The notes beneath the pieces were generated by a model that was given only the letters and a program-made list of their open reading frames with translations, did no database searches and had not been told where the DNA came from. Positions 1 to 64,000 of a stretch of DNA of 64,000 nucleotides are shown here, in pieces; position 1 is the first letter of the stretch, and each line of letters begins with the position of its first letter. This stretch comes from Pseudomonas sp. DTU12.3 (GTDB lineage Bacteria > Pseudomonadota > Gammaproteobacteria > Pseudomonadales > Pseudomonadaceae). A program made the translations under genes and the position numbers. Location of the stretch: NCBI RefSeq assembly GCF_004124275.1, contig NZ_CP027218.1, positions 5,651,001-5,715,000 on the forward strand, in the 5' to 3' direction.

Positions 1-767
1 AAGGCGCCGCCGCCTTCATCGAATATTGCTCACGCCCTGCCGAAGACACGGTGCTGCTGATCAGCCTGCCCAAGCTCGATGGCAGCGCGCAGAAAACCAA
101 GTGGGGCAAGGCACTGGTTGAAGGTCAGCAGACCCAGTTCATCCAGATCTGGCCGGTGGACGCCAATCAGTTGCCGAGCTGGATTCGGCAGCGCCTGTCG
201 CAGGCCGGTTTGTCGGCCAGCCAGGACGCGGTCGAATTGATTGCTGCACGCGTCGAGGGCAATTTGCTCGCGGCCGCGCAGGAAATCGAAAAGCTCAAGT
301 TGATGGCCGAAGGTGGCCAGATCACGGTCGAAACCGTGCAGGCCGCCGTCGCGGACAGCGCGCGCTTCGATGTGTTTGGCTTGACCGATGCGGTGCTCAA
401 CGGCGAGCCGGCTCACGCATTGCGCATGCTGGAAGGCTTGCGCGGTGAAGGCGTCGAGCCACCGGTGATTCTCTGGGCACTGGCGCGGGAGTTGCGCCTG
501 CTGGCCAATATCTCGTTGCAGTACAGCCAGGGCACGCCGCTGGACAAGTGTTTCAGCCAGGCGAAACCGCCCGTCTGGGACAAGCGCAAACCGCTGATGA
601 GCAAAGCCTTGCAACGCTATACGGCGCAACGCTGGGCGCAGCTGTTGCTCGAAGCTCAGCGCATCGATGCGCAGATCAAAGGCCAGGCTGCCGGCTCGCC
701 GTGGATGAGCCTGAGTCGCTTGGCGTTGTTGATGGCTGGCCAGCGACTTTCACTGCCTGCCGAATAA
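1..767 (+). CDS. holA: DNA polymerase III delta subunit (HolA), 5' truncated by window edge
   Basis: The reading frame is open from the first base and ends at a TAA at 765-767, so the N-terminus lies outside the window; about 255 residues remain. The visible part matches the clamp-loader delta subunit: the end of the ATPase-like domain, the LxAAxEIEKLKL helix, the DARFDVFGLTDAVL-type stretch and the C-terminal collar domain with the WDKR and QRIDAQIKG segments. Delta opens the beta sliding clamp within the gamma/tau-delta-delta' loader. Delta-type proteins run to about 340 residues, so roughly the first quarter is missing. A palindromic repeat follows directly and could act as its transcript end. 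Confidence 0.95.
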   Translation, partial: GAAAFIEYCSRPAEDTVLLISLPKLDGSAQKTKWGKALVEGQQTQFIQIWPVDANQLPSWIRQRLSQAGLSASQDAVELIAARVEGNLLAAAQEIEKLKLMAEGGQITVETVQAAVADSARFDVFGLTDAVLNGEPAHALRMLEGLRGEGVEPPVILWALARELRLLANISLQYSQGTPLDKCFSQAKPPVWDKRKPLMSKALQRYTAQRWAQLLLEAQRIDAQIKGQAAGSPWMSLSRLALLMAGQRLSLPAE

Positions 768-770
768 GAT

Positions 771-840
771 CAAAAGATCGCAGCGTGCCGCAGCTCCTAG
801 ATAGATCGGTGTAGGAGCTGCGGCACGCTGCGATCTTTTG
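771..840. repeat. REPIN-like inverted repeat, family A (variant copy)
   Basis: Two inverted copies of a roughly 29-bp unit (CAAAAGATCGCAGCGTGCCG… and its complement) flank a short spacer. The unit matches the family of short palindromic repeats that recurs at 16043, 17475, 27237, 30844, 33767, 53653 and 55700, but the core reads GTGCCGC/GCGGCAC where the others read CTGCGGC or CTTCGGC. It starts one codon after the holA stop and would form a long hairpin in the transcript. Confidence 0.85.
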
Positions 841-902
841 ACTTTTGTTTAGCATGAGCAGATTATTTGCCGCGCAAAACCCACTCACACGAGAGAACCC
901 TC

Positions 903-1067
903 ATGAGCAAAAAGCCATCGAAACATGGCCCCAACAAGGCCAAATCCATCATCGCCCAACCGCTGTTCCGCAGCCGCCAGGAACAACCGAACAAGGGCAA
1001 AGGCAGCTACCGCCGCGAAGCCTTCCAGTCTAAAAGCCGGGAGGCTTCTTACTTTCTGGCTGCCTGA
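903..1067 (+). CDS. arfA: Alternative ribosome-rescue factor A (ArfA)
   Basis: A 54-residue basic protein starting at ATG 903, twelve codons inside a longer open frame. The core LFRSRQEQPNKGKGSYRRE matches the ArfA family signature (LFRxRxExxKKGKGSYxRK). ArfA enters stalled ribosomes carrying a truncated mRNA and recruits RF2, a backup for tmRNA trans-translation. The C-terminus (EASYFLAA) is short and hydrophobic, as in other ArfAs, where the full-length form is unstable. A stem-loop lies inside the last third of the frame (1034-1047), which is the arrangement expected if the gene is made from a stop-less transcript and is held off by tmRNA. It is too short to be found by length alone; the family motif is the main support. 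Confidence 0.85.
   Translation: MSKKPSKHGPNKAKSIIAQPLFRSRQEQPNKGKGSYRREAFQSKSREASYFLAA
1034..1057 (+). terminator. Hairpin inside the arfA coding sequence (possible terminator or RNase site)
   Basis: AAGCC (1034-1038) and GGCTT (1043-1047) pair around a GGGA loop, followed by the pyrimidine-rich stretch CTTACTTTCT. The hairpin sits before the arfA stop codon at 1065. In E. coli and relatives, arfA mRNA is cut or terminated before the stop so that only truncated, tmRNA-controlled protein is made. The stem here is only 5 bp and the T-run is interrupted, so termination is an inference. Confidence 0.5.
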
Positions 1068-1128
1068 AGCGCAGTACCCCCCGGTCATGTTAAGGTCTGC
1101 ATCTGATTCGTTTCCCCTGGAACTGTGC

Positions 1129-2451
1129 ATGCCCCTAAGTCTTTCCCGTCGTTGGCCTGTTCGCCATTCGATCGCTGCAGCAAGCTTCGTTCTGCTTGTC
1201 GCCTGTGCGGAAAAACCCACCGCCGCCGACGCGCAACCTCTTCAAGCCGCTCCAGTCGCCACGGCCCCAGCGATCATTGCGCCGGTAGTGCCGTCCGCCG
1301 ACCCTCTCGATCTTCAGCCGACCCAGACCTTTGCCGAGTGGCAGGCAGGTTTCCGCAAGGACGCACTGGCCGCCGGGATTCGTCCTGAGCTGTTTGATCG
1401 CGCCTTCGCCAATGTCAGTTTCGACGCCAGCGTGATTCGCGCCGACCGCAGCCAGCCAGAATTTTCTCGCCCGGTGTGGGAATACCTCGACGGCGCGCTG
1501 TCGCCACTGCGCGTGCGTAAAGGCCAGGCCTTGATCGACCAGTACGCCGATATTCTGCAAAGCATCGAGCAGCGTTATGGCGTCGACCGTCAGGCGCTCG
1601 TTTCGGTATGGGGCATGGAAAGCAATTTCGGCCAGTTCCAGGGCAGTAAATCGGTGATCAACTCGCTGGCCACCCTGGCCTACGAAGGTCGCCGTCCGGG
1701 CTTTGCCCATGCGCAATTGATCGCAGCCCTGCAGATCCTGCAACAGGGTGATATCACACCGGAGAAGATGCTCGGCTCCTGGGCCGGCGCGATGGGCCAG
1801 ACGCAATTCATTCCGACCACCTACAACACCCACGCCGTGGACTTCGACGGTGACGGTCGCCGCGACATCTGGGGCAGCCCGGCCGACGCGCTGGCGTCCA
1901 CTGCGCATTACTTGCAGAGCTCCGGCTGGCAACGCGGTCAGCCTTGGGGCTTCGAAGTGCAACTGCCGAGCAGTTTCAACTACACGCTGGCTGACGGTGC
2001 GATGCGCAAGAGCGTTGCCGAATGGCGTCAACTGGGCGTGACTCTGCCCAATGGCGGTCAGGTGCCAGCAGGTTCTGAGCAGCTATCTGCCGCCCTGCTG
2101 CTGCCGGCGGGTTATCGTGGGCCGGCATTCCTGATCCTCGACAACTTCCGGGCGATCCTCAAGTACAACAATTCGTCGTCGTACGCGTTGGCAGTAAGCT
2201 TGTTGTCCGAGCGCTTCAATGGCGGCGGCTTGATCAGTGGCAACTGGCCGAAAGATGATCTGCCGTTGAGCCGTACCGAGCGCATCGAATTGCAGTCGCT
2301 GTTGAGCGCGCGCAATTACGATGCGGGCACGGCGGACGGGATTATCGGCGCCAATACGCGCAAGGCGATTCGCAGTGCGCAGCAGTCGTTTGGCTGGCCG
2401 GCGGACGGGTATCCGACGCATAAGTTGCTGGAAAGCCTGCGTAGCCAGTAG
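1129..2451 (+). CDS. MltB-family lytic murein transglycosylase with C-terminal peptidoglycan-binding domain
   Basis: The likely start is ATG 1129, giving 440 residues that begin with a basic stretch, a hydrophobic segment and a lipobox-like LLVAC; the frame is open further upstream into arfA but that part looks non-coding. The central domain matches the MltB/SltB fold: LVSVWGMESNFGQFQG carries the catalytic glutamate, followed by GAMGQTQFIPTTY and VDFDGDGRRDIWGSPADALAS. The last 60-70 residues (LQSLLSARNYDAGTADGIIG…) form a PG_binding_1 domain. It would cleave glycan strands to 1,6-anhydromuramyl products at the outer-membrane inner face. A second MltB relative is at 8082-9092, so the two probably divide labour. 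The upstream RBS is weak. Confidence 0.9.
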   Translation: MPLSLSRRWPVRHSIAAASFVLLVACAEKPTAADAQPLQAAPVATAPAIIAPVVPSADPLDLQPTQTFAEWQAGFRKDALAAGIRPELFDRAFANVSFDASVIRADRSQPEFSRPVWEYLDGALSPLRVRKGQALIDQYADILQSIEQRYGVDRQALVSVWGMESNFGQFQGSKSVINSLATLAYEGRRPGFAHAQLIAALQILQQGDITPEKMLGSWAGAMGQTQFIPTTYNTHAVDFDGDGRRDIWGSPADALASTAHYLQSSGWQRGQPWGFEVQLPSSFNYTLADGAMRKSVAEWRQLGVTLPNGGQVPAGSEQLSAALLLPAGYRGPAFLILDNFRAILKYNNSSSYALAVSLLSERFNGGGLISGNWPKDDLPLSRTERIELQSLLSARNYDAGTADGIIGANTRKAIRSAQQSFGWPADGYPTHKLLESLRSQ

Positions 2452-2474
2452 TACGAATGCCGTATGGCTGATAT

Positions 2475-2544
2475 CGCTTTCGCGAGCAGGCTCGCTCCCA
2501 CATTGAAATGCATTGCAAATGTGGGAGCGAGCCTGCTCGCGAAG
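2475..2544. repeat. REPIN-like inverted repeat, family B
   Basis: CGCTTTCGCGAGCAGGCTCG…CCCACA is followed after a 17-bp spacer by its complement. This 'cgcgagcaggctcgctcccaca' repeat family also occurs at 29155-29252 and 57769-57858, with a lone half at 37118-37149. It lies between convergent genes (MltB-like and ldcA). Confidence 0.85.
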
Positions 2545-2567
2545 ACTGACTTTCAGGCAATAAACCT

Positions 2568-3518
2568 TCAGGCCTTGATCACCACATCCTGCTCCAGCAT
2601 CAGTTCCTGCTTCCCGGCGTCCAGCCGCACCAGCGCGCCCATCGGCAGCGTCAGGTTCGGATCGCAATGCCCGCTGCGCCAGCCCGACAGCACCGGAATC
2701 CGCAGCGGCGCAAAAGTCTGCTTGAGCAAGCGATTCAGTGCCGCGACGTCCACCCCCGCCACGTCGCCGACCAGCACACCGCGCAGCTTCGCCAGCTTGC
2801 CGGCCAGGCGCATCTGGGTCAGCAAGCGGTCGATGCGATACAGCGGCTCGTTGATATCTTCGATCAGCAGAATCACCCCTTCGACATCAATCTCGTAAGG
2901 CGTCCCTAACGTAGCGGCAATCATCGCCAGATTGCCGCCAAGCAAGCGTCCATGGGCGATACCGGGCTCCACCGTGGTCAACGGATAAGCCACCGGATGG
3001 CTGAGCACACTCCCCGCCTTCAACTGGCCGCGCAGCATGGCGAAGAACGAAGTAACGGTCGGCGGCTGCTTGTCACCGAGCAGATCGGCGTTGAGCAAAG
3101 GCCCGTGAAAGGTCACAAACCCTGCGTAGCGGCTGATGGCCAAGTGCAGCGCGGTGATGTCGCTGTAGCCGACAAATGGCTTGGCGTTGCGACTCAGCAG
3201 ATCGTAGTCGATGCGGTCCAGCAGCCGTGGCGTACCGTAGCCACCGCGCAGGCAGATGATCGCGTCGACTTCAGTGTCGGCGAACGCGGCGTGCAGATCA
3301 TTGAGGCGCACGTCATCGCTGCCAGCCAGATAGCCGTCCTTCGCGTAGACGCCAGGAAATACTTTCAGCCCATAACCACGGGCGCGCATCCATTGCACTG
3401 CCTTGTCGGTATCCAGCGCACCGGGACCGGCCGGTGCGATCACGCCGATCAGCCCTTCTGACGGCAGCGCCGGCACAGGCTTATGCGGAAAAAGGGTATG
3501 GGTCGGTCGAACGGTCAT
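2568..3518 (-). CDS. ldcA: Muramoyltetrapeptide LD-carboxypeptidase (LdcA/MccF family, S66)
   Basis: The family removes the terminal D-Ala from tetrapeptides during cytoplasmic murein recycling; the MccF branch cleaves microcin C instead. The chosen start encodes MTVRPTH (3518) because an AGGGAG site lies 8 nt upstream; a longer frame to 3548 has no such site. The product has 316 residues. Family marks include GVIAPAGP near the N-terminus, CLRGGYGT, the nucleophile motif FVGYSDITALH and, C-terminally, GVLVGD and SGWRSGHCDPNLTLPMGA, which carries the catalytic His. It has no signal peptide, as expected for a recycling enzyme. It is a single gene, oriented away from lipA. Confidence 0.9.
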   Translation of the reverse strand: MTVRPTHTLFPHKPVPALPSEGLIGVIAPAGPGALDTDKAVQWMRARGYGLKVFPGVYAKDGYLAGSDDVRLNDLHAAFADTEVDAIICLRGGYGTPRLLDRIDYDLLSRNAKPFVGYSDITALHLAISRYAGFVTFHGPLLNADLLGDKQPPTVTSFFAMLRGQLKAGSVLSHPVAYPLTTVEPGIAHGRLLGGNLAMIAATLGTPYEIDVEGVILLIEDINEPLYRIDRLLTQMRLAGKLAKLRGVLVGDVAGVDVAALNRLLKQTFAPLRIPVLSGWRSGHCDPNLTLPMGALVRLDAGKQELMLEQDVVIKA

Positions 3519-3635
3519 CCATGGATCTCCCTGTGTGAAGTCATGCACACACAGTAGTCAGGAACGGGGACAAACAGAAGAGGCTGCGTCGCCCCGCAAG
3601 TTGCAGGAAAAGTCGGCGTCTGGCGTAGGACAGGC

Positions 3636-3674
3636 AAAAAAATGCCCGCCGGGCTGCAAAGCCTCGGCGGGCAT
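3636..3674 (-). terminator. Rho-independent terminator after lipA
   Basis: On the minus strand ATGCCCGCC pairs with GGCGGGCAT around a 15-nt loop, followed by seven T residues. It lies 19 bp past the lipA stop. Confidence 0.85.
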
Positions 3675-3692
3675 CTTTCATTCAGCGCTGAA

Positions 3693-4715
3693 TCAGGAAC
3701 CCATCAACTCAGCCTTGACCAGCTTCGCCTGCTCGTCGGCATGGTACGAAGAACGTACCAGAGGGCCGGAAGCGACGTTCTTGAAGCCCATCTTGTAACC
3801 TTCCTCGGCGAACCAGGCGAAGGTGTCCGGGTGCACGAAACGCTGTACCGGCAAGTGGCTGCGCGACGGTTGCAGGTACTGACCGAGGGTCAGCATGTCG
3901 ATATCGTGTTCGCGCATGCGCTTCATCACTTCGATGACTTCTTCGTCGGTCTCGCCCAGACCCAGCATCAAGCCGGACTTGGTTGGAATGTGCGGCATCA
4001 TCTGCTTGAAGCGTTGCAGCAAGGTCAGCGACCACTGGTAATCCGAACCCGGACGCGCAGCCTTGTACAGGCGCGGCACGGTTTCCAGGTTGTGGTTGAA
4101 CACATCCGGCGGCTCGGCGGCGGTGATTTCCAGGGCAACGTCCATGCGGCCACGGTAATCCGGGACCAGCGTCTCGAGCTGCACGTTCGGCGACAGCTTG
4201 CGGATTTCGCGGATGCAGTCGGCAAAGTGCTGGGCACCGCCGTCACGCAGGTCGTCGCGGTCAACCGAGGTGATCACCACGTACTTGAGCTTGAGGTCGG
4301 CGATGGCGATGGCCAGGCTTTCCGGCTCGTTGACGTCCAGTGGTTTCGGACGACCGTGGCCAACGTCGCAGAACGGGCAGCGACGGGTGCAGATGTCACC
4401 CATGATCATGAAGGTCGCGGTGCCGCCGGAGAAGCACTCACCCAGGTTCGGGCAGGACGCTTCTTCGCAGACGCTGTGCAGCTTGTGTTTGCGCAGCAGG
4501 CTCTTGATCCGGTCGACTTCCGGCGAAACCGGGATGCGTACACGAATCCAGTCAGGTTTCTTCGGCAGTTCGGTGGTCGGAATGATCTTTACCGGGATGC
4601 GTGCAACCTTCTCGGCGCCGCGCAGCTTGACGCCGGCTTCTACCTTGGGACGCGGGGCCGGGCGCTCGGTCACGTCGAGCGTCGGGATCATGGTTTGCAC
4701 TGCATCAGTAGTCAT
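3693..4715 (-). CDS. lipA: Lipoyl synthase LipA
   Basis: A 340-residue radical-SAM enzyme that inserts two sulfur atoms into the octanoyl chain on lipoyl domains of pyruvate/2-oxoglutarate dehydrogenases and the glycine cleavage H protein. The auxiliary cluster motif [12 protein letters not shown] is followed by the radical-SAM motif CTRRCPFC. Both clusters are intact, and the C-terminal [12 protein letters not shown] stretch carries the conserved serine that ligates the auxiliary cluster. It begins 1 bp after lipB, so lipB-lipA are co-transcribed in the order transfer then sulfur insertion. A strong terminator follows. Length is normal for the gammaproteobacterial family. Confidence 0.98.
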
Positions 4716-4716
4716 A

Positions 4717-5367
4717 TCAGTCGATTCCGCCCGTCAGGGTCGTCTGCTCAGCATAGTCGAGGTGTTTGACGAGCTGCGCGCGCAGCCGGGCACTTACCTC
4801 GGCAAATTCAATCGATCCTGCATGGTCGCTCAGCTGGGTCATCGCCAGCCCGGCATAGCCGCAGGGATTAATCCGTCGAAACGGTTCCAGGTTCATATCC
4901 ACGTTCAAGGCCAGGCCATGAAAGGAGCAACCGTGGCGAATCCGCAAACCCAGAGAAGCGATTTTCGCTCCATCGACATAGACGCCGGGAGCATCTGGCT
5001 TGGCTGCGGCGGTCACGCCGTAGCTGGCCAGCAGTTCGATCAGGCACTGTTCCATGCGACTGACCAGATCACGTACGCCGAAACCCAGCTTGCGCACGTC
5101 CAGCAACAGGTAAGCCACCAATTGGCCGGGGCCATGATATGTCACCTGCCCGCCGCGATCGACCTGTACCACCGGGATATCTCCCGGCAGCAGCAAATGT
5201 TCGGCCTTGCCGGCCTGGCCCTGCGTGAACACCGGCGGGTGTTCGACGAGCCAGATTTCGTCGGCGGCATCACTGCCGCGTTCGTTGGTAAAGCGTTGCA
5301 TGGCATGCCAGACCGGCTCGTAAGCCATCTGGCCGAGCTCACGAAAGCCCAGCGTGCCCGGCATCAC
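4717..5367 (-). CDS. lipB: Octanoyl-[acyl-carrier-protein]:protein octanoyltransferase LipB
   Basis: A 216-residue transferase that moves the octanoyl group from ACP onto lipoyl domains. Visible family motifs are [14 protein letters not shown], the [20 protein letters not shown] signature, the lysine region [11 protein letters not shown], and the catalytic cysteine in INPCGYAG. The start ([11 protein letters not shown]) overlaps the ybeD stop by 4 bp (5364-5367), so translation of the ybeD-lipB pair is probably coupled. The N-terminal Met doublet leaves a one-codon uncertainty in the start. Confidence 0.97.
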
Positions 5368-5639
5368 AGCACCATGTGCACGAAACCGGTCGCCCGCAGT
5401 TCGCTGTTGATGTTGTACAGCTGATCCTGATCGGTGGCGACGATGTGCAACTGGATAGTGGTGTACTTGCCGTTGGTGCTTTGACGCTCGTCGATGCGTT
5501 CATCATTGATGGCCGCGTGTTTCTTGACGATGTCGATGATCTTGTCTTTGTTGCCAACGCCCGTATCGCTGATCACCTTAATCGGATAATCAGTCTGGGG
5601 GAATTCGATCTTTGGCGCCTTTACTTCGGTATCGGTCAT
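5364..5639 (-). CDS. ybeD: YbeD/DUF493 family protein
   Basis: A 91-residue small protein whose start is taken as [10 protein letters not shown], inside a longer frame reaching 5690. The fold is an ACT-like alpha/beta sandwich; FPIKVI-type ([10 protein letters not shown]) and the [23 protein letters not shown] region are characteristic. The biochemical role is unknown. Its invariable place before lipB suggests a link to lipoylation, which is inference. A large GC hairpin separates it from dacA, and it overlaps lipB by 4 bp. Confidence 0.92.
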
Positions 5640-5677
5640 GGCGTAACGGCCTCTAGAGCGCAAGCCGTGGTAACGCA

Positions 5678-5710
5678 CATGGCCCCGCACCGGATCGGGG
5701 CGGGGCCATG
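5678..5710 (-). terminator. Perfect 10-bp GC hairpin between dacA and ybeD
   Basis: CATGGCCCCG (5678-5687) pairs perfectly with CGGGGCCATG (5701-5710). On the minus strand no T-run follows, so it is not a clean intrinsic terminator. It may protect the dacA 3' end or attenuate read-through into ybeD-lipB-lipA. Confidence 0.55.
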
Positions 5711-5724
5711 CAGGTCAACACAAA

Positions 5725-6882
5725 TCAGTTGAACAAGCCGTAGAAGAATAGACGGATGCTATCCCACATGCGGCGGAAGATACCACCCTCCTCGACGCCA
5801 TCCAGAGCGATCAGGTCAGCGCTGTGCACGACCTTGTCTTCCAGTTTGACTTCGACTTTACCGATCACGTCGCCCTTGGCGATTGGCGCAACCAGTTGCG
5901 GGTTCATGGTCATGCTTGCAGCGAGCTTCTTCAGCTGGCCTTTTGGCAGGGTCATGGTCAGGTCTTCAGCCAGGCCGGCCTTGACTTGATTGGTGGTGCC
6001 TTTCCACACCGGGGCCTGAGCCAGTTCGGTGCCCTTCTGATAGAAGGTCTGGGTTTCGAAGAAGCGGAAGCCATAAGTCAGCAGCTTCTGGGTTTCAGCG
6101 GCGCGGGCCACTTCACTGTTGGTGCCGAACACCACGGCGATCAGGCGCTGGCCGTCACGTACAGCCGAGGACACCATGCAGTAGCCGGCTTCGTCGGTGT
6201 GACCGGTTTTCAGGCCGTCGACGGTCTTGTCGCGCCACAGCAGCAGGTTGCGGTTAGGCTGCTTGATGCCGTTCCAGAAGAACTCTTTCTGCGAGTAGAT
6301 CGCGTAGTGAGCCGGGTCTTCGTGGATGATCGCGCGGGCCAGGATCGCCATGTCGTGAGCCGACGAGTAGTGCTCAGGATTTGGCAGACCGGTCGGGTTC
6401 ATGAAGTGGGAGTTGGTCATGCCCAGATCAGCTACAGTCTTGTTCATCAGGTCGGCGAACGCGTCTTCGCTACCGGCGATGTGCTCGGACAGCGCAACGC
6501 TGGCGTCGTTGCCGGACTGAATGATGATGCCGTGCAGCAAGTCGCTGACAGTTACCTGCGAGCCGACTTTGATGAACATCCGCGAACCGCCGGTGCGCCA
6601 GGCGTTTTCGCTGACGGTCACTGGATCGTTTTCACCGATCTGGCCACGACGGATTTCCAGCGTAGCAATGTACGCGGTCATCAGTTTGGTCAGGCTGGCC
6701 GGTGGCAGACGCTGGTCGCCATTGTTCTCGACCAGCACGTTGCCGCTGCTGGCGTCCATCAGAACGTAAGCTTTGGCGGCCAGTTGTGGTGGCGACGGCA
6801 TCATCTCGGCCGCGAAAGCGGCTGGCGAGAGGAGCAGCGGGACTAGCAGACACAGGCGTTTGGCAAAGGTGGTGATGTTCAT
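5725..6882 (-). CDS. dacA: D-alanyl-D-alanine carboxypeptidase (PBP5/6 type)
   Basis: A 385-residue low-molecular-weight penicillin-binding protein that trims the terminal D-Ala from pentapeptides. The start is set at MNITTFAKR, in front of a clear signal peptide ending in AFA-AEMM; upstream codons to 6924 are probably not translated. The catalytic motifs are in order: SLTK (SxxK), SGN and KTG. The C-terminal beta domain is followed by an amphipathic tail (GIFRRMWDSIRLFFYGLFN) that docks on the inner membrane. P. aeruginosa calls the orthologue dacC. It leads a minus-strand set of elongation genes that includes rlpA, mltB, rodA and mrdA. Confidence 0.96.
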   Translation of the reverse strand: MNITTFAKRLCLLVPLLLSPAAFAAEMMPSPPQLAAKAYVLMDASSGNVLVENNGDQRLPPASLTKLMTAYIATLEIRRGQIGENDPVTVSENAWRTGGSRMFIKVGSQVTVSDLLHGIIIQSGNDASVALSEHIAGSEDAFADLMNKTVADLGMTNSHFMNPTGLPNPEHYSSAHDMAILARAIIHEDPAHYAIYSQKEFFWNGIKQPNRNLLLWRDKTVDGLKTGHTDEAGYCMVSSAVRDGQRLIAVVFGTNSEVARAAETQKLLTYGFRFFETQTFYQKGTELAQAPVWKGTTNQVKAGLAEDLTMTLPKGQLKKLAASMTMNPQLVAPIAKGDVIGKVEVKLEDKVVHSADLIALDGVEEGGIFRRMWDSIRLFFYGLFN

Positions 6883-7071
6883 CCGTCTCTCGAAATCGCT
6901 AATGGAAACTGTCCTTGCGGACAAAATTTAATCAGATGACTTTCTAACGAGCCATCGCGTGTTCAGTTGCTCACTCCAGTCACCCTTGCCGGGCTTTTGT
7001 TCTTCGACGAGCCAACAACCTGATTCACCCCCCAATCGCTGGTGAATCGTCAATCAAGTTCTACGTTTTAC

Positions 7072-8082
7072 TTACTCGGTGACCACGCTTGGCGAACCAA
7101 GGTTGGCCAGGCGCACGCTGTTCTGCACCTGGGCAATTTCACCCGGCGAGCCGATCGGCCCCAGGCGTACCCGGTGCAGAGTCTGCTGATTGCGCACGAT
7201 CGAGCTGATGAACACCGGTGCGCTCACCATCCCGCTGAGCTTCGACCTCAGGAGTTCTGCAGCGTCCGGGTTGGCGAACGCGCCCACCTGCAGATACTGG
7301 CCAGTTGCTGTTGCAGAAGCGTTTTTTTTTGCACTCATCGGCACGGGGACGGTGTCAGAGGCGTGTTGTTGCGGTGGCGGCGTCCATTGCTCGACGGTGC
7401 CGGCCGACGCCGTGATCACCGGAGCGCTGTTCTGCGCGACCTGCGGCTCGTTGAGCATCAACGGTGCCGGGCGGCCCTTGGCGGCCCAATATTGCTGCGG
7501 ATCGATGCCTTCGACCTTGACCCGCGCGGTGCCGGTTTCGGCGTAACCGAGTTTCTTCGCGGCGGCGTAGGACAAGTCGATGATGCGATCGGAATAGAAC
7601 GGCCCACGGTCGTTGACCCGCAGGATCACTGTGCGGTTGTTGTCCAGGTTGGTCACCCGAACGTAACTTGGCAATGGCAAAGTCTTGTGGGCGGCGCTCA
7701 TGCCGTACAGGTCGTAGACCTCGCCGTTGGCGGTGTTCTGACCATGAAACTTGGTGCCGTACCAGGACGCTGTGCCGGAAGCGACGTAAGTCTTCGATTC
7801 CTGCAGCGGAAAGTAGGTTTTGCCCAGCACGGTGTACGGGTTGGCCTTGTACGGGCCGGTGTGCAGGGTCGGGGTGGCATCGGGGATGCGCGATACGTCG
7901 ACGTCCCACCACGGCGCGCCGTCTTTGTGCGCACGGTTGATGTCCAGGCCCGGCTGCGCACGCACAGCGGTATTCGAGGTTTTCGGCGTTGGCGAACGGC
8001 TGGTCGAACAACTGGCGACCAGTACTGCCAACGCAGCGAATGCCACCAGCTTCAGGGGTTTATTGTTAGGCAATGCCTGCAT
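7072..8082 (-). CDS. rlpA: Septal ring lytic transglycosylase RlpA (lipoprotein, SPOR domain)
   Basis: A 336-residue lipoprotein with lipobox LVASC near residue 25. The middle carries the double-psi beta-barrel: ASWYGTKFHGQNTANGEVYDLYG, then VTNLDNNRTVILRVNDRGPF, DRIIDLSYAAAKKLG. The C-terminal 75 residues are a SPOR domain (YLQVGAFANPDAAELL…) that binds denuded glycan at the division site. In P. aeruginosa RlpA is a lytic transglycosylase specific for stem-peptide-free glycan. Its ATG overlaps the mltB TAA (TAATG), which implies translational coupling. A run of eight T residues at 7323-7330 lies inside the gene, in the linker just before the SPOR domain. Confidence 0.95.
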   Translation of the reverse strand: MQALPNNKPLKLVAFAALAVLVASCSTSRSPTPKTSNTAVRAQPGLDINRAHKDGAPWWDVDVSRIPDATPTLHTGPYKANPYTVLGKTYFPLQESKTYVASGTASWYGTKFHGQNTANGEVYDLYGMSAAHKTLPLPSYVRVTNLDNNRTVILRVNDRGPFYSDRIIDLSYAAAKKLGYAETGTARVKVEGIDPQQYWAAKGRPAPLMLNEPQVAQNSAPVITASAGTVEQWTPPPQQHASDTVPVPMSAKKNASATATGQYLQVGAFANPDAAELLRSKLSGMVSAPVFISSIVRNQQTLHRVRLGPIGSPGEIAQVQNSVRLANLGSPSVVTE

Positions 8083-9092
8083 TACTTGACGCCCCGTGCT
8101 TGTACCAGCTGTTCAGACAGTTGATGTACGGCCATGGCGTACATCACGCTGCGGTTATAACGCGTGATCGCGTAGAAATTCTTCAGGCCCATCCAGTATT
8201 CAGGGCCGCTCTCGCCTTCGAGGCGAAATGCAGTCACCGGCATATCATCGCGCAGCGCATCATGACTTGACCAGCCCAGCGCCCGCAACTCTCCGACCGT
8301 CTTCGTCGGCTCGATGCCGGTGGTCAGGCCTTCGTCAACCTGATCGCCACGCACATCGGCGCGGCTGACCACTGGCTCACCGGCGACCCAGCCGTGACGC
8401 TTGAAGTAGCTCGCGACGCTGCCGATCGCATCGTCCGGGTTGTTCCAGATATTGATATGGCCGTCACCGTCGAAATCCACCGCATAGGCGCGAAAGCTGC
8501 TCGGCATGAACTGCGGCAAACCCATGGCCCCGGCGTACGAGCCTTTGAGGGTCAATGGATCGACCTGTTCTTCACGCGCCAGTAGCAGGAACTCACGCAG
8601 TTCCTTGCGGAAAAATTCGGCACGGGGAGGATAGTCGAAACCGAGCGTCGACAACGCATCGATCACCCGGTAATTACCGGTATTACGTCCGAAAAAGGTT
8701 TCAACGCCAATGATCGACACGATGACTTGTGCCGGTACGCCGTATTCCTGCTCGGCGCGGGCCAGCGTCGCCTCGTGCTGACGCCAGAAATCCACACCGC
8801 GGGCAATGCGCGCGTCGGTAATGAACATCGGGCGGTATTCTTTCCATTGCTTGACGCGCTCTGCGGGCCTGGAAATGGCGTCGAGAATCGCCTGCTTGCG
8901 CTGAGCCTCGCGAAATACCGCCATCAGTTGCTCACCGGCGAAACCATAGTCGCGGGTCATTTCACCGACGAACTCGGCCACCTGAGGCGAGCCTTCGTAT
9001 TCGCCGGCCAGCGCTTCCTGCATGCTGCCCAGGAGGCCCATCAGGCCTACCACTGGCGCGCATCGAGTCGCCCAGCCACGCATTACTTGCAT
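8082..9092 (-). CDS. mltB: Membrane-bound lytic murein transglycosylase B
   Basis: A 336-residue GH103 enzyme. The start MQVMRGWATR is preferred over the upstream frame because rodA ends at 9110. The N-terminal segment is hydrophobic and ends near QEALAGEYEG; there is no lipobox cysteine, so the product looks soluble-periplasmic (SltB-like). The catalytic glutamate is in IIGVETFFGRN, followed by LTLKGSYAGAMGLPQFMPSSF and VDFDGDGHINIWNNPDDAIGS. Unlike the relative at 1129-2451 it has no peptidoglycan-binding tail. It lies between rodA and rlpA and is coupled to rlpA. Confidence 0.95.
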   Translation of the reverse strand: MQVMRGWATRCAPVVGLMGLLGSMQEALAGEYEGSPQVAEFVGEMTRDYGFAGEQLMAVFREAQRKQAILDAISRPAERVKQWKEYRPMFITDARIARGVDFWRQHEATLARAEQEYGVPAQVIVSIIGVETFFGRNTGNYRVIDALSTLGFDYPPRAEFFRKELREFLLLAREEQVDPLTLKGSYAGAMGLPQFMPSSFRAYAVDFDGDGHINIWNNPDDAIGSVASYFKRHGWVAGEPVVSRADVRGDQVDEGLTTGIEPTKTVGELRALGWSSHDALRDDMPVTAFRLEGESGPEYWMGLKNFYAITRYNRSVMYAMAVHQLSEQLVQARGVK

Positions 9093-9109
9093 TGAACTCT
9101 TCACCTTAT

Positions 9110-10252
9110 TCAAACCTGTGCGATCCACTTGCGATGGGTATGGATCGACATCAAAACCCCAAACGCTGACAGCAGCGTCACCAGCGAAGTTCCTCCGTAG
9201 CTAATGAACGGCAACGGCACCCCTACGACCGGCAACAGGCCACTGACCATACCGATGTTGACGAAAACGTAAACAAAAAACGTCATGGTCAACGAACCGG
9301 CGAGCAATTTGCCGAACAGCGTTTGTGCCTGGGCGGTAATCACCAGCCCCCGGCCAATCAACAACAGATAGATCAATAGCAGCGCGCAGATGCCCACCAG
9401 GCCGAACTCTTCGCCGAGTACGGCAATGATGAAGTCGGTGTGGCTTTCCGGCAGGAAGTCCAGGTGCGACTGGGTGCCGAGCAGCCAGCCCTTGCCGAAG
9501 ACACCGCCGGAACCGATCGCCGCTTTCGACTGGATGATGTTCCAGCCGGTGCCCAGCGGATCGCTCTCAGGATCAAGGAATGTGAGGATTCGCTGCTTCT
9601 GGTAGTCGTGCATGATGAAAAACCACATCGCCACCGACACCGGGATCGCCGCCGCCAGCACGCTGAGAATCCAGCGCCAGCGCAGCCCGCCCATGAACAG
9701 CACGAACGCACCGCCCGCGAGGATCAACAGCGAAGTGCCGAGGTCTGGCTGACGCACGATCAGCACGAACGGCACGCCGATCAGCATCAGGCTGATGCCG
9801 ACGTGCTTGAGCTGCGGCGGCAAGGTGCGTTTGGACAGATACCAGGCGATGGTCGCCGGCATCAGGATCTTCATGAACTCCGAGGGCTGGAAACGAATCA
9901 CCCCGGGAATGTTGATCCAGCGTGTGGCGCCCATGGCGTTGTGGCCCATGATGTCCACCACCATCAGCAACACCACACCGACCACATAACCGAGCGGCAC
10001 CCAGCGCGCCATGAAACGTGGTTCGAGCTGGGCGATGACGATCATCGAGACCAGGCCGATGCCAAACGATGTGGCCTGTTTGCCGAGCAGATCCCAGCTC
10101 TTGCCGCTCGCCGAATACAGCACGAACAGGCTGCCGGCGGCGAGGATCAGCAGCAGGATCAGCAACGGGCCATCGATATGCAGTCTTTGCAGCAACGTCG
10201 CACGGCGACGCATCACATCCTCACTGGAGAGCATGCGATCAAAGTTATTCAT
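9110..10252 (-). CDS. rodA: Rod shape-determining glycosyltransferase RodA
   Basis: A 380-residue SEDS-family polytopic membrane protein that polymerises lipid II with its partner PBP2. The start is set at MNNFDRMLSSEDVM, overlapping the mrdA stop by 8 bp. About ten hydrophobic segments are visible. The family motifs FQPSEFMKI and, near the end, GVPLPFISYGGTSLVTLL are intact. It is translated from the same transcript as mrdA upstream, the fixed pair of the elongasome. Confidence 0.97.
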   Translation of the reverse strand: MNNFDRMLSSEDVMRRRATLLQRLHIDGPLLILLLILAAGSLFVLYSASGKSWDLLGKQATSFGIGLVSMIVIAQLEPRFMARWVPLGYVVGVVLLMVVDIMGHNAMGATRWINIPGVIRFQPSEFMKILMPATIAWYLSKRTLPPQLKHVGISLMLIGVPFVLIVRQPDLGTSLLILAGGAFVLFMGGLRWRWILSVLAAAIPVSVAMWFFIMHDYQKQRILTFLDPESDPLGTGWNIIQSKAAIGSGGVFGKGWLLGTQSHLDFLPESHTDFIIAVLGEEFGLVGICALLLIYLLLIGRGLVITAQAQTLFGKLLAGSLTMTFFVYVFVNIGMVSGLLPVVGVPLPFISYGGTSLVTLLSAFGVLMSIHTHRKWIAQV

Positions 10253-12140
10253 CACGGGCCGTAGCCTCCGCACTGATTGGGCTGGCGTATTCGGCCTTCA
10301 AACGTCCGTCCTGATCGAGCAGCCAGGCGTCCATGACCTGACGCACGACGGGCGCAGCGACGCCGGACCCGGACTCGCCGTTCTCGACCATCACCGAGAC
10401 CACGATTCGCGGGTCATCGGCCGGGGCAAATCCAACGAACAAGGCGTGGTCGCGGTGGCGTTCCTGAACCTTGGAGCGGTCGTACTTCTCACCTTGCTTG
10501 ATCGCGACGACCTGGGCGGTACCCGACTTGCCGGCGATGCGGTATTGCGCACCGATGGCGGCTTTGCGCGCGGTACCGCGAGCACCGTGCATCACCTGCT
10601 GCATGCCGTGGTTGACCTTGTTCCAGTCCGACGGATCGCGCAGGACAATGTCCGGCATCGGGTTTTCGTCAACCGGCTTCACCCCTTCGAGGGATTTCGC
10701 CAGGTGTGGACGGTTCCACACGCCTTTGTTGGCCACCAGTGCCGTGGCCTGGGCCAGTTGCAGCGGGGTCGATTGCATGTAGCCCTGGCCGATCCCGAGA
10801 ATCAGCGTTTCACCCGGGAACCACGCCTGTTTGCGCGTCGCCCGCTTCCATTCGCGCGACGGCATCAGGCCTGGAGATTCTTCGAACATGTCCAGCGAGA
10901 CCTTCTGGCCGATGCCGAACTTGTTCATGTACGTCGACAACCGATCGATGCCGAGCTTGTGGGCCAGGTCATAGAAATAGGTGTCGTTGGAACGCATGAT
11001 CGCCGTGTCGAGGTCGACAAAGCCGTCACCGGTGCGGTTCCAGTTGCGGTATTTGTGATCGTAGTTGGGCAGCATGTAGTAGCCCGGGTCGAACACCCGG
11101 CTCGAAGCCGTGACTACGCCGGAATCAAGACCGGCAATCGCCACCGCCGGTTTGATCGTCGAACCCGGCGGATACAGACCGCGCAATACGCGGTTGAACA
11201 GCGGTCGGTCGATCGAGTCGCGCAACTCGGCGTACGCCTTGAAGCTGATGCCGGTAACGAACAGGTTCGGGTCGAAGCTCGGCTGACTGACCATCGCCAG
11301 CACTTCACCGGTCTTCGGATCGAGCGCAACCACCGCGCCACGACGTCCGCCCAACGCTGCCTCGGCGGCTTCCTGCAACTTGATGTCGAGGCTGAGGACG
11401 ATGTCCTTGCCGGGAATCGGATCGGTGCGCTTGAGCACGCGCAAGACGCGGCCACGGGCGTTGGTCTCGACTTCTTCGTAACCGACCTGACCGTGCAATT
11501 CCGGCTCGTAGAAACGCTCGATACCGGTTTTGCCAATGTGATGGGTGCCGCTGTAGTTGACCGGATCGAGGCTCTTCAGCTCTTTCTCGTTGATCCGCCC
11601 CATGTAACCCACCGAGTGCGCAAAATGCGCGCCCTGCGGGTAGTGACGGACCAGCTGCGCGACCACTTCCACGCCGGGCAGGCGGAACTGGTTCACGGCG
11701 ATGCGGGCGATCTGCTCTTCAGTCAGCTCGAACAGGATCGGCACCGGCTCGAACGGCCGACGGCCCTGACGCATGCGCTTCTCGAAAATCCCCCGGTCCT
11801 CGGGCGTCAGCTCCAGCACTTCGACGATGACGTCGAGCACTTGCTGCCAGTCGCCGGAGCGCTCGCGGGTCATGCTCAGGCTGAAGCTTGGACGGTTGTC
11901 CGCCACCACCACGCCGTTGCGGTCGAAAATCAGCCCGCGCGTCGGCGGAATCGGCTGCACGTGGACGCGGTTGTTTTCCGACAGCGTCGAGTGGTACTCG
12001 TACTGGATCACCTGCAAGTAATACAGCCGCGCAATCAACACGCCGATCAGCATCACGATCGCAATGGCCCCGAACACGACGCGGCTACGCACCAGGCGTG
12101 CGTCCTTTTCGTGGTCCTTGATGCGGATCGGCTGAGACAT
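10245..12140 (-). CDS. mrdA: Penicillin-binding protein 2 (peptidoglycan transpeptidase MrdA)
   Basis: A 631-residue class B PBP, the elongasome transpeptidase. The start is MSQPIRIKDH; the frame runs further to 12191 but that section overlaps the intergenic side of rlmH. A single N-terminal membrane helix (VVFGAIAIVMLIGVLIARLY) precedes the dimerisation domain and the transpeptidase domain with STIK (in YPPGSTIKPAVAIAG), SND and KSGTAQ. The gene follows rlmH by 10 bp and overlaps rodA by 8 bp. Confidence 0.97.
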   Translation of the reverse strand: MSQPIRIKDHEKDARLVRSRVVFGAIAIVMLIGVLIARLYYLQVIQYEYHSTLSENNRVHVQPIPPTRGLIFDRNGVVVADNRPSFSLSMTRERSGDWQQVLDVIVEVLELTPEDRGIFEKRMRQGRRPFEPVPILFELTEEQIARIAVNQFRLPGVEVVAQLVRHYPQGAHFAHSVGYMGRINEKELKSLDPVNYSGTHHIGKTGIERFYEPELHGQVGYEEVETNARGRVLRVLKRTDPIPGKDIVLSLDIKLQEAAEAALGGRRGAVVALDPKTGEVLAMVSQPSFDPNLFVTGISFKAYAELRDSIDRPLFNRVLRGLYPPGSTIKPAVAIAGLDSGVVTASSRVFDPGYYMLPNYDHKYRNWNRTGDGFVDLDTAIMRSNDTYFYDLAHKLGIDRLSTYMNKFGIGQKVSLDMFEESPGLMPSREWKRATRKQAWFPGETLILGIGQGYMQSTPLQLAQATALVANKGVWNRPHLAKSLEGVKPVDENPMPDIVLRDPSDWNKVNHGMQQVMHGARGTARKAAIGAQYRIAGKSGTAQVVAIKQGEKYDRSKVQERHRDHALFVGFAPADDPRIVVSVMVENGESGSGVAAPVVRQVMDAWLLDQDGRLKAEYASPISAEATARDE

Positions 12141-12150
12141 GAGGGCAGGA

Positions 12151-12618
12151 TTACTTGTGGTAAGGGTGACCGGACAACACGGTCCAGGCACGATACAACT
12201 GTTCGCCGATGAGGATCCGCACCAACGGGTGCGGCAACGTCAGCGGCGACAACGACCAGCGCTGATCGGCGCGGGCGCAGACTTCCGGCGCCAGCCCTTC
12301 CGGGCCACCGACCATGAAATTGACCGTGCGCGAATCCAGCCGCCAACGGTCGAGTTCGACCGCCAGTTGCTCGGTGCTCCAGGGCTTGCCGTGGACTTCC
12401 AGCGTGACGATCCGCTCGTTCGGCCCGACCTTGGCCAGCATGGCTTCGCCTTCCTGGCGGATGAAACGGGCCACGTCGGCATTCTTGCCACGGGTATTGA
12501 GCGGAATTTCCACCAGTTCCAGCGCCAGCTCGGACGGAAGACGCTTGGCATATTCATGCCAGCCTTCTTCCACCCACTTGGGCATACGTGAACCGACAGC
12601 GATCAGGCGCAGTCGCAC
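12151..12618 (-). CDS. rlmH: 23S rRNA (pseudouridine1915-N3)-methyltransferase RlmH
   Basis: A 155-residue SPOUT-class methyltransferase acting on assembled 70S ribosomes. The typical [19 protein letters not shown] start, the ALVEIP-like middle, and the C-terminal knot motifs [13 protein letters not shown] and [25 protein letters not shown] are all present. Length equals the E. coli protein. It is separated from rsfS by 9 bp, and the pair is usually co-transcribed. Confidence 0.97.
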
Positions 12619-12627
12619 AGCAATCCC

Positions 12628-13122
12628 TTACAGCTGGTCTTTGTTGAGCTTGGTGAAATGCTCGTGGGTGTTTTCCGGGCTGTGGTGCTTGGCGTCGGCC
12701 GCACGGCTTTGCTCGGCACCGGCCCACAGGCGTTCCAGGTCATAGAACTGACGTGCCGAGGCAGTCATCATGTGCACGATCACCAGGTCCAGGTCCAACA
12801 GCACCCAGTCGCTGTCGCCCTTGCCTTCTTCGCCCAGCGGCTTGGCGCCCTGCTTTTTGACTTCTTCGCGAACCTTGTCGAGCATCGCGTTGATCTGGCG
12901 GTTGGAAGTACCGGTGGCGATGATCATGTAGTCAGTGATGCTCTGCTTGTCGCGAACATCGATGATCTGGATGTCTTGTGCCTTGACGTCTTCCAGGGCA
13001 GCTACGGCCAGCTTGACCAGTTCGTCGCCCTTCAGCGGCTCATTGGTATTGACCGGCTCTGGCAGCGGAGCGCTCTTGAATGTGCCTTTGCGTTTTACTT
13101 TCGGTAGGTCTTTGTCAGTCAT
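12628..13122 (-). CDS. rsfS: Ribosome silencing factor RsfS
   Basis: RsfS binds uL14 and blocks joining of 30S and 50S subunits in slow growth. The start is taken at MTDKDLPKVKRK, giving 164 residues; the family core (LVKLAVAALEDVKAQDIQIIDVRD, DYMIIATGTSNRQINAMLDKV, DSDWVLLDLDLVIVHMM) lies at about residues 45-140. The protein carries a basic N-terminal extension of about 40 residues and a C-terminal tail that E. coli RsfS lacks, as is common in Pseudomonas. Confidence 0.95.
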   Translation of the reverse strand: MTDKDLPKVKRKGTFKSAPLPEPVNTNEPLKGDELVKLAVAALEDVKAQDIQIIDVRDKQSITDYMIIATGTSNRQINAMLDKVREEVKKQGAKPLGEEGKGDSDWVLLDLDLVIVHMMTASARQFYDLERLWAGAEQSRAADAKHHSPENTHEHFTKLNKDQL

Positions 13123-13194
13123 ATAAAACTCGTTTTGCTCATATATTCGGCGGCTTGGCGACACGTGGATTCGTATCAGTGAAGCACGCCTTGT

Positions 13195-13920
13195 TCAGTT
13201 CGACGCACGGTAAAGACCGTGCGCATCGATGTAGGCCAGGACCGCGTCGGGCACCAGGAAACGTACCGACTTACCGCTGGCCAGCAGTTGACGGATCTGG
13301 GTGGCGGAAACCGCGAGCGGTGTCTGCCAGACGAATGCAATCTGTCCGCTCGGCCCTTTCAGGGCCAGCGGGTCGCTCACCGAACGCGCTGCCAGCAGGT
13401 TGCGCAAGGCATCCGGCGGTTCGCTGTCGGCGTCCGGGCGCTGTAGCACCAGGATGTGGCAATGCTGGAGCAACTCTTCCCAGCGATGCCAAGTGGGCAG
13501 GCCGCAAAATGCGTCCCAGCCCAAAAGCAGAAAAACCTGGGTCTCGGCGGGCATTTCGGCACGCATCAACTCCAGGGTATCAATGGTGTAGGACGGTTTG
13601 TCCCGCTGCAATTCGCGGGCGTCCACCACCAGCGGCGGCACTCCGGCCACCGCGCACTCGACCATCGCCAGGCGGTCCTGCGCCGACACTTGCGGCGTGT
13701 TGCGATGCGGCGGCCGCGCGCTTGGCGTCAGGCGCAACTCATCGAGCGCCAGCGCTTCGGCGACTTCCAGTCCGCCGCGCAGATGGCCGATGTGCACCGG
13801 ATCGAACGTGCCGCCCAGTACGCCAATGCGCCGTGGACGGGACTCGCTGCCGGATTGCGGCGCTGTCAGGTCGAGGTCGGTCAAGTCAGACCGTCGCCTG
13901 GCCGCGCAACTGACCATCAC
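13195..13920 (-). CDS. nadD: Nicotinate-nucleotide adenylyltransferase NadD
   Basis: NadD converts nicotinate mononucleotide and ATP to deamido-NAD. The nucleotidyltransferase signature [15 protein letters not shown] is clear, followed by [15 protein letters not shown] and, near the end, the ISxTxIR-type SATQIRQLL. The start is unsure. The longest frame (GTG 13920, ATG 13917) overlaps the proA 3' end by about 35 bp. A TTG at 13884 sits one base after the proA stop and would give a compact join without overlap. Both leave the catalytic domain intact. Confidence 0.93.
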
Positions 13921-15157
13921 CGACCACGATGTACTTCTCGCAGGTCAGTCCTTCGAGGCCCACCGGGCCACGGGCGTGCAGCTTATCAGTAGAAATGCCG
14001 ATCTCGGCACCCAATCCGTATTCAAATCCATCGGCAAAGCACGTCGGAGTGTTGATCATCACCGACGCCGAGTCGACTTCCGCGACAAAACGACGGGTGT
14101 CGGCGAGGTTTTCGCTGACGATCGAGTCGGTGTGATGCGAGCCGTAATGGTTGATGTGTTCGATCGCCTGATCCAGACCGTCGACCACACGGATCGACAG
14201 GATCGGCGCCAGATACTCGGTGTTCCAGTCGTCTTCGCTGGCGGCAACCGCGTCGATGATCGCCCGGGTGCGCTCGCAGCCACGCAGCTCGACGCCTTTT
14301 TCGCGGAACTGGGCCGCCATCGACGGCAGGAAATCCTTGGCAACAGTCTGGTCAACCAACAGCGTTTCCATCGCACCGCAGATACCGTAGCGATAGGTCT
14401 TGGCATTGAAGGCGATGCGCTGGGCTTTCGGCAGATCGGCGTGGGCACTGACGTAAACGTGGCAAATGCCGTCCAGATGCTTGATCACCGGTACGCGGGC
14501 ATCGCGGCTGATACGTTCGATCAAGCCACGGCCACCGCGCGGCACGATCACGTCGACGTACTCGGGCATGGTGATCATCGCGCCGACAGCCGCACGATCG
14601 GTGGTTTCGACCACTTGCACCACGGCGGCGGGCAATTCGGCCTCGGCCAGACCGCGCTGAATGCAGGTGGCAATGGCACGGTTGGAATGAATCGCCTCGG
14701 AGCCACCGCGCAGGATGGTCGCGTTGCCGGACTTCAGGCACAGGCTGGCGGCATCGATGGTCACGTTGGGACGGGATTCGTAGATGATCCCGATCACGCC
14801 CAGCGGCACGCGCATCTTGCCGACCTGAATGCCCGACGGACGGAAGCTCATGTCACGGATCGCGCCGACCGGGTCCGGCAGCGCAGCCACCTGGCGCAGA
14901 CCGACGATCATGCCGTCGATGCGCGCCGGGGTCAGTTCCAGACGTTCCAGCAAAGCGGGCTCGAGACCATTGGCGCGGCCGGCGGCCAGATCCTGTTCAT
15001 TGGCTGCAGCAAGCTCGGCGCGCGCGGCGTCCAGTGCATTGGCAGCAGCCTGCAAGGCGCGGTTTTTCTGCGCGGTGCTGGCACGGCCGATGACCCGGGA
15101 GGCTTCGCGGGCGGCGCGACCCAATCGGGTCATGTAGTCAAGAACGGACTCAGTCAT
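13886..15157 (-). CDS. proA: Glutamate-5-semialdehyde dehydrogenase (gamma-glutamyl phosphate reductase) ProA
   Basis: A 423-residue NADPH-dependent enzyme of proline synthesis, reducing gamma-glutamyl phosphate. The start [21 protein letters not shown] is chosen inside a longer frame to 15244 that would overlap the promoter. Motifs seen are the NAD-binding [18 protein letters not shown] stretch, the catalytic cysteine in [23 protein letters not shown] and [12 protein letters not shown] at the end. The gene is head of the proA-nadD-rsfS-rlmH-mrdA-rodA string and is divergent from mpg. Confidence 0.97.
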
Positions 15158-15334
15158 GGTCTGCTGGGGTCTTGGCAAAGAGGAAAGCGGCAGATTATAG
15201 CTGTCGCGTCCCGGGACTAACAGCGGTGACGGGCGGATGGTCAAAATGAACCGCGAATCGCCGACGTTCAGGCGTAATTAAGCTGCGGATTGTTATCATC
15301 ACGATCTCTTCAGCCTGGATAAACCTTGCCTGCC

Positions 15335-16030
15335 ATGTCCAACCTGACCGTTCGTTCCCACGCCGAGCGCCTGCCGCTGGGGCTCCCGGACGCTTTTTTT
15401 GACCGCGACGCCCAAGTGCTGGCCAAGGAATTGCTCGGTAAAGTCATCCGTCATCGCGTCGGCGACCTCTGGCTCAGCACGCGGATCATCGAAACCGAAG
15501 CGTATTACTGCGCGGAAAAAGGCAGCCACGCGTCTCTTGGCTACACAGAAAAGCGTAAGGCTTTGTTTCTTGATGGCGGCCACATTTATATGTATTACGC
15601 CCGTGGCGGCGATTCGCTGAACTTCAGCGCCCAAGGCCCAGGCAATGCGGTGCTGATCAAATCGGCTTATCCATGGGTCGATGAAATCAGTGGCCCGGCG
15701 AGTCTGGCGCAGATGCTGTTGAACAATCCCGATGCTCAGGGCCGTGCGCGACCGTCACAGAAACTCTGCGGCGGGCAAACTTTGCTGTGCAAGGCACTGG
15801 GGCTGAAAGTACCGGTGTGGGATGCCAAGCGTTTCGATCATGAAGTGCTTCTGGTAGAAGACACCGGGCCTGCGCCTGCGCACATTATCCAGACCACCCG
15901 TTTGGGCATTCCCCACGGCCGTGACGAACACTTGATGTACCGCTTCGTCGACGCAGCCTATGCGCAATGGTGCACACGGAACCCGCTGCGACGCGGTCAG
16001 GTCGAAGGCCGCGACTATTTCCTGCTGTAA
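15335..16030 (+). CDS. mpg: DNA-3-methyladenine glycosylase (MPG/AAG family)
   Basis: A 231-residue base-excision enzyme for alkylated and deaminated purines. The start is ATG 15335 (MSNLTVRSHAERLPLG), three codons inside a TTG-initiated frame. Family landmarks are LAKELLGKVIRH, the catalytic glutamate in RIIETEAYY, HASLGYTEKRKALFLDGGHIYMYYARGG and GNAVLIKSAYP. It is of the mammalian AAG fold rather than TagA or AlkA. It sits alone, divergent from proA, and a REPIN follows the stop. Confidence 0.92.
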   Translation: MSNLTVRSHAERLPLGLPDAFFDRDAQVLAKELLGKVIRHRVGDLWLSTRIIETEAYYCAEKGSHASLGYTEKRKALFLDGGHIYMYYARGGDSLNFSAQGPGNAVLIKSAYPWVDEISGPASLAQMLLNNPDAQGRARPSQKLCGGQTLLCKALGLKVPVWDAKRFDHEVLLVEDTGPAPAHIIQTTRLGIPHGRDEHLMYRFVDAAYAQWCTRNPLRRGQVEGRDYFLL

Positions 16031-16042
16031 ACACAAACCCAT

Positions 16043-16124
16043 GTAGGAGCTGCCGAAGGCTGCGATCTTTTGATCTTGTTTTAAGTATCAGGATCAAAAG
16101 ATCGCAGCCTTCGGCAGCTCCTAC
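16043..16124. repeat. REPIN-like inverted repeat, family A
   Basis: GTAGGAGCTGCCGAAGGCTG…CGATCTTTTGATC and its inverted partner enclose about 18 bp. It lies between the mpg stop and the DedA-PAP2 gene. Confidence 0.9.
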
Positions 16125-16157
16125 ACGGGGGCCATTAATGATTTGGAGTTTTTTGGT

Positions 16158-17474
16158 ATGGGCCCATGGCTCGATAGCGTGACCGGCTGGCTGGCAGCCA
16201 ACCCGCAGTGGCTGGCCGCAGCAGTATTCATTGTCGCTTGCGTGGAATGCCTGGCGATTGCCGGTTTGATCGTGCCCGGCACGGTGTTGTTGTTTGCCAT
16301 CGCGGTGCTCGCCGGCAGCGGCGCACTGTCGCTGAGTGAAACCTTGCTGCTGGGTTTCCTTGGCGGGATTCTCGGCGATCTGATCTCGTATTTCCTCGGC
16401 CGCCACTTCCACCAGAACATCCGCCGTCTGCCGGGGCTGCGTCATCATCCGGAATGGATGGCCGGTGCCGAGAGCTACTTCCAGCGTTACGGCATCGCCA
16501 GTCTGCTGGTCGGGCGTTTTATTGGCCCGTTGCGGCCGATGTTGCCGATGGTCGCCGGCATGTGCGACATGCCCTTCCCGCGTTTCGCCGCCGTCAGCCT
16601 GCTGGCCGCTGCTGGCTGGAGCGTCGCGTACCTGTTGCCGGGCTGGGCCACTGGCGCGGCGATTCGCCTGCCATTGCCGGAAGGTTTCTGGCTGCAAGCC
16701 GGGATTGTCGCGGCCAGTATTGCCGTGATGGTCGGCCTTAGCGTCAACAGCAGCTTGCGCCGCCACCGTCGCGCGACGATATGGATCAGCAGCATGAGCC
16801 TGTTGATCCTGATCGGCCTGTTCGTCGGCTATCCGTACCTGACAGCACTCGACCAAGGCGTGATGACGCTGGTGCAGGAACATCGCCAACCGATGCTCGA
16901 TGAGATCGCGGTGACGTTCACCCTGATCGGCGAATTCCGCAACATGCTGATGTTCAGCGCCCTGCTCACCGGCCTGTTGTTGCTGTGCCGGCAATGGCGC
17001 CAGGCAATTTTCGCCGGCGGCGTGTTGCTGTGCACAGCATTGCTCAACACCGGTACAAAGATGTTTTTCGCCCGGGTGCGCCCGGAAGTGCTGAGTGACC
17101 CACTGACCAGTTACAGCATGCCGAGTGGTCACGCTTCGGGTTCGTTTGCGCTGTTTCTGGTACTCGCGGTGCTCGCCGGCCGTGGGCAACCGCCGCGCAT
17201 GCGCCTGACCTGGCTGCTGCTCGGGTGCATTCCGGCGCTGTCGATTGCCTTGTCGCGGGTTTATCTCGGGGCGCACTGGCCGACGGATGTTCTGGCGGGG
17301 GCGATGCTGGCGACGTGCGTGTGTGCGGCGGGGTTGTGGCTGAGCCAGCGCAAGGCGCCGCTGAATGCGATGCCGGTCAGGGTCTGGTGGCTGGTTTTGC
17401 CGGCGCTGGTGGTGTTGTTCAGTTTGTTTGTGTTTCGGCATTTGCCGGGGACGATGTTGCGTTACGCGTATTGA
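16158..17474 (+). CDS. DedA-family domain fused to PAP2 phosphatase
   Basis: A 438-residue membrane protein starting at ATG 16158, 9 nt after a TTGGAG ribosome site. Residues 1 to about 200 are a DedA/SNARE-associated domain: ECLAIAGLIVPGTVLLF, GGILGDLISYFLGRHF, YFQRYGIASLLVGRFIGPLRP, with the conserved Arg and Gly. Residues about 220-430 are a PAP2 phosphatase with all three active-site motifs: KMFFARVRP (KxxxxxxRP), SMPSGH and SRVYLGAHWPTD. DedA proteins flip undecaprenyl phosphate and PAP2 enzymes dephosphorylate undecaprenyl or phosphatidylglycerol phosphates. The fusion suggests coupled lipid-carrier dephosphorylation and return. A stand-alone DedA is at 34008. Confidence 0.9.
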   Translation: MGPWLDSVTGWLAANPQWLAAAVFIVACVECLAIAGLIVPGTVLLFAIAVLAGSGALSLSETLLLGFLGGILGDLISYFLGRHFHQNIRRLPGLRHHPEWMAGAESYFQRYGIASLLVGRFIGPLRPMLPMVAGMCDMPFPRFAAVSLLAAAGWSVAYLLPGWATGAAIRLPLPEGFWLQAGIVAASIAVMVGLSVNSSLRRHRRATIWISSMSLLILIGLFVGYPYLTALDQGVMTLVQEHRQPMLDEIAVTFTLIGEFRNMLMFSALLTGLLLLCRQWRQAIFAGGVLLCTALLNTGTKMFFARVRPEVLSDPLTSYSMPSGHASGSFALFLVLAVLAGRGQPPRMRLTWLLLGCIPALSIALSRVYLGAHWPTDVLAGAMLATCVCAAGLWLSQRKAPLNAMPVRVWWLVLPALVVLFSLFVFRHLPGTMLRYAY

Positions 17475-17590
17475 AGATCAACAGATCGCAGCCTGCGGCA
17501 GCTCCTACATGGGATTCCATTTCACGCCCGACACATCGCGCGCATGTGGAATCAAATCGTGTAGGAGCTGCCGCAGGCTGCGATCTTTTA
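17475..17590. repeat. REPIN-like inverted repeat, family A
   Basis: Two inverted family-A units (AGATCGCAGCCTGCGGCAGC… and complement) are separated by about 50 bp. It fills the whole gap between the convergent DedA-PAP2 and LON-domain genes and could serve as a two-way transcript end. Confidence 0.85.
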
Positions 17591-17597
17591 CGATGTT

Positions 17598-18194
17598 TCA
17601 GGCAAACAGTTCGCCCTGCAACTCATCAAGCAGCGCCTGGATCGCATCCAGTCGCTGCTGCGGATCGTCGAGTTGCAGCAGATCAATCTTGTCTTCTTCA
17701 GCGAACGGCAACAGATACGCCAGCTGATTGGCCAGCGACTGCTGACCGAGCGCTTCGGTGCCCATGTTCAAAGCTTCGACCATCGGGTGTTCCGCCAGCG
17801 CCCTGAGCAGCGCCACCAAGTCAGCGTCTTCATCCTGCAACGGTTGCTCGGGATCGTCATCCAGCCACTCGACGTCGGCGAGGATCAACTGATCGCGCTG
17901 CACTTCAGTGCGCAACACACTGAAGCGGCGACCGCCCTGTACGCGTATCCCCAGCAAGCCGTTATCCTGCTGCTGGAAGTCGGTGATGCGTGCTTCGCAA
18001 CCGACCAGCGCATAGCCTTCCGGCGCGAGGCCGACTTCGCTGCCTTCCAGGATGCACACCACGCCAAAACCGCCGCCCTGCTTCATGCAGCGGCCGATCA
18101 TGTCGAGGTAGCGCGCCTCAAAGATCTGCAAGTCGAGGTTGCAGCCGGGAAACAGCACTGTGTTCAGCGGGAAAAGCGGCAGACTCATAGACAT
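17598..18194 (-). CDS. LON peptidase substrate-binding domain protein
   Basis: A 198-residue cytoplasmic protein consisting only of the N-terminal (PUA-like) domain of Lon protease: LPLFPLNTVLFPGCNLDLQI, FEARYLDMIGRC, FGVVCILEGSEVG, with a helical C-terminal part (DKIDLLQLDDPQQRLDAIQ). It has no AAA+ or protease domain. The role is unknown; such proteins are thought to bind protein or ligand. The stop of lrgB is 4 bp upstream, so it may be expressed with lrgAB. Confidence 0.9.
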   Translation of the reverse strand: MSMSLPLFPLNTVLFPGCNLDLQIFEARYLDMIGRCMKQGGGFGVVCILEGSEVGLAPEGYALVGCEARITDFQQQDNGLLGIRVQGGRRFSVLRTEVQRDQLILADVEWLDDDPEQPLQDEDADLVALLRALAEHPMVEALNMGTEALGQQSLANQLAYLLPFAEEDKIDLLQLDDPQQRLDAIQALLDELQGELFA

Positions 18195-18198
18195 TTCC

Positions 18199-18915
18199 TT
18201 ACACCACCATCGACACCGCCAGCGGCAGGAACACCGCCGTGGCCACGCCCATCAGACTCATCGCCAGCGCCGCGAAGGCGCCGCACTCATCACTTTCCTG
18301 CAATGCCACCGAGGTGCCGACCGCATGCGCGGTCATGCCCAGCGCCATGCCGCGCGCCTCGGGGCTGTGCACGCCGAGACGGGTGAGCAGCGCCGGGCCG
18401 AAGATCGCGCCGATCACCCCGGTGATCAACACGAACACCGCTGCCAGCGCCGCGACACCACCGATCTGCTCGGCCACCAGCATCGCAATCGGCGAGGTCA
18501 CCGACTTCGGCGCCATGGTCATCAGGATCATGTGATCAGCGCCAAACCACCAGCCGAGCAGCACGCCCATGCCGGTTGCAACCACCCCACCTATCACCAG
18601 CGTAGTAAAAATCGGCCAGAACAATTGGCGAATACGCCGCAGGTTGAGGTACAGCGGCACCGCCAGCGCCACGGTGGCAGGGCCGAGCAGAATGCTGAGG
18701 ATCTCGGTGCTCTTGCGGTACTCGGCGTAGGTCAGGCCACAGCCGACCAACACACCGATCACCAACAACATGGAGACCAACACCGGTTGCAGAAAGATCC
18801 AGCGGGTTTTTTCGAACGCCGCCAAGACCAATTGATAGGCACCGAGGGTGATGCCGATGCCGAACAGCGGATGATGGATTACAGAGGCCCAAGCGCCTTG
18901 CCAGTCGAAGAGCAT
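18199..18915 (-). CDS. lrgB: LrgB/CidB-family membrane protein
   Basis: A 238-residue polytopic protein with about seven hydrophobic segments and the LrgB signature LLGPATVALAVPLY, MAPKSVTSPIAMLVAEQIGG and GMTAHAVGTSVALQ. LrgAB/CidAB pairs control murein hydrolase export or, in newer work, pyruvate and small-metabolite transport. The start codon shares one base with the LrgA stop (TGATG-type join), so the pair is translationally coupled. The substrate cannot be read from the sequence. Confidence 0.93.
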   Translation of the reverse strand: MLFDWQGAWASVIHHPLFGIGITLGAYQLVLAAFEKTRWIFLQPVLVSMLLVIGVLVGCGLTYAEYRKSTEILSILLGPATVALAVPLYLNLRRIRQLFWPIFTTLVIGGVVATGMGVLLGWWFGADHMILMTMAPKSVTSPIAMLVAEQIGGVAALAAVFVLITGVIGAIFGPALLTRLGVHSPEARGMALGMTAHAVGTSVALQESDECGAFAALAMSLMGVATAVFLPLAVSMVV

Positions 18916-19277
18916 CAGGACTCCTCCGAACGGTGCGCGTGACGCTTGACCATGCGTTGCATCAGCACGCCGGCAAACGCCATCGACAGAATCAGCGACA
19001 CCACCAGCGCGCCGACAATCGCCCAGAAATCGGCGGCAATCGCCGTCGCATACACCATCACCCCGACTGCCGGCGGCACCAGCAACAGCGGCAGATAACG
19101 CAGCAGGCTGCCGGCCGCGAGATTCAGCGGCTCGCCGACTTCACCGCGAACGATCAGGAAGATCAGTAACAGCAGCAGACCGATGATCGGCCCCGGCAGC
19201 ACCGGCAACAACAAGTGATTGAGCGCCGTGCCGAGCAATTGAAACAGCACCAGCAGGGTCAGGCCACGTAGCAACAT
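18915..19277 (-). CDS. lrgA: LrgA/CidA-family holin-like protein
   Basis: A 120-residue membrane protein with four helices: LLVLFQLLGTALNHLLLPVLPGPIIGLLLLL carries the family's PGPIIG motif, and LPLLLVPPAVGVMVY is typical. Charges cluster at the C-terminus (MVKRHAHRSEES). It is the small partner of lrgB and first gene of the small operon, facing away from the MaoC gene. No lytSR-type regulator lies nearby. Confidence 0.92.
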   Translation of the reverse strand: MLLRGLTLLVLFQLLGTALNHLLLPVLPGPIIGLLLLLIFLIVRGEVGEPLNLAAGSLLRYLPLLLVPPAVGVMVYATAIAADFWAIVGALVVSLILSMAFAGVLMQRMVKRHAHRSEES

Positions 19278-19470
19278 CCGACATCTCCGTCTTACTTTTC
19301 ACCCAGCAGGGGCTCGGCATTATAAGCACGCCTGCGCTATGGATCGGCATTCGCCAAAAGCATGGTCGGTTGACCGGAGCAAATCGCCATGATGATCTAC
19401 AGTGGTTCGCAGGGCGGTCAAATCCCCCACCGAAAAAACTATAAAACCGATGAACCCAAGGAGAGTCTCA

Positions 19471-19926
19471 ATGCCCTATGTTCCAGTTGCAGAGCTCAAA
19501 GATTATGTCGGCAAGGAACTCGGACGTTCCGAATGGCTCACCATCGATCAGGAACGCATCAACCTGTTCGCCGAAGCCACCGGTGATTATCAGTTCATTC
19601 ACGTCGACCCGGTCAAAGCCGCGCAAACACCATTTGGCAGCACCATTGCCCACGGTTTCCTGTCGTTGTCGCTGATCCCGAAATTGATGGAAGACATCCT
19701 CATCCTGCCGCAAGGCGTGAAGATGGTGGTCAACTATGGTCTGGACAGCGTGCGTTTCATCCAGCCAGTGAAGGTCAATTCGAAAGTTCGCCTGAAGGTC
19801 GATCTGGGCGAAGTGACCGAGAAAAAACCTGGCCAGTGGCTGCTCAAAGCGACCGCAACGCTTGAGATAGAAGGTTCGGACAAACCGGCCTACATCGCCG
19901 AGCCATTGTCGCTCTGCTTCGTCTAA
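19471..19926 (+). CDS. MaoC-family (R)-specific enoyl-CoA hydratase-like protein
   Basis: A 151-residue single hot-dog domain. The start at ATG 19471 follows an AAGGAG site at a good distance, which excludes the longer frame from 19402. The hydratase-2 motif EATGDYQFIHVDPVKA contains the catalytic Asp and His, followed by FGSTIAHGFLSLSL. Members hydrate enoyl-CoAs for polyhydroxyalkanoate or branched lipid metabolism, or dehydrate hydroxyacyl-CoA in the reverse direction. It is monocistronic; the substrate is not determined by context. Confidence 0.9.
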   Translation: MPYVPVAELKDYVGKELGRSEWLTIDQERINLFAEATGDYQFIHVDPVKAAQTPFGSTIAHGFLSLSLIPKLMEDILILPQGVKMVVNYGLDSVRFIQPVKVNSKVRLKVDLGEVTEKKPGQWLLKATATLEIEGSDKPAYIAEPLSLCFV

Positions 19927-19975
19927 ACGTTCCGGATGCGAAGCAGCGCACGCTGTTTCGCGTCACCTCTCTATT

Positions 19976-19988
19976 TATGCGACGCATA
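19976..19988. promoter_or_regulatory. Small perfect palindrome upstream of the MORN-protease gene
   Basis: TATGCG-A-CGCATA lies 41 bp before the start of the MORN-protease gene, near where a promoter is expected. It could be an operator; no regulator is known for it, and palindromes this short occur by chance. Confidence 0.3.
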
Positions 19989-20028
19989 GCTGCGGCATAC
20001 TCGGTCGCCTAATTGCCCGGATCCCGCT

Positions 20029-21756
20029 ATGCGCTCACTCGCTTCTCTTGCACCCATTGCCCTGACCTTGATGCTCACCGCTTGCGGCGACGGCGAATCA
20101 CTGTTGCCGCCAGATGCGCGCCTGCCGGACGGCGGTCGCTATCGCGGTGAACTGGTCAACGGCTTGCTGCAAGGCCAGGGGCGCGTCGACTACCCCAACG
20201 GCAGCTGGTACGCCGGCCAGTTCGACAAGGGCCAATGGCACGGTCAGGGCGAATGGCATGGCAGCAATGGCGAAGTCTATCGCGGGCAATTTCAGCAAGG
20301 CTTGTTCGATGGCCAAGGCAGTCTGACCACCAACGCCAGCAGTTACACCGGGGGCTTCAAGCAAGGCCGGCGCGAAGGCGAAGGCACGCTGAAAGAAAAC
20401 GCCATGACCTACCGTGGCGAGTTCAAGGCTGACCAGTATTCCGGCCTCGGCCGTCTCGAGATGGACGACGGCAGTTCCTATCAAGGCCAGTTCGCCCACG
20501 GCAAACCCAACGGCGAAGGCCAGCGTGGCGACTCCAGCGGCAACTCGTTCAGCGGGCATTTCGTCAACGGTCAGCTGGAAGGCAACGGCACGTTCAACAG
20601 CGCCGACGGCGACATCTACGTCGGCGGTTTCAAGAACAATCAATTGCACGGCAAGGGTCGCTACGAAAACGCTGACGGCGACGTTTGGCTCGGCCAGTTC
20701 AAGGAAGGCGCGCTGACCGGCAAGGGTGAGTTGATCGGCGCCGACGGCAGCCATTACATCGGCGCCTTCAACGACTGGCGCTTCAGTGGGCCGGGCCGTT
20801 TGAATCTGTCTGATGGCAGTTTCTACATCGGCGGTTTCGATAACGACAGCTACTCGGGGCGCGGCACTCTGGTGCTCACCGATGGCAGCGTCATGAGCGG
20901 CACCTGGATCAACGGCCAGCGCGTGCGCGATGCCGACGGCAAATTATTGCCCGACACCCTTGAACTCGGCTTGCTCGCTCAGGGCCGTCTGCTCGATGAC
21001 GCCTTGGCCGCCATCCCCGCGTCGACGCCAGCGGTTGAGCTGTACACCCTGACCCTCGGCGGCGACGGCAAGCAGAGCGTGTTCCTGCGTGAATCCGATT
21101 ACGTCGCCAACATGCTCAATACGCGCTTCGGCGCCTATGGCCAGATCCGTCTGGTCAACCACCGCGATCACTTGGCCGACCGGCCGATGGCCACCCGCGA
21201 GAACCTGCGCCGCGCTGCGCAAGCCCTTGCTGAACGCAGCGGCCCGGAAGACTTGCTGTTCATCTACCTGACCAGCCATGGCACCGCCGAACATGAACTG
21301 GTGCTCGACCAGCCGCGCATGGAGCTGGCCGACCTGCCCGCCGATGAACTCGCCGCCGTGCTGGCGCCGCTGAAAAACCGCGACAAGATCATCGTGATCT
21401 CTTCGTGTTACTCCGGTGGTTTTATCCCGGCGCTGAAAGACGAACGCACCTTGATCATGACCGCCTCGCGCGCCGATCGGGTGTCCTTCGGTTGCTCGGA
21501 AGAAGCCAACTTCACCTATTTCGGCGACGCACTGTTCGCCCAGGCGCTGAACCAGACCGATGACCTGGAGCAAGCCTTCAAACTGGCCAAAGCCACCGTC
21601 GCCGAGCGTGAACTGGCGGACAATTTCGAAGCCTCGGAGCCGCAGATCTGGGCGCCAAAAACCGTACTCGCGCACTGGCAACTGCTGCGCAAACAGCAAG
21701 CAAGAAAAGCTTTGCAAAGTGCTGCGTTGAACGACGGAGCGGTAAAGAGCAACTAA
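20029..21756 (+). CDS. Lipoprotein with MORN repeats and a C13/caspase-like protease domain
   Basis: A 575-residue protein with signal peptide and lipobox (LMLTACGDG, Cys19), so it is exported and lipid-anchored. Residues about 35-305 hold eleven to twelve MORN repeats of 23 residues (pattern YxGxFxxGxxxGxGxxxxxdG). Residues about 340-545 look like a peptidase C13/caspase-like domain: a beta strand then TSHG gives the candidate His417, and VISSCYSGG gives the candidate Cys460, followed by MTASRADRVSFG. Bacterial MORN proteins often bind membranes or partners. The substrate and activator are unknown. The gene stands between a MaoC gene and an NAD(P)-binding protein 27 bp downstream, with which it may be transcribed. 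Base usage is like its neighbours. Confidence 0.85.
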   Translation: MRSLASLAPIALTLMLTACGDGESLLPPDARLPDGGRYRGELVNGLLQGQGRVDYPNGSWYAGQFDKGQWHGQGEWHGSNGEVYRGQFQQGLFDGQGSLTTNASSYTGGFKQGRREGEGTLKENAMTYRGEFKADQYSGLGRLEMDDGSSYQGQFAHGKPNGEGQRGDSSGNSFSGHFVNGQLEGNGTFNSADGDIYVGGFKNNQLHGKGRYENADGDVWLGQFKEGALTGKGELIGADGSHYIGAFNDWRFSGPGRLNLSDGSFYIGGFDNDSYSGRGTLVLTDGSVMSGTWINGQRVRDADGKLLPDTLELGLLAQGRLLDDALAAIPASTPAVELYTLTLGGDGKQSVFLRESDYVANMLNTRFGAYGQIRLVNHRDHLADRPMATRENLRRAAQALAERSGPEDLLFIYLTSHGTAEHELVLDQPRMELADLPADELAAVLAPLKNRDKIIVISSCYSGGFIPALKDERTLIMTASRADRVSFGCSEEANFTYFGDALFAQALNQTDDLEQAFKLAKATVAERELADNFEASEPQIWAPKTVLAHWQLLRKQQARKALQSAALNDGAVKSN

Positions 21757-21783
21757 GCTGAACAGTATCAAGGGAGAGACACT

Positions 21784-22425
21784 ATGTACTTGACGCCTCA
21801 GCACGTATTGCTTGCCGGAGCTACCGGTTTGACCGGTGAACATCTACTCGACCGTTTGCTCAACGAGCCGACGATTTCTCGCGTGCTCGCTCCTTCCCGC
21901 CGGCCATTGGCCGAGCATCCGCACCTGGAAAACCCGGTCGGCGATCCGCAGGCGTTCCTGCCGCAGCTCAGTGGCCGCGTCGATATCGCCTACTGCTGCC
22001 TCGGCACGACGATCAAACAGGCCGGCTCGGAAGCGGCGTTTCGTGCGGTGGATCTGGACATGGTCGTGGCGTTTGCCAAACGCGCGCGGGAGATGGGCGC
22101 GCGGCATCTGATCGTGATCAGTGCGATTGGCGCCGATCCGAAGTCGTCGGTTTTCTATAACCGGGTCAAAGGCGAAATGGAGCAGGCTTTGCGTGCGCAG
22201 GACTGGCCGCAACTGACCATTTGCCGACCTTCGCTGTTGTTGGGTGAACGCACGGAGCCGCGTCTGGCCGAACAGTTAGCCGGGCCGTTGTCGAAGCTGA
22301 TTCCGGGTAAATATCGCGGTATTGAAGCGTGCCAACTGGCGCGAGCGATGTGGCGGTTGGCGCTGGAAGAGCAGGATGGGGTGCGGGTGATCGAGTCGGA
22401 TGATTTGCGCAAGCTGGGCAAATAA
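21784..22425 (+). CDS. NAD(P)-binding Rossmann-fold protein (HTATIP2/YbjT-like atypical SDR)
   Basis: A 213-residue protein with the dinucleotide motif [14 protein letters not shown] at the N-terminus and [42 protein letters not shown] further on. The YxxxK pair is in [11 protein letters not shown]. This is the layout of atypical SDRs related to oxidoreductase HTATIP2/TIP30. The substrate is unknown; some relatives only sense NADP(H). The start follows a GGGAGAG site by 8 nt and lies 27 bp after the MORN-protease gene. A family-C REPIN follows. Confidence 0.88.
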
Positions 22426-22439
22426 AACCCCGGAACCTT

Positions 22440-22539
22440 GTGGCGAGGGGATTTATCCCCGTTCGGCTGCGCAGCAGTCGTCGCTGTTAAAATTTGGGGG
22501 GTGCTTCGCACCCCAACGGGGATAAATCCCCTCGCCACA
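22440..22539. repeat. REPIN-like inverted repeat, family C
   Basis: TGTGGCGAGGGGATTTATCC…CGTTCGG at one end and the exact complement (…GGGGATAAATCCCCTCGCCACA) at the other enclose about 50 bp that itself contains a smaller GGGGTGC-type palindrome. It separates two convergent genes. A second copy lies at 50157-50289. Confidence 0.9.
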
Positions 22540-22555
22540 GGGGGTGTGTGCGCTT

Positions 22556-22840
22556 CTACAATCCGCCTGTCGCCTGAAAACTCACGCCGATTACGGTGAG
22601 CAATGACAACGGTAACAACAGCGTATCAAGCAACGCACTTGCCGGCAGATCCACCCCCGGATAGCTCGGTGCCTCAGCCCCGAACCGGTCCATCGCGCAA
22701 CACCCGCCATTCATTACGTACAAATCCAGCCGCGTCCCGGAGTACACCACCGGCGCGCCCGGCTTGGCTGCGTCCAGCGTGCGCGCCGTCGCGCACCCGG
22801 TCAGTTGCAACGCCAGCAGCATCACCAACAGCTTATTCAT
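22556..22840 (-). CDS. YceK/YidQ-family lipoprotein
   Basis: A 94-residue protein with a lipobox ([11 protein letters not shown]), followed by [44 protein letters not shown], the standard YceK/YidQ pattern. One hydrophobic stretch near the C-terminus may contact the membrane. Function is unknown. The start overlaps the ubiX stop by 8 bp, so it forms the tail of an mpl-ubiX-yceK operon. Confidence 0.85.
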
Positions 22841-23480
22841 CGCTGCTCAAATGATGCTCACCCCAACGCGGCAGCATGTCCTGTGGAATACCGAGCAGAT
22901 TGAGAATCCGCGCCACGACAAAGTCGATCAGGTCATCGATGGTCTGCGGCTGGTGATAGAAACCCGGCGACGCCGGCAGAATGGTCACGCCCATGTTCGA
23001 CAGCTTGAGCATGTGCTCCAGATGAATGCTCGAATACGGCGCTTCGCGCGGCACCAGAATCAACTGGCGACGCTCTTTCAAAGTGACATCGGCGGCGCGC
23101 TCGATCAGGTTGTTGCAGGCGCCCGTGGCAATCGCCGACAACGTCCCGGTGGAACACGGCACCACCACCATCGCTGCTGGCGCACCGGAACCCGAGGCCA
23201 CCGGCGACATCCAGTCTTCCTTGCCGTACACGCGAATCTGCCCGGCGGCAGCCCCGGTGTATTCAGTGAGGAATGCCTGCATCATCTGCGGCTTGGGCGG
23301 CAGCGTCACGTCGGTCTCGGTGGCCATGACCAATTGCGCAGCCTTGGAAATCAGGAAGTGCACTTCGCGGTCTTCGCGCACCAGGCAATCGAGCAGGCGC
23401 AGACCGTATTGCGCACCCGAGGCGCCGGTCATCGCCAGCGTGATGCGTTCGGGACCATTGCTCTCAAAACGAGTGTTCAT
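22833..23480 (-). CDS. ubiX: Flavin prenyltransferase UbiX
   Basis: A 215-residue enzyme that joins dimethylallyl phosphate to FMN to form the cofactor of UbiD-type decarboxylases, needed for ubiquinone synthesis. The N-terminal FMN motif [19 protein letters not shown], the middle [45 protein letters not shown] and [30 protein letters not shown] are all present. It overlaps mpl by 4 bp and yceK by 8 bp. No ubiD gene is in the window. Confidence 0.96.
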
Positions 23481-24826
23481 TGCAGCGCCTCGGCGAGTTT
23501 GCCGTGCAGGCCGCCGAAGCCGCCATTGCTCATGATCACCACGTGAGTGCCGGGCTGAGCCTGACTCTTCACGCGCTCAATGATGCCTTCCAGTGAATCG
23601 CTGACAATCGACGGCACCGTGCACAGCGCGGCGGTGGCGGCGAGGTCCCAGCCGAGGTTGGCCGGGGCGTACCAGATCACTTGATCGGCATCGACCACGC
23701 TGGCCGGCAAACCATCACGGTGCGCGCCGAGCTTCATCGAGTTGGAGCGCGGCTCGATGATCGCAATCAGCGGTGCGTCACCAATGCGCTTGCGCAAGCC
23801 GTCGAGAGTGGTGGCGATGGCGGTCGGGTGATGCGCGAAGTCGTCGTAAATGGTGATGCCGCGTACTTCGGCGACTTTCTCCATGCGGCGTTTGACGTTC
23901 TTGAATGCGCTCAATCCAGCGATGCCCATCGATGGCACCACGCCAACATGCCGCGCCGCCGCCAAGGCAGCCAAGGCGTTGGCAACGTTGTGCTGGCCAG
24001 TCAGTTCCCATTCGACGGTGCCTTGCGACACGCCTTCGAACATCACTTCGAACGCCGAGCCGTCTTCGCTCAGCAGTTTGACCTGCCACTGACCACCGGC
24101 ACCGGTGGTTTGCACCGGGGTCCAGCAGCCCATTTCGATGACACGCTGCAAGGCCGGCTCGGTGGTCGGATGGATGACCAGCCCTTCACTCGGAATGGTT
24201 CGCACCAGGTGATGGAATTGCCGCTCGATCGCCGGCAGATCCGGGAAGATGTCGGCGTGATCGAACTCAAGGTTATTGAGGATCGCCGTGCGCGGACGGT
24301 AGTGCACGAATTTCGAGCGCTTGTCGAAGAACGCGCTGTCGTACTCGTCGGCCTCGATCACGAAGAACGGCGTGCCGCCCAATCGTGCCGATACGGAGAA
24401 GTTTTGCGGCACGCCGCCGATGAGGAAACCCGGGCTCATGCCGGCGTGTTCCAGCACCCAGGCGAGCATGCTGCTGGTGGTGGTTTTGCCGTGAGTGCCG
24501 GCAACCGCCAGCACCCAGCGACCTTGCAGCACGTGATCGGCCAGCCACTGCGGGCCGGAGACGTAAGGCAGGCCTTTGTTCAGTACATATTCCACCGCCG
24601 GATTGCCGCGCGACATGGCGTTGCCAATGACGACCAGATCCGGCGCCGGATCGAGCTGCGCCGGGTCGTAACCCTGCGTCAGTTGAATGCCTTGGGCTTC
24701 AAGCTGCGTGCTCATCGGTGGATAGACGTTGGCGTCGGAGCCGGTCACGTGATGGCCCAGCTCTTTGGCCAGAACCGCCATCGAGCCCATGAAAGTCCCG
24801 CAGATACCCAGAATATGAATGTGCAT
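23477..24826 (-). CDS. mpl: UDP-N-acetylmuramate:L-alanyl-gamma-D-glutamyl-meso-diaminopimelate ligase Mpl
   Basis: A 449-residue Mur ligase that reattaches recycled murein tripeptide to UDP-MurNAc in the cytoplasm. The start is [20 protein letters not shown], inside a longer frame to 24880. The ATP loop [21 protein letters not shown] and the [10 protein letters not shown]-type region ([19 protein letters not shown]) are diagnostic. It works in the same pathway as LdcA at 2568-3518. It heads the mpl-ubiX-yceK string. Confidence 0.96.
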
Positions 24827-24939
24827 AGTCGACCTCGTAAAACATGGCCGCAGGTTAGCGTAGGGAGGGGGAAATCGCACTCTTTAGGTGATTGAGCGGG
24901 GATGGTTGGGCTTGGGGTTCAGGCTCGGCTGTAGATTGC

Positions 24940-25295
24940 GGCCCCTCACCCCAGCCCTCTCCCGAGGGAGAGGGAGCCGATCTACGTTGCTTTCAAATCC
25001 GCAGTTCGGCTCGATAAATCAGGTCGACGTAAATTGCCGCATCAACTCGATCAGTCCCCTCTCCCTCTGGTAGAGGGAGCCGGTCTCGGTGCTTTCAAAT
25101 CCTGAGTTCGGCTCAATATTTCAGGTCGACGTAGATCTGTAGACCGACTCGGTCAGTCCCCTCTCCCTTTGGGAGAGGGAGCCGGTCTCGGCGCTTTCAA
25201 ATCCTGAGTTCGGCTCAATATTTCAGGTCGACGTAGATCTGTAGACCGACTCGGTCAGTCCCCTCTCCCTTTGGGAGAGGGCTAGGGTGAGGGCC
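24940..25295. repeat. Tandem 102-bp repeat element with inverted ends
   Basis: The outer ends CCCTCACCCCAGCCCTCTCC (24943-24962) and its near complement GGGAGAGGGCTAGGGTGAGG (25273-25292) bound three head-to-tail copies of a unit that starts CAGTCCCCTCTCCC. Unit starts are at 24952, 25052, 25154 and 25256, giving periods of 100, 102 and 102 bp; the last two units are almost identical. Each unit contains a CCTCTCCC…GGGAGAGGG hairpin. It occupies most of the 470-bp gap between mpl and the sigma54 activator. I see no gene in it. Confidence 0.9.
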
Positions 25296-25297
25296 TT

Positions 25298-27211
25298 CTA
25301 ACTGGCTCGCCGCTCAATCCCATGCTTACGCAGCTTCCTGTAAAGAGTATTGCGGCTGACACCCAGTTGCTGCGCCGTATGGGTCATGTGCCAGCGAGTT
25401 TGCTCCAGCACATTGAGCAAAGCCGACCGTTCGGCATCTTCCAGCGGATGATCGGACTCCTTAACCGCAAATACTGCCGGACTCCCCTGCCGAATCATCA
25501 CCGGCAAATCCTCAATCCCGATCCGCCCCTCATCACACAACGCCGCCAGCGTGCGCAGGACATTACGCAACTGCCGCACATTCCCTGGCCAGTTGAACGC
25601 CAGCAACGCCTGACGTGCCGGCTCTTCGATGAGGATCGTTTCACCGCCCGCCTCTTCAGCCAGCAGGAAATCCAGCAGCTGCGATTTATCACTGCGCTCG
25701 CGCAATGCCGGCAACGCCACTTCCAGGCCATTCAAGCGGTAATACAAATCCTCACGGAAGCTGCCGTCGGCGACCCGCTCCAGCAGATTGCGGTGCGTGG
25801 CACTGATGATCCGCACGTTGACCGACTCAGGCTCGCCGCCGATCGGTACCACTTGCCGATCCTCCAGCACTCGCAACAATCTGGTCTGCAAGGCCAGTGG
25901 CATATCACCGATTTCATCGAGGAACAACGTGCCGCCATCGGCCTGCTGCAACTTGCCGCGCATGCCGTCCTTTCTTGCACCGGTGAAACTGCCGCCGCGA
26001 TAGCCGAACAGTTCACTCTCGATCAGGCTCTCCGGGATGGCCGCGCAGTTGAGGGCGACAAAGGCTCTGCCCGAACGCTGGCTAGCCTGATGCACGGCCT
26101 TGGCGAAGGCTTCCTTACCGGAGCCGGTTTCGCCGTTGATCAGCAGCGGCACATCGCGTTCGAACACACGCAACGACTTGCGGAAGTCGGCCTGCAACGC
26201 CTCATCACCAAGGCAAATGCCCGACAGGCGCGGAGCCTCAACCATAACTGGCGCAGGCATGCTCGGCGCCGGTTTACGCGACTCCCCTCGCAGCACGGCA
26301 AACAAATGCCGGCCGTCGCGCGTGCGCAGCGGCCAACTGGCGCTGGCATTGGCACTCGCGCGGCCAAGTAGCTCATCCAGCGAACAATCGAAAAACGCCT
26401 CGACCGGTTTCCCAAGCAAACCACCGCGAATATGCCCGAGCAGGTTCAGCGCACTCTGATTGACCGCACTGATCCGCCCTTCCCCGTCAAACGCCAGCAG
26501 CCCCTCGCTGAACAGGCCGACGGACTCGGCCTGCAAGTGGAAACGCAGCAACCATTGGTTATCGAAGCAACGCAGGAAATAGCAGCTCTCGATCATCTTC
26601 GCCGACAGATTGACCAGCGCCATGGTGTGGAACTGACTCTGCCGCGAAACGTCGTGCCGCGCGGAGGACACGTCGAGCACCGCCAGCAGTTCGCCATGTG
26701 GGTCGAACACCGGGCTCGCCGAGCAGGTCAGGCCGGTGTGGCGACCGCGAAAGTGTTCGTCCTGATGGATGGTCAGCGCCTGGCGCTCGACCAGGCAGGT
26801 GCCGATGCCGTTGGTGCCTTCGCAGGCCTCGCTCCAGTCCGCCCCGAGCCAGAGGCCGGCGCGTTCGAATATCTTGCGTTCGGCGGGCGCGGTGACGCAG
26901 TTGAGGATCACCCCGCGCGCGTCGGTCAGCAGCACCGCATGGCCGGCGCCGGAGAGTTGTTGATGCAGGCTGCTCATTTCATTGCCAGCGATCTGCAGGA
27001 CTTGTTGCAGACGTTCGCGGCTTTCCAGTACACGACCGTGTTCAAGCACGGTCGGCGCCATGGTCAGCGCCGGGTCGAGGTGATAGTCCTCAAGACAGCG
27101 CAGCCACGAGCGGGCAATCGACGGATCGGCACCCGGCCCGTGCATGTGCGGCTTGCCCTGGGTCGCGGTGAGAACCTGTTGGGCATGGCGACTCAAATGG
27201 TTGTCGTGCAT
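25298..27211 (-). CDS. eatR: Sigma54-dependent activator of ethanolamine/acetaldehyde catabolism (AcoR/EatR-like)
   Basis: A 637-residue bacterial enhancer-binding protein. Residues about 60-210 form a GAF-type sensor (LLTDARGVILNC, WSEACEGTNGIGTCL). About 230-300 is a PAS-like segment. The AAA+ domain carries Walker A GETGSGKE (360-367), the sigma54-contact loop GSFTGA (407-412, one change from GAFTGA) and Walker B TLFLDEIGD. The C-terminus is a Fis-type helix-turn-helix (HTAQQLGVSRNTLYRKLRKHGI). It is divergent from the aldehyde dehydrogenase and next to permease, eutB and eutC, each linked to a -24/-12 promoter or downstream of one. The ligand is inferred to be ethanolamine or acetaldehyde. 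The symbol follows the P. aeruginosa arrangement from memory. Confidence 0.85.
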   Translation of the reverse strand: MHDNHLSRHAQQVLTATQGKPHMHGPGADPSIARSWLRCLEDYHLDPALTMAPTVLEHGRVLESRERLQQVLQIAGNEMSSLHQQLSGAGHAVLLTDARGVILNCVTAPAERKIFERAGLWLGADWSEACEGTNGIGTCLVERQALTIHQDEHFRGRHTGLTCSASPVFDPHGELLAVLDVSSARHDVSRQSQFHTMALVNLSAKMIESCYFLRCFDNQWLLRFHLQAESVGLFSEGLLAFDGEGRISAVNQSALNLLGHIRGGLLGKPVEAFFDCSLDELLGRASANASASWPLRTRDGRHLFAVLRGESRKPAPSMPAPVMVEAPRLSGICLGDEALQADFRKSLRVFERDVPLLINGETGSGKEAFAKAVHQASQRSGRAFVALNCAAIPESLIESELFGYRGGSFTGARKDGMRGKLQQADGGTLFLDEIGDMPLALQTRLLRVLEDRQVVPIGGEPESVNVRIISATHRNLLERVADGSFREDLYYRLNGLEVALPALRERSDKSQLLDFLLAEEAGGETILIEEPARQALLAFNWPGNVRQLRNVLRTLAALCDEGRIGIEDLPVMIRQGSPAVFAVKESDHPLEDAERSALLNVLEQTRWHMTHTAQQLGVSRNTLYRKLRKHGIERRAS

Positions 27212-27236
27212 TTCTTATTGTTCTCCATATTCCCCG

Positions 27237-27322
27237 TGTAGGAGCTGCCGAAGGCTGCGATCTTTTGATCTTGTATTTTTGAAGATCAAGATCAAAAGAT
27301 CGCAGCCTGCGGCAGCTCCTAC
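27237..27322. repeat. REPIN-like inverted repeat, family A
   Basis: TGTAGGAGCTGCCGAAGGCT…GCGATCTTTTGATC and its complement lie between the activator start and the upstream activating site. A transcript of the activator's leader would fold here. Confidence 0.9.
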
Positions 27323-27395
27323 AGGGGTTGCTGTGGGTTGAGGATCCTCCAGGTAAATGTGGATTGCAATGCTGGCGGGGCCGGTCGGTCACTGG

Positions 27396-27436
27396 CTGTG
27401 CCGGAAGCGGTACAGACTGTCACCCCGTCTGTACCG
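27396..27436 (+). promoter_or_regulatory. Probable upstream activating sequence for the sigma54 activator
   Basis: Three half-sites of the form CTGTnCCG occur: CTGTGCCG (27396-27403), CGGTACAG (27408-27415, inverted) and CTGTACCG (27429-27436). The last two form a perfect 10-bp inverted repeat, CGGTACAGAC…GTCTGTACCG, with a 9-nt centre. The site lies about 115 bp before the predicted start of transcription, the usual distance for enhancer binding. Confidence 0.7.
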
Positions 27437-27510
27437 AAACCATCACAGGCACAATCCGCTCGTCCGACAAAAACCCGCCAAGCCCTTGATTTACCTGAGC
27501 TGCACGGCAG

Positions 27511-27525
27511 TGGCCCGGCCTTTGC
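27511..27525 (+). promoter_or_regulatory. Sigma54 (-24/-12) promoter of the aldehyde dehydrogenase gene
   Basis: TGGCCCGGCCTTTGC matches the consensus TGGCACG-N4-TTGC at all but one position. Transcription would begin near 27537, about 55 bp before the exaC start. Confidence 0.85.
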
Positions 27526-27591
27526 TCTACGCTTATAGCAAGCGCACTTGCGCGTTTCTCTAATAAGTACAAAGCCAAGGAGAACAACATC

Positions 27592-29112
27592 ATGCGTTAC
27601 GCTCACCCCGGTACTGAAGGCGCCAAAGTCTCGTTCAAGAGCAAGTACGGTAACTACATCGGCGGCGAGTTCGTCGCGCCTGTCAAAGGTCAGTACTTCA
27701 CCAACACCTCGCCAGTGAATGGCCAACCGATTGCCGAATTCCCGCGTTCCACAGCCGAAGACATCGACAAGGCACTGGACGCCGCTCACGCCGCAGCCGA
27801 TGCATGGGGTTCGACCTCCGTGCAGGCGCGTTCGCTGATCCTGCTGAAAATCGCCGACCGCATCGAACAGAACCTCGAACTGCTGGCGATCACCGAAACC
27901 TGGGACAACGGCAAAGCCATCCGCGAAACCCTCAACGCCGACATCCCGCTGGCGGCCGACCACTTCCGCTACTTCGCGGGTTGCCTGCGCGCCCAGGAAG
28001 GCAGCGCTGCCGAAATCGACGGCAACACCGTGGCGTATCACATTCATGAACCGCTGGGCGTGGTCGGTCAGATCATCCCGTGGAACTTCCCGATCCTGAT
28101 GGCCGCGTGGAAACTCGCGCCAGCACTGGCCGCTGGCAACTGCGTGGTGCTCAAGCCTGCCGAGCAAACCCCGCTGGGCATTACCGTGTTGCTGGAACTG
28201 ATCGGCGACCTGCTGCCACCCGGCGTGCTGAACATTGTTCAGGGTTATGGAAAAGAAGCCGGCGAAGCGCTGGCCACCAGCAAACGCATTGCCAAGATCG
28301 CCTTCACCGGCTCGACTCCGGTCGGCTCGCACATCATGAAATGCGCGGCCGAGAACATCATTCCGTCGACCGTGGAACTGGGCGGCAAATCGCCGAACAT
28401 CTTCTTCGAAGACATCATGCAGGCCGAACCGACTTTCATTGAGAAAGCTGCTGAAGGTCTGGTGCTGGCGTTCTTCAACCAAGGCGAAGTCTGTACCTGC
28501 CCATCGCGTGCACTGGTGCAGGAATCGATCTACGACGAGTTCATGGCCGTCGTCATGAAGAAAGTCCTGCAAATCAAACGCGGCGATCCGCTGGACACCG
28601 ACACCATGGTCGGCGCGCAGGCATCCGAACAGCAATTCGACAAGATTCTTTCCTACCTGGAAATTGCCAAGGGCGAAGGCGCCGAACTGCTGACTGGCGG
28701 CAAAGTGGAAAAACTCGAGGGCAACCTGTCGACCGGCTATTACATCCAGCCGACCCTGCTCAAGGGCACCAACAAGATGCGCGTGTTCCAGGAAGAAATC
28801 TTCGGGCCGGTGGTGAGCATCACTACGTTCAAGGATGAAGCCGAAGCGCTGGCGATCGCCAACGACACCGAGTTCGGCCTCGGTGCCGGTCTGTGGACCC
28901 GCGACATCAACCGCGCTTATCGCATGGGCCGCGCGATCAAGGCCGGTCGCGTGTGGACCAACTGCTACCACCTGTACCCGGCGCATGCTGCGTTTGGCGG
29001 GTACAAGAAGTCTGGCGTTGGCCGTGAAACCCACAAAATGATGCTCGATCACTATCAGCAGACCAAAAACCTGCTGGTGAGCTACGACATCAATCCGTTG
29101 GGCTTCTTCTAA
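27592..29112 (+). CDS. exaC: NAD-dependent acetaldehyde dehydrogenase (ExaC-like)
   Basis: A 506-residue aldehyde dehydrogenase. An AAGGAG site precedes ATG 27592. The general base Glu262 lies in VELGGKSPN and the nucleophile Cys301 in [11 protein letters not shown]; the NAD motif GSTPVGS is intact. ExaC-type enzymes oxidise acetaldehyde to acetate and work in ethanol or ethanolamine breakdown. Here the location before the ethanolamine permease and lyase argues that it consumes the acetaldehyde released by EutBC. It has its own sigma54 promoter and is followed by a 12-bp perfect hairpin. Confidence 0.95.
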
Positions 29113-29119
29113 AACCCTT

Positions 29120-29147
29120 GGGCGACTCAGATATTTCTGAGTCGCCC
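29120..29147 (+). terminator. Perfect 12-bp hairpin after exaC
   Basis: GGGCGACTCAGA (29120-29131) and TCTGAGTCGCCC (29136-29147) pair perfectly round a TATT loop, 8 bp past the stop. No T-run follows, so it may be a transcript end-protector or a weak terminator that separates exaC from the permease. Confidence 0.65.
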
Positions 29148-29154
29148 GTTCAAT

Positions 29155-29252
29155 CGCTTTCGCGAGCAGGCTCGCTCCCACAAGGGAGTTGTGCCGCACC
29201 AAATACACAGGCTCGCCACAAATCCACTGTGGGAGCGAGCCTGCTCGCGAAG
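29155..29252. repeat. REPIN-like inverted repeat, family B
   Basis: CGCTTTCGCGAGCAGGCTCG… and its complement enclose about 40 bp. It lies between the exaC hairpin and the second sigma54 promoter. Confidence 0.9.
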
Positions 29253-29290
29253 GCGTCCTGACTGACACACCACAAAAGGCCTGGCCGCTC

Positions 29291-29305
29291 TGGCACGGCC
29301 CTTGC
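29291..29305 (+). promoter_or_regulatory. Consensus sigma54 promoter of the ethanolamine permease gene
   Basis: TGGCACGGCCCTTGC matches the -24/-12 consensus exactly. Transcription would begin near 29317, about 106 bp before the permease start. No second copy of the CTGTnCCG half-sites is visible close by, so the activator may work from the site at 27396 or from an unrecognised one. Confidence 0.88.
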
Positions 29306-29422
29306 GTACCCGTCATCCAGCATTTGCACTGAAACTGCCGCTGCGTGAACAGCACCCATCCACCTCAACCGCCATACCCGAAAGTCCAACAAATCGAACA
29401 ATAAAAAAGACAGCGAGGACTT

Positions 29423-30793
29423 ATGACTTCCACCACACAGCTCAAACCCACACTCGGCACCCTGCATCTATGGGGCATAGCCGTCGGCCTGGTGATTTCC
29501 GGCGAATACTTCGGCTGGAGTTACGGCTGGGGCACCGCAGGCACCCTGGGTTTTCTGGTCACGGCGCTGATGGTCGCGACCATGTACACCTGCTTTATCT
29601 TCAGTTTCACCGAATTGACTACCGCGATTCCTCACGCCGGCGGGCCGTTTGCCTACAGCCGGCGGGCGTTCGGCGAGAAAGGCGGATTGATCGCCGGCAT
29701 CGCCACGCTGATCGAGTTCGTCTTTGCGCCACCGGCCATCGCCATGGCCATCGGCGCCTACCTGAATGTGCAATATCCTGAGCTTGATCCGAAGATCGCC
29801 GCCGTCGGCGCGTACTTCGTCTTCATGACGCTGAACATCCTCGGTGTGAGCATTGCGGCGACCTTCGAATTGGTGGTCACCGTGCTCGCCGTCGCCGAGT
29901 TGCTGGTGTTCATGGGCGTGGTCGCGCCGGGCTTCAGCTTCAGCAATTTCGTACTCAACGGCTGGTCGGGTTCGAATGAATTCAGCATGGCCTCGATCCC
30001 CGGGATCTTCGCGGCGATACCATTCGCGATCTGGTTCTTCCTCGCCATCGAAGGCGCAGCGATGGCGGCCGAAGAGGCGAAAGATCCGAAACGGACGATT
30101 CCCAAGGCTTACGTCAGCGGCATTCTGACCCTGGTGTTTCTGGCGATCGGCGTGATGGTCATGGCCGGCGGCGTCGGCGACTGGCGTCAACTGTCGAACA
30201 TCAACGATCCGCTGCCGCAAGCCATGAAAGCCGTGGTCGGCAACAATTCATCGTGGATGCACATGCTGGTGTGGATCGGCCTGTTCGGGCTGGTGGCGAG
30301 TTTCCACGGGATCATCCTCGGCTACTCGCGACAGTTCTTCGCCCTCGCCCGCGCCGGTTATCTGCCGAAAGGTTTGGCCAAACTCTCGCGCTTCCAGACC
30401 CCGCACCGGGCGATTCTGGCCGGTGGCGTGATCGGCATCGCGGCAATCTACAGCGACGGTCTGGTCAATCTGCAAGGCATGACCCTGACCGCAGCGATGA
30501 TCACCATGTCGGTGTTCGGCGCGATCGTGATGTACATCATCAGCATGCTCAGCCTGTTCAAACTGCGCAAAACCGAGCCGAACCTGGAGCGCACCTTCCG
30601 TGCGCCGGGCTATCCGGTGGTGCCGGCGATCGCGCTGTTCCTGGCGGTGGTGTGCCTGATCGCGATGGCGTGGTTCAACACGCTGATCGGCTGCGTGTTC
30701 CTCGGTTTCATGGCCGCCGGTTACCTGTATTTCCAGCTGACCGCCAAGCAACGCGCCGATGCACCGGCAGACGCTATGCTCGAAGGTATCTAA
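29423..30793 (+). CDS. eat: Ethanolamine permease (APC superfamily)
   Basis: A 456-residue inner-membrane transporter with about twelve hydrophobic segments. It begins TLHLWGIAVGLVISGEYFGWSYGW, the ethanolamine permease variant of the APC entry motif, and continues with TTAIPHAGGPFAYSRRAFGEKGG, FFLAIEGAAMAAEEAKDPKR and TFRAPGYPVVPAIAL. It imports ethanolamine by proton symport as carbon and nitrogen source. An AGGA site is 8 nt before the ATG. It sits between exaC and eutB under its own sigma54 promoter, and probably transcribes through the REPIN into eutBC. Confidence 0.94.
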   Translation: MTSTTQLKPTLGTLHLWGIAVGLVISGEYFGWSYGWGTAGTLGFLVTALMVATMYTCFIFSFTELTTAIPHAGGPFAYSRRAFGEKGGLIAGIATLIEFVFAPPAIAMAIGAYLNVQYPELDPKIAAVGAYFVFMTLNILGVSIAATFELVVTVLAVAELLVFMGVVAPGFSFSNFVLNGWSGSNEFSMASIPGIFAAIPFAIWFFLAIEGAAMAAEEAKDPKRTIPKAYVSGILTLVFLAIGVMVMAGGVGDWRQLSNINDPLPQAMKAVVGNNSSWMHMLVWIGLFGLVASFHGIILGYSRQFFALARAGYLPKGLAKLSRFQTPHRAILAGGVIGIAAIYSDGLVNLQGMTLTAAMITMSVFGAIVMYIISMLSLFKLRKTEPNLERTFRAPGYPVVPAIALFLAVVCLIAMAWFNTLIGCVFLGFMAAGYLYFQLTAKQRADAPADAMLEGI

Positions 30794-30843
30794 CTGCCAT
30801 ATAAAAGTGCACAGCGCCCCTTCAGGCACTGTGCTGGAACCCT

Positions 30844-30928
30844 GTAGGAGCTGCCGCAGGCTGCGATCTTTTGATCTTGTTTTTAGAAAATCAGAGTCAA
30901 AAGATCGCAGCCTTCGGCAGCTCCTACA
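30844..30928. repeat. REPIN-like inverted repeat, family A
   Basis: TGTAGGAGCTGCCGCAGGCT… and the complement lie between the permease stop and the eutB ribosome site. If eutBC are read from the permease promoter, this hairpin would sit inside the operon message and could set a permease-to-lyase ratio. Confidence 0.9.
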
Positions 30929-30956
30929 GGGGGATTATTGTTTAGAGGAGGATATT

Positions 30957-32351
30957 GTGGCCGCATTCGCCCATTCCGTCGGCGCTCAGACTTATCGCTT
31001 CGACAGCCTCAAAGAGGTCATGGCCAAGGCCAGCCCTGCGCGTTCGGGGGATTTTCTCGCCGGCGTCGCCGCGCTCAACGACGGCGAGCGCGTCGCCGCG
31101 CAAATGGCGCTGGCCGACATCCCGCTTACGCATTTCCTGCAGGAAGCGCTGATTCCCTATGAGTGCGATGAAGTCACCCGACTGATCATCGACACCCACG
31201 ACAAACAGGCGTTTGCCGTGGTCAGCCACCTCACCGTCGGCGGTTTTCGCGACTGGCTGCTCAGCGACGCTGCCGATGAAAGCAGCCTGCGTAATCTCGC
31301 CCCCGGCCTGACCCCGGAAATGGTCGCCGCCGTGTCGAAGGTCATGCGCGTGCAGGATCTGGTGTTGGTCGCGCAGAAGATTCGCGTGGTGACGAAATTT
31401 CGCGGCACCCTCGGCCTGCGCGGGCGACTGTCGACCCGCCTGCAACCGAACCACCCGACCGACGAGCCTTCCGGCATCGCCGCGAGCATTCTTGACGGTC
31501 TGCTCTACGGTAATGGCGACGCGATGATCGGCATCAACCCGGCCACCGACAGCATCGCTTCGATCTGCGCGATGCTGGAGATGCTCGACGCGATCATCCA
31601 GCGCTACGACATCCCGACCCAAGCCTGCGTGCTGACCCACGTCACCACCTCCATTGAGGCGATCAATCGTGGCGTGCCGCTGGATCTGGTGTTTCAGTCC
31701 ATCGCCGGCACCGAGGCGGCCAACGCCAGTTTCGGCATCAACCTCAACGTGTTGCAGGAAGGCTATGACGCCGGCCTGAGCCTGAATCGCGGCACGCTCG
31801 GGCAGAACCTGATGTATTTCGAAACCGGTCAGGGCAGCGCCTTGTCAGCCAACGCCCACCATGGCGTCGACCAACAGACCTGCGAGACACGAGCCTACGC
31901 GGTGGCGCGACATTTCAAGCCGTTCCTGGTGAACACCGTCGTAGGATTTATCGGCCCGGAGTACCTCTACAACGGCAAACAAATCATCCGCGCCGGCCTC
32001 GAAGACCATTTCTGCGGCAAGTTGCTCGGCGTGCCGATGGGCTGCGACATCTGCTACACCAACCACGCCGAAGCCGATCAGGACGACATGGACACCCTGC
32101 TGACGCTGTTGGGTGTCGCCGGAATCAACTTCATTATGGGCATCCCCGGCTCCGACGACATCATGCTCAATTACCAGACCACCTCGTTTCACGACGCGTT
32201 GTATGCGCGCCAGACCCTCGGCCTGAAACCGGCGCCGGAGTTTGAACAATGGCTGGCCAACATGGGCATCTTCACGCAGGCCGACGGCAAGGTCCGTTTC
32301 GGCAACAATCTGCCACCGGCCTTCCGCCAGGCACTGGCGCAACTGGGATGA
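30957..32351 (+). CDS. eutB: Ethanolamine ammonia-lyase large subunit EutB
   Basis: A 464-residue TIM-barrel subunit of the adenosylcobalamin-dependent lyase that splits ethanolamine to acetaldehyde and ammonia. The start is GTG 30957 after a GAGGAGG site 5 nt upstream; the frame is open to 30759 but that part runs through the REPIN. Typical motifs are [58 protein letters not shown] and [18 protein letters not shown]. It overlaps eutC by 4 bp. The cofactor must come from uptake or synthesis elsewhere; btuB and a btuF-like gene lie at 53.8-56.6 kb. Confidence 0.96.
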
Positions 32352-33181
32352 GTGACATGGAAAAACCGCCCATCGATCCGCAAAATCCTTGGCTGGAGCT
32401 GCGCCGCCTGACCCCGGCGCGGATCGCCCTCGGCCGCACCGGCACCAGCCTGCCAACCCGCGCGCAACTGGATTTCCAGTTTGCCCATGCGCAAGCACGC
32501 GATGCGGTGCACCTGCCTTTCGACCATGCAGCACTTGCTACGCAACTGAACGAACGCGGGCGCGAGAGCCTGCTGCTGCACAGTGCGGCGCTGGATCGCA
32601 ACAGCTACCTGCAACGCCCGGATCTGGGACGCAAACTGAGCGATGACTCGGCGCAAAGCCTGCGTGATTACGCGGCGGCGCATCCCGGCGGCGTAGATCT
32701 GGCCATTGTCGTCGCGGACGGTTTGTCGGCGCTGGCGGTGCATCGGCATACCTTGCCGTTTCTTACCCGACTGGAAGAACAGATGAGCAGCGATGGCTGG
32801 TCGATCGCGCCCGTCGTGCTGGTGGAACAGGGTCGCGTCGCCGTCGGTGACGAAATTGGCCAATTGCTCGGCGCGAAAATGCTGGTGATGCTGATCGGCG
32901 AACGCCCCGGCCTCAGTTCGCCAGACAGCCTGGGTTTATATTTCACCTACAATCCAAAGGTCGGACTGACCGATGCCTACCGCAATTGCATCTCCAACGT
33001 GCGGCTCGAAGGCTTGAGCTACGGCATGGCGGCGCATCGCTTGCTGTACCTGATGCGGGAAGCCTGTCGGCGCCAGTTGTCGGGGGTCAATCTGAAGGAC
33101 GAAGCACAGGTTCACACACTGGAGTCGGAAACCGGCGTGGACATGAAAGGAAACTTCCTACTCGGTCCGTCCGCAACCTGA
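32348..33181 (+). CDS. eutC: Ethanolamine ammonia-lyase small subunit EutC
   Basis: A 277-residue subunit that completes the cobalamin pocket. The ATG overlaps the eutB TGA (ATGA), so subunits are made in equal amounts. Seen are [55 protein letters not shown] and [22 protein letters not shown], all in the family order. EutC of microcompartment-forming bacteria has an N-terminal targeting peptide of about 20 residues; here only about 14 residues precede the fold, with no obvious amphipathic helix, consistent with a free cytoplasmic enzyme. Confidence 0.95.
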
Positions 33182-33297
33182 ACCGTTTCCGCATTGCGTT
33201 TCTGCGCCGGTTTCAGGCAGGATCGATGCACGGCCGCCAGGGTTTCCCAATCGCCGTCAGAGCAGTTGAAGACAGCCACTTGAAGACGAGACCTATC

Positions 33298-33759
33298 ATG
33301 CGGATTATTCAAGCGACCCTCGAACATCTGGATTTGTTGACTCCGTTGTTCGTCAGATATCGCGAGTTCTACGGTTCCCTGCCTTATCCGGACTCCTCCC
33401 GCGCGTTTCTCGAAAAACGCCTGCGGCGCAAGGAATCGGTGATTTATCTGGCCCTGGCCGATGATGACGACAAGAAGCTGATGGGCTTCTGTCAGTTGTA
33501 TCCAAGCTTTTCCTCGTTGTCGCTCAAGCGCGTGTGGATCCTCAACGACATCTATGTCGCCGAAGATGCCCGCCGCCAACTGGTCGCCGACAACCTGATC
33601 CGCACCGCGAAGAAAATGGCCAAGGAAACCCAGGCCGTGCGCATGCGCGTCTCCACCAGCAGCAATAACGAAGTCGCGCAGAAAACCTATGAGTCCATCG
33701 GATTCAAGGAAGACACCGAGTTCAAGAACTACGTGCTGCCGATCAGCGACGAACTCTGA
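33298..33759 (+). CDS. GNAT-family N-acetyltransferase
   Basis: A 153-residue single-domain acetyltransferase starting at ATG 33298; the longer frame upstream overlaps eutC. VWILNDIYVAEDARRQLVADNLIRTA is the beta4-alpha3 acetyl-CoA region, though the usual Q/RxxGxG/A loop is changed to RRQLVA, so CoA binding is not certain. RVSTSSNNEVAQKTYESIGFKED is the normal C-terminal motif. From memory the same kind of gene follows eutC in P. aeruginosa, which hints at a function tied to ethanolamine use. The substrate is unknown. Confidence 0.88.
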   Translation: MRIIQATLEHLDLLTPLFVRYREFYGSLPYPDSSRAFLEKRLRRKESVIYLALADDDDKKLMGFCQLYPSFSSLSLKRVWILNDIYVAEDARRQLVADNLIRTAKKMAKETQAVRMRVSTSSNNEVAQKTYESIGFKEDTEFKNYVLPISDEL

Positions 33760-33766
33760 AAATCAG

Positions 33767-33808
33767 AAGATCGCAGCCTGTAGGAGCTGCCGAAGGCTGC
33801 GATCTTTT
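33767..33808. repeat. Rearranged single REP, family A
   Basis: AGATCGCAGCCTGTAGGAGC…GGCTGCGATCTTTTC: the inner half of one unit is joined directly to a full unit in the opposite direction, giving a compact GATCGCAGCC…GGCTGCGATC hairpin rather than the two-unit REPIN seen elsewhere. Confidence 0.75.
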
Positions 33809-34007
33809 CGCCTCACCCATCCCTGCTGTGTCCCTGACAAATTTTCACGCCCGACATCCCCCGCTACAAAACCAACACGCTTTTCATCTCTCAAACCGTA
33901 TAATCCCGAGCTTTCCGGCTTGTAAGAAAAACTACACCTGGCTGTAGGCTTACACCCGATCCACCCGCACAGACCCGCTGAGTCGGGCCGTCACCACAGG
34001 TGCCCCC

Positions 34008-34658
34008 ATGGATTTCAACCCGCTCGACCTTATCCTGCATCTCGACGTCTACCTCGATCTGCTGGTGAACAACTACGGGCCATGGATCTACGCCATCCTG
34101 TTTCTGGTGATTTTCTGCGAAACCGGTCTGGTGGTGATGCCGTTCCTGCCGGGTGATTCGCTGTTGTTCATCGCCGGTGCCGTGGCGGCGGGCGGCGGAA
34201 TGGACCCGGTATTGCTAGGTGGCCTGCTGATGCTCGCGGCGATACTCGGCGACAGCACCAACTACGTGATCGGACGAACGGCGGGCGAACGCTTGTTCAG
34301 CAACCCGAACTCGAAAATCTTCCGCCGCGACTATCTGCAGAAAACTCACGACTTCTATGACAAGCACGGTGGCAAAACCGTGACCCTGGCGCGTTTCCTG
34401 CCGATCATTCGTACCTTTGCCCCGTTCGTCGCCGGCGTGGCGAAGATGCCGTATCCGCGTTTCTTCGGCTTCAGCGTACTTGGCACGATCCTCTGGGTCG
34501 GCGGTCTGGTGACATTGGGCTACTTCTTCGGCAACGTACCGTTCATCAAGAAAAACCTGTCGTTGCTGGTCGTGGCAATCATCCTGCTGTCGCTGGTGCC
34601 GATGATCCTCGGCGTGGTTCGCAGCCGTTTCGGCGGCACCAAAGCGCAATCGCACTAA
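34008..34658 (+). CDS. DedA-family membrane protein
   Basis: A 216-residue protein with five or six hydrophobic segments. The family marks are FCETGLVVMPFLPGDSLLFIAGAVAA, ILGDSTNYVIGRTAGERLF and HGGKTVTLARFLPIIRTFAPFVAGVAKMPYPRFF. DedA/DTT proteins act as undecaprenyl-phosphate or phospholipid flippases needed for envelope stability and polymyxin resistance. It precedes an MtfA-like peptidase by 4 bp. The fused relative at 16158 shares the same core. Confidence 0.94.
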   Translation: MDFNPLDLILHLDVYLDLLVNNYGPWIYAILFLVIFCETGLVVMPFLPGDSLLFIAGAVAAGGGMDPVLLGGLLMLAAILGDSTNYVIGRTAGERLFSNPNSKIFRRDYLQKTHDFYDKHGGKTVTLARFLPIIRTFAPFVAGVAKMPYPRFFGFSVLGTILWVGGLVTLGYFFGNVPFIKKNLSLLVVAIILLSLVPMILGVVRSRFGGTKAQSH

Positions 34659-34662
34659 GCCC

Positions 34663-35475
34663 GTGTGGTCGCTGAGCGCCTGGCGCCGCCGGCGCATCCT
34701 CGCGAAGCACCCGATTGCCGACGACCTGTGGCAACGGGTGCGCCATCACCTGAGTTTTCTCGACGGCATCAGCAGCGCTGAAGACCAGTGGCTGCGCGAG
34801 GCCTGCGTATTATTTCTCGAAGAAAAACACCTGACTGCCCTGCCCGGCGTCGAACTGCACCAGGAGCAACGCCTGTTACTCGCGGCGCAAGCGCAATTGC
34901 CACTGCTCAATCTGGGCGATTTGAACTGGTATCAGGGCTTTCACGAGATCGTCCTCTATCCCGATGACTTCCTCAGCCCGCAGCGCCATCGCGATGCCAG
35001 CGGCGTCGAACACGAGTGGGACGGCGAGCACAGCGGCGAGGCCTGGCAGCAGGGGCCGATCATTCTTGCCTGGCCCGGCGTCATGGCCAGTGGTGGCTGG
35101 GAAGGTTACAACCTGGTGATCCACGAGCTGGCGCACAAACTCGACATGCTCAACGGTGACGCCAACGGCCTGCCGCCGCTGCACACTGACATGCGCGTCA
35201 GCGACTGGGCCGAAGTCATGCAAAACGCCTACGACGACCTCAACCGCCAGCTCGACCGCAATCCCGACGCCGAAACCGCCATCGACCCCTACGCCGCCGA
35301 AAACCCCGCCGAGTTCTTCGCTGTCACCAGCGAATACTTCTTCAGCGCCCCGGATCTGCTCGACGAGGCTTATCCACAGGTCTATGCGCAGCTCAGGCTT
35401 TTCTACCGTCAGGATCCGTTGGGCAGATTGCGGCAACTTCAGGCCACAGACCCGGTCTATCAGGCGCACGACTGA
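34663..35475 (+). CDS. mtfA: MtfA-like zinc peptidase (M90)
   Basis: A 270-residue protein starting at GTG 34663, 4 bp after the dedA stop. The metal site [16 protein letters not shown] has the HExxH pattern, with the downstream [15 protein letters not shown] supplying the third ligand as in the M90 family. In E. coli MtfA binds Mlc and has a weak aminopeptidase activity affecting the glucose PTS; Pseudomonas lacks that system, so the role here is probably different. The N-terminus begins with a basic RRRR stretch and no signal peptide. Confidence 0.9.
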
Positions 35476-35520
35476 GCGCTGCGCGACTTTCGCTGCATGG
35501 CGTCGACGGCAGAATATGCC

Positions 35521-35526
35521 TATAAT
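35521..35526 (+). promoter_or_regulatory. -10 box of the ppa promoter
   Basis: TATAAT at 35521-35526 is preceded by TGCC, close to an extended -10. The -35 region is poor. It lies 62 bp before ppa, an arrangement that fits strong constitutive expression. Confidence 0.65.
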
Positions 35527-35587
35527 CGCCGCCACTTTTTGGTCAATCCGGCCAAGTGTTTTTGGTCAACTACGGGGGCAACGCCCA

Positions 35588-36115
35588 ATGAGCTACAGCA
35601 AGATTCCGGCTGGCAAAGACCTGCCGAACGACATCTACGTCGCGATCGAGATCCCGGCCAACCACGCGCCGATCAAATACGAAATCGACAAAGACAGCGA
35701 TTGCCTGTTCGTTGACCGTTTCATGGCCACCCCAATGTTCTACCCGGCCAACTACGGTTACATCCCGAACACCCTGGCTGACGACGGTGATCCCCTCGAC
35801 GTGCTGGTTGTGACCCCTTACCCGGTTGCTCCAGGCTCGGTGATCCGCGCGCGTCCAGTCGGCATCCTGAACATGACCGACGACGGCGGCGGCGATGCCA
35901 AAGTCATCGCAGTCCCACACGACAAGCTGTCCCAGCTGTACGTCGACGTGAAGGAATACACCGACCTGCCGCCACTGCTGATCCAGCAGATCGAGCACTT
36001 CTTCGCGAACTACAAAGATCTCGAAAAAGGCAAATGGGTCAAGATCGAAGGCTGGGCCGGTGCAGACGCCGCCCGCGACGCGATCACCAAGTCGGTTGCT
36101 GCCTACAAAGGCTGA
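35588..36115 (+). CDS. ppa: Inorganic pyrophosphatase
   Basis: A 175-residue family I enzyme hydrolysing pyrophosphate to phosphate. The start ATG 35588 follows GGGGGC; the frame runs open upstream but inside mtfA. The active-site signature [15 protein letters not shown] is intact, with [16 protein letters not shown] before it and [14 protein letters not shown] after it. It has its own promoter and terminator. Confidence 0.97.
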
Positions 36116-36143
36116 TAACCTGCGACCTGCGTGATGCTTGAAG

Positions 36144-36169
36144 AAAACCCCGGTTACACGGGGTTTTTT
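36144..36169 (+). terminator. Rho-independent terminator of ppa
   Basis: AAAACCCCG pairs with CGGGGTTTT around a GTTACA loop, followed by further T residues. Confidence 0.92.
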
Positions 36170-36188
36170 GTGCGCGAGAACCTGCGCA

Positions 36189-36205
36189 TTAAACGGATCG
36201 TTTAA
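36189..36205. promoter_or_regulatory. Palindromic operator candidate upstream of the S24 repressor
   Basis: TTAAACG-GAT-CGTTTAA is a perfect 17-bp palindrome about 130 bp before the repressor start. AT-rich palindromes of this size are typical sites for LexA/CI-like repressors. Confidence 0.5.
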
Positions 36206-36292
36206 ATTCTGCACGACGCAGTTTTAACCTGTTTAATTTCCTACAAGAACGTCTTACATCCCGTCGCAAAATTCAGCCCGTTTTTGAACGCC

Positions 36293-36308
36293 CGGTTTAT
36301 TCAAACCG
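36293..36308. promoter_or_regulatory. Second palindrome next to the S24 repressor start
   Basis: CGGTTT-ATTC-AAACCG lies 28 bp before the repressor ATG and shares the TTT/AAAC core with the site at 36189, so both may be autoregulatory operators. Confidence 0.45.
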
Positions 36309-36336
36309 CTCTGGCACGGCCGTAGACTCTGTGTTT

Positions 36337-37083
36337 ATGAGAACGAACACTAGCGGTCCAAGATTCAAGGCACTCCTGGAAGCAGCGAACATCACCACCA
36401 CGGGTTTCGCAAAGTTCTGGGGCACGGAAGCCCAAAATGTCCACAACTGGTACACCCGGGGCGTCCCGGCGTATCGCATGGAAGAAGTCTCACGCCTGCT
36501 GTCCGTCAACAGCGAATGGCTGAAAACCGGCGAAGGCAGCAAAGAATCGCCAAGCCTCAACGCGCCCGCCAGCAACGGCGACACCTTCGACGCCCACGCC
36601 ATTCGCGGCGTCTACACGGTCATCGATCCCAACGACATCAATCTGGTGTTCTTCAAGGAAACCCCGCTCAGCAACGGCTCGGGCAAAACACACGTCATCC
36701 AGGACCCTGACCAGTCGATCCGCCTGCTGCGCAGCCACCTCGATCAACTCGAAGTCAGACACGCCGACGCCATCTGCGCCCACATGATCGGCAACAGCAT
36801 GGCCGAACGCATCGAAGACGGCTCCGTCGTCGCCATCGACCGAGGCCTGACACAAGTCGTCGACGGCGAAATCTACGCCATCGAACACGACGGCATGCTG
36901 CGCATCAAATACCTGCACCGCATGCCCGGCAACGGCTTGCGACTGCGCAGCCACAACAGCGCCGAATACCCGGACGAAGTCTTCCGCTCAGCACAGATCG
37001 AGGAACAAAGGATTCACATACTGGGCTGGGTGTTCTGGTGGTCGACCGTGGGCAAGCGCCGGCCGGTCGTGCCGTTTCTCTAG
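36337..37083 (+). CDS. LexA-like transcriptional repressor with HTH and S24 autoprotease domain
   Basis: A 248-residue protein with ATG at 36337. Residues 1-65 form a phage-repressor-type helix-turn-helix (FAKFWGTEAQNVHNWYTRGVPAYRMEEVSRLL). The C-terminal half is an S24 peptidase domain: the nucleophile Ser154 in HMIGNSMAERIEDGSVVAIDR and the general base Lys191 in MLRIKYLHR, 37 residues apart as in LexA. It should cleave itself when RecA filaments form and derepress its targets. No prophage or bacteriocin genes are adjacent, so its targets are elsewhere, or it is a remnant of a lost element. It resembles PrtR-type pyocin repressors. Confidence 0.88.
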   Translation: MRTNTSGPRFKALLEAANITTTGFAKFWGTEAQNVHNWYTRGVPAYRMEEVSRLLSVNSEWLKTGEGSKESPSLNAPASNGDTFDAHAIRGVYTVIDPNDINLVFFKETPLSNGSGKTHVIQDPDQSIRLLRSHLDQLEVRHADAICAHMIGNSMAERIEDGSVVAIDRGLTQVVDGEIYAIEHDGMLRIKYLHRMPGNGLRLRSHNSAEYPDEVFRSAQIEEQRIHILGWVFWWSTVGKRRPVVPFL

Positions 37084-37117
37084 GACGCAGCCCTGTCTCC
37101 CAGGCAAACATCAATCC

Positions 37118-37149
37118 CTGTGGGACCGGGCTTGCCCGCGAAGAGGCCC
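37118..37149. repeat. Solitary half of a family-B repeat
   Basis: CTGTGGGACCGGGCTTGCCC…GCGAAG matches one family-B unit with two or three changes, but the inverted partner is absent. Confidence 0.6.
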
Positions 37150-37584
37150 GGACAATCGGTACAAATCCAGAATTTGTTCTACTGCAATCGCTCTAAACCG
37201 CACTTGAGGCTGGGAATCCATAGCAAAACTCAGTATCCTGCGCCCCACATTTGCGCATCGACCCGCCCAGCGGCTCAGACAGCGCACGACGCGGCAGACC
37301 AACGTCTGACCAAGTCCCACAGCCGGACGCAGATCCGGATGTACGTTTTGAAGGCTGGCAAGGCTTACCAAAAATAGGCCAAGCCAGTCCCCGAGAAGCC
37401 GGCCACAAGCCGGCTTTTTAATGCCTGCAGGAAAGTACTCCGGCCAAGCATCAGCATGCGCGAGCGCTGAGAAACAACGCATACGCCTTTCAAGACTTCA
37501 GTGCTTACTCTCCAAGGCATCCTCAGCGAGCACTAATTTATACTCGCACCCCGTCTGTAAAAACCTCTAGCACAGGATGCGCAG
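37150..37584. other. Gene-poor stretch after the S24 repressor
   Basis: This stretch has no convincing gene. A plus-strand frame ending at 37377 would code a basic peptide ending MYVLKAGKAYQK, with no start signal I trust; a 123-residue minus-strand frame runs through a terminator hairpin and looks like a shadow. The terminator at 37397-37420 shows that some plus-strand transcript ends here, so a small RNA or a decayed gene is possible. Confidence 0.4.
37397..37420 (+). terminator. Rho-independent terminator of an unidentified transcript
   Basis: AAGCCGGC pairs with GCCGGCTT around CACAA, followed by TTT. It is 314 bp downstream of the S24 repressor and may end its message or that of a small RNA. 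Confidence 0.8.
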
Positions 37585-37833
37585 ATGTCCGTTCCAACTT
37601 ACGACCAGTTCATCGAACCGATTCTGCGTTTTCTCGCCACTGAATCCGAGGGGGCTGTCGCAAACGCTGCAACTGACTGAATCCCAGCGAGATGAACTGA
37701 TCACCAGTGGTCAGGCCACTTACAAAAACCGATCAGGCTGGGCACACGACCGACTGAAGCGTGCCGGTCTTTCCAGCAGTGCCAAGCGCGGCTATTGGAA
37801 GTTGACTGATGCAGGCATGCAGTATGCTAAATC
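37585..37833 (+). pseudogene. Decayed Mrr N-terminal winged-helix fragment
   Basis: ATG 37585 opens MSVPTYDQFIEPILRFLATE, the normal start of Mrr-type restriction proteins, but runs into a TGA at codon 32. The next frame, one base on, continues the same fold (LTESQRDELITSGQATYKNR, then SGWAHDRLKRAGL and GYWKLTDAG), so a one- or two-base indel near 37655-37670 broke it. The homology stops at about 37830 where the nuclease half should begin. The catalytic domain is missing, so the gene is dead. A GGDEF fragment follows without a gap. Confidence 0.8.
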
Positions 37834-38028
37834 CGTCTCTCCTTCGCCCGGCTCTCCATCCTGGAACCGGGGCTGCTCAGCGTCAGTATCGGCGTGGTCA
37901 CCACCCGTGAGTCGGGTTACGACCTGTCGCGCCTGCTGTCGGAGGCGGATCAGGCGCTGTACGGCGCCAAGCATCAGGGGCGCAACCGCGTTCAGACGTT
38001 GCGCTCGTTGTATCTGGGTCTGGCGTAA
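37834..38028 (+). pseudogene. C-terminal fragment of a GGDEF diguanylate cyclase
   Basis: The frame ending TAA 38026-38028 encodes SVSIGVVTTRESGYDLSRLL and then SEADQALYGAKHQGRNRVQT, which is the last third of a GGDEF domain. The GG(D/E)EF active-site loop, the sensor and a start codon are missing; a stop at 37828 closes the frame upstream. The join to the Mrr fragment looks like a deletion or recombination scar. Confidence 0.8.
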
Positions 38029-38104
38029 AAACCCTTTTAACTAGCCGTCCAACGCAGCTGGCCGGGCTATAAATCCGAGAAACGCTCCACAAGGAAGTTA
38101 GCAA

Positions 38105-38536
38105 TTGATCCCCCACACTCCGAGCTCACAACTGAAATCCGTTGCCGCAACCACCCTGTACCTTTGCTTGACCGGATGTGTCGGGGTAGGCATCTCCCTG
38201 CCAGAAAAAGTCACACTGAAAACCGACGCTTACAGAGCGCAAAGCTACCGCTCAATTACCCCACAAATCACCCGAACAGCAACATCGGCACCCACCCGCG
38301 AATGGTGCGGAATCACTGTCTGGGCGCTGGTGATTCCGGTGCCGTTGAAGCTTCCGGTTTGCCACTCGTACTCCGAGCAATCCTTCGGCAGTGACGAGTT
38401 CGGGAGGGAGACCGTTCTGCTCAACACCCGACAATCAGTGCCATCCCCGCTCTACGCCTGTGGCCCACTGATGGTGCTGGGGCCGATCGTTCACGGTTAC
38501 GAAGGTAATGCGCTGTGCGGTGTTTTTCCTGACTGA
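38105..38536 (+). CDS. Hypothetical lipoprotein with TTG start
   Basis: 143 residues, with no family I recognise. The best start is TTG 38105, 7 nt after an AAGGAAG ribosome site; no ATG or GTG is better placed. A hydrophobic stretch ends in LYLCLTGCVGVG, a plausible lipobox. The mature part has four cysteines (REWCGIT, LPVCHSY, YACGPLM, ALCGVF) and two short hydrophobic runs. It ends 9 bp from the convergent magF stop. The function is unknown; it belongs to the accessory patch after ppa. Confidence 0.65.
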   Translation: MIPHTPSSQLKSVAATTLYLCLTGCVGVGISLPEKVTLKTDAYRAQSYRSITPQITRTATSAPTREWCGITVWALVIPVPLKLPVCHSYSEQSFGSDEFGRETVLLNTRQSVPSPLYACGPLMVLGPIVHGYEGNALCGVFPD

Positions 38537-38545
38537 TCCGTTGAT

Positions 38546-39358
38546 TCACGGATAACTGAACGACTTCACCAGCGTCAGCTCCCCCACCGCGCGCATCGGT
38601 ACGAGGAAAGTCTCCATCTTCTCGCTCGGCGTGCCTTCCTCGGTAATCACCGTGACCTGCGCGGTGGTCAGCGGCTGCACCGCTTCATCGCCGCCGTCCT
38701 CGTCGCCGCGATAGCCGCCGCCGTAGTAATTCACATACACCAGATACTGGCCCTTGATCGGCGCTGGCATGGCGAAGATTTCCGGGCCGTAGCCGGTGGT
38801 GACGTCTACGTCGAGCGCGGCACCGTTAGGCGCGACGCGGTTGCCGTACCAGATGTGCGCGCCGTCGGGGGTGACGAGGTGCAGATCGAGGTCGGTGCCG
38901 TCGCTGTCCCATGACAGCAGCACGCGCAGTTTCGCCGGGGTGGCGCCGCCACTGGTGTTGAGGAATTGCGTGCGATGGCGTTGCTGGCCGTCGGGGCTGC
39001 GCACTTCGACGCTGTTGCTGCCGTTGGGGAAGGAAAACGGACGATCGAAGTGGCCGCTGTCATCGATTTTCAGCGGCATGCTGACGCCGTTGACGATCAA
39101 TCGCCCGGGCTCATTGCTCTTCGGTGTGGCTTTGATCTGGCCGCTGATGCGTGCGGTGTTGGCCTGGCCGACCGGGGTGTTGACCGAGGAGGCCGGGTAG
39201 TTGACGGTCTGGCGGAAGCTTTCGCCCTCGCCTTCCGGTGCGCCACTGCGCCAGCCGCCGACCGGGGTGTCGAGTTTGACGCTGTCGGCGGCCATCGCCG
39301 GCGCTAGCGCGGTCAATGTGCAGAGCAGCAGCAAGACCTGTGGATAACGAAGTGTCAT
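38546..39358 (-). CDS. magF: MagF: DUF2135 (YfaP-like) periplasmic protein
   Basis: A 270-residue exported protein (signal peptide ending APAMA-AD). It has GGWRSGAPEGEGES near the mature N-terminus, an Ig-like middle (INGQIKATPKSN-type, LIVNGVSMPLKIDDSGHF) and the DUF2135 core VLLSWDSDGTDLDLHLVTPDG, GYGPEIFAMPAPIKGQYLVYVNYYGGG. Last gene of the six-gene operon, 3 bp after magE. It is a paralogue of magA at the other end; the two share the GGW start and the closing VPMRAVGELTLVKSFSY / VPLRAIGDLLLVKTFNY. In E. coli the counterpart is yfaP. Confidence 0.88.
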   Translation of the reverse strand: MTLRYPQVLLLLCTLTALAPAMAADSVKLDTPVGGWRSGAPEGEGESFRQTVNYPASSVNTPVGQANTARISGQIKATPKSNEPGRLIVNGVSMPLKIDDSGHFDRPFSFPNGSNSVEVRSPDGQQRHRTQFLNTSGGATPAKLRVLLSWDSDGTDLDLHLVTPDGAHIWYGNRVAPNGAALDVDVTTGYGPEIFAMPAPIKGQYLVYVNYYGGGYRGDEDGGDEAVQPLTTAQVTVITEEGTPSEKMETFLVPMRAVGELTLVKSFSYP

Positions 39359-39361
39359 GGT

Positions 39362-40981
39362 CTATTCCAGCAAAAGGTGACGGGCAAGCCCTTCGATGTA
39401 GGTTTCATCCTGGCCGTTGGGGTGTGCTTCAAAGGCCAGGTGCAGATATTCGTGGGTCAGGTCGAGGCGATCCTGCAGGGTCAGCACGCCACGCACGTAG
39501 ATGCGTTGGCGTTCGCGGTCGACGAAGGGCCGGCCGAAGGCGAGTTTGCACACGGCGAAGGTGCTGACTTCGTTGTAGCCGGTTTCGCTTTCCAGCTTCG
39601 GACGCCAGCCACGCCGTTGTTTTTGCAGCCAGTCTTGCGCGGCGGGCAGCGCTTCGCAGGAAGCGACCGGGTTGTCCCAACGGCTGAGGCTGGCGCGCGG
39701 ATAAGCGTGCAGCAGAATCGCGTCGTAGCGCTGGCCGGCATTGGCTTGCTCGACGGCTTGCTGCCAGGCGAGTTTGTCCGGGCCGGGTTGATCGGAATGA
39801 TAGGTGACGGTGCTGCCAGCCAATACCAGGTCTGCCGTCCATGCAGCGATGTCGCGAGATGCGGCGGAGGCCGGGCGCGGTGCGACGCGTTGCCGAGTGC
39901 TGCTGTCGTCGATGCTCAGGCAATCGCCGTTGCGCGTGGCGTTTTGCAGCAGATACGTGCGGATCGCTACGGCGAGGGCTTTGGCCGCTTCGGCGGGTTC
40001 AGGTTTGGCTTCGCGCTCCAGCACTCGGGCGACGTACTCTTCGCGATCCAGCCTTGCGACGAGTTTGTCGTTGAGCAGAAAAAGTTCGCCGTCGCTGTGG
40101 ATATCCAGCGCATTACCGTTGGCGAATTCGACGCGATAATCGCCCTGCAACGGGCCGGAAGTTACCACCCGCTCGCCAGTCAAAACCCGCGTAACCGGAT
40201 AGCGCGAGAACAACCCGACTTCAACACAACGCCCCGCTTCCGCCGGCCATGCCGCTGGCAATGCAGTCGCCAGTGCCTGACCGTAATGGCGCAAAACCAT
40301 CTGACTGGTGCCACGCCCGCCAGCCCAGACCGGCGAGCCATCCACCGTCCAACCGGCAAATCCACCCTGCCGCGACTGCGGGTCCTGATCGCCCAGCCAA
40401 CTCCAGGTTTTCACCCGCAGGCGCCCGCCCATTTCACCGACAACATTGCCGTCAGCCGCGTTCAGCACCACATCGAGCAGCACTCGACGCGCCTGATCCT
40501 GCGCCGGCAAAGTCGCCAAGACTTTCAGCAACTCGACCACGGAGACGCGTTGCGCCGGTTGCACCGACGGCAAATCCAGCAGCCACGACGGCGCCTGTCG
40601 CGCCTGCCAATACGTTCGCCAATCCGCCGCCGCAATGCCCAACCGCGCGGGTTCGAAATACAACCCGCAGGATTTCACCAGCGCCTGATCACGCTCGATT
40701 CTGCCGCCCGCCGCGCAGCAATAAACCTCTTCCTTCGATTGCCCGCGACATTCATACGCCGGTTCCCGCGCGCCGGTATCCACCAGCCATGCGTAGACGA
40801 ATAACTTCCACAGGCTGCCCAGCGGCGTATCCAGCGAAGACGGTAACGGTTCACGGGCGATCAGTTGCGTCTGATTCAACGACAACAACTCGCCTTGGTA
40901 CGCCACGCGCAACGGCTCGTCCTGCGCCGTCGCCAGCGCAGGAATCACACACATCAGCAGCCACAGCAGCGGCCGGCTCAT
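39362..40981 (-). CDS. magE: MagE: DUF2300 (YfaQ-like) protein with SxxK, SpoIID-like and HExxH motifs
   Basis: A 539-residue exported protein (signal peptide ending ALATA-QD). Residues 51-70 (DTPLGSLWKLFVYAWLV) resemble the SxxK region of penicillin-binding proteins, with Ser56 and Lys59, and VKTWSW at 190 sits where a KTG box would be. Residues about 310-350 (LDREEYVARVLEREAKPEPA, then EAAKALAVAIRTYLL) look like the SpoIID/LytB domain that cuts denuded glycan. The end carries THEYLHLAFE, a HExxH zinc-type site (510-514). E. coli calls the family YfaQ. It lies 1 bp after magD. Each resemblance is my reading of short motifs. Confidence 0.85.
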   Translation of the reverse strand: MSRPLLWLLMCVIPALATAQDEPLRVAYQGELLSLNQTQLIAREPLPSSLDTPLGSLWKLFVYAWLVDTGAREPAYECRGQSKEEVYCCAAGGRIERDQALVKSCGLYFEPARLGIAAADWRTYWQARQAPSWLLDLPSVQPAQRVSVVELLKVLATLPAQDQARRVLLDVVLNAADGNVVGEMGGRLRVKTWSWLGDQDPQSRQGGFAGWTVDGSPVWAGGRGTSQMVLRHYGQALATALPAAWPAEAGRCVEVGLFSRYPVTRVLTGERVVTSGPLQGDYRVEFANGNALDIHSDGELFLLNDKLVARLDREEYVARVLEREAKPEPAEAAKALAVAIRTYLLQNATRNGDCLSIDDSSTRQRVAPRPASAASRDIAAWTADLVLAGSTVTYHSDQPGPDKLAWQQAVEQANAGQRYDAILLHAYPRASLSRWDNPVASCEALPAAQDWLQKQRRGWRPKLESETGYNEVSTFAVCKLAFGRPFVDRERQRIYVRGVLTLQDRLDLTHEYLHLAFEAHPNGQDETYIEGLARHLLLE

Positions 40982-40982
40982 G

Positions 40983-43900
40983 TCAGTTGACCGTGACCTG
41001 ACCGAGGGCGGCTTTCGCTTCCTGGGCCTGATGCTGCGGCGCGTACACCTGGGTGAAGCGCACCGGCGGCAAGTTGAACTGGCCTTTCTGCGAGAAACGC
41101 ACCAGATGGCGCAAGCGCAATTCGCCGCTCAACGCATCGACCGGCACCGCATAGGCCAGTTGACCCGGTTCGAAACGCGCCTTCTCCAGCGCCGTCGGCT
41201 CGGTGCCGTCCTTGCCCTGCAACTTGATGCCCCACGTCGTGCGCTCGACATCGGCGCCCGGTGGCAGCGGCACTTCGAGCATGCCGTAGCGCAGCGGTTT
41301 CGGCGCTTTGCTGGTGAGGATCACTTCGTCCAGATACAGGCTGTCGCTGGACAGCGGTTTGGTCCCGACCGGCTCCAGTTTGAACGTAAATGCTTCATCG
41401 CCCGGCACCAGTCGCGACAGGCGACGGGTGATGGTCACGGCCATCGGATCGACCGGTGGTTGCTGAGTCTGGAAGCTCAGTGCCGCACGCAGCGGACGTT
41501 CTTGCGTGCCCGACACGGTCAGCACACTCGGCACTGGCGTGGCGCCTTGCCAGGTCCAGTACATCTCGCCGCTGGCACCGTAGTTTTTCTTCCAGCCTTC
41601 ACCCGGCGTCAGGGCGATGGTCGGCGAAGCCTGGGCGATGCTGCGTTGCAGCCAGGTCAGCGCCAGCGCACGTTCCAAGGTCGATTGTTGCGGCAGCAGG
41701 CGTTGCAGCAATGCTTGCGCACGTGCCTGATCGAACGGCTGCAGCGACAGGTTCAGCGCTTCGGCAAACGGCTGCGAACTGACCGACAGACGCTGTTGCG
41801 CAGCAGTCACCTGACGATTGAACGCGTCTGGCAAGGCCACTTTCGACTGCGTGGCCAACGAAGCGGTCAGCACCCGCGCCGCCGCCAGACCGAGCGCCGA
41901 ATCCGGATCGCTCATCACCAGACTGTCTTCACCATCGTCGAGCATCGTTTCAGCATTGCCTTCACCAGCCTTGGCCAGATCGTCCATCAAACCGCTGAGC
42001 AGCGTGTTCACCGGCAGATGCATCTGCTTGGCGAACGACAGAATCAACGCCCGTTGCAGCAACGGTGTGTTCGGCGCTTGCTTGGCGTAAACCTCCAGCA
42101 CGCGCTGCCAGTGTTCCGGCGGCAAGCTCAGCTCCAGCACCTGGCTGGCATTGAAGTCGGCGTAGTAGGCGTAAGCCGTGAGGAACGCGTCCGGCTCACC
42201 GTCGTAACCCCACCAGGTGAAGCTCGCCGATGGCCCGGCCATTTGCACCAGGCGCAAACGGCTGTTCTGCATGATCAGGCGCAAGCGATCGCGGATCTGC
42301 GGGTTCGACGCCAGCGATGGATAAGCGATGCTCAACGGCAACAAACGGCTGGCCGTCTGCTCTACGCCGCCGTACGGATAGCTGATCAGATCATCGAGTG
42401 CCGAGCGGAACAGCGCTTGCGGACTGTCATCCAGGCGCAGGCGAATATCGCTGGCATCCGCCGGCAGGTTCAACGCCGTATCGCCGCTGGCGACATCGAG
42501 GTTTTGCGTCTGCGTCACTTGCCAACCATCACCGGTCGCACTCAGGCGCACAGCGAGGGAGTCAGCGGTTTTACCGTCCTGCACCAGTTCGGCCGTCCAC
42601 TCGCCAGAAGCCAAGGCGAATGCCGGCAGCGGCAGATAATTGATGCCGTTGTTGAGGGTCACCGGCAGGCGTTGTTCGGCGCCAGCATAGTGAGTGACCA
42701 GTTCAGCCTTGACCGGTTTCTCGGCCTGACTGAAGGCGAACACACCGAGTTGCGGCTGATCGCCCTTGCGGAATTTACTCGGGCCGCTCCACTTCAGGTA
42801 CAGAGGTTTTTCCGAACGGACGAACTGTTTCTTCTGCCCGACCTGACCGTCATCGGCGATGGCGCGGGCGGTGATGCGCCAGCGGGTCAGCGAGTCCGGC
42901 ATCTTGAAGGTGAAGCGGGTTTTGCCGTCGGCACCGGTCAACAACTCCGGCTGCCACGCGGCGGTGTCGACGTCTTCACGACGCGGACGCTCCAGCACTT
43001 TTACCCCACGCTCGCTGCGGTTGGCTTTGCCCGGTGCACCGGGGCTGCCCGGCAACGCGACGTCGTAACTGATGAACGACAGACTGGCGCTGGTGCGCAC
43101 GTTGTTGCGGCGCGGGTGATAGAAGAACTGGTCGATAGTCGGCGCCACTTCCGGTTGCAGCGCATAGACCATTTCGTCGACGACGCTGACGGTCAGGTGC
43201 GCCGGGACTGCTTTGCCGGCGAACTGCGTGGTCAGGTCAACCGTGACCGTGTCGCCCGGCAGATACACCGCTTTGTCGGTGCTGATCGCCACGTCGATTT
43301 GCGGCGCGACAACCTTGATCCCGGCGTTCTGGAAGCTGTACTGCCCGCCCTTGGTGTAGAGCACGGAGAAGGTCAGGTTCGGTGCGAAGTTGTCTTTCAC
43401 CGGGATGCGCGCGCGGTATTGGGTGTCGCTGAGTTTTTCCAGTTTCAGCCAGTCGCCGCCTTTGGCCAGCAGCGCGGTGGCTTCGACCTTGTCGCGCTCC
43501 AGCGACAGCAGAGCATCACTGACCGGTTCCGGGAAAGTGATCAGCGCCAGCGCTTCATCGCCGGCCTTGTACTCAGGCTTGTCGAGGACGATTTCCACGG
43601 TGCCCGGCACCGCTTTCACACCGTCGCCAGTGACCGAGTGCCCGGTGGCGCCAAGGACGCGGCCGTGCAGGTCTTTCAAGGTCAGGTTATAAGTGCCCGG
43701 ACGTTCGAAAGCGAGACTGAAGCCCTTATCCGTCGCTGCGAGTTTGCCTTCGCCGGTGCTCTGGTCTTCCAGGCGCACCCAGCCATACGTGCTCGGCGTC
43801 ACCGCTTTGCTTTGCTCGGTGCCGCCCTCGTTGGCGTAGCTGAACGCAACCTTGTCGCCGACCGCACTGAAGCGTTGCGGTGCGCTCAGACGGAAACTCG

Positions 43901-45557
43901 CCGCGCCACGGTCGATAAGGATTTCCTTGGTGGTCTTGACCCGGTACGCCGCGCCATCGCTGGCGAACACCGTGAGCATGTAGCGGCTCGGTTTGTCGGC
44001 GGCTGGCAGATCAAGGCTCGCGTTGCCTTTGCTGTCAGTGGTGAGTTCGGTGCTGGTCAGTTCCACCGGGAATTGCCCGAGGTATTGCAGTTCGTTGTCG
44101 ACCATCGACAGTTGCTGGGCACGCAGGCTCAGGGTCAGCTTGGCGTTGGCCACCGGTTTGCCGTCCGGGTAGAGCAACACCAGACTGCCCTTCACCGGCT
44201 CGCCGGTGCGGTAATCCTGCTTGGCCAGGTTCAGCGAAATCTCGAAGTGCGGCTTGATGTATTCCGCCACGCGGAAAGCGCTGCTGTAGGCCTGATCCTT
44301 ATAGTTGAAACGAATCTCGTAACCGCCCGCCACCGCGTTATCCGGCAACTGGAAGCGGCCCTGAGTGCCTGCCTTCGAATCGAGTTTCAGATCGAGGTGT
44401 TGCAACTCGGTGCCCGTCGCATCCAGCACACTGACGCTGACATCCGCCGCCCCCGGCAACACCGAATCCCGCGCGTTCTTGAACTCGCGGCCAACGATTT
44501 TCAGCGACACCCAATCACCCGGGCGATACAGCGGCCGGTCGGTAAAGGCATAGAGTTTGGTGTCGTAGATTTCGCTGTCGTAGTAGAAGTTTTCCGAGAC
44601 GAACACGCCGCCCTCTTCGTCCTCGCCGATCACGAACGAACGTTCAGGGCTGACGTGTTTCAGCCGCAGCAAACCGTCGGCATCAGTCGCGCCACTGCTC
44701 ATCACGCCGAGGCCATCGGTCCACAGCACATTGACCTTCGGCACCGAACTGCCTTCGTGTTTGCGCGCAGCCCAGACCAGCAATTCATCGCCGGCAATCT
44801 TGCTCACCGCGACGGTATTGGAGACGAACACCATGGTGGTCGCGCGGTACTTGCCAATCAGCGCTTCGACCAGATACAGACCCGGTTTGAGATTGCCCAG
44901 CGGAATGTAAACGTTGCCCGGCGCGACGCTGACGAAGTCGCTGGAAGAACCGGCCAGATTGACCCCGGCCGGTGGCTGAATTGGCTTGGCCTGCCACAAC
45001 GGATAACGGAACTGGCTGACCACCGGCAGACCCGGAATCAGCGCAAATTGCGGCTGCGCGTCGTACGGTGTCGGTGCGGCGATGGCGTTGCCCATCTTCA
45101 GTTCCGGCACTTCCTCGGTGACCTGTTTGCGCGACTCATAAGAGAACGCGCGCTGCATCACCCGACGGGATTTGCGGTACCAGTTGTCCCACAGGTACGC
45201 GAGGGTGTTGGACAGACCTTCGCCCTTGAACTGGCCGTCGCTGACCACGCGGTGCAGGTTTTTCTGACGCTTGAGAAAATCCAGCGGCTTGTCGATGCGG
45301 TACACGCGAATGTCGGCGCCGCCATACGGCTCCATACGGAAACGACGGTAATCACGGCCCGGCGCTTCGAGGCGCACCATCGCCTGTTCATCGCTGGCGA
45401 AACTGCTGTCGGCCAGGAGGAAAAAGCTTTCGCCCGAGACCGGCGTGTAGTTGCTCGGCTCGACCGAATCTTCGGCGCTGACGGTGGCCATTGGCAGCAA
45501 CAGCGCCAGCAGCAAAGGAATTCGGGAACAGAGTCGCAACATGCGGGCACCGGTCAT
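40983..45557 (-). CDS. magD: MagD: bacterial alpha-2-macroglobulin (YfaS-like), thioester-less
   Basis: A 1524-residue periplasmic protease-trapping protein. The start is ATG 45557, overlapping the magC TGA (ATGA); signal peptide [16 protein letters not shown] follows. It shows MG-type beta domains, the A2M core ([24 protein letters not shown]-type [15 protein letters not shown]) and the helical thioester domain. At the thioester position the sequence is [16 protein letters not shown] (1064-1067) replaces CxEQ, so the covalent trap is absent, as known for E. coli YfaS and P. aeruginosa MagD. It should clamp proteases non-covalently. P. aeruginosa MagD contacts PBP1b and other Mag proteins (established). 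Confidence 0.95.
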
Positions 45558-46204
45558 TGGGAGAGAAAGTTCAGTCGATAGACGCCGATGAAGTTGGGGT
45601 TGGCTGCGTCGGGTATCCATCGGGTGTCCTTCCATGTCATGAGTTGCTGCAGGCTTGCCGAACGCATGCCGTTGTCAGTCGGGGTGGTGGTGCCGGTGTG
45701 ATAGGCGATGTAGCGGCCCATCCAGATCATCAGGTGCTGGTCGTCGCCCTGATCGAAAAACATCAAGTCACCGGGCCGTGCCTGCGACACGTCGCGGCTG
45801 ACCAGATGGCTGTTGAACTGAATCAGTTTGATCGCGTTGACGTACGGCCCGACCTTGCCGCCGCCCTGCTGCCATTGCTGGGCGAGCTTGCGTTGGTCAT
45901 CGCTGAGCGACAGTTCCGGCGGCAGATAGCGGTTGGACAGGCCATTGCTGCGCAGCCATTTGTCGTCGTGGACTTTCAATGCTTCGTTGGCGGCAAAGCG
46001 CACCAGCCCGGCACAATCCTGCTGATACCAGCGCGGGCTTGGGCCTTGGCTCAGTTGCTCCTGGGCGATGCGCACGAACCAGGCGCGAAACACCTGGGAT
46101 TGCGCAGGGTCCAGCGCCGGTGCTTCAACGGCGCGGGCGCCCGCACTGAGCAACAGCGCAAGCAGGCCGAGGCTGCGGATCAGTGCGGTCACAGCGCTTT
46201 CCAT
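45554..46204 (-). CDS. magC: MagC: DUF1175 (YfaT-like) protein with NlpC/P60-like dyad
   Basis: A 216-residue exported protein starting at [11 protein letters not shown], overlapping magB by 16 bp, with signal peptide up to [23 protein letters not shown] places Cys64 at a helix start and [30 protein letters not shown]-type spacing (RPGDLMFF, then His157 in QHLMIWMG) reproduces the NlpC/P60 peptidase pattern. E. coli calls the family YfaT (DUF1175). It may therefore act on peptidoglycan stem peptides or amide bonds. It overlaps magD by 4 bp. Confidence 0.9.
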
Positions 46205-47901
46205 TCCAGCGGCAACCACTGCCAGTGGCCGTCGGGCTCGCTGCCTTCAGGCAAGGTCAGCGCGTATTTGCCGTAGCCGCCGAGGGTGCGCAGTTTCGGG
46301 ATCAGGTAGGTTTGCGCGGCGTTGTAGAACACCGGCTCCATGTCCTGAGGCAGGCTGTCGAGGGTTTCCTGCTGCATCAGTTGCGCCATCGAATCCGGGC
46401 CGAAATAGATCGGCATCAGTACATCTTTGGGCAGCACGTCGGCCATCGGCGGGAAGCGTTTGTCGAGGGTGCCGAGAGCCTTGTCGACCAGTTTGTCGTC
46501 GAGGGAAAACAGCAGCGTCGAGCCGTGACGGGCGAGGCTGACTTTCATGAACGCCTTGCCGGAAATCGCGTCCGGGTTCTCGGCAGTCTTCGCCGCATAC
46601 GGGCCGAAGTTGGAGCTGACCTGACGCTGCCAGACGTGGTTCTGGCCTTCTTGTTTCTCGACCACCGGGAAGACGTTTTCGTCGACATTGGCTTCGAACG
46701 CACCGACCATCGAACCGAAAAGCTTGCCGAGGTCGCCGTCGAGTTTGCTGCTGTCCTCATCTTTAAGGCTGGCCACCAATAGCGGCGTGTACAAACGCGA
46801 ATCGGCGTACCAGCACAAGCCCGCCGCGCCGGCCACGTGATCGGTGAGGGTTTGCGCCACGGCTTCTTCGGCGCCGAGTTTCACCAGCAATGGCTTTTGC
46901 GGCTCGGCAGCCACGGGCAGGGTTACGCAAGCACTGGCGCCGAGCGGCATGGCTTGCCAGACCGGTTTGAAATCGAAGTCCGGCTGATTGTCCAGTTCGT
47001 CCATGGCGAGGTAGCTGTGCCACCCCTTGTCGTCCATGTCGAAACGCAGCCCGGCGAAGTTCGGGATGAAACGCTGATAACCCATGGCAAGGACGCTGGA
47101 ATTCACCGACAGGCGCTGTTTGGTTTCCGCAGTTTTCGCCGGCAGACCGAACGCTTCAGGAAAGAGTTTTTCGCCGTTGAGCAGCGCCGCCAGTGCCTGT
47201 GGTGAAACGTGGCCGGACTCTTCGGAGGCACCGCTTTCAGGGTCGTAATATTTGGCGGGATTGGACAACACCACCAGTTTGTCGCCATGAGAGGCAAACA
47301 ACAGGGCTTTGCTGGCGTTGTAGGTCAGCTGGTACAACGGCACCGTGTCGCCACCGACCTTGAGTTCCGCCATTTGGCTAAGCTGCGTGTCATCCAGCGC
47401 AACCTTCGCCAATGGCTCAAGCAATTTGGCCAGCCCGCCGCGATCCATCACCAACAGGAAATCCTTCAAGCGACCGTCAGCCCCGCGCCACAGTGCGACA
47501 TCGGCCGGTTGGTCGAAAAGCTGTTCGATCAGGCTGTCCTGCAACTTCAGGTCATGCTCGTAGATGATCCGGCGCAGGCTGCCGATCAAGCCGAGACGAT
47601 CGGCATGGGTTTCGTAATAGAAGACGAAATCTTCGGTGAGCGTGGCTTTGAGGAACGGCACCGTCAGCAGATCCTTGGGCAACTGGCTCAAGGAGCGGGT
47701 TTCCAGCAAGGCATCCGGTCGGCTCAGGCCAAGCTTGTCACTGGCCAGTTCCGCCGGTGGCGCTTTGGGCTTGTGCAAAAACCAGCCAAGACCGCCCGCC
47801 ACCCCGGCCACCAGGCACAGCCCGACCAGCAGCAACGGCCATTTGCGGGAAGGTGGAGTCGCTGGCGTTTCGGCAGCTGGAGTCACAGTGTTATCACTCA
47901 T
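46189..47901 (-). CDS. magB: MagB: DUF2138 (YfaA-like) membrane-anchored protein
   Basis: A 570-residue protein with start [13 protein letters not shown]; a single N-terminal membrane helix ([22 protein letters not shown]) leaves a large periplasmic domain. The sequence agrees with the DUF2138 family (E. coli YfaA): [42 protein letters not shown] and [37 protein letters not shown]. No catalytic motif is visible. It precedes magC with an overlap of 16 bp. Confidence 0.88.
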
Positions 47902-47937
47902 CGTTAACAAAACCCGATTTCATCCGTGGCGGGATGC

Positions 47938-48729
47938 TTAATAGTTGAAAGTCTTGACCAGCAGCAGATCACCGATCGCCCGCAGGGGCACGATGAACGT
48001 TTCGCGTTTTTCGTCGACGGTGTTTTCGTTGAGCACCAGCGTGATTTGCGAGGTGATCACCTCGTTCTGATTGCTGGTCTCCTCGAAGTTATAGCCGCCG
48101 TTGCCGAAGTTGCCCCAATAGTTGACGTAAACCAGATAGGTGCCATGCAGCGGCGCGGTCATGGTGAACATTTCCGGGCCGGGGCCATCGACGCCATCCG
48201 GGTCCAGACCACCACCATTGCTCAGCGCCGGCTGCGCCCAGAAAGCATGCTGACCGTCGGGCGTGACAATGTGCAGATCGAGTTCGGCCTTCGGATCGTC
48301 CCATCCCAAGACAAGACGAATCCGCGCCGGCGTGCGCAAATTGTTTGCTTCATAAAATTGCACGCGTTTCAGCGACTGGCCTTCGGCGCTGATCACCTCG
48401 ACACTGTTGGAGCCCGCGCCGAACGCGTAAGGCCGGGCGAAACGGCCCTGGTCGTCGGTGTACAGATTCAGTGGATTGCCATTCACGGCGAGGCTGTGCG
48501 GCGGACGCATATGACCGATGGCTTTGAGCTGACCCTGGATCATCGTGCGATTGCGCTGGATGCCGCGATCGATCGGTGGCGTCGGGTAGGCGACTTGCGG
48601 GTTTTCCGTGCGATCGAGCAAACCGTGATAGCGCCAGCCACCCACCGGTTCCGCCAGTTCGGCACTCGGCGCGGCCAGCAGCGCGGGCGCGCAGGCCAAC
48701 CCGATCAGCAGCAAAAGAAATGAACGCAT
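47938..48729 (-). CDS. magA: MagA: DUF2135 periplasmic protein, first gene of the mag operon
   Basis: A 263-residue exported protein. The start at MRSFLLLLIGLACAPALLAAP has an AGGAGG site 7 nt upstream and a good signal peptide; the frame runs to 48873 with no sign of coding. The DUF2135 core LVLGWDDPKAELDLHIVTPDG, GPGPEMFTMTAPLHGTYLVYVNYWG is shared with MagF, so the operon is bracketed by paralogues. In P. aeruginosa the operon is under Gac/Rsm control; the GGA in the ribosome site here would suit RsmA binding, which is inference. Confidence 0.9.
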   Translation of the reverse strand: MRSFLLLLIGLACAPALLAAPSAELAEPVGGWRYHGLLDRTENPQVAYPTPPIDRGIQRNRTMIQGQLKAIGHMRPPHSLAVNGNPLNLYTDDQGRFARPYAFGAGSNSVEVISAEGQSLKRVQFYEANNLRTPARIRLVLGWDDPKAELDLHIVTPDGQHAFWAQPALSNGGGLDPDGVDGPGPEMFTMTAPLHGTYLVYVNYWGNFGNGGYNFEETSNQNEVITSQITLVLNENTVDEKRETFIVPLRAIGDLLLVKTFNY

Positions 48730-48921
48730 GTGACGCCTCCTGCCATGCCTGAACGAAACCTTGCACCCGATCCTCGGTACTTCACAGCGGTGAAACTGCG
48801 TTTCGTCTGAAAGACCCGTGACTATGGGGTCGTAGAAGGCGCGAAGATTAGCCATTCGGTGGTTTTTTAACAATCGGATACATGTGCTTTTGCTGTAGGA
48901 ATCCAGCCAACCCGGTGGACG

Positions 48922-48986
48922 GTGAGCCGAATAGGCGTCATATTCGGCTCACAAAATGAGCCGAATAGCTTTTCTATTCGGCTCAC
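48922..48986 (+). promoter_or_regulatory. Paired inverted repeats upstream of fic (operator pair)
   Basis: Two inverted repeats share the arm TGAGCCGAATA: GTGAGCCGAATA (48922-48933)-7 nt-TATTCGGCTCAC (48941-48952), then TGAGCCGAATA (48957-48967)-7 nt-TATTCGGCTCA (48975-48985). The centres are 34 bp apart, a little over three helical turns, and the second ends 20 bp before the fic ATG. This is the layout of a strong cooperative operator. Confidence 0.8.
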
Positions 48987-49005
48987 GGACTCACGGCAGG
49001 TATAA

Positions 49006-50139
49006 ATGGCAGCTCACTGGATCTGGCAACAGCCCGACTGGCCCGACTTCAACTGGCAGGCAGAACGCCTGGTACCGTTGTTGCGCGAGTGTGTACAGGC
49101 ACAAGGTCAGTTGATGGGTATGGCCGGTTCAGTAGGCGATTCTTTGGGGGCTCAGACCGAACTGGATGCCCTTTTGCAGAATATCGTGACGTCTTCGGCC
49201 ATCGAAGGTGAGCAACTGAATGTTGGCTCCGTACGGTCGTCCTTGGCGCGACGTTTGGGCCTGGAGTTGATCGACGGAGATAAAGTCAGTCAACGCAGTG
49301 AAGGTCTGGCGCAGCTCATGCTTGATGCCACCCGTCGATTTGCCGAACCGTTGACGCTGGAACGCCTGCTGGAATGGCACCAATGGCTGTTTCCCGATCA
49401 AGAAGCCGGCCTTACTGCGCGCTCAATGCATGTGGGTGCGCTGCGCGGTGATGAGCCAATGCAGGTGGTATCGGGTCGCATTGATCGTCCAACGGTTCAT
49501 TTCGAGGCGCCACCTCGCAAAGGTCTTGAGCAGCAGCTCGACCCATTTCTCCAATGGTTCGAGGCCAGCCAGCATCAGACAGCACTGGACCCGATGCTAC
49601 GCGCGGGCATCGCCCATTTCTGGTTTGTCACTTTGCATCCGTTTGACGATGGCAACGGTCGCCTGACCCGCACCATCACTGATCTGGCGCTGGCACAGGG
49701 CGAAGCGCAAGCCATCCGTTTCTACGCCATGTCGGCGAGCATTCTGGATGATCGTTCCGGCTACTATCGGATTCTGGAGTCAAGCCAGAAAGCCACACTG
49801 GATATCACAGAGTGGCTCACATGGTTTTTGCAAACGTTGCTACGAAGTCTGCAAGAAGCCATCACCCGGATTGAAAGCATGCTGGGCAAGACGCGTTTCT
49901 GGCAGGCACACCGCGAGTCCGAACTTTCGGCGGAGCAGGTCAAAGTGCTCAATCGCCTGCTCGACGGCGGCGAGCGGGGCTTTGAGCACGGCATCAGTGC
50001 CGGGCAATATCAAGCAGTGGTGAAAGTGTCGAAGGCCACAGCGACCCGCCACCTCGCGGAGTTGCTGGAGAAAGGTTGCCTGCAACGCTTACCGGGAGGT
50101 GGTCGGAGCACGCGCTATCAAATTCGTTATCCGGATTAG
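49006..50139 (+). CDS. Fic-domain protein (AMP-transferase type) with C-terminal winged helix
   Basis: A 377-residue cytoplasmic protein. SSAIEGE (63-69) is the N-terminal inhibitory motif (S/TxxxE-G/N, with Ser63 and Glu67), so this is a class II, self-inhibited Fic. The active site HPFDDGNGR (211-219) matches HPFx(D/E)GNGR exactly, so AMP transfer should be possible. The last 65 residues (VSKATATRHLAELLEKGCLQ, then GGRSTRYQIRYPD) form a winged helix with DNA-binding character. The target protein is unknown. No antitoxin is next to it. The start ATG 49006 follows GGCAGG. Two matching inverted repeats upstream are candidate self-operators. Confidence 0.93.
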   Translation: MAAHWIWQQPDWPDFNWQAERLVPLLRECVQAQGQLMGMAGSVGDSLGAQTELDALLQNIVTSSAIEGEQLNVGSVRSSLARRLGLELIDGDKVSQRSEGLAQLMLDATRRFAEPLTLERLLEWHQWLFPDQEAGLTARSMHVGALRGDEPMQVVSGRIDRPTVHFEAPPRKGLEQQLDPFLQWFEASQHQTALDPMLRAGIAHFWFVTLHPFDDGNGRLTRTITDLALAQGEAQAIRFYAMSASILDDRSGYYRILESSQKATLDITEWLTWFLQTLLRSLQEAITRIESMLGKTRFWQAHRESELSAEQVKVLNRLLDGGERGFEHGISAGQYQAVVKVSKATATRHLAELLEKGCLQRLPGGGRSTRYQIRYPD

Positions 50140-50156
50140 CACTGACAATGCCCACC

Positions 50157-50289
50157 TGTGGCGAGGGGATTTATCCCCGTTGGTCTGCGCAGCAGCCCCA
50201 AAAGCTACGAGCACCTATTTTCAGGTCTACCGAGTCAGCATTGATTACGACTGCTGCGCAGCCGAACGGGGATAAATCCCCTCGCCACA
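50157..50289. repeat. REPIN-like inverted repeat, family C
   Basis: TGTGGCGAGGGGATTTATCC…CGTTGG and the inverted copy enclose about 70 bp. It follows the fic stop by 17 bp, then leads straight into the short tandem repeat. Confidence 0.9.
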
Positions 50290-50291
50290 TT

Positions 50292-50441
50292 GGATCTTTG
50301 TTTTCTCATGGGATATTTGTTCTCACAAGGGATATTTGTTCTCACAAGGGATCTTTGTATTCAGCCTAGATCTTTGCTCTGCACAAGGGATCTTTTCATT
50401 CAGAGGGGATCTTTATCCTGCACAAAGGATCATTTGTTCTG
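50292..50441. repeat. Array of about eight 19-20-bp tandem repeats
   Basis: Imperfect units of the form GGGATmTTTGTTCTsmCAA follow each other without spacers; two adjacent 19-mers (GGGATATTTGTTCTCACAA, 50320-50338 and 50339-50357) are identical, the others differ at a few sites. A 65-codon frame over it (from 50290) reads as a low-complexity Cys/Leu-rich peptide and is probably not translated. It stands between a REPIN and the xseB promoter. Confidence 0.85.
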
Positions 50442-50461
50442 GCGCGCATCGCCCTGCTCAT

Positions 50462-50490
50462 TTGCCCATAAACCCCCTATCTGCTAGTGT
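50462..50490 (+). promoter_or_regulatory. Sigma70 promoter of xseB-ispA
   Basis: TTGCCC (50462-50467) and TAGTGT (50485-50490) are spaced 17 bp, 35 bp before the xseB start. Both boxes are imperfect. Confidence 0.5.
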
Positions 50491-50524
50491 CGCGCCGGTT
50501 TAACGTCAACCGGAAATCGCCGCC

Positions 50525-50767
50525 ATGGCCCGCAAAAAAGCTGCACTGGATTTCGAACAGTCCCTCGCCGACCTGCAAACATTGGTCGAGCGTCTGGAGA
50601 ACGGTGAATTGTCGCTGGAAGACTCGCTGACCGCTTTCGAGCAGGGCATCGGTCTGACTCGTGACTGCCAGGCAGCGCTGGCGCAAGCCGAGCAGAAGGT
50701 ACAAGTGCTGCTGGAGCGCGATGGCGAACTCGCCGAGGAACCCTTCGACGCGGAACAGCCAGAATGA
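50525..50767 (+). CDS. xseB: Exodeoxyribonuclease VII small subunit
   Basis: An 80-residue helical protein. [20 protein letters not shown] opens the family pattern, followed by [22 protein letters not shown]. It partners XseA to degrade single-stranded DNA. The stop overlaps the ispA start by 4 bp, so the two are coupled; XseA is not in the window. Confidence 0.96.
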
Positions 50768-51651
50768 TTGCAGCGTATACGGCGAGCAGCCAGGCCCGGG
50801 TCAACGCGGCGCTGGAAAGCCTGTTCAGCGCCCCGTTGCCGGAACTCGCGCGGCTTTATGAAGCCATGCGCTACAGCGTGATGAACGGCGGCAAACGCGT
50901 GCGTCCGCTGCTGGCCTACGCTGCGTGCGAAGCGCTCGGTGGCAAGGCTGAGCAAGCCAACGGCGCGGCCTGCGCAGTCGAGTTGATCCACGCCTATTCG
51001 CTGGTGCACGACGATTTGCCGGCGATGGACGACGACGATCTGCGCCGCGGCCAGCCGACCACCCACAAAAAATTCGACGAAGCTTGCGCGATTCTTGCCG
51101 GCGACGGGTTGCAGAGTCTGGCGTTCAGCGCCCTGCTCGATCCGCGCCTGAGCGATTGCAGCAGCGACATCCGCCTGCAAATGGTCACCGCGCTGGCTCA
51201 CGCCGCAGGCCCTGCGGGCATGGTTGGCGGTCAAGCCATCGACCTCGGTTCGGTCGGCCTCAAGCTCGATCAACAAGCCCTCGAACAGATGCACCGGCAC
51301 AAGACCGGCGCGCTGATCGAAGTCAGCGTCAAACTCGGCGCCCTCGCTAGCGGTCGTGCCGAAAAGGATGAACTCAAGGCCTTGCAGACTTATGCACAGG
51401 CCATCGGTCTGGCCTTTCAGGTGCAGGACGACATCCTCGACGTCGAAAGCGATACCGAAACCCTCGGCAAACGCCAGGGCGCCGACATTGCCCGTGACAA
51501 GCCGACCTACCCGGCCCTGCTCGGTCTCGACGCCGCCAAAGCCTACGCGCTGGAACTGCGCGATCAGGCCCTGCATGCCCTGCGACCGTTTGACGCGGCA
51601 GCCGAGCCATTGCGCGAACTGGCCCGGTATATCGTCGAGCGCCGCAGCTGA
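50764..51651 (+). CDS. ispA: Farnesyl diphosphate synthase (geranyltranstransferase) IspA
   Basis: A 295-residue prenyltransferase making C15 diphosphate from C5 units. The first aspartate-rich motif is [14 protein letters not shown], and the second is [32 protein letters not shown] is the diphosphate-binding region. The start overlaps xseB by 4 bp. It feeds undecaprenyl and ubiquinone synthesis. It sits before dxs, so first and later steps of isoprenoid synthesis are adjacent. Confidence 0.97.
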
Positions 51652-51742
51652 CGGCGAATCCGCCAAAAAAGACCAACGCGTGGGCAGGGGGCGATGCATC
51701 AGGTAAACTGCCGCATCTTCTATACCTATAACGATTCGCCTG

Positions 51743-53641
51743 ATGCCCACGACGTTTCATGAGATTCCCCGCAAGCGCCCGACCACGCCCCTGCTCGACC
51801 GCGCGAATACGCCGGACGGCCTGCGCCGGTTAGGCGAAGCCGAGCTGGAAACCCTGGCCGATGAGTTGCGCCTGGAATTGCTCTACACGGTCGGTCAGAC
51901 CGGTGGGCATTTCGGTGCCGGCCTGGGCGTGATCGAGCTGACCATCGCGTTGCATTACGTCTTCGACACGCCGGACGACCGTCTGCTGTGGGACGTTGGC
52001 CATCAGGCGTATCCGCACAAGATCCTCACCGGTCGCCGCGAGCGCATGGGCACCCTGCGCCAGAAGGACGGCATTGCTGCCTTCCCGCGCCGCGCCGAGA
52101 GCGAGTACGACACCTTTGGCGTCGGCCACTCCAGTACCTCGATCAGCGCCGCGCTGGGCATGGCGATTGCCGCCCGCCTGCAGAACAGTGATCGCAAGGC
52201 AATCGCCGTGATCGGCGACGGTGCGTTGACCGCCGGCATGGCTTTCGAGGCGCTGAACCACGCGCCGGAAGTCAACGCCAACATGCTGGTGATCCTCAAC
52301 GACAACGACATGTCGATCTCGCGCAATGTCGGCGGCCTGTCCAATTATCTGGCGAAGATCCTTTCCAGCCGCACTTACGCGAGCATGCGTGAAGGCAGCA
52401 AAAAGGTCCTGTCGCGCCTGCCCGGCGCCTGGGAAATCGCCCGTCGTACCGAAGAATACGCAAAAGGCATGCTGGTTCCCGGCACGCTGTTCGAAGAGCT
52501 GGGCTGGAACTACATCGGCCCGATCGACGGCCATGACCTGCCGACCCTGATCGCGACGCTGCGCAACATGCGTGACCTCAAAGGTCCGCAGTTCCTGCAC
52601 ATCGTCACCAAGAAAGGCAAGGGTTTCGCCCCGGCGGAAGTCGACCCGATCGGTTACCACGCCATCACCAAGCTTGAACCACTGGACGCTCCGGCCGCTG
52701 CGCCGAAGAAAGCTGGCGGGCCGAAGTATTCGGCAGTGTTTGGCGAGTGGCTGTGCGACATGGCCGCTGCTGACCCACGCTTGGTCGGGATCACCCCGGC
52801 GATGAAGGAAGGCTCGGATCTGGTCGCATTCAGCGAACGTTTCCCGCTGCGCTACTTCGACGTGGCGATCGCCGAGCAACACGCGGTGACGTTCGCTGCC
52901 GGCATGGCTTGCGAAGGCGCGAAACCAGTAGTGGCGATCTATTCGACATTCCTCCAGCGCGGTTACGACCAACTGGTGCATGACGTCGCGGTGCAGAACC
53001 TCGACGTGCTGTTCGCCATCGACCGTGCCGGTCTGGTCGGCGAAGACGGCCCGACCCACGCTGGCAGCTTCGATCTGTCGTACCTGCGTTGCATCCCGGG
53101 CATGGTCATCATGACCCCGAGCGATGAAAACGAACTGCGCAAAATGCTCACCACCGGCCACCTCTACAACGGCCCGGCGGCAGTGCGTTATCCACGCGGC
53201 AACGGCCCGAACGCAACCATCGAGAAAGACCTGCAGCCAATCGAAATCGGCAAGGGCATCGTCCGTCGCCAAGGCAGCAAAGTCGCTCTGCTGGTGTTCG
53301 GTGTGCAATTGGCTGAAGCGCTGAAAGTCGCCGAGAAGCTCGATGCCACTGTGGTCGACATGCGTTTCGTCAAACCACTGGATGAAGCGCTGGTGCGCGA
53401 GATTGCCGGCAGCCATGAGTTGCTGGTGACCATCGAAGAGAACGCGATCATGGGCGGCGCCGGTGGCGCGGTCAGCGAGTTCCTCGCACGCGAGAACATC
53501 CTCAAGTCGATGCTGCATCTGGGCTTGCCGGACGTCTACGTCGAGCACGCCAAGCCTGCGCAGATGCTGGCCGAGTGCGGGCTGGACGAGGCCGGGATCG
53601 AAGCGTCGATTCGTCAGCGTCTGGCATTGCTCAACCGCTAA
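51743..53641 (+). CDS. dxs: 1-deoxy-D-xylulose-5-phosphate synthase
   Basis: A 632-residue thiamine-diphosphate enzyme that joins pyruvate and glyceraldehyde 3-phosphate at the entry of the non-mevalonate pathway. [20 protein letters not shown], the cofactor motif [17 protein letters not shown] and, in the second half, [20 protein letters not shown], carrying the catalytic glutamate, are intact. A TATAAC box lies 21-16 bp before the start, so it may have its own promoter in the 91-bp gap after ispA. Confidence 0.97.
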
Positions 53642-53652
53642 GCGCTCCCCCT

Positions 53653-53754
53653 GTAGGAGCTGCCGAGGGCTGCGATCTTTTGATCCTGCTATTCGGCAGC
53701 TCCGGAACTGTTCAAAAGCAAAATCAAAAGATCGCAGCCTTCGGCAGCTCCTAC
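53653..53754. repeat. REPIN-like inverted repeat, family A
   Basis: GTAGGAGCTGCCGAGGGCTG… and the inverted unit are separated by about 40 bp that contains a partial third copy of the inner core (TTCGGCAGCTCC at 53692-53703). It fills nearly all of the dxs-btuB gap. Confidence 0.88.
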
Positions 53755-53781
53755 AGGGTTTTGCACAGACCATGGATTGCC

Positions 53782-55668
53782 ATGAAATTTTCGCGCCTTG
53801 CCCTGTCCTTTCTGCTGCTGCCAACTGCCAACGCTTTCGCCGACACGTTTGAACGTGATCAGGCGCTGAAGCTGCCGGATGTGCTGATCTCCGCCAACCG
53901 TCAGGTTGAAGCGCGCAACGACAGCAGCGCCGCCAACACCGTGTTCACCCGAGAAGACATCGACCGTCTGCAGCCGAGCGACGTGCCGGACCTGCTGCGG
54001 CGTGTGCCCGGCGTGCAAGTGGCGCAGACCGGTGGGCGCGGCAGCCTGCCCGGCGTTTACATTCGCGGTACGCAATCGGCGCAGAGTCTGGTGTTGGTCG
54101 ACGGTCAGCGCATCGGCAGCTCGACCTCCGGCGACAGCAATCTGCAACACTTGAACATCGAGCAGATCGAGCGCGTGGAAGTGTTGCGCGGTTCGCGTTC
54201 GGTGATTTATGGCAGCGACGCGATTGGCGGGGTGATTCAGATTTTCACCCGGCGCGGCGTCGAGCAGGGTTTGCAGCCACGGCTGCACGTCGGCTTCGGC
54301 AGCAACCAGACGTGGGAACGCAGCCTCGGCGTGTCCGGTGGCGATGAAAAAACCCGTTTCAATCTTGGCGCCAGCCTCGATGAAACCGCCGGGATCGATC
54401 GCACCCACGAGTCGTATCCGAGCGACAGCGACCACGACGCCTACCGCAACAAGTCCGTCAGCCTGAGCCTCAGCCATGTGCTGACCGATGACATCGAAAT
54501 CGGTGCCAACCTGCTGGATAACCGTGGCAAGAGCGAGTTCGACAACCCGTTCGGTCGCTTTGACACCAACACTTTCGAGTCGGTGCAACAGCAGCCCTAC
54601 AGCGATTTCGACGTCAGCAGCGTCAGCAGTTACGTCGATGCGCGGGTCAACGATATCTGGAAAACCCGCGTCGAATTCGGCCACACCGAGAACCGCGAGA
54701 AGACCCTCGACAAGCTCAGCGACGAACGCACCGTGTTCAACACCTACCGCGACTCCGTGAACTGGCAGAACGATCTGACCCTGGATGCACGTAACAGCCT
54801 GATCCTTGGCGGCGACTGGTACGAAGACCGGGTCAACAGCAGCACTGCATTCGACGAAGACAGCCGCTGGAACCGCGCCGCCTTCATTCAGCATCGTTAT
54901 CAGGCCGACAGTTTCTCCACGGAACTGGGTCTGCGCCACGACGACAATCAGCAGTTCGGCAGCCAGAACACCTGGAGCGGCACGTTCACCCTGCCGCTGA
55001 ATCCGGACAATGATCTGTTACTGAGCTACAGCGAAGGTTTCCGCGCCCCGACTTTCAATGACCTGTACTACCCGGATTTCAGCAACCCGGACCTGAAACC
55101 GGAAACCTCGAAAAGCTATGAGCTGCAATGGCGCAGCCAGTTGACCGACAGCAGCCGTCTGGAAGCCTCGATTTACCGCACCGATCTGGAAGACGCGATC
55201 ATCTTCGGCAGCAATTCACGTCCGGAAAACGTCGCTTCCGCACGAATCAACGGCTTTGAAGCGGCGCTGAAGCAGGAACTGTTCGGCTGGCAGAGCAACC
55301 TCGGCGTGGCGATTATCGACCCACGCGATCGAGACACCGGACATACGCTGGCCCGACGTGCCCGGCGCACGCTGAGCTGGGATCTCGATCGCCAGTTTGA
55401 CCAGCTCAGCCTCGGCGCCAGTTGGCAGGCGGTGAGCGGCAGTTATGACGACCTGAACAACCAGCAGCCATTGGGCGGCTATGCGCTGTTCGGCTTGCGC
55501 AGCGGTTGGGCGCTGAACCGTGAGATCAAGCTGGATCTGAAAGTGGATAACCTGTTGGATAAGGCTTACAGCCGCGCGAACTACAGCTACGACGGCAGCC
55601 AGTATGGTTATCGCGAGGAAGGCCGGACGTGGATGTTCGGCGTCACCTGGACCCCCGAAATCCGCTAA
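53782..55668 (+). CDS. btuB: TonB-dependent vitamin B12 receptor (BtuB-like)
   Basis: A 628-residue outer-membrane protein. The start is ATG 53782 with signal peptide ending AFA-DTF. The plug shows DVLISANRQ, VPDLLRRVPGVQVAQTGGRG and VLRGSRSVIYGSDAIGGVIQI; the barrel ends in …REEGRTWMFGVTWTPEIR. The plug motifs and size match BtuB. It lies next to a btuF-like gene on the other strand, which supports B12 as substrate. No cobalamin riboswitch is visible upstream; the only structure there is a REPIN. The usual consumer in this window is EutBC. Confidence 0.9.
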   Translation: MKFSRLALSFLLLPTANAFADTFERDQALKLPDVLISANRQVEARNDSSAANTVFTREDIDRLQPSDVPDLLRRVPGVQVAQTGGRGSLPGVYIRGTQSAQSLVLVDGQRIGSSTSGDSNLQHLNIEQIERVEVLRGSRSVIYGSDAIGGVIQIFTRRGVEQGLQPRLHVGFGSNQTWERSLGVSGGDEKTRFNLGASLDETAGIDRTHESYPSDSDHDAYRNKSVSLSLSHVLTDDIEIGANLLDNRGKSEFDNPFGRFDTNTFESVQQQPYSDFDVSSVSSYVDARVNDIWKTRVEFGHTENREKTLDKLSDERTVFNTYRDSVNWQNDLTLDARNSLILGGDWYEDRVNSSTAFDEDSRWNRAAFIQHRYQADSFSTELGLRHDDNQQFGSQNTWSGTFTLPLNPDNDLLLSYSEGFRAPTFNDLYYPDFSNPDLKPETSKSYELQWRSQLTDSSRLEASIYRTDLEDAIIFGSNSRPENVASARINGFEAALKQELFGWQSNLGVAIIDPRDRDTGHTLARRARRTLSWDLDRQFDQLSLGASWQAVSGSYDDLNNQQPLGGYALFGLRSGWALNREIKLDLKVDNLLDKAYSRANYSYDGSQYGYREEGRTWMFGVTWTPEIR

Positions 55669-55699
55669 GACCCCACATCTGGATATCACCCGACACCCT

Positions 55700-55795
55700 G
55701 TAGGAGCTGCCGCAGGCTGCGATCTTTTGATCTTCGGCAATCCCGACTCAGCCACAAAGCAAAGTCAAAAGATCGCAGCCTTCGGCAGCTCCTAC
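55700..55795. repeat. REPIN-like inverted repeat, family A
   Basis: TGTAGGAGCTGCCGCAGGCT… and the complement lie between the convergent btuB and btuF-like genes and could end both transcripts. Confidence 0.9.
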
Positions 55796-55800
55796 AGGGG

Positions 55801-56601
55801 TTATCGGTGGGGCTGGATGAGTTGGCAGAGTTTGGCGGTGGCTTCGATCATCTGGCCGCTTGGGCGTTCGAGGCCTTTGTCGGTGATCAGTAGCAAGTTC
55901 TCCCGCTTTACAGCGGCGACCTGCGGCCAGTTTTTCCAGGCGTTGAGCTGGGACTGGTCGCTGGCCAGAATGACTTCGGGATCACGTTGCAACACTGATT
56001 CGATGCTGACTTGCGGTGCAGGCAAGGTCAGATCGCTGAACACATTCCGCGCCCCGCACGCCTCAAGTGCATCACTGATGATCTGCCCGCCACCGACGGT
56101 GTACAGCGGCTTGTCCCATACCTGATAAAACACCCGCAACGGCGCATCGCGGTGATAGCGCTGGCGCAGCTCGGCGAGTTTTTGTCGCAGATCAGCCGCC
56201 AGTTTCAGCCCACGCTCGGGTCGCCCCAATTGCGTGGCAATGGCTTCAATCTGTGCAGAGAGTTGTTCAAAGGAGTGCGGTTCAGCGACAAAGGTCGGGA
56301 TGCCCAGGCGCTTGAGCTGATCACGCTGCGCCGGGCCGACGCTACCGGGCCAGAGCAACAACAAATCGGGCTTGAGACTCAGCAGTTGTTCCATGTCGAG
56401 CTGGCCGTAGCGGCCGACTGACGCCACGTTGGCGATTTCAGCAGGACGCTCACCGGCATCCAGCACACCGACCAGCAGGTCGGCCGAATCCAGTTCAACG
56501 ACGATTTCGGAAAGGGACGGTGCGAGGCTGACCACGCGCAACGCAGCCAGCGCAGGCGCGCTGACGGCCAGCAGCAGAAGCGCCAGCCACAGACGGCGCA
56601 T
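55801..56601 (-). CDS. btuF: Periplasmic cobalamin-binding protein (BtuF-like)
   Basis: A 266-residue binding protein of the BtuF/FecB type with signal peptide (LALLLLAVSAPALA). LRVVSLAPSLSEIVVELDSADLLVGV and DMEQLLSLKPDLLLLWPGSVG are family marks; YTVGGGQIISDALEACGARNVF is the typical second lobe. The ATG shares a base with the stop of the upstream gene (TGATG). No BtuCD permease is adjacent, so it may work with another ABC transporter. Its convergent neighbour is btuB. Confidence 0.88.
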   Translation of the reverse strand: MRRLWLALLLLAVSAPALAALRVVSLAPSLSEIVVELDSADLLVGVLDAGERPAEIANVASVGRYGQLDMEQLLSLKPDLLLLWPGSVGPAQRDQLKRLGIPTFVAEPHSFEQLSAQIEAIATQLGRPERGLKLAADLRQKLAELRQRYHRDAPLRVFYQVWDKPLYTVGGGQIISDALEACGARNVFSDLTLPAPQVSIESVLQRDPEVILASDQSQLNAWKNWPQVAAVKRENLLLITDKGLERPSGQMIEATAKLCQLIQPHR

Positions 56602-57020
56602 CAACCGAGTTGACGCGGGATACGGTAAAGGTAAAACAGCACCGCAGTGGACAATGCCAGCAGCATCAACGGCACTGCTTCAAGCTCGACGAACACCGCC
56701 AAGGCGCCGATCCATGCCGGCAATGCAGCCGCGAGAAAAGCTCTGCGGCGACGCGCCGCGAGGGCAATCCACGCCGCTGGTTCATCCGCCGTATCGAGGG
56801 CTTTCTGGGTGGCGATCAGCGCATGTTTGTAAGGACCGAAAAACTTCAGGCTGACAAACATCGACGCCACGCCGGCAATAAAGAATGGCATCGCCAATAC
56901 CGGCAAAATACCTTCGCCCTGACCAAACAGCGCGTTGAGCACGAACAGCGGCAGCAGCGCCAGCGCCAGGTATTTCCACCAGTCGACTGCTAAACGGCGC
57001 CGCACCTGACCACGCGTCAC
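56601..57020 (-). CDS. Small inner-membrane protein of unknown function
   Basis: A 139-residue protein with four hydrophobic segments ([71 protein letters not shown]). It starts at GTG 57020, overlapping the ribA stop (GTGA), and ends in the btuF start, so it is translationally tied to both. I do not recognise a family. Confidence 0.8.
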
Positions 57021-57634
57021 GCGCGGTCAACCTCGCCCTGATGCTCGTTGCCCATCATGTGGTCGAGCTTGCTGGCCTTGGTTGCCAGGTAGAGTTTGTT
57101 GTGCGGATTGTGGCCGGTGTGCAGCGGCACACGCTCGGCGACAGTAATGCCCATGTCGGTCAAGGCTTTGACCTTGCGCGGGTTGTTGGTCATCAGGCGC
57201 AGGGATTTCACGCCCAGATGCTCAAGCATCGGCAGGCACATGGCGTAGTCACGCTGGTCGGCGGCGAAGCCCAGACGTTCGTTGGCTTCAACGGTGTCGG
57301 CACCGCCGTCTTGCAGCTCGTAAGCACGGATCTTGTTCAACAGACCGATGCCGCGACCTTCCTGACGCAGGTACAGCAACACGCCTCGGCCTTCACGGGC
57401 GATCGCCTTGAGCGCGCCTTCCAGTTGCGAGCCGCAGTCGCAGCGCTGGCTGAACAGGGCATCGCCGGTCAGGCATTCGGAGTGCAAACGGCCGAGAACC
57501 GGGGCGCCGTCGGCGAATTCACCCAGGCTCAGCACCACGTGCTCGCGGCCGGTGGCTTCATCGAGAAAACCGTGCATGGTGAATTGCGCAAAAGGTGTTG
57601 GCAGCTTGGAAGCGGCGACAAAGACGACAGGCAC
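57017..57634 (-). CDS. ribA: GTP cyclohydrolase II RibA
   Basis: A 205-residue enzyme opening the riboflavin pathway from GTP. The zinc-binding signature [24 protein letters not shown] contains all three cysteines, and [21 protein letters not shown] carries the substrate arginine and catalytic residues. It is the functional copy; the related domain of ribBA at 61400 has lost these cysteines. It overlaps the following small membrane protein gene by 4 bp. Confidence 0.97.
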
Positions 57635-57768
57635 CGGTGTGCTCCTGATCTAAAGAGTCTGAAAATTCGCAGGCGGGCATTGTAACAGCAGGTTCCTACA
57701 GACGCTTAGGCTGAATTATCGGGCATAACGATCAAAAAGTTTGATAACAACAGACTTGTCTGGATCCC

Positions 57769-57858
57769 TGTGGGAGCGGGCTTGCTCGCGAATGCGGTAT
57801 GTCAGTCGACACATTGGCTGGCTGAGCCAACGCCTTCGCGAGCAAGCCCGCTCCCACA
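57769..57858. repeat. REPIN-like inverted repeat, family B (variant)
   Basis: CTGTGGGAGCGGGCTTGCTC…GCGAAT and its complement enclose about 40 bp. The arm reads GAGCGGGCTTGCTC where the copies at 2475 and 29155 read GAGCGAGCCTGCTC. It lies between ribA and the solute-binding protein gene. Confidence 0.88.
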
Positions 57859-57888
57859 GGGGTTATGTGCAAGCATCCGAATCGGTGT

Positions 57889-58662
57889 TCAGTTCGTGTT
57901 GAAGTTGAAGTTGAAGTTGAAGGGGTATGGCTGTTTCCACTTCTCGAAGATCGGCTTCAGCTCACCGCTTTTCACCAGTTGCTCCATGCGCTGGTCATAC
58001 AGTGCCATCAGCGCACGCGCCTGCGGGGTATCAGCGAAACCGAGGAACAACGGCAGCTCGGCCAGATGCGAATAGCGATACTGGGCCGGATCGCCCGCGG
58101 TTTTCATCACCGCCTCAATCTCGGTCAACGCATCGATGTAGTAATCCGCGCGCCCCTGCTTGAGCATCAACAGAATGCCGGTACGCCGCTCGATCTGGTT
58201 GTAGCGCTTGATGTTCGGCAGGTAGTTTTCGTAGCGATAGCCACGCACCCAGGCCAGTCGGTATTTGCCCAGCGTCGCCTGGGTGGGTGCAGGATTGCTC
58301 GCCAGGCCCAGCGCGTAGATGTGATCGGAATCGAAATTCCAGTGCGGGTACAGCACTTGCTCGGCTTCATCGCGGTAGGAACCGACCAGCGCGTCGACTT
58401 CCTTCAATTGCACCAGCCCGACCGAACGGGTGTACGGCACCGTGCGGATTTCCAGCTTCACCCCGGCAGGTTCGAACACCTTGCGCAGCACATCCCAACC
58501 GAGGCCATGGCCGTCGGCGGCGGTGTAGTCTTCCCAGTCTTCGCTGGCCAGATGGATGACCGCAGGCGTCGGCGCAGCGTCCTGCGCACTGGCAGCGTCC
58601 TGCGCACTGGCAACAGTGCTCAGCAACACAAAAACCACCAGCGCCAACCAGCGTCCAGCCAT
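57889..58662 (-). CDS. Periplasmic solute-binding-like protein (SBP family 3)
   Basis: A 257-residue exported protein with start MAGRWLALVVFVLLSTVASA. VIHLASEDWEDYTAADGHGLGWDVLRKVFEPAG is the usual opening of polar amino acid-binding proteins; LGLASNPAPTQATLGKYRLAWVRGYRYE and QGRADYYIDALTEIEAVM follow. No permease or ATPase is nearby, so it may be an orphan sensor or binding protein. Two oddities: a doubled segment SAQDAASAQDAAP just after the signal peptide, from an exact DNA repeat around 58579-58614, and a C-terminal FNFNFNFN tail from four TTGAAG hexamers. Confidence 0.85.
   Translation of the reverse strand: MAGRWLALVVFVLLSTVASAQDAASAQDAAPTPAVIHLASEDWEDYTAADGHGLGWDVLRKVFEPAGVKLEIRTVPYTRSVGLVQLKEVDALVGSYRDEAEQVLYPHWNFDSDHIYALGLASNPAPTQATLGKYRLAWVRGYRYENYLPNIKRYNQIERRTGILLMLKQGRADYYIDALTEIEAVMKTAGDPAQYRYSHLAELPLFLGFADTPQARALMALYDQRMEQLVKSGELKPIFEKWKQPYPFNFNFNFNTN
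57899..57922. repeat. Hexanucleotide repeat (TTGAAG x4) in the 3' end of the SBP gene
   Basis: Four perfect TTGAAG units; on the coding strand CTTCAA repeats encode alternating Phe and Asn. Changes in copy number keep the frame. Confidence 0.95.
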
Positions 58663-58699
58663 CCCTAGTCCCCTTGCTTGAACCTGATCACCCCTTGGA

Positions 58700-59203
58700 T
58701 CAGGCGAAAACCCACACCAGCCCTTGCATGGCCAGCCAGGCAAATACGCCGGCCAGCACGTCGTCGAGCATGATCCCCACGCCGCCGTGGACATGCCGGT
58801 CGATCCAGCGGATCGGCCACGGCTTGAGAATGTCGAAGAAGCGGAACATCAGGAAACCCGCGAGCAACCAGTACCAGCCTTCCGGCACCAGCCACAGGGT
58901 GATCCACATCCCGACCATTTCGTCCCAGACGATGCCTTCGTGGTCGTGCACCCGCAGATCGTCGGCGACTTTCCCGCACAGCCAGAAGCCGAACAGCATG
59001 GTGATCCCGAGCATCAGCCAGTAACCCCAGTCGGGCAACATCTGCCACAACGGAATAAAGGGTAGCGCAACTAACGAGCCCCACGTGCCCGGCGCTTTCG
59101 GCAAGGTGCCGGAACCAAAGCCGAACGCGAGGAAATGCCAGGGATTGCGCCAGACCGACGGCGGAACGAATTCGGCCGGAACCTGTTTCGGGTGATCTGT
59201 CAC
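58700..59203 (-). CDS. pgpA: Phosphatidylglycerophosphatase A
   Basis: A 167-residue membrane enzyme producing phosphatidylglycerol. FGSGTLPKAPGTWGSLVALPF, VHDHEGIVWDEMVGMWITLW and FLMFRFFDILKPWPIRWIDR match the PgpA family, including the acidic metal residues. It starts inside the thiL stop (4-bp overlap). Last member of the ribC-ribBA-ribH-nusB-thiL-pgpA run. Confidence 0.96.
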   Translation of the reverse strand: MTDHPKQVPAEFVPPSVWRNPWHFLAFGFGSGTLPKAPGTWGSLVALPFIPLWQMLPDWGYWLMLGITMLFGFWLCGKVADDLRVHDHEGIVWDEMVGMWITLWLVPEGWYWLLAGFLMFRFFDILKPWPIRWIDRHVHGGVGIMLDDVLAGVFAWLAMQGLVWVFA

Positions 59204-60165
59204 GGTGTCTCCTGAAAATGTTGATAGCCCCGGATTTGCGGGGTGATGTCGTGCCCTTCGCGATCCAGCAAGACTACGCCCTGCCCTTCTGCGACGCGAC
59301 CGATCACATGAATCGGCCAGCCATTGGCCAGCAGCGCCGGCAACTCGACGGACGGTAGCGAGAACGCCAGCACGTAATCATCGCCACCGCTCAACGCCGC
59401 GCGCTCGGCACCACGCTGGCCGAGAAACGCCACTAAAGCATCCGACAGCGGTACGCGCTCGCGTTCAATCTCGAGCCGCACCTTAGACGCCAGTGCGATG
59501 TGACCACAGTCGGCGAGCAGGCCATCGGAGATGTCCAGCGCCGAGGTTGCTTTGCCACGCAGGGCCTGGCCAAGGGCGAGTTGCGGTTGCGGCGACCAGT
59601 AATGATCGAGCAGCGGTTGCGCGATATGCGCTTCGGCATCACGTTGACCGAGCACCAGCGGCAGCGCGCCGGCAGCATTGCCCAGTTCACCGCCAACACA
59701 CAGCAAGTCACCCGGTTGTGCGCCGCTGCGGGTCAACGCCTGACCGGCAGGCACGCGACCGAACACGGTGACCGTCAGGCTCAACGGCCCGCGCGTGGTA
59801 TCGCCGCCGACCAAGGCAACGCCGCAACTCTGCGCCATACGGTTCAAACCGCGGGCATAGGCTTGCAACCAATCGGCGGTCACCGTCGGCACAGTCAGGG
59901 CAAGGGTAAAGGCAACGGGCGTGGCGCCCATGGCGGCCAGATCGCTGACCGCAACGGCCAGCGAGCGCTGACCGAGCAGAAACGGATCGCAGGGGTCGGC
60001 GAAATGCACACCGGCCACCAGCGTATCGGTAGAAATCGCCAACTGTTCCCCGGAGGGAACAGCGAGCAAGGCGCAGTCGTCGCCGATTCCCAGAGCAACG
60101 CCCTCGCCGCCCTGCGCACAAGGCGCGGCGGCGAAGAAATTGCGGATCAGCTCAAACTCGCCCAT
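59200..60165 (-). CDS. thiL: Thiamine-monophosphate kinase ThiL
   Basis: A 321-residue ATP-dependent enzyme making thiamine diphosphate. GIGDDCALLAVPSGEQLAIS, ISTDTLVAGVHF, SLAVAVSDLAAMGATPVAF and VGGDTTRGPLSLTVTVFG match the PurM-like fold with its metal-binding aspartates. Dxs in this window needs its product as cofactor. It overlaps pgpA by 4 bp and follows nusB by 27 bp. Confidence 0.96.
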   Translation of the reverse strand: MGEFELIRNFFAAAPCAQGGEGVALGIGDDCALLAVPSGEQLAISTDTLVAGVHFADPCDPFLLGQRSLAVAVSDLAAMGATPVAFTLALTVPTVTADWLQAYARGLNRMAQSCGVALVGGDTTRGPLSLTVTVFGRVPAGQALTRSGAQPGDLLCVGGELGNAAGALPLVLGQRDAEAHIAQPLLDHYWSPQPQLALGQALRGKATSALDISDGLLADCGHIALASKVRLEIERERVPLSDALVAFLGQRGAERAALSGGDDYVLAFSLPSVELPALLANGWPIHVIGRVAEGQGVVLLDREGHDITPQIRGYQHFQETP

Positions 60166-60192
60166 GGCGCAGACAAAGGATTCAAGCGCCGG

Positions 60193-60693
60193 TTAGCGCT
60201 TGAACGCCTTCACTTCAGCTTCACGCAGACGCGGGGCCAGCTTGTCGAGCACACCGTTGACGAACTTGTGACCGTCGGTGGAACCGTAGACTTTCGCCAG
60301 TTCGATGCCTTCGTTGATCACCACGCGGTACGGCACGTCGACGCGCTTGAGCAGTTCCCAGGTCGACAGGCGCAGGACGCACAGTTCAACCGGGTCGAGC
60401 TCTTCGATGGTCAGGTCCAGGCACGGCGCCAGCGCGGTGTCGATCTCGGTCAGACTGGCCGGAACACCGTGCAGGATGTCGTGGAAGTAGCTCTGGTCGG
60501 CGAAGGTGAAGTCGTTATCGACGCGAAACTGCGCTTCGATTTCGTTCAGCGAAGCACCAGCCATGTGGCGCTGGTACAACGCTTGCGTCGCCAACTGACG
60601 GGCAGCGCGGCGCTTTTCGCTTTTCGAAGGCTTGCCGGCGTCGGTTGGACGCGGCTCGCGCGGGTTGAAACGATCGCTTTCGTCGCTAATCAC
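60193..60693 (-). CDS. nusB: Transcription antitermination factor NusB
   Basis: A 166-residue helical protein that binds boxA RNA with NusE (S10). [54 protein letters not shown] and the closing [12 protein letters not shown] match the family. It overlaps ribH by 4 bp, as in most gammaproteobacteria. Confidence 0.97.
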
Positions 60694-61166
60694 TTGGCCT
60701 CCAACTGTGCCAGCAGGCTGACCATTTCCAGAGCGGACAGGGCAGCTTCGGCACCTTTGTTACCGGCCTTGGTGCCGGAACGTTCGATGGCTTGCTCGAT
60801 GGAATCAACGGTCAGGACGCCGAACGCGACCGGCACGCCGAACTCCATGGACACCTGGGCCAGACCCTTGGTGCATTCGCCAGCCACGTATTCGAAGTGC
60901 GGAGTACCGCCACGAATGACCGCGCCGAGGGCGATGATGGCTGCGAACTCGCCTTTCTGAGCGACTTTCTGCGCAACCAGCGGGATTTCGAAGGCGCCAG
61001 GCGCGCGGATGATGGTGATGTCGCTTTCGCTCACGCCGTGGCGAACCAGGGCATCAACTGCACCGCTGACCAGGCTTTCAACAACAAAGCTGTTGAAACG
61101 GCCTACTACCAAAGCGTAGCGGCCTTTTGGGGCGATGAAGGTACCTTCGATGGTCTTCAGGGTCAT
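60690..61166 (-). CDS. ribH: 6,7-dimethyl-8-ribityllumazine synthase
   Basis: A 158-residue icosahedral-type enzyme joining the pyrimidine and butanone phosphate branches. [69 protein letters not shown] and [27 protein letters not shown] are family motifs. It overlaps nusB. A REPIN separates it from ribBA. Confidence 0.97.
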
Positions 61167-61272
61167 TCGTCAGTTCTCTTAAAGAGCCGGGACGCGTCTC
61201 GTACGCGTCCCTCAGTGATATTAGCCACGAATACATGGCCGGAAAAATCCGCATTGCTACCTGATCACAAAC

Positions 61273-61362
61273 TGTGGCGAGGGAGCTTGCTCCCGCTGGG
61301 CAGCGTAGCGGCCCCTTTTGTGGGCGCTGCGCACCCAAGCGGGAGCAAGCTCCCTCGCCACA
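61273..61362. repeat. REPIN-like inverted repeat, family C variant
   Basis: TGTGGCGAGGGAGCTTGCTC…CCGCTGGG and its complement enclose about 40 bp. The arms share TGTGGCGAGGG with family C, but GAGCTTGCTCC replaces GATTTATCCCC. It lies between ribBA and ribH inside the riboflavin gene cluster. Confidence 0.88.
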
Positions 61363-61399
61363 ATGAATCTACGTCAACAATGCCGGAAACGACCGGTCA

Positions 61400-62491
61400 T
61401 TATTCGGAGGGCACGTATTCTACAACTTCCAGATCGAAACCGGATATCGCATTAAATTTCATTGGTGCAGACATCAAGCGCATTTTGCGTACACCGAGGT
61501 CACGCAGGATCTGCGAACCGGCACCGACGATGCTGTAGGTGGTCGGTTTTTTCGGTGCTGGCTGATCGCCGGTTTCACGGATATGCGCCAGCAGCACGTC
61601 GCCATCGAGCGGGTGACCAAGCAACAGCACCACGCCGCTGCCGGCCTCGGCAACCGCAGCCATCGCGGCGCGCAGGCTCCAGCGGCCCGGTTGCTTGACC
61701 ATCAGCAAGTCGCGCAGCGGGTCCATGTTGTGCACGCGAACCAGCGTTGGCTCTTCGGCGCAAACAGTGCCCAGGGTCAGCGCCATGTGCACGTCGCCTT
61801 CCACCGAATCACGATAGGTCACCAGGTTGAATTGGCCCAGTTCGCTGTCCAGTGGCTGCTCGGCAATCCGCTGAACGGTACGTTCGTGGATCATCCGGTA
61901 GTGAATCAGGTCGGCGATGGTGCCGATCTTGATGTTGTGTTCAGCAGCGAACTCTTCGAGTTCAGCGCGACGGGACATGGTGCCGTCGTCGTTCATCACT
62001 TCGCAGATCACGCCGCTCGGCTCGAAACCGGCCATGCGCGCGAGATCGCAAGCGGCTTCGGTGTGGCCCGCGCGAGCAAGGGTGCCGCCGGCCTGCGCCA
62101 TCAGCGGGAAGATATGGCCCGGGCTGACGATGTCTTCAGCCTTGGCATCCTTGGCAGCAGCCGCTTGCACGGTGCGCGCACGGTCAGCGGCGGAGATGCC
62201 GGTGGTCACGCCTTCGGCAGCTTCGATCGAGACGGTGAACTTGGTGCCGAAGCCGGAACCGTTGCGCGGTGCCATCAGTGGCAACTTCAGAGTTTCGCAG
62301 CGCTCGCGGCTCATCGGCATGCAGATCAGGCCACGGGCGTGCTTGGCCATGAAGTTGATGTGTTCGGCCTTGCAGCATTCGGCGGCCATGATCAGGTCGC
62401 CTTCGTTCTCGCGGTCTTCGTCATCCATGAGGATGACCATCTTGCCTTGGCGGATGTCTTCAACCAGTTCTTCGATGCTATTGAGCGCCAC
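61400..62491 (-). CDS. ribBA: 3,4-dihydroxy-2-butanone 4-phosphate synthase with degenerate GTP cyclohydrolase II-like domain
   Basis: A 363-residue protein. GTG 62491 follows an AAGGGGGG site; the ORF continues upstream without a better start. The N-terminal 200 residues are an intact RibB: MVILMDDEDRENEGDLIMAAE, ARGLICMPMSRERCETLKLP, PGHIFPLMAQAGGTLARAGHTEAACDLAR. The C-terminal part has the RibA fold, but at the zinc site RVHNMDPLRDLLMV replaces the Cys-rich RVHSxCxTGD…CDCG motif, so cyclohydrolase activity is not expected. Function in GTP ring opening is left to RibA at 57017. Confidence 0.95.
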   Translation of the reverse strand: MALNSIEELVEDIRQGKMVILMDDEDRENEGDLIMAAECCKAEHINFMAKHARGLICMPMSRERCETLKLPLMAPRNGSGFGTKFTVSIEAAEGVTTGISAADRARTVQAAAAKDAKAEDIVSPGHIFPLMAQAGGTLARAGHTEAACDLARMAGFEPSGVICEVMNDDGTMSRRAELEEFAAEHNIKIGTIADLIHYRMIHERTVQRIAEQPLDSELGQFNLVTYRDSVEGDVHMALTLGTVCAEEPTLVRVHNMDPLRDLLMVKQPGRWSLRAAMAAVAEAGSGVVLLLGHPLDGDVLLAHIRETGDQPAPKKPTTYSIVGAGSQILRDLGVRKMRLMSAPMKFNAISGFDLEVVEYVPSE

Positions 62492-62522
62492 AAGGCACCC
62501 CCCTTCTTTCGAATTTAGAGCT

Positions 62523-63188
62523 TCAGGATTTGAGGTAGCCGTTTTGGGCCAGAAAGCTTTCGGTGATCGTGCCGCCGGACGCCGACTCTGCAGCCTTGTC
62601 ACCCAAGAGCAGACGCTCCAGATAACGCGCCAGCAAGTCGACTTCCAGGTTCACCCGGCGACCTGGCGTGTACGACGCCATGATGGTTTCGCTCAGGGTG
62701 TGCGGAATGATCGTCAGCATGAATTCAGCGCCATCGACTGCGTTCACGGTCAGGCTGGTGCCGTCGACAGTGATCGAACCTTTATGGGCGATGTACTTGG
62801 CCAGCTCTTTCGGCGCGCGGATGCGAAATTCCACGGCGCGGGCATTGTCGCTGCGCGAAACGATTTCGCCGACACCGTCGACGTGGCCGCTGACCAGATG
62901 CCCACCGAGACGGGTGGTCGGGGTCAGGGCTTTTTCCAGATTGACCGGGCTGCCGCTTTTCAGGTCGTTCATGGCGGTGCAGTCGAGAGTTTCGCGGCTG
63001 ACGTCAGCCGCGAAACCGTCGCCCGGCAGTTCGACGGCGGTCAGGCAGACGCCGTTGACCGCGATGCTGTCGCCGAGTTTGACGTCGCTCAGGTCGAGCT
63101 TGCCGGTTGCGACGTGTACCCGCACATCACCGCCCTTTGGGGTCAGTGCGCGGATACTGCCGATGGATTCGATGATGCCGGTAAACAT
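62523..63188 (-). CDS. ribC: Riboflavin synthase alpha chain
   Basis: A 221-residue enzyme dismutating two lumazines to riboflavin. The protein shows two repeats, one starting MFTGIIESIGSI and another beginning TRLGGHLVSGHVDGVGEI, each with a lumazine-binding site; the Cys in NGVCLTAVEL is the family residue. It lies 31 bp before ribBA and follows ribD by 47 bp. Confidence 0.96.
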   Translation of the reverse strand: MFTGIIESIGSIRALTPKGGDVRVHVATGKLDLSDVKLGDSIAVNGVCLTAVELPGDGFAADVSRETLDCTAMNDLKSGSPVNLEKALTPTTRLGGHLVSGHVDGVGEIVSRSDNARAVEFRIRAPKELAKYIAHKGSITVDGTSLTVNAVDGAEFMLTIIPHTLSETIMASYTPGRRVNLEVDLLARYLERLLLGDKAAESASGGTITESFLAQNGYLKS

Positions 63189-63235
63189 GGGGTTCTCCTT
63201 GAGAACTAGGCCAGCGCTAACGCGATGGCCGGGAA

Positions 63236-64000
63236 TTATACGCTCGCCGAAAGGACAGGGATTGCAGTGACTCGCCAGTCATCGCCAATGGCGCGAATTT
63301 CAGTGATTTTCAGCTCGGGAGCATCCTTCATATGGGCCAGCGGCCAGTCCAGCAATGGACGCGCCGTGGAACCGAGAAACTTGCCGGCGATGAAGATTAC
63401 GAACTCATCGACCAGACCGAGCTGAGCGAAGGCACCGGCCAGACGCGGGCCAGCCTCGACTAGCACCTCGTTGACGCCGCGATTGGCCAGTTCGATCAAC
63501 AATTGACGCAGATCGACCTGACCGTCATCACCCGGCACGATCAGGCACTCCGGCCCGTGGGCGTATTGCTCTTCGATCGCCAAACACGTGGCAACCAGCG
63601 CCGGGCCGGCCTTGAAGAACGGTGCCTCCAGCGGCACGCGCAGACGCCCGTCGATCAGCACGCGCAGCGGCGGCCGGCTCATGGCCAGCGTGGTTTGCTC
63701 GCTATCCAGCCCCAACTCGTCAGCACGCACAGTCAAGCGCGCGCCATCGGCCAGCACCGTGTCGGCGCCGGTCAGCACTACGCTGGCCTGCGCACGCAAA
63801 CGCTGAACCGCCGAGCGTGCGGCCGGGCCGGTGATCCATTGGCTCTCGCCGTTTTCCATCGCCGTACGACCGTCGAGGCTCATGGCCAACTTGACCCGCA
63901 CAAACGGCAAACCGTGTTCCATGCGTTTCAGAAAACCTTGATTGAGCTGGCGCGCCTGCGCTTCGAGCACGCCGCTTTCAGTGGCGATGCCGGCATCGGC
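63236..64000 (-). CDS. ribD: Bifunctional deaminase/reductase RibD, 5' truncated by window edge
   Basis: The frame is open to the last base, so the N-terminal deaminase lies outside. Seen are GVLEAQARQLNQGF, marking the end of the deaminase, and the reductase with FVRVKLAMSLDGRTAMENGESQWITG, VLTGADTVLADGARLTVR, PPLRVLIDGRLRVP and VNEVLVEAGPRLAGAFAQLGLVDEFVIF. Both activities act after RibA in the pathway. Confidence 0.95.
   Translation of the reverse strand, partial: ADAGIATESGVLEAQARQLNQGFLKRMEHGLPFVRVKLAMSLDGRTAMENGESQWITGPAARSAVQRLRAQASVVLTGADTVLADGARLTVRADELGLDSEQTTLAMSRPPLRVLIDGRLRVPLEAPFFKAGPALVATCLAIEEQYAHGPECLIVPGDDGQVDLRQLLIELANRGVNEVLVEAGPRLAGAFAQLGLVDEFVIFIAGKFLGSTARPLLDWPLAHMKDAPELKITEIRAIGDDWRVTAIPVLSASV

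Follow-up and report, generated by a model that had tools for sequence, protein, structure and literature searches.

In the window, that is, the whole stretch of 64,000 nucleotides that was analysed, the open reading frame 20029-21756 on the forward strand encodes a single-chain product of 575 amino acids, which carries a lipobox, MORN repeats and a peptidase C13 domain. The coordinates and strand given in the first-pass annotation were borne out by translation. The parts of the gene and the gene that follows it are listed here, each with the evidence on which it was placed.

20029..20085, forward strand: signal peptide and lipobox (MRSLASLAPIALTLMLTA followed by Cys19), mature N terminus CGDGE (translation)
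20140..20892, forward strand: 11 MORN repeats, residues 38-288, a continuous beta-hairpin rod in the model (Pfam, repeat count, AlphaFold2)
20893..21018, forward strand: junction, residues 289-330, the last strands and one helix (AlphaFold2 model)
21019..21720, forward strand: peptidase C13 domain, residues ~331-564, caspase-haemoglobinase fold (Pfam, model, structure comparison)
21277..21279, forward strand: codon of His417 (TSHG), catalytic dyad (192/192 domains)
21406..21408, forward strand: codon of Cys460 (SSCYSGG), catalytic dyad (192/192 domains)
21484..21495, forward strand: SFGC motif, Ser486-Cys489, lying on legumain SYAC with its S1 residue Ser216 (profile alignment)
21784..22425, forward strand: NAD(P)-binding protein (PF13460), 27 bp past the stop of the C13 gene (Pfam, locus survey)

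At E <=0.001 this ORF is the only C13 match in the source genome (6.27 Mb, a single contig). On the opposite strand, upstream of the maoC-like and C13 genes, there is a pair at 18199-19277 which we take to be lrgB/lrgA-like. Beyond the NAD-binding gene the inverted arms GTGGCGAGGGGATTTATCCCC and GGGGATAAATCCCCTCGCCAC were observed at 22440-22545, presumably a REP/BIME-like element. Scans of 19880-22560 were uninformative both for promoters (no sigma-70-like site, 0.4 expected) and for terminators (one terminator-like site, 3.1 expected).

The C-terminal half had been described as a clan CD protease domain with a dyad of His417 and Cys460, and this description was upheld by the profile score, the predicted fold and the conservation of the dyad. 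Peptidase_C13 (PF01650) matched with 135.8 bits (cut-off 22.8, E=2.6e-39). AlphaFold2 was given the protein aligned with 26 homologues (27 sequences); the mean pLDDT was 93.6 and the pTM 0.61, from which we infer that the parts are well defined and that their mutual angle is less certain. In this predicted model the C13 domain matched metacaspase 4 (6w8r_B; Z 20.9, rmsd 2.6, 208 residues), legumain (4n6o_A; Z 20.6, rmsd 2.9, 205 residues) and a GPI-transamidase subunit (8imx_K; Z 19.2, rmsd 4.9, 216 residues), where matches less than 1 Z apart are ties and families missing from the match list are not thereby excluded. Peptide asparaginyl ligases were also among the structural matches. The first-pass annotation had named a model lacking the caspase-haemoglobinase fold, or the loss of the dyad in most homologues, as results that would speak against the assignment; instead the fold was found, and among 192 distinct domain sequences (>=150 bits, source copy included) His417, Cys460, Asp408, Ser486, Cys489, Glu528, Ser536 and Pro538 were invariant in all 192. 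The His-Cys spacing was measured on the rows at hand before the divergent genus copies L220-L237 were added, and amounts to 42-43.

Legumain, the asparaginyl endopeptidase of family C13, shares with this protein the Peptidase_C13 Pfam match, the fold (Z ~20), the HG and C motifs and an SxxC with an equivalent of Ser216. Since SFGC (486-489) aligns with legumain SYAC, the S1 residue Ser216 is retained as Ser486. Four residues of the legumain S1 pocket are named in PMC4357240, Asp231 among them; according to this source most work on legumain concerns a blood fluke, mammals and plants. The position of Asp231 corresponds to Asp500 of our protein and is variable: Asp is found in 99/115 genus rows, 8/28 other rows of the family and 6/49 rows outside it, Arg is the commonest residue elsewhere, and Asn, Glu, Lys, Gln and others also occur. 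Because of this variation asparagine specificity is not predicted. The profile alignment begins past the helix that bears the legumain S1 residues Arg44 and His45. According to the model the protease core is followed only by one helix (544-574) to the end of the chain, with no activation peptide or LSAM domain. Identity to legumain is ~17% in the structure comparison, and the MORN rod and the lipid anchor at the N terminus are further differences. By fold and score the protein is a member of family C13, standing outside legumain proper because the S1 Asp231 position is not conserved and LSAM is absent.

MORN repeats in a 23-residue tandem had been reported as well, and these are present (PF02493, 106.8 bits, cut-off 22.5, E=1.4e-31), but their number is 11 and not 12 and they span residues 38-288. 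The repeats start at residues 38, 61, 84, 106, 128, 151, 174, 197, 220, 243 and 266, two of them being 22 residues long. The N-terminal half is modelled as a series of beta-strands, and the best structural match of the rod is MORN1 (6t4d; Z 20.7, rmsd 2.0, 200 residues aligned). The sensing, possibly lipid-binding rod put forward in the first-pass annotation is a conjecture; the solved MORN structures matched include protein scaffolds and complexes with peptides or proteins (junctophilin-2 with a CaV1.1 peptide, MORN4 with Myo3a). Eukaryotic MORN1, junctophilin and MORN4 have the MORN fold in common with our protein and are scaffolds not known to carry this protease.

Eleven repeats were counted in 105/113 genus rows, in 17/28 rows from the other family genera and in four of the 19 MORN-bearing rows outside the family, where the range is 4-12. 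Fewer than 11 were found in 8/113 and 11/28 rows of the first two groups, some of which are truncated or frame-broken. Of 113 distinct genus rows, 100 have a distance of 398 residues from the lipid Cys to the His and four have 399; seven rows give other values and two cannot be read. Among the 28 rows of the other family genera, 17 show 398-399, seven differ and four cannot be read. By these counts the length of the rod is kept among close relatives without being an absolute ruler. A strict molecular ruler had been considered and was weakened by the rows with fewer repeats.

Export with a lipoprotein signal, the remaining structural claim of the first-pass annotation, is supported by the sequence. 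The lipobox stands at Cys19 as proposed (LTAC19), and it was recognised in 107/110 fetched genus loci, counted without deduplication; the N termini of the other three are unreadable, since L093 and L136 start at a contig end and L151 is masked or out of frame. The mature start CGDGE occurs in 100/111 readable distinct genus rows, and the other family genera most often have CGEGE (15/27 readable). Outside the family, inspection by eye revealed lipoboxes (e.g. L033, L045, L046, L052), uncleaved-looking N-terminal helices (L035, L171, L177, L185) and signal peptides (L034, L039), while other homologues without MORN repeats have 3-5 predicted N-terminal helices instead. L044 is one of the latter; read by eye, the alternation of its positively charged loops would put the protease outside the cytoplasm. 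The anchor types that were inspected fit an extracytoplasmic protease. Among 40 likely inner-membrane lipoproteins of P. aeruginosa, acidic residues are favoured in the five positions after the Cys (PMC6469965); such N-terminal sorting is a tendency, and the same source argues against a specific or strict signal. The CGDGE start agrees with this preference and would suggest, though not prove, the inner membrane.

The combination of C13 with an N-terminal membrane domain of 3-5 helices was observed in L032, L037, L038, L041, L042, L044, L047-L050, L053, L054 and others. No Pfam match was obtained in this multi-helix domain in the two that were tested (L196, L200), and a single-sequence structure prediction of L200, with a mean pLDDT of 45.6, was left out of the results.

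A match was present in 199/199 sampled genomes of the genus. In wider samples, which overlap in genomes, C13 matches were obtained in 55/99 genomes and 11/19 genera of the family, 19/145 genomes of the order, 39/369 of the class (32 above the cut-off) and 62/398 of the phylum (59 above the cut-off). From 577 confirmed relatives the best 80 matches to the catalytic domain, every one of these 80 from Pseudomonas, were taken as the named loci, so the genus counts are biased to close relatives. The matches L056-L060 are weak and without the motif pattern; L056 (45 bits) belongs to the 193-domain set described below and lies outside the 192-domain set. Ten genus genomes with split alignments were re-examined, and three had an in-frame stop inside the match, so that the genus has at least three such copies and may have more. 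These copies are L220 (G116), L221 (G106) and L230 (G144), where decay or sequence error is possible.

Of 193 distinct domains of >=40 bits, 160 are joined to at least three MORN repeats and 19 to at least three predicted N-terminal helices, helices being called by our own hydropathy threshold; of the remainder 10 have one or two helices and four show none, a group that includes two truncated genus rows. MORN repeats occur in 113/115 genus rows, 28/28 other family rows and 19/49 rows outside the family. In a maximum-likelihood tree of 98 domains all 68 MORN rows fell within one clade of 73 members (support 98/84), and the MORN label required three changes against a shuffled mean of 26.0, although the bootstrap had not settled. 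This distribution is compatible with a history in which the MORN fusion was gained once and may have been lost twice. The lipoprotein-MORN-C13 architecture is real and far beyond chance.

Whether the neighbour at 21784 is always linked had been raised as a question, and the answer is no. The NAD(P)-binding gene comes next after the C13 gene in 80/80 named Pseudomonas loci and is adjacent in 12 of the 14 further family loci (12 from other genera, 2 from the genus; exceptions L213 and L219), and none of the 20 loci that lie beyond the family showed it, the sequence at one of these, L205, stopping shortly after the C13 gene. The MaoC gene lies upstream in 71/80 named loci, and three of the nine misses are contig ends (L093, L127, L136). 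LrgA/LrgB-like genes are within the stretch at 11/14 further family loci. Two of these loci, L210 and L218, keep the NAD-binding gene together with the C13 gene and have neither LrgAB nor the rest of the block in the fetched stretch. Outside the family, L199 and L200, which are related, have largely the same surroundings, and seven more gene families recur in 2-4 loci; among these 20 loci neither a constant partner nor a neighbour indicating a pathway was seen. The pair of C13 and NAD-binding genes is a candidate family-level operon and not a defining part.

On the basis of the proA-to-mpl gene order we take this gene to be of the PA4016 type, an identity by gene order alone. PA4016 of P. aeruginosa lies between PA4015 and PA4017 (PMC3406104). 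In that study one transposon insertion, carried in a delta-exoU background, lowered C. elegans killing and a second allele, in the wild-type background, did not; on this account the authors dropped the gene. The first-pass statement that no role had been described was therefore nearly right, apart from these transposon alleles with conflicting results in the gene that our gene order matches. PA4016 is also lowered in an envelope proteomics table (PMC7835679), which is weak evidence for location since the same part of the table also lists cytoplasmic enzymes, e.g. SucC and Icd.

Among bacterial C13 proteins the only knock-out phenotype found was that of AbrP of Acinetobacter baumannii, as related in reviews. 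Its knock-out, in a protein named as of the peptidase C13 family, raises membrane permeability and slows growth (PMC5346588, PMC10203620, PMC11615727); deletion also changes antibiotic susceptibility, about the direction of which the reviews disagree. Our protein is likened to AbrP by name and description, through the family and the effect on the envelope. A C13-family gene of A. baumannii counts as one marker of early exposure to polymyxin (PMC4872528). The joining of MORN repeats to a clan CD domain is already in print, since MORN-metacaspase proteins were tabulated in a metagenome survey (PMC4933709): six proteins of aquatic bacteria have a MORN stretch before the clan CD domain. Compared by description, these differ from ours in being named metacaspases (C14-type), in having 1-4 repeats and in that no lipoprotein signal is mentioned in the sections consulted. 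The sections of PMC3482391 consulted hold no mention of MORN. Among the open-access literature matches listed no title described a bacterial MORN-C13 protein, and no paper on the function of this protein was found there.

The protein has the look of a functional envelope protease. We give about an even chance to its being a scaffolded, lipid-anchored envelope processing protease of family C13, which in its logic would resemble LbcA-CtpA. In P. aeruginosa LbcA-CtpA, as in NlpI-Prc, a repeat-rich lipoprotein scaffold serves a periplasmic protease (PMC8764530); there a TPR protein and a serine protease act as separate chains with no homology to ours, so the analogy is one of logic only, and here the same logic would be realised by unrelated domains in one chain. 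The exported and lipid-anchored protein would remain envelope-bound, and the side of the inner membrane that faces the periplasm is its most probable place, since N-terminal membrane helices hold many of the homologues and the acidic start CGDGE is like that of P. aeruginosa inner-membrane lipoproteins. The MORN rod might space the protease off the membrane and might capture or align a partner or a substrate, and the protease would act by limited cleavage on a single envelope protein or on a small number of them, which may help to maintain envelope order. Against this reading count the PA4016 insertion phenotype that a second allele did not reproduce, the lack of a pathway-indicating neighbour outside the family, the variable length of the rod and the 30/49 homologues outside the family that have no MORN repeats. 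We put forward rather tentatively, as a doubtful extension, that the protein is a genus-wide one-chain analogue of LbcA-CtpA, where the rod would serve as an inbuilt adaptor for substrates, with a fixed reach, and periplasmic proteins would be processed at specific sites, or even transpeptidated, by the legumain-like domain. If true, the Gram-negative envelope would have a maturation pathway of legumain type.

An unlikely alternative, but the one that survives best, is a general periplasmic quality-control or scavenging peptidase of broad substrates, in which the MORN rod would be a mere spacer. The gene stands alone, with no conserved partner, outside the family; MORN is missing in 30/49 homologues there; and in nine pairs pN/pS was 0.013-0.166 for the MORN half and 0.028-0.111 for the C13 half, the MORN half being higher in 8/9. 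These values nevertheless mean that purifying selection acts on both halves, the MORN half itself included, which argues against a mere spacer, and each of the clan CD families shows a narrow P1 preference (PMC4357240, Table 2), which does not favour broad cutting.

Turning to other chemistries, it is very unlikely that the enzyme is a peptide ligase or transamidase joining a cleaved envelope protein to another amine, in the manner of GPI8/PIG-K and the plant asparaginyl ligases that share the fold. The GPI-transamidase catalytic subunit 8imx_K and the peptide asparaginyl ligases among the structural matches speak for such a role, but the legumain hydrolases (4n6o_A) match equally or better, and the fold cannot separate a ligase from a hydrolase. 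GPI8/PIG-K is similar in its C13-type fold and in being membrane-associated; it is not known to have a MORN rod, and Pseudomonas has no GPI anchors.

The analogy with caspases, together with the lrgA/lrgB-like genes nearby (11/14 family loci), could suggest a protease of regulated cell death or phage defence, a reading which we regard as highly improbable. The PADLOC caspase model matched with E=0.00018 and 18.8 bits, and the NCBIfam EACC1-associated caspase model (NF047832) with E=8.9e-9 and 35.1 bits, although the curated cut-off of 140 was not reached. Identity with either caspase was rejected, the likeness being at clan level only: the matches span the clan-wide domain and the NCBIfam score, significant by E-value, is far below the cut-off. 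Furthermore the gene is present in all sampled genus genomes, as a single copy in its own genome and in a conserved block, unlike a defence island, and the C13 gene keeps its NAD-binding neighbour at L210 and L218, where LrgAB is missing from the stretch. A catalytically dead scaffold would agree with the finding of no close homologue with demonstrated activity, but it is hardly credible, since His and Cys are kept in all 192 domains and stand at the spacing given above in the rows measured.

For the favoured reading, a scaffolded envelope processing protease, a conserved exported C13 relative on a MORN rod in 199/199 genus genomes would be a testable candidate for a specific envelope processing step, with a single predicted catalytic Cys available for mutation. 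The function of the rod should be separable from that of the enzyme, since there are natural homologues in which membrane helices replace the rod. Finally, L213 (G619) and L180 (G696) form a divergent lineage with 5-6 MORN repeats and VSHG / WFSKAL contexts, and they stand together in the tree.
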